From Lachnospiraceae bacterium UBA4317 (GTDB lineage Bacteria > Bacillota_A > Clostridia > Lachnospirales > Lachnospiraceae): 6,149 bases of DNA. The first letter of the stretch is position 1. Each line of letters starts with the position of its first letter. The stretch covers positions 1 to 6,149 of the forward strand of contig DGUF01000135.1 of NCBI GenBank assembly GCA_002394525.1, read 5' to 3'. Below are positions 1 to 6,149 of the stretch, one piece after another. The translations under genes and the position numbers were made by a program. Under the pieces are notes generated by a model. That model was not told the origin of the DNA and made no database searches. It was given only the letters and a program-made list of their open reading frames with translations.

Positions 1-498
1 AAGCTCCGCTGGATGAACGGCGAGTATCTCAAGGCCATGGATCCCGACGCGTTTTATGAACAGGCCGAGCCCTGGCTGAAAAAAGCCATCAGCAAGGACC
101 TGGATCTGAAGAAGATCGCGGAGATGGTCCGGACCCGCATCGAGATCTGGCCCGATATCCCGGATATGGTCTCCTTCTTCGAGACCCTGCCCGAATACGA
201 CAACGAGCTCTACCGCCACAAAAAGATGAAATCCACGCCCGAGACTGCCCTGACAGTCCTGCAGGAGGTCCTGCCCGTTCTGGAGGCCCAGGAGGTCTGG
301 ACCAACGAGGCCCTTTTTGACTCCCTCAAGGCCTTTATCCAGGAGAAGGGCTACAAGAACGGCTATGTCCTGTGGCCGGTCCGGATCGCCGTCTCAGGCA
401 GGAGCGTGACCCCCGCCGGGGCCACGGAGATCCTGGAGATCCTGGGCAGGGAGGAATCCCTGGCCAGAATGAAAAAATCCATCGCCCAGCTCAGCTGA
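1..498 (+). CDS. gltX: Glutamate--tRNA ligase (GltX), C-terminal part, 5' end cut by the window
   Basis: This is the last 165 residues of glutamyl-tRNA synthetase, the cytoplasmic class I enzyme that charges tRNA-Glu with glutamate. The reading frame is open from base 1 and begins with KLRWMNGEYL, the conserved segment that follows the KMSKS loop in GltX. The catalytic Rossmann domain and KMSKS motif therefore lie upstream of the window. The rest is the alpha-helical anticodon-binding region. It ends in the typical clostridial C-terminal block: KGYKNGYVLWPVRIAVSGR, then a TPAGATEILEILGREESL stretch (about residues 115-155 of the visible part). The usual GltX length is roughly 480-550 residues, so about a third is visible. 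The stop is TGA at 496-498. Nothing looks broken. The next gene starts 240 bases later on the same strand, after structured intergenic DNA, so cotranscription is not required. Whether it is discriminating or also charges tRNA-Gln cannot be told from this part. Confidence 0.95.
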   Translation, partial: KLRWMNGEYLKAMDPDAFYEQAEPWLKKAISKDLDLKKIAEMVRTRIEIWPDIPDMVSFFETLPEYDNELYRHKKMKSTPETALTVLQEVLPVLEAQEVWTNEALFDSLKAFIQEKGYKNGYVLWPVRIAVSGRSVTPAGATEILEILGREESLARMKKSIAQLS

Positions 499-507
499 GT
501 CCTTCCC

Positions 508-557
508 GGGACCTGGCGCTGCGCGAAAGAGCCGGCTGATAGGAAGCCGGTCCCTTT
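508..557 (+). terminator. Structured region after gltX, possible weak terminator
   Basis: Bases 508-513 (GGGACC) are the exact reverse complement of 549-554 (GGTCCC), and three T follow (555-557). Inside, GGCT (534-537) can pair with AGCC (545-548). An alternative local stem pairs CCGGCT (532-537) with AGCCGG (545-550). The structure begins 10 bases after the gltX stop, where a terminator is expected. The T-run is very short, so intrinsic termination would be inefficient. It could instead be a 3' end-stabilising fold. Confidence 0.3.
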
Positions 558-605
558 GCCGGACGAAAAGCGAAAAGCTCCGACAGAACCCCGAACCCAT
601 CATTG

Positions 606-637
606 ATCCCGCCTGGCGCAATGCCGCCCGGCGGGAT
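606..637 (+). other. GC-rich hairpin in the gltX-helicase intergenic region
   Basis: ATCCCGCC (606-613) pairs perfectly with GGCGGGAT (630-637). After one mismatch the stem continues GGCG (615-618) with CGCC (625-628) around a 6-base loop. That makes 12 base pairs in 32 bases. The downstream bases (TCTCATTC) are T-rich but not a true T-tract, so it may be a second, imperfect terminator for gltX or a symmetric protein site. It lies just upstream of the weak promoter candidate for the helicase. Confidence 0.45.
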
Positions 638-665
638 TCTCATTCATGATTCAAGGATCTTTATT
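637..665 (+). promoter_or_regulatory. Weak candidate sigma-A promoter for the helicase gene
   Basis: TTCTCA (637-642, four of six matches to TTGACA) lies 17 bases before TTTATT (660-665, four of six matches to TATAAT) in a locally AT-richer stretch. It would start transcription near 672, giving a leader of roughly 65 bases that contains the 688-725 hairpin. A start there would exclude the ATG at 646 from the transcript. Both boxes are weak matches, so this is only a suggestion. Confidence 0.25.
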
Positions 666-687
666 CGTAAGCAGCAGAGGCAGGAGG

Positions 688-725
688 GTTACACTTCACG
701 CCCTCGACAGGGCGCGAACTGTAAC
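688..725 (+). promoter_or_regulatory. Long imperfect hairpin directly upstream of the helicase ribosome binding site
   Basis: GTTACA (688-693) pairs with TGTAAC (720-725), then TTC (695-697) with GAA (716-718), then CGCCCT (699-704) with AGGGCG (709-714), closed by the loop CGAC (705-708). This gives 15 base pairs with two single mismatches in 38 bases. It ends two bases before the Shine-Dalgarno AGGAGG at 728-733. A second AGGAGG (682-687) sits immediately on its 5' side with no start codon at a usable distance. The placement suggests a 5'-leader element acting on translation or mRNA stability, or a symmetric operator. It matches no riboswitch class I recognise. Confidence 0.55.
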
Positions 726-727
726 GC

Positions 728-733
728 AGGAGG
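728..733 (+). promoter_or_regulatory. Shine-Dalgarno deciding the helicase start at 739
   Basis: A perfect AGGAGG lies five bases before ATG 739. The in-frame ATG at 646 has no comparable site, and the 31 codons between have codon use unlike the gene body (TCT, TTA, GTA, ACA). This favours 739 as the true start. Confidence 0.8.
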
Positions 734-738
734 CAGTC

Positions 739-2838
739 ATGGGAGCTCCTTCCGGGGGATCGACATCCTCAAGGCCGGTCATTTCGAAACCGGTATCCTC
801 AACATCGATATCCAGTCCGTCAGGGTCCTCCCGGACGGAAAAGTCCTCCCTGGTCTCCGACGCGGCCCAGCAGGAGGCGATCCGCCACGGAAGGGGCCCC
901 TGCGCGGTCATTGCGGGCCCCGGCAGCGGCAAGACTCATGTACTGACCAGGCGGGTCTCCTGCCTGATCCAAGACCTTGGCGTAGATCCCCGCAGCATCC
1001 TTGTGATGACCTTTTCCCGCGCCGCCGCCTCGGAGATGAGAAAGCGGTTCACCCAGGGACAAGAGGCCGGGGCGGATGTCGTCTTCGGGACTTTCCACTC
1101 CGTTTTTTACAGGATCCTGCGGGAATCGTCAGGAGAGGAGCTCCGGATCATCAGCCAGGCGGAAAAGTACAGATACCTGCAGCATCTCTGCGGACTGCAC
1201 CCGGGCAGGCTCTTTCCCCGGGGACTGACCCCGGAAGGGCTCCAGCTCCTGATCAGCCGCAGCAAAAACGGCCTGCCCTGTCCACAGCCCTGGCTTCCCG
1301 GCCTGATCCGGGACTATGACCGCTACCTGCGGGACAAGGGCTGCCTGGATTTCGACGATATGATCCTGCTCTGCCAAAAGGTCCTCCGGGAGGATCCGGG
1401 CTTGCTTGCCTACTGGCGGTCCCGCTTTCAATGGTTTCTGGTCGACGAGTTCCAGGACGTGAGCCCGTCCCAGTATGAGACCCTCCGTCTGCTGGCCGCC
1501 CCCCTCAACAATCTCTTCGTCGTGGGAGATGACGACCAGTCCATCTACGGCTTCAGGGGGGCGGATGCCCTGACCCTCCAGCGCTTTCTGGACGACTACG
1601 GCCTGAACGGAAAAGACAGCGGCCTGGACGGAAAAGACCGCTTCCTGAATGGAAAAGACTGCAGCCCTGGTGGAAAAGACCTCAGCCTGAAAGGCGGAGA
1701 TTGCAGAGACCTGCGTGAGCAGAGGTCCGGCAGGATCCTGCTCACGACCAATTACCGCTGCGGCAGGACCATCCTGCAGGCCGGTGCCCGCCTGATCCGA
1801 GACAACAGGCAGCGGATCCCCAAAGACTTCCGACCGGGCTCCTCACGGCCGGGCAGCTTTGTCTGCAGGCCTTTTTCCGACAATGATTCCCAGTATGCCT
1901 TCCTGATGCAGGAGCTCAAGGCCATGCCGCCGGAAAACCTGTCCTCGACAGCGGTGATCTTCCGGAGCCATGGTCCCGCCCGTTCTTTTCTCCAGGTCCT
2001 GCAAAGGGAGGGAATCCCCTTTTTGACCGAAAAAAAGACTGTCTCCCCCAGGGTTCCCACCGCGGAAGGAAGGATCCTCGGAGACCTGGCCGCCTACTAC
2101 CGGGCTTCGGCCGGTCTGGCCCGCGGGGGCGCCGCCAGAAAGGACCTCCTGCGGATCATGAACTGTCCGGAGCGGTTCCTGTCGGGCAGTTTTTTGGAGG
2201 GAGACCTTTCCGGCGGGGGCGGGCTTGTGGCCGGAGCAGGCTATGAGGAGGAGACGGTCCGGGAGCTCGTGGACGACCTGGAGGTCCTCCAGTCTCTTTC
2301 CCCCGCCTTTTCCCTCCGCTATCTCCTGGACAATATGGGCTACCGGGCCTATGCCGCGAAGAGCTTTCAGGAGGGGGGAGCGGTCCTGGACCGTCTGGCC
2401 GGCCTGGCCCGGGGCTGCACAAGCCTGTCCGCCTGGCTGGGCCTTCTGGAGGACCTGTCGGGGGAGGCGGAAAGGGGAGCGGACCCCCGGACCCTTTTTG
2501 AAAGAGCCGGACAGGGCAGAAGAGAGGCGGAAGAGGGGCCGGATCCCGGCGGCAGCGGCCGGAAAAGGCCGGGGACCGGAGAGGGCGGTGTCCGGGTCCT
2601 GACCATGCATGCCTGCAAGGGGCTGGAATTTGATACGGTCTATATCCCGGGCCTCAACGAGGGCGTCCTGCCCGCCAGGCAGGCCTGGACCCTGGACCAG
2701 ATCGAGGAGGAGAGAAGGCTTTTATATGTCGCCATGACCAGAGCCAGACAGTCTCTGACCCTGACCTGGCTGGAGGGGACAAGAGACAGGCCCGCGGCCC
2801 CCTCCCGTTTCCTGAGACCCTTTATTGTACGAGTTTGA
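739..2838 (+). CDS. UvrD/PcrA-like superfamily 1 DNA helicase with repeat insertions
   Basis: This 699-residue protein is an ATP-dependent 3'-5' DNA helicase of the UvrD/Rep/PcrA family, acting in the cytoplasm on DNA repair or replication intermediates (role known for the family, not shown here). Residues are counted from ATG 739. Q-motif glutamines lie near 44-45, Walker A AGPGSGKT at 59-66, motif Ia near 87-100, and Ib GTFHS at 117-121. Walker B VDEFQD is at 235-240, motif III VGDDDQSIYGFRGA at 262-275, motif IV TTNYRC at 336-341, motif V VLTMHACKGLEFD at 619-631, and motif VI EEERRLLYVAMTRAR at 656-670. All expected ATPase residues are present. The protein stops about 30 residues after motif VI, so it lacks the C-terminal extension of full PcrA. 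Oddities are a Ser-rich N-terminus (16 Ser in the first 40 residues), a 21-bp repeat insert between motifs III and IV, and a disordered Gly/Glu/Arg-rich linker before motif V. An extended version from ATG 646 (730 residues) is possible but less likely. Confidence 0.93.
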   Translation: MGAPSGGSTSSRPVISKPVSSTSISSPSGSSRTEKSSLVSDAAQQEAIRHGRGPCAVIAGPGSGKTHVLTRRVSCLIQDLGVDPRSILVMTFSRAAASEMRKRFTQGQEAGADVVFGTFHSVFYRILRESSGEELRIISQAEKYRYLQHLCGLHPGRLFPRGLTPEGLQLLISRSKNGLPCPQPWLPGLIRDYDRYLRDKGCLDFDDMILLCQKVLREDPGLLAYWRSRFQWFLVDEFQDVSPSQYETLRLLAAPLNNLFVVGDDDQSIYGFRGADALTLQRFLDDYGLNGKDSGLDGKDRFLNGKDCSPGGKDLSLKGGDCRDLREQRSGRILLTTNYRCGRTILQAGARLIRDNRQRIPKDFRPGSSRPGSFVCRPFSDNDSQYAFLMQELKAMPPENLSSTAVIFRSHGPARSFLQVLQREGIPFLTEKKTVSPRVPTAEGRILGDLAAYYRASAGLARGGAARKDLLRIMNCPERFLSGSFLEGDLSGGGGLVAGAGYEEETVRELVDDLEVLQSLSPAFSLRYLLDNMGYRAYAAKSFQEGGAVLDRLAGLARGCTSLSAWLGLLEDLSGEAERGADPRTLFERAGQGRREAEEGPDPGGSGRKRPGTGEGGVRVLTMHACKGLEFDTVYIPGLNEGVLPARQAWTLDQIEEERRLLYVAMTRARQSLTLTWLEGTRDRPAAPSRFLRPFIVRV
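1600..1704 (+). repeat. Five 21-bp in-frame tandem repeats inside the helicase gene
   Basis: The units are 1600-1620, 1621-1641, 1642-1662, 1663-1683 and 1684-1704. They encode the heptapeptides GLNGKDS, GLDGKDR, FLNGKDC, SPGGKDL and SLKGGDC. The first three units are nearly identical around GGAAAAGAC, and the last is the most decayed. They sit between DDY (the end of the motif III region) and RILLTTNYR (motif IV), where standard PcrA/UvrD has only a short connection. The insert is hydrophilic and Gly/Lys/Asp-rich, probably a flexible surface loop at the 1A/2A boundary. Because the unit is a multiple of three, copy changes by slippage would keep the frame. Confidence 0.9.
2464..2549 (+). repeat. 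Imperfect direct duplication (60-bp period) in the helicase linker
   Basis: Bases 2464-2490 and 2524-2549 are an imperfect direct repeat. Both begin GAGGCGGAA and continue through a G-run to a GGAC/GGAT-CCCGG end. Spacing is 60 bases, so both copies are read in the same frame, giving EAERGADPR and EAEEGPDPG. They lie in a low-complexity, probably disordered linker between the 2B region and motif V of the helicase. Confidence 0.65.
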
Positions 2839-2862
2839 CAAGTGTGATAGAATGATTCTGAT
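2825..2862 (+). promoter_or_regulatory. Candidate promoter for the GlgX-like gene, overlapping the helicase stop
   Basis: An extended -10 element TGATAGAAT (2845-2853, with TAGAAT at 2848-2853 matching TATAAT at five of six positions) lies 17 bases after TTGTAC (2825-2830, weak -35). Alternatively, the perfect -35 box TTGACA (2835-2840) is followed after 16 bases by TCTGAT (2857-2862, four of six matches). Both overlap the helicase stop codon (2836-2838) and sit in an AT-rich stretch that contrasts with the GC-rich flanks. Either would give a leader of roughly 100-115 bases before the TTG start. Confidence 0.5.
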
Positions 2863-2891
2863 TTTCCTTAAATACGGATCATTCCCTTTAT

Positions 2892-2909
2892 GGCGCGTTT
2901 TCATGCGCC
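2892..2909 (+). other. Leader hairpin 1 upstream of the GlgX-like gene
   Basis: GGCGC (2892-2896) pairs with GCGCC (2905-2909), extended by one G-T pair, around the 6-base loop TTTTCA. The bases TTTAT follow, so it resembles a short, weak terminator or attenuator in the 5' leader. The stem is only five to six pairs. Confidence 0.4.
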
Positions 2910-2922
2910 TTTATCCGGCCGG

Positions 2923-2943
2923 CAGACAGCTTTGCCCTGTCTG
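2923..2943 (+). other. Leader hairpin 2 upstream of the GlgX-like gene
   Basis: CAGACAG (2923-2929) pairs perfectly with CTGTCTG (2937-2943) around a 7-base loop, ending 17 bases before the Shine-Dalgarno. It is flanked by two 8-base palindromes, CCGGCCGG (2915-2922) and CTGATCAG (2941-2948). With hairpin 1 it makes a compactly folded leader that may influence initiation at the TTG codon. No known riboswitch is recognised. Confidence 0.45.
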
Positions 2944-2960
2944 ATCAGCCATCCCTGCAG

Positions 2961-2966
2961 AGGAGG
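2961..2966 (+). promoter_or_regulatory. Shine-Dalgarno selecting the TTG start at 2974
   Basis: AGGAGG lies seven bases before TTG 2974, an ideal distance. The upstream in-frame ATG at 2890 has no Shine-Dalgarno, falls within the leader hairpin region, and would add 28 residues with no resemblance to the family. TTG is therefore the better start. Confidence 0.8.
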
Positions 2967-2973
2967 ACAAACA

Positions 2974-5187
2974 TTGACTTTTCAGTTTGAATATTCCCCG
3001 GCCCATGCCGTCATGCCCATGATCAGGGCACACGGAAACGGCATCGTATTCAGCACTGTATTTCACGAAAACGGTGAACATGGACTGCAGCTGATCCATG
3101 TTCCGGACGGAGAAACGGTGGACATAGCTCTCACAGAGGAATATCGCGTCGGTAAGGTATATTCTGTTTTTCTTTCCCCCTTTGACGCGGAGGAATGGCT
3201 CTACCGCTACCGTTGCGGTAACCGGTACGTGGTCGACCCCCATGCCTTTTCCGTCCGGAAGGCCCTGATCCGTGAAGAGGGGCGGGACAAGACCATCGCG
3301 GCCTGCAGCTGCGCGCCCGTCCGGGCGGACGGCTTCTTTCCCGGGGCTCCCGAGCGCCCGCTGCCCCCCGCAGACTGGACGAAACAGGTGATCTACGGGC
3401 TTCATGTCAAGGGCTTTACCGCTCAGCTGCCTGAGGCTCAGGACCTGCGCGGCACCTTCGCGGGCGTCATCTCCAGGATCCCCTATCTGAAAGACCTGGG
3501 GATCACGGCCGTCGAGCTCATGCCTGTCTACAGGCCGCTCCCGGGGCTGCGCAAAAAGAAGACCTTCCGCACCATGCAGGAGGCGCTGGGCGCCTGGCCC
3601 GTCGGCCCCCAGGGGGATCCCCTCCGGGATATGAAGGAACGACCCAATTACTGGGGCTTCGGCAGGGGCCTCTATTTCGCCCTGCGGCCCGAATTCGGCA
3701 GTCAGAAGGACTTCGCCCTCATGGTCCATGCCCTTCACGAGGCCGGGATCCGGGTCCTGCTGCAGATCTTCTTTGAAAAGGGAGTCACGGCCGCCGAGCA
3801 GCTCTTTGTCCTTCGCTATTATATTGACCGCTTCGGGATAGACGGCTTCCGCCTGCTGGGAAATGTGGAGCTGGCCTCCTCCCTGGCGTCCGCCCCTTCC
3901 CTGGCGGATACGGCCCTCCTGTGCAGCTCCTTCCCCTTCAGGGAATTTGAGGACCAGGAGGAAGCGGAGAGGCTTCTCTATGAGGAGGACATCGACAGCC
4001 TCTTTGGGTGTGCGCAGACTGAAGAGGGGCACCCGGGTACAGGCCCTGCCGGCCCCGGTTTTCCCGTGCGGATCGCCGCCCAGTCAGGGGCCGCCTCCCG
4101 CGAACAGGCCTCCTTCCCCACGCTGATCACCTGCGGGGAGGACTTCCAGACCCTGCTGCGCCGCTTTGTCAAGAGCGACGACTACGTGCTCAAGGATTTC
4201 CTCAAGCTCTTTTTGAGCGTTCCGGAGGAGCACGGCTTCCTGCGCAGCGTGACGGGCTACGAGGGCTTCACGCTGGCCGACCTGGTCTCCTACAGCGAGA
4301 GACACAACCAGGCCAACGGGGAATTCGGCCTGGACGGCCGCGCCGACAACTACAGCTGGAACTGCGGCGAGGAGGGGCCTTCCGACGACCCTCAGGTCCT
4401 GGCCCTTCGCAGAAAACAGGTCCGCAACTTCCTGACCCTCCTCCTCCTGGCCCAGGGGACACCCATGCTGCGCCAGGGTGACGAGCGCTGCAACAGCCAG
4501 GAGGGCAACAACAACCCCTACTGCCAGGACAACGAGATCTCCTGGATCGACTGGACGGAGGACCCGGAAAAGAAGGCCCTGACTGCCTTCACCGCCAGGA
4601 TTATCGCCTTCCGCAAAGACCATCCCGTCTTCCGGAGCCGCCGCCCCTTTCAGTACATCGATTACCGGGGCATGGGCCATCCGGATGTCTCCCTCCACGG
4701 GGAGGAGGCCTGGAAGCCCGACCTGGGGGAATTCAGCCACAGCGTCGGCATCGCCTTCTGTGAAAATTACGCACAGGAGATGCAGGATCAGGACAGGCGC
4801 CGGGCAAATCAGCCCCTGTCCTTCACCTATGTCGCCCTGAATATGTACTGGAAAGAACTCTCCCTGGCCCTGCCCAAGCTCCCTCCCCACTATGTCTGGA
4901 AGGTCTTTATGGACACGGCCGCGGAAGAGGGCTTCCTGGACCGGCCCCTCACTCCGGCGGACCAGCACAGCGTGGATGTCGTCCCCAGATCGATCCGGCT
5001 CCTGCGGGCTGTACCGGATATTGATTCCATCCTGCGGGAAAGAAAAAAGGAAAAACTGAGGACTCTTCCCCCGGTCGGGGCCGTCCGCAGGGATCTGAAA
5101 AGAGGAAAGGGCGGCAAGAGTGGGAAAAAATATCCCCGCCGCGTCCTCCGGCTCATCAACCTGCCCGCCGCAGACCGGTCCCGCTGA
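2974..5187 (+). CDS. GlgX/isoamylase-like GH13 family protein with lost catalytic residues (probable pseudoenzyme)
   Basis: This 737-residue protein (from TTG 2974) looks like a glycogen-debranching enzyme of the GlgX/isoamylase branch of GH13. Those enzymes hydrolyse alpha-1,6 branches in glycogen-like glucans in the cytoplasm. No signal peptide is visible. Residues about 10-95 resemble a CBM48-like beta domain, and the barrel starts near QVIYGLHVKGFT (about 138-149). Scaffold signatures are well kept: GITAVELMPV (176-185), NYWGFG (225-230), NYSWNCGEEG (459-468), RNFLTLLLLAQGTPML (484-499) and YCQDNEISWIDW (516-527). The catalytic regions are not. In region I, the DVVYNH positions read QIFFEK (264-269). 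In region II, GFRFD reads GFRLL, with Leu295 for the nucleophile Asp. In region IV, HDGFTL reads YEGFTL (Tyr429, Glu430). Region III is too divergent to align with certainty (ITCGED, about 385-390). The last 50 residues are highly basic (19 Lys/Arg). Hydrolysis seems unlikely; a glucan-binding or regulatory role is inference. The stop is TGA at 5185-5187. Confidence 0.85.
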   Translation: MTFQFEYSPAHAVMPMIRAHGNGIVFSTVFHENGEHGLQLIHVPDGETVDIALTEEYRVGKVYSVFLSPFDAEEWLYRYRCGNRYVVDPHAFSVRKALIREEGRDKTIAACSCAPVRADGFFPGAPERPLPPADWTKQVIYGLHVKGFTAQLPEAQDLRGTFAGVISRIPYLKDLGITAVELMPVYRPLPGLRKKKTFRTMQEALGAWPVGPQGDPLRDMKERPNYWGFGRGLYFALRPEFGSQKDFALMVHALHEAGIRVLLQIFFEKGVTAAEQLFVLRYYIDRFGIDGFRLLGNVELASSLASAPSLADTALLCSSFPFREFEDQEEAERLLYEEDIDSLFGCAQTEEGHPGTGPAGPGFPVRIAAQSGAASREQASFPTLITCGEDFQTLLRRFVKSDDYVLKDFLKLFLSVPEEHGFLRSVTGYEGFTLADLVSYSERHNQANGEFGLDGRADNYSWNCGEEGPSDDPQVLALRRKQVRNFLTLLLLAQGTPMLRQGDERCNSQEGNNNPYCQDNEISWIDWTEDPEKKALTAFTARIIAFRKDHPVFRSRRPFQYIDYRGMGHPDVSLHGEEAWKPDLGEFSHSVGIAFCENYAQEMQDQDRRRANQPLSFTYVALNMYWKELSLALPKLPPHYVWKVFMDTAAEEGFLDRPLTPADQHSVDVVPRSIRLLRAVPDIDSILRERKKEKLRTLPPVGAVRRDLKRGKGGKSGKKYPRRVLRLINLPAADRSR

Positions 5188-5206
5188 AATTTGCGATATT
5201 TTGCCC

Positions 5207-5255
5207 GGAAAGCCTGGACTGCAAAAACAGACACTTCCATCAGGCTTCCTTTTTT
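5207..5255 (+). terminator. Probable intrinsic terminator after the GlgX-like gene
   Basis: AAGCCTG (5210-5216) pairs with CAGGCTT (5241-5247). GG (5207-5208) continues with CC (5248-5249) if A5209 bulges. A run of six T (5250-5255) follows directly. The loop is long (24 bases) but can fold further, for example CTG (5219-5221) with CAG (5228-5230). It starts about 20 bases after the stop at 5187. The T-tract ends only 29 bases before ATG 5285, so it could also act as an attenuator of the next gene. Confidence 0.6.
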
Positions 5256-5269
5256 AAAGGGGAACATAT

Positions 5270-5275
5270 AGGAGA
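5270..5275 (+). promoter_or_regulatory. Ribosome binding site of the DUF5662-type gene
   Basis: AGGAGA (5270-5275) lies nine bases before ATG 5285. The spacing is slightly long but acceptable. A second in-frame ATG at 5303 has only a weak AAGGA upstream. Confidence 0.6.
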
Positions 5276-5284
5276 CTACTTACA

Positions 5285-5917
5285 ATGAACAAGGAAAACA
5301 TGGTCACTCCCGCTCCGGATTCTCAGGTCCGCATGTACACGGGCAGGATCTCCGGCCACAGGCGGACGCCCATCACCTGGGAGAAGTTTCTGGCCCATCT
5401 GAAGACGATCACCTACCACAAGCTCCTGGTCTTTGAGGGCTGCTGGAAAGTAGGCCTCTACCGTCAGGGGATCATGCATGACCTGTCCAAGTATTCCCCG
5501 ACGGAATTTATGGTCGGCGCCCGCTATTATCAGGGGGATCGCAGCCCCAACAACGCGGAGCGGGAGGAACTGGGCTATTCCAGCTCCTGGCTCCACCACA
5601 AGGGCCGCAACCGCCATCATTTTGAATACTGGGTGGACTACAATTTCCGCGGAAAGGAAGAGGCGTCCCCCCTGGTCCCGGTCAAGATGCCGGGCCGCTA
5701 CGTGGTCGAAATGCTGATGGACCGGATCGCGGCCTGCAAGACCTATCTGGGCGAGTCCTATACGGATGACGCCCCGCTCAATTATTTCAGCGGCGGCCGG
5801 GCCCGCAAATTCATGCATCCCGAGACCGCGGCCCTCCTGGAGCAGCTGCTGCGCATGCTGGCCGAAAGGGGAGAGGACTACACATTTGCCTATATCAGAA
5901 GCAAGTTGTCCAAGTGA
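5285..5917 (+). CDS. DUF5662-type protein, function unknown
   Basis: This 210-residue cytoplasmic protein has no signal peptide or membrane segment. The pattern matches my recollection of the DUF5662 family found in Firmicutes, whose activity is not known to me. Conserved-looking features are the helix FLAHLKTITYHKLLVF (35-50), GIMHDLSKYSPTEF (62-75), WLHHKGRNRHHFEYW (102-116), a PGRYVVEMLMDRIAACKTYLG segment (136-156), and a C-terminal HPETAALLEQLLRML helix (178-192). The clustered residues His45, His65-Asp66, His104-His105, His111-His112 and Asp146 look like a metal-binding site reminiscent of HD-type phosphohydrolases; that comparison is inference. The first 25 or so residues are variable in character and may start at Met7 instead. 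It follows a terminator-like hairpin, so it may begin a new transcript, though I found no clear promoter. The next gene starts two bases after its stop, implying translational coupling. Confidence 0.8.
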   Translation: MNKENMVTPAPDSQVRMYTGRISGHRRTPITWEKFLAHLKTITYHKLLVFEGCWKVGLYRQGIMHDLSKYSPTEFMVGARYYQGDRSPNNAEREELGYSSSWLHHKGRNRHHFEYWVDYNFRGKEEASPLVPVKMPGRYVVEMLMDRIAACKTYLGESYTDDAPLNYFSGGRARKFMHPETAALLEQLLRMLAERGEDYTFAYIRSKLSK

Positions 5918-5919
5918 AG

Positions 5920-6149
5920 ATGCCTGCGGAAATGGATAATCATCACGCATGCGGGGCCGGACCGGACTCTGCTTTTCCATGGCCGGATCTGACCCTGGAG
6001 GAGGCAGGGGCCCGCTTCGATGCAGCCCGCGCAAAGATCATCACCCTGGCCCCCAGACAGAGGATCGGGATCGGCATGCAGGCGGAGAAGACCCTGCATG
6101 CCGTCCTCAAAAACTACATTGATCCCGATGAGGACCACCAGGAGATCCC
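5920..6149 (+). CDS. Uncharacterised conserved-looking protein, 3' end cut by the window
   Basis: An open frame runs from ATG 5920 to the window end (76 codons plus two bases) without a stop. The first 20 or so residues (Met, Pro, His, Gly-rich) look non-conserved. From LTLEEAGARFDAARAKII (residues 24-41) onward the sequence has the codon use and composition of a real gene. Its core RQRIGIGMQAEKTLHAVLKN (46-65), followed by YIDPDEDHQEI, resembles the N-terminus of a family of small uncharacterised clostridial proteins. I recall these continuing into an ADI...IIEIQT segment, possibly a nuclease-like fold. That continuation is outside the window and the fold idea is speculative. The Shine-Dalgarno is weak (AAGTGAAG overlapping the previous stop), and the start is two bases after the DUF5662-type stop, so it is probably translated by coupling. 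ATG 5932 is an alternative start. Confidence 0.7.
   Translation, partial: MPAEMDNHHACGAGPDSAFPWPDLTLEEAGARFDAARAKIITLAPRQRIGIGMQAEKTLHAVLKNYIDPDEDHQEI

Follow-up and report, generated by a model that had tools for sequence, protein, structure and literature searches.

Non-catalytic isoamylases are known from plants. In every ISA2 examined at least four of the five catalytic residues are varied, and plants retain the protein as the partner of ISA1 (PMC12510319); the same paper further proposes that plant ISA2 affects whether the glucan is in a soluble or a crystalline state, and places ISA2 within the plant and algal (and Chlamydiae) ISA clade, apart from the other eubacterial GlgX proteins (PMC12510319). 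Inactive members of alpha-glucan enzyme families have also been described: GlgD, a partner of the catalytic subunit GlgC, is a precedent for an inactive member with a suggested regulatory role (PMC10395257), and BAM4 and BAM9 are inactive beta-amylases with suggested regulatory roles (PMC12892837). The proteins described here resemble all three in being inactive members of an alpha-glucan enzyme family. GlgD, BAM4 and BAM9 belong to other protein families and are not known to be relatives of the isoamylases. No description of a Lachnospiraceae family of non-catalytic GlgX-like proteins was found in the open-access literature searched, as judged by titles and the beginnings of abstracts.

Sequence comparison assigns a gene in a 6,149-nucleotide stretch of Lachnospiraceae DNA (contig DGUF01000135.1; “the window” below means this whole stretch) to a large, non-catalytic family of GlgX/isoamylase-type (GH13_11-like) proteins in Lachnospiraceae. 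The gene order in the window, with every feature given here on the + strand, is the 3' part of gltX (glutamate-tRNA ligase; 1..498), a UvrD/Rep-like helicase gene (646..2838), the GlgX-like gene (2974..5187) and a DUF5662 (PF18907) gene (5285..5917). The GlgX-like frame, of the GlgX/isoamylase-type GH13 kind, runs from a probable TTG start at 2974 to a stop at 5187, with the sequence AGGAGG (2961-2966) 5' of the TTG; an alternative ATG start at 2890 would add 28 residues and give 765 aa rather than 737 aa. The TTG start agrees with the homologues P0004 and P0012, which have the same N-terminal start, and with the 737-aa length of database protein P0002, which is 99% identical over 96% of the window protein. 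Residue numbers below are those of the 765-aa form. The coordinates in the first-pass annotation of this DNA (3754..4275) cover only the catalytic part of the gene.

Pfam matched the window protein only to a partial Alpha-amylase model (46 bits, residues 185-293), and its top NCBIfam match, glgX_debranch (TIGR02100), scored 273.4 bits, below the curated cut-off of 640.9. Such a score alone is a weak criterion, because 10 of the 19 TIGR02100 GlgX matches in the 60 Lachnospiraceae genomes surveyed below likewise fall under the cut-off. The three-domain isoamylase-type fold is present: in an AlphaFold2 model the secondary structure begins with a beta-sandwich (approximately residues 34-140; 2989..3309) in the place of the N-terminal domain of GlgX and isoamylase, which goes by the name CBM48 in PMC12510319, and the alignment with GlgX and ISA1 extends over residues 33-711.

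What separates the window protein from bacterial GlgX/TreX (TIGR02100, GH13_11) is the loss of the nucleophile, the acid/base, the third Asp and the His residues of regions I and IV; all four classical GH13 regions are broken. The region I remnant Q-I-F-F-E-K (3763..3780) replaces D-V-V-F/Y-N-H, with Gln292 (3763-3765) for the Asp and Lys297 (3778-3780) for the His; the region II remnant D-G-F-R-L-L-G (3841..3861) has Leu323 (CTG, 3856-3858) at the nucleophile position; and the His-Asp of region IV is Tyr457-Glu458 (4258..4263). These substitutions, first proposed in the first-pass annotation, were reproduced by translation and by alignment with homologues, and the scaffold motifs that it listed are present as well (NYWGF at 253-257, NYSWNCG at 487-493, YCQDNEISW at 544-552 and QGTPML at 522-527). 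It had overlooked two further losses. The acid/base Glu of region III (remnant at 3913..3936) is also absent, the position being Ser346 (AGC, 3925-3927), and the loop between regions I and II (3781..3840) is shortened by about 44 residues, the stretch from 292 to 323 inclusive counting 32 residues vs 76-78 in 39 normal-spacing relatives. Measured against ISA2, in which the nucleophile and at least four of the five catalytic residues are lost, the window protein has lost all of them; where GlgX has its Asp nucleophile, Glu acid/base and third Asp, it has Leu323, Ser346 and Glu458. We consider it nearly certain that this protein is not a GH13 hydrolase.

The same losses recur throughout its relatives. 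A protein search returned 4790 relatives at E <= 0.001 among 7992 candidates scored, and the short spacing between regions I and II was found in all 118 aligned sequences of at least 580 aa (from the 120 matches listed plus the window protein). None of these 118 has both Asp323 and Glu346, so that the pseudoenzyme reading extends to the sampled family and the picture of intact orthologues around a single decayed copy is excluded. In a genome scan with one genome per species we took the best 80 of 593 loci: the spacing is 31 or 32 in 41 of them and 76-78 in the other 39, a split that does not represent a frequency. The 41 short-spacing loci among these best 80 are labelled Lachnospiraceae, genera usually placed in that family, or broader names (Clostridia, Eubacteriales, Bacillota, Clostridium sp. 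chh4-2, Bacterium D16-36 and uncultured bacterium). The 39 normal-spacing loci, from the same best 80 of 593, include Bacteroidota, cyanobacteria, Actinomycetota, Pseudomonadota and Bacillota (with Lachnospiraceae among these), and keep the catalytic residues (region IV is unreadable in L031).

In an enlarged set of 94 short-spacing and 44 normal-spacing sequences, classed by spacing and not by residue, all 44 normal-spacing homologues keep the nucleophile and the acid/base, and in an approximate maximum-likelihood tree of the 138 sequences these 44 are monophyletic with support 1.0, so that the two sets are divided by one branch. Because the branches are long and the midpoint root falls inside the short-spacing set, the sequence of events is uncertain, and the residues that substitute for the catalytic ones differ between branches of the family. 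The alignments show that the nucleophile and the region I-II loop have been lost family-wide, and the other catalytic residues in most members; the window protein combines the two defining traits, a short spacing (32 residues) and no nucleophile (Leu323). The partial locus L128 and the fragments L182 and L183 of genome G043 are excluded from the counts, as are L001, L002 and L008, duplicates of other loci, from those over 82 sequences.

We drew 60 genomes from the family of a Butyrivibrio genome, which is Lachnospiraceae by NCBI taxonomy, and 47 of them carry a member. In all 47 the spacing is 31 or 32 and the gene is one stop-free frame; 46 cover the model at least from position 40 to position 600, and L138 covers it from 49 to 628. 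Asp323 is absent from 46 of the 47, and the sole exception (L135) has Arg346 and thus no acid/base. Within the genus to which the window's nearest genome belongs (G001, which carries L001), 30 of 31 genomes have a match, with the short spacing in all 29 readable loci of the 30 (one is partial). Fourteen of 291 genomes of the class had a match, eight of them an uninterrupted one of the family type (by match shape, with at most four candidates scored per genome), and two of these eight are also among the 60 Lachnospiraceae genomes; in the order to which an Acutalibacter genome belongs, which is other than Lachnospirales, 9 of 197 genomes had a match and none was family-shaped (at most six candidates scored per genome). 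In the genomes sampled the family is essentially confined to Lachnospiraceae, which fits the tentative mention, in the first-pass annotation, of similar proteins in this group. Conservation of the region I Gln, which had been put forward there as a point to check, stood only in part: it is found in the closer relatives of the window protein (114 of 118), whereas Glu is commoner at 292 in the 60-genome sample (35 of 47), and we dropped the Gln as a family hallmark.

The short spacing in all 47 sampled members and the 99%-identical P0002 rule out chance and sequencing or assembly error, and the family-wide loss in these 47 rules out a lone degenerate copy. Nei-Gojobori dN/dS between family members other than the window protein was 0.168 at dS 0.04, 0.067 at dS 0.40 and 0.088 at dS 1.04, with 0.116 and 0.140 in two further pairs at dS ~1.6; one close pair gave 0.396, at a dS of only 0.02 and with few changes, and many more distant pairs were saturated. 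The closest normal-spacing GlgX pair gave 0.114 at dS 0.19. These ratios indicate that the family is under purifying selection of ordinary strength, and since the frames are intact in 47 of 47 members and dN/dS is low, gene decay is excluded, as the first-pass annotation had argued from the long uninterrupted frame and the conserved scaffold. The long branches in the tree are what a degenerating gene, either a pseudogene or an assembly error, might produce, but with stop-free frames in all 47 members, purifying selection, a deletion held in common and a 99%-identical database copy, that explanation is hardly conceivable.

Selection has been most conservative in one part of the protein. We took as invariant the positions conserved in at least 95% of the 44 normal-spacing homologues, and as kept those found in at least 80% of the 82 non-duplicate family loci. 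The family keeps 12 of 19 invariant positions in beta1-beta2, 3 of 12 in the region I block, 3 of 12 in the region II block, 0 of 8 in the region III block, 1 of 12 in beta5-beta6 and 4 of 10 in the region IV block, vs 13 of 13 in the beta7-alpha7 loop, 5 of 8 in alpha7-beta8, 12 of 12 in the beta8 loop, the single one (1/1) in the stretch after it and 5 of 5 in the C-terminal domain. The loss is thus lopsided: 7 of 44 invariant positions are left around regions I-III and beta5-6, whereas the beta7 and beta8 loops retain all 25. The window protein has no residue at 16 other invariant columns, 15 of which are occupied in at most ~1% of the loci. Of the 25 loop positions it matches 24: 12 of 13 in the beta7-alpha7 loop (residues 469-500, HNQANGE..DG..NYSWNCGEEG; 4294..4389), with Arg for Lys at 471, and 12 of 12 in the beta8 loop (residues 530-556, GDE..GNNNPYCQDNEISW; 4477..4557). 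In the N-terminal domain, which might serve as a glucan-binding module, only 3 of 10 invariant positions are kept, an observation that speaks against a glucan role.

The kept loops carry sugar contacts. In Streptomyces venezuelae GlgX with acarbose, seven residues hold the -1 sugar (Trp222, Tyr224, His271, Asp342, Glu378, Trp380 and His449) and four hold the other sugars (Arg212, Glu470, Asn534 and Tyr536; PMC9530166); a streptomycete GlgX in our alignment (L080) has the same contact residues at the same numbers +/-1, Arg212 aside. Subsite -1, the seat of the catalytic residues, is mostly lost in the family: other residues mostly stand at the positions of His271, Asp342, Glu378 and His449, and at Trp380 43 of the 82 loci have Phe and 13 have Trp. 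Trp222 and Tyr224 (as Tyr or Phe) are kept in 47 of 47 sampled members, the window protein having Trp255-Gly256-Phe257 here (3652..3660). Also kept are the outer-sugar contacts Glu470 (45 of 47; Glu478 in the window protein, 4321-4323), Asn534 (47 of 47; Asn542, 4513-4515) and Tyr536 (Tyr or Trp in 47 of 47; Tyr544, 4519-4521), and the fourth, Arg212, falls in an unalignable region of the family. The Glu470 contact is not universal, since the position is Trp in 18 of the 44 normal-spacing homologues. Because the outer-sugar contacts are kept, we infer that the outer part of a glucan chain is still bound, and on this comparison of residues alpha-glucan binding has probably been retained; the first-pass suggestion of glucan binding gains indirect support in this way.

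With its cutting machinery gone and part of its sugar-holding surface kept, the gene product probably holds or senses glycogen. The reading that we prefer, with a probability of roughly 0.55, is that of a non-catalytic alpha-glucan-binding protein acting as a glucan sensor or scaffold; that such a role would be a regulatory or scaffolding one in glycogen metabolism falls somewhat short of even odds. The cutting half of the cleft would be gone and the outer-sugar half kept, so that chains of alpha-1,4/1,6-glucan, whether glycogen, limit dextrin or maltodextrin, would be bound but not cut; the protein may then shield branch ends or present chains to synthesis, branching or phosphorylase enzymes. 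Pairing with an active GlgX would not be required.

In fold and outer-sugar contacts the window protein is like S. venezuelae GlgX, which is activated by c-di-GMP, and its Arg585 stands at the c-di-GMP residue Arg579. The two differ in that only 14 of 82 family loci carry Arg at 585, and the stretch around Arg438 of the Streptomyces protein is shorter in the window protein (12 residues vs 20 in L080, counted between the same aligned ends) and unalignable. Judged at the Arg579 and Arg438 positions, control by c-di-GMP as in Streptomyces GlgX has no support, and binding of c-di-GMP by the window protein appears unlikely.

The AlphaFold2 model (58-sequence alignment; pLDDT 84, pTM 0.85) has ISA1, GlgX and TreX as its top matches among solved structures, and ISA1-ISA2 complexes are among the top matches. 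A profile search against solved structures gave TreX, S. venezuelae GlgX and ISA1 at E 1e-110 to 7e-98, E. coli GlgX at 4e-83 and ISA2 at 9e-51 and 2e-49; since no solved structure is closer than TreX/GlgX by profile, the family itself appears to be structurally unsolved. By this measure ISA2 is a poorer match to the family than TreX, S. venezuelae GlgX or ISA1, but ISA2 evolves fast. The model places the conserved loops with little confidence (block pLDDT 41-57 over residues 471-500, with a mean of 41 for 481-490, and 51 for 541-550), whereas in a control model of a normal-spacing Lachnospiraceae GlgX (37 sequences) the same stretches reach pLDDT 66-92 and 83. One reading of this difference is that the loops lost a packing partner together with the region I-II loop and would become ordered on a ligand or partner; the low values can also be a modelling artefact.

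Like ISA2, the family is a non-catalytic GH13_11 paralogue that has lost the nucleophile and most catalytic residues and is kept by selection. Unlike the family, ISA2 has an extra N-terminal beta-sandwich and pairs with ISA1; our model starts with one beta-sandwich, at residue 34, and most carriers show no active GlgX. By analogy, the family would work most like plant ISA2, yet it lacks that protein's extra domain and, in most carriers, shows no partner of this kind. The placement of ISA2 in the plant and algal clade and the Lachnospiraceae range of the family suggest that catalysis was lost independently in the two. A more specific form of this idea, in which the protein is a partner-free counterpart of ISA2 whose unanchored beta7 and beta8 loops order on glucan (or on a loop-supplying enzyme) and so shape branch pattern, granule state or glycogen mobilisation, is speculative and, taken whole, rather unlikely.

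Taken strictly, a bacterial ISA2 would have no catalysis of its own but would assemble with active GlgX, as a dedicated subunit of a hetero-oligomer, and tune its activity. The plant precedent of a retained ISA1 partner (PMC12510319), the ISA1-ISA2 complexes matched by our model and the presence of GlgX in 16 of the 47 carrier genomes are consistent with this, but no GlgX (TIGR02100 match) was seen in the other 31, which makes an obligate GlgX partner unlikely. Among the 60 genomes, 16 have the family and GlgX, 31 the family alone, 3 GlgX alone and 10 neither, and the two are not associated (Fisher p 0.52, some genomes being drafts). Further, the flanking DNA of up to 8 kb examined for the window and for the 41 family loci among the best 80 of 593 showed no second GlgX-like ORF, the family cluster holding 42 ORFs from 42 loci. 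We therefore rejected an obligate GlgX partner, and regard a dedicated GlgX-tuning subunit as distinctly unlikely.

GlgA was matched in 59 and phosphorylase in 58 of the 60 genomes, and since both are nearly universal in the sample (10 genomes have GlgA with neither the family nor GlgX), their co-presence with the family is uninformative. Type I pullulanase above the cut-off was found in 15 genomes and GDE_C in 13. That leaves 21 of the 60 with the family and no GlgX, no pullulanase above the cut-off and no GDE_C, as searched with TIGR02100 (E <= 1e-100), TIGR02104 (cut-off) and PF06202 (E <= 1e-10) in genomes some of which are drafts and possibly incomplete; one of them, G011, has a pullulanase match below the cut-off. 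All 21 have GlgA and 20 a phosphorylase match (one partial), as might be expected if the protein were an active enzyme after all, working through a non-canonical mechanism or on another substrate, for example by transfer or phosphorolysis; Glu at 292 in 35, Glu346 in 6 and Asp458 in 11 of the 47 sampled members point the same way. A search for replacement Asp or Glu residues, which the first-pass annotation had named as one way its reading could fail, found no carboxylate family-wide at the catalytic positions, however, the window protein having Gln292, Leu323 and Ser346, and the region I-II loop is gone. Nor have catalytic acids relocated: of the eight acids kept in at least 97% of the 82 loci (D318, D464, E478, D482, E495, D531, E532 and D547), seven are also invariant or almost invariant among 37 normal-spacing GlgX, the exception, E478, is an outer-sugar contact and six lie in the beta7 and beta8 loops, so that no new acid centre emerges. 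We consider an active enzyme very improbable.

By tblastn, the 41 family loci among the best 80 of 593 have DUF5662 in 25, DUF1292 in 19, UvrD in 17, gltX in 15 and TraX in 8 cases, and none of the five was found in the 39 normal-spacing GlgX loci of the same set. This recurrent position supports one orthologous family and gives no link to a glg cluster; no glycogen enzyme occurs among 10 Pfam-annotated neighbour representatives from family loci, and no glg gene cluster was seen among them. A context of gltX, uvrD and DUF5662 is an observation against a glucan role. The DUF5662 gene overlaps the GlgX-like gene or begins at most 30 bp away in at least 15 of the 41 loci, and DUF5662 has no match in the open-access literature searched. 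Together with the dismantled catalytic cleft, this recurrence would suit a fold recruited to a non-glucan role, e.g., as a protein-protein or nucleotide-binding partner of the DUF5662 protein. Against this, the best-kept part of the barrel is the outer-sugar contacts and the beta7 and beta8 loops, and a DUF5662 match is absent from 16 of the 41 loci (some on short contigs), so that we think such a recruitment unlikely and retain the glucan sensor or scaffold as our reading.

Thus, a bacterial lineage appears from its alignments to have given up both catalysis and the region I-II loop while keeping its outer-sugar contacts, where non-catalytic isoamylases had been known from plants. In the sampled genomes of this dominant gut family, its members are commoner (47 of 60) than active-type GlgX (19 of 60). 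Similarity-based annotation names one of them, P0012, an alpha-amylase family hydrolase, and because such annotation can name family members hydrolases, counts of glycogen pathways in gut bacteria may be inflated. The 21 genomes with no recognised debrancher pose a concrete, testable question. If the more specific, partner-free form of the ISA2 idea is true, a glucan-holding protein would act in gut and rumen bacteria, many of them without a recognised debrancher.

The gene for the non-catalytic GlgX-like protein is adjoined repeatedly, across loci, by a DUF5662 gene, which in the window lies downstream at 5285-5917. The DUF5662 protein carries a pattern rich in His and Asp, HDLSK ... HHKGRNRHHFEYW, that resembles an HD-type hydrolase when its residues are judged by eye; no mention of DUF5662 was found in the open-access literature searched. 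On the upstream side, the UvrD/Rep-like helicase (ORF 646-2838) is without an equivalog-level match, the top one being PcrA (271 bits vs. a cut-off of 911), and it contains a repetitive insertion (window 1609-1680) with a seven-residue period, in which G-K-D recurs at residues 322, 329, 336 and 343.

Within the non-catalytic GlgX-like family, the members at loci L131-L136 make up a sub-branch of shorter proteins (562-584 aa), in which the part bearing the beta7 and beta8 loops of the sugar cleft still matches and the part comprising GH13 regions I-III has diverged further still.

In 21 of the 60 Lachnospiraceae genomes sampled (G009, G010, G014, G019 and G021 among them), glycogen synthase was present and GlgX, pullulanase over the cut-off and GDE_C were all three not found. 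At least two phosphorylase matches were seen in 33/47 genomes that carry the family vs. 1/13 that do not, an excess that shared ancestry may explain. According to a survey (PMC10395257), Blautia obeum has two homologues of glgX. One of these might belong to this non-catalytic family.
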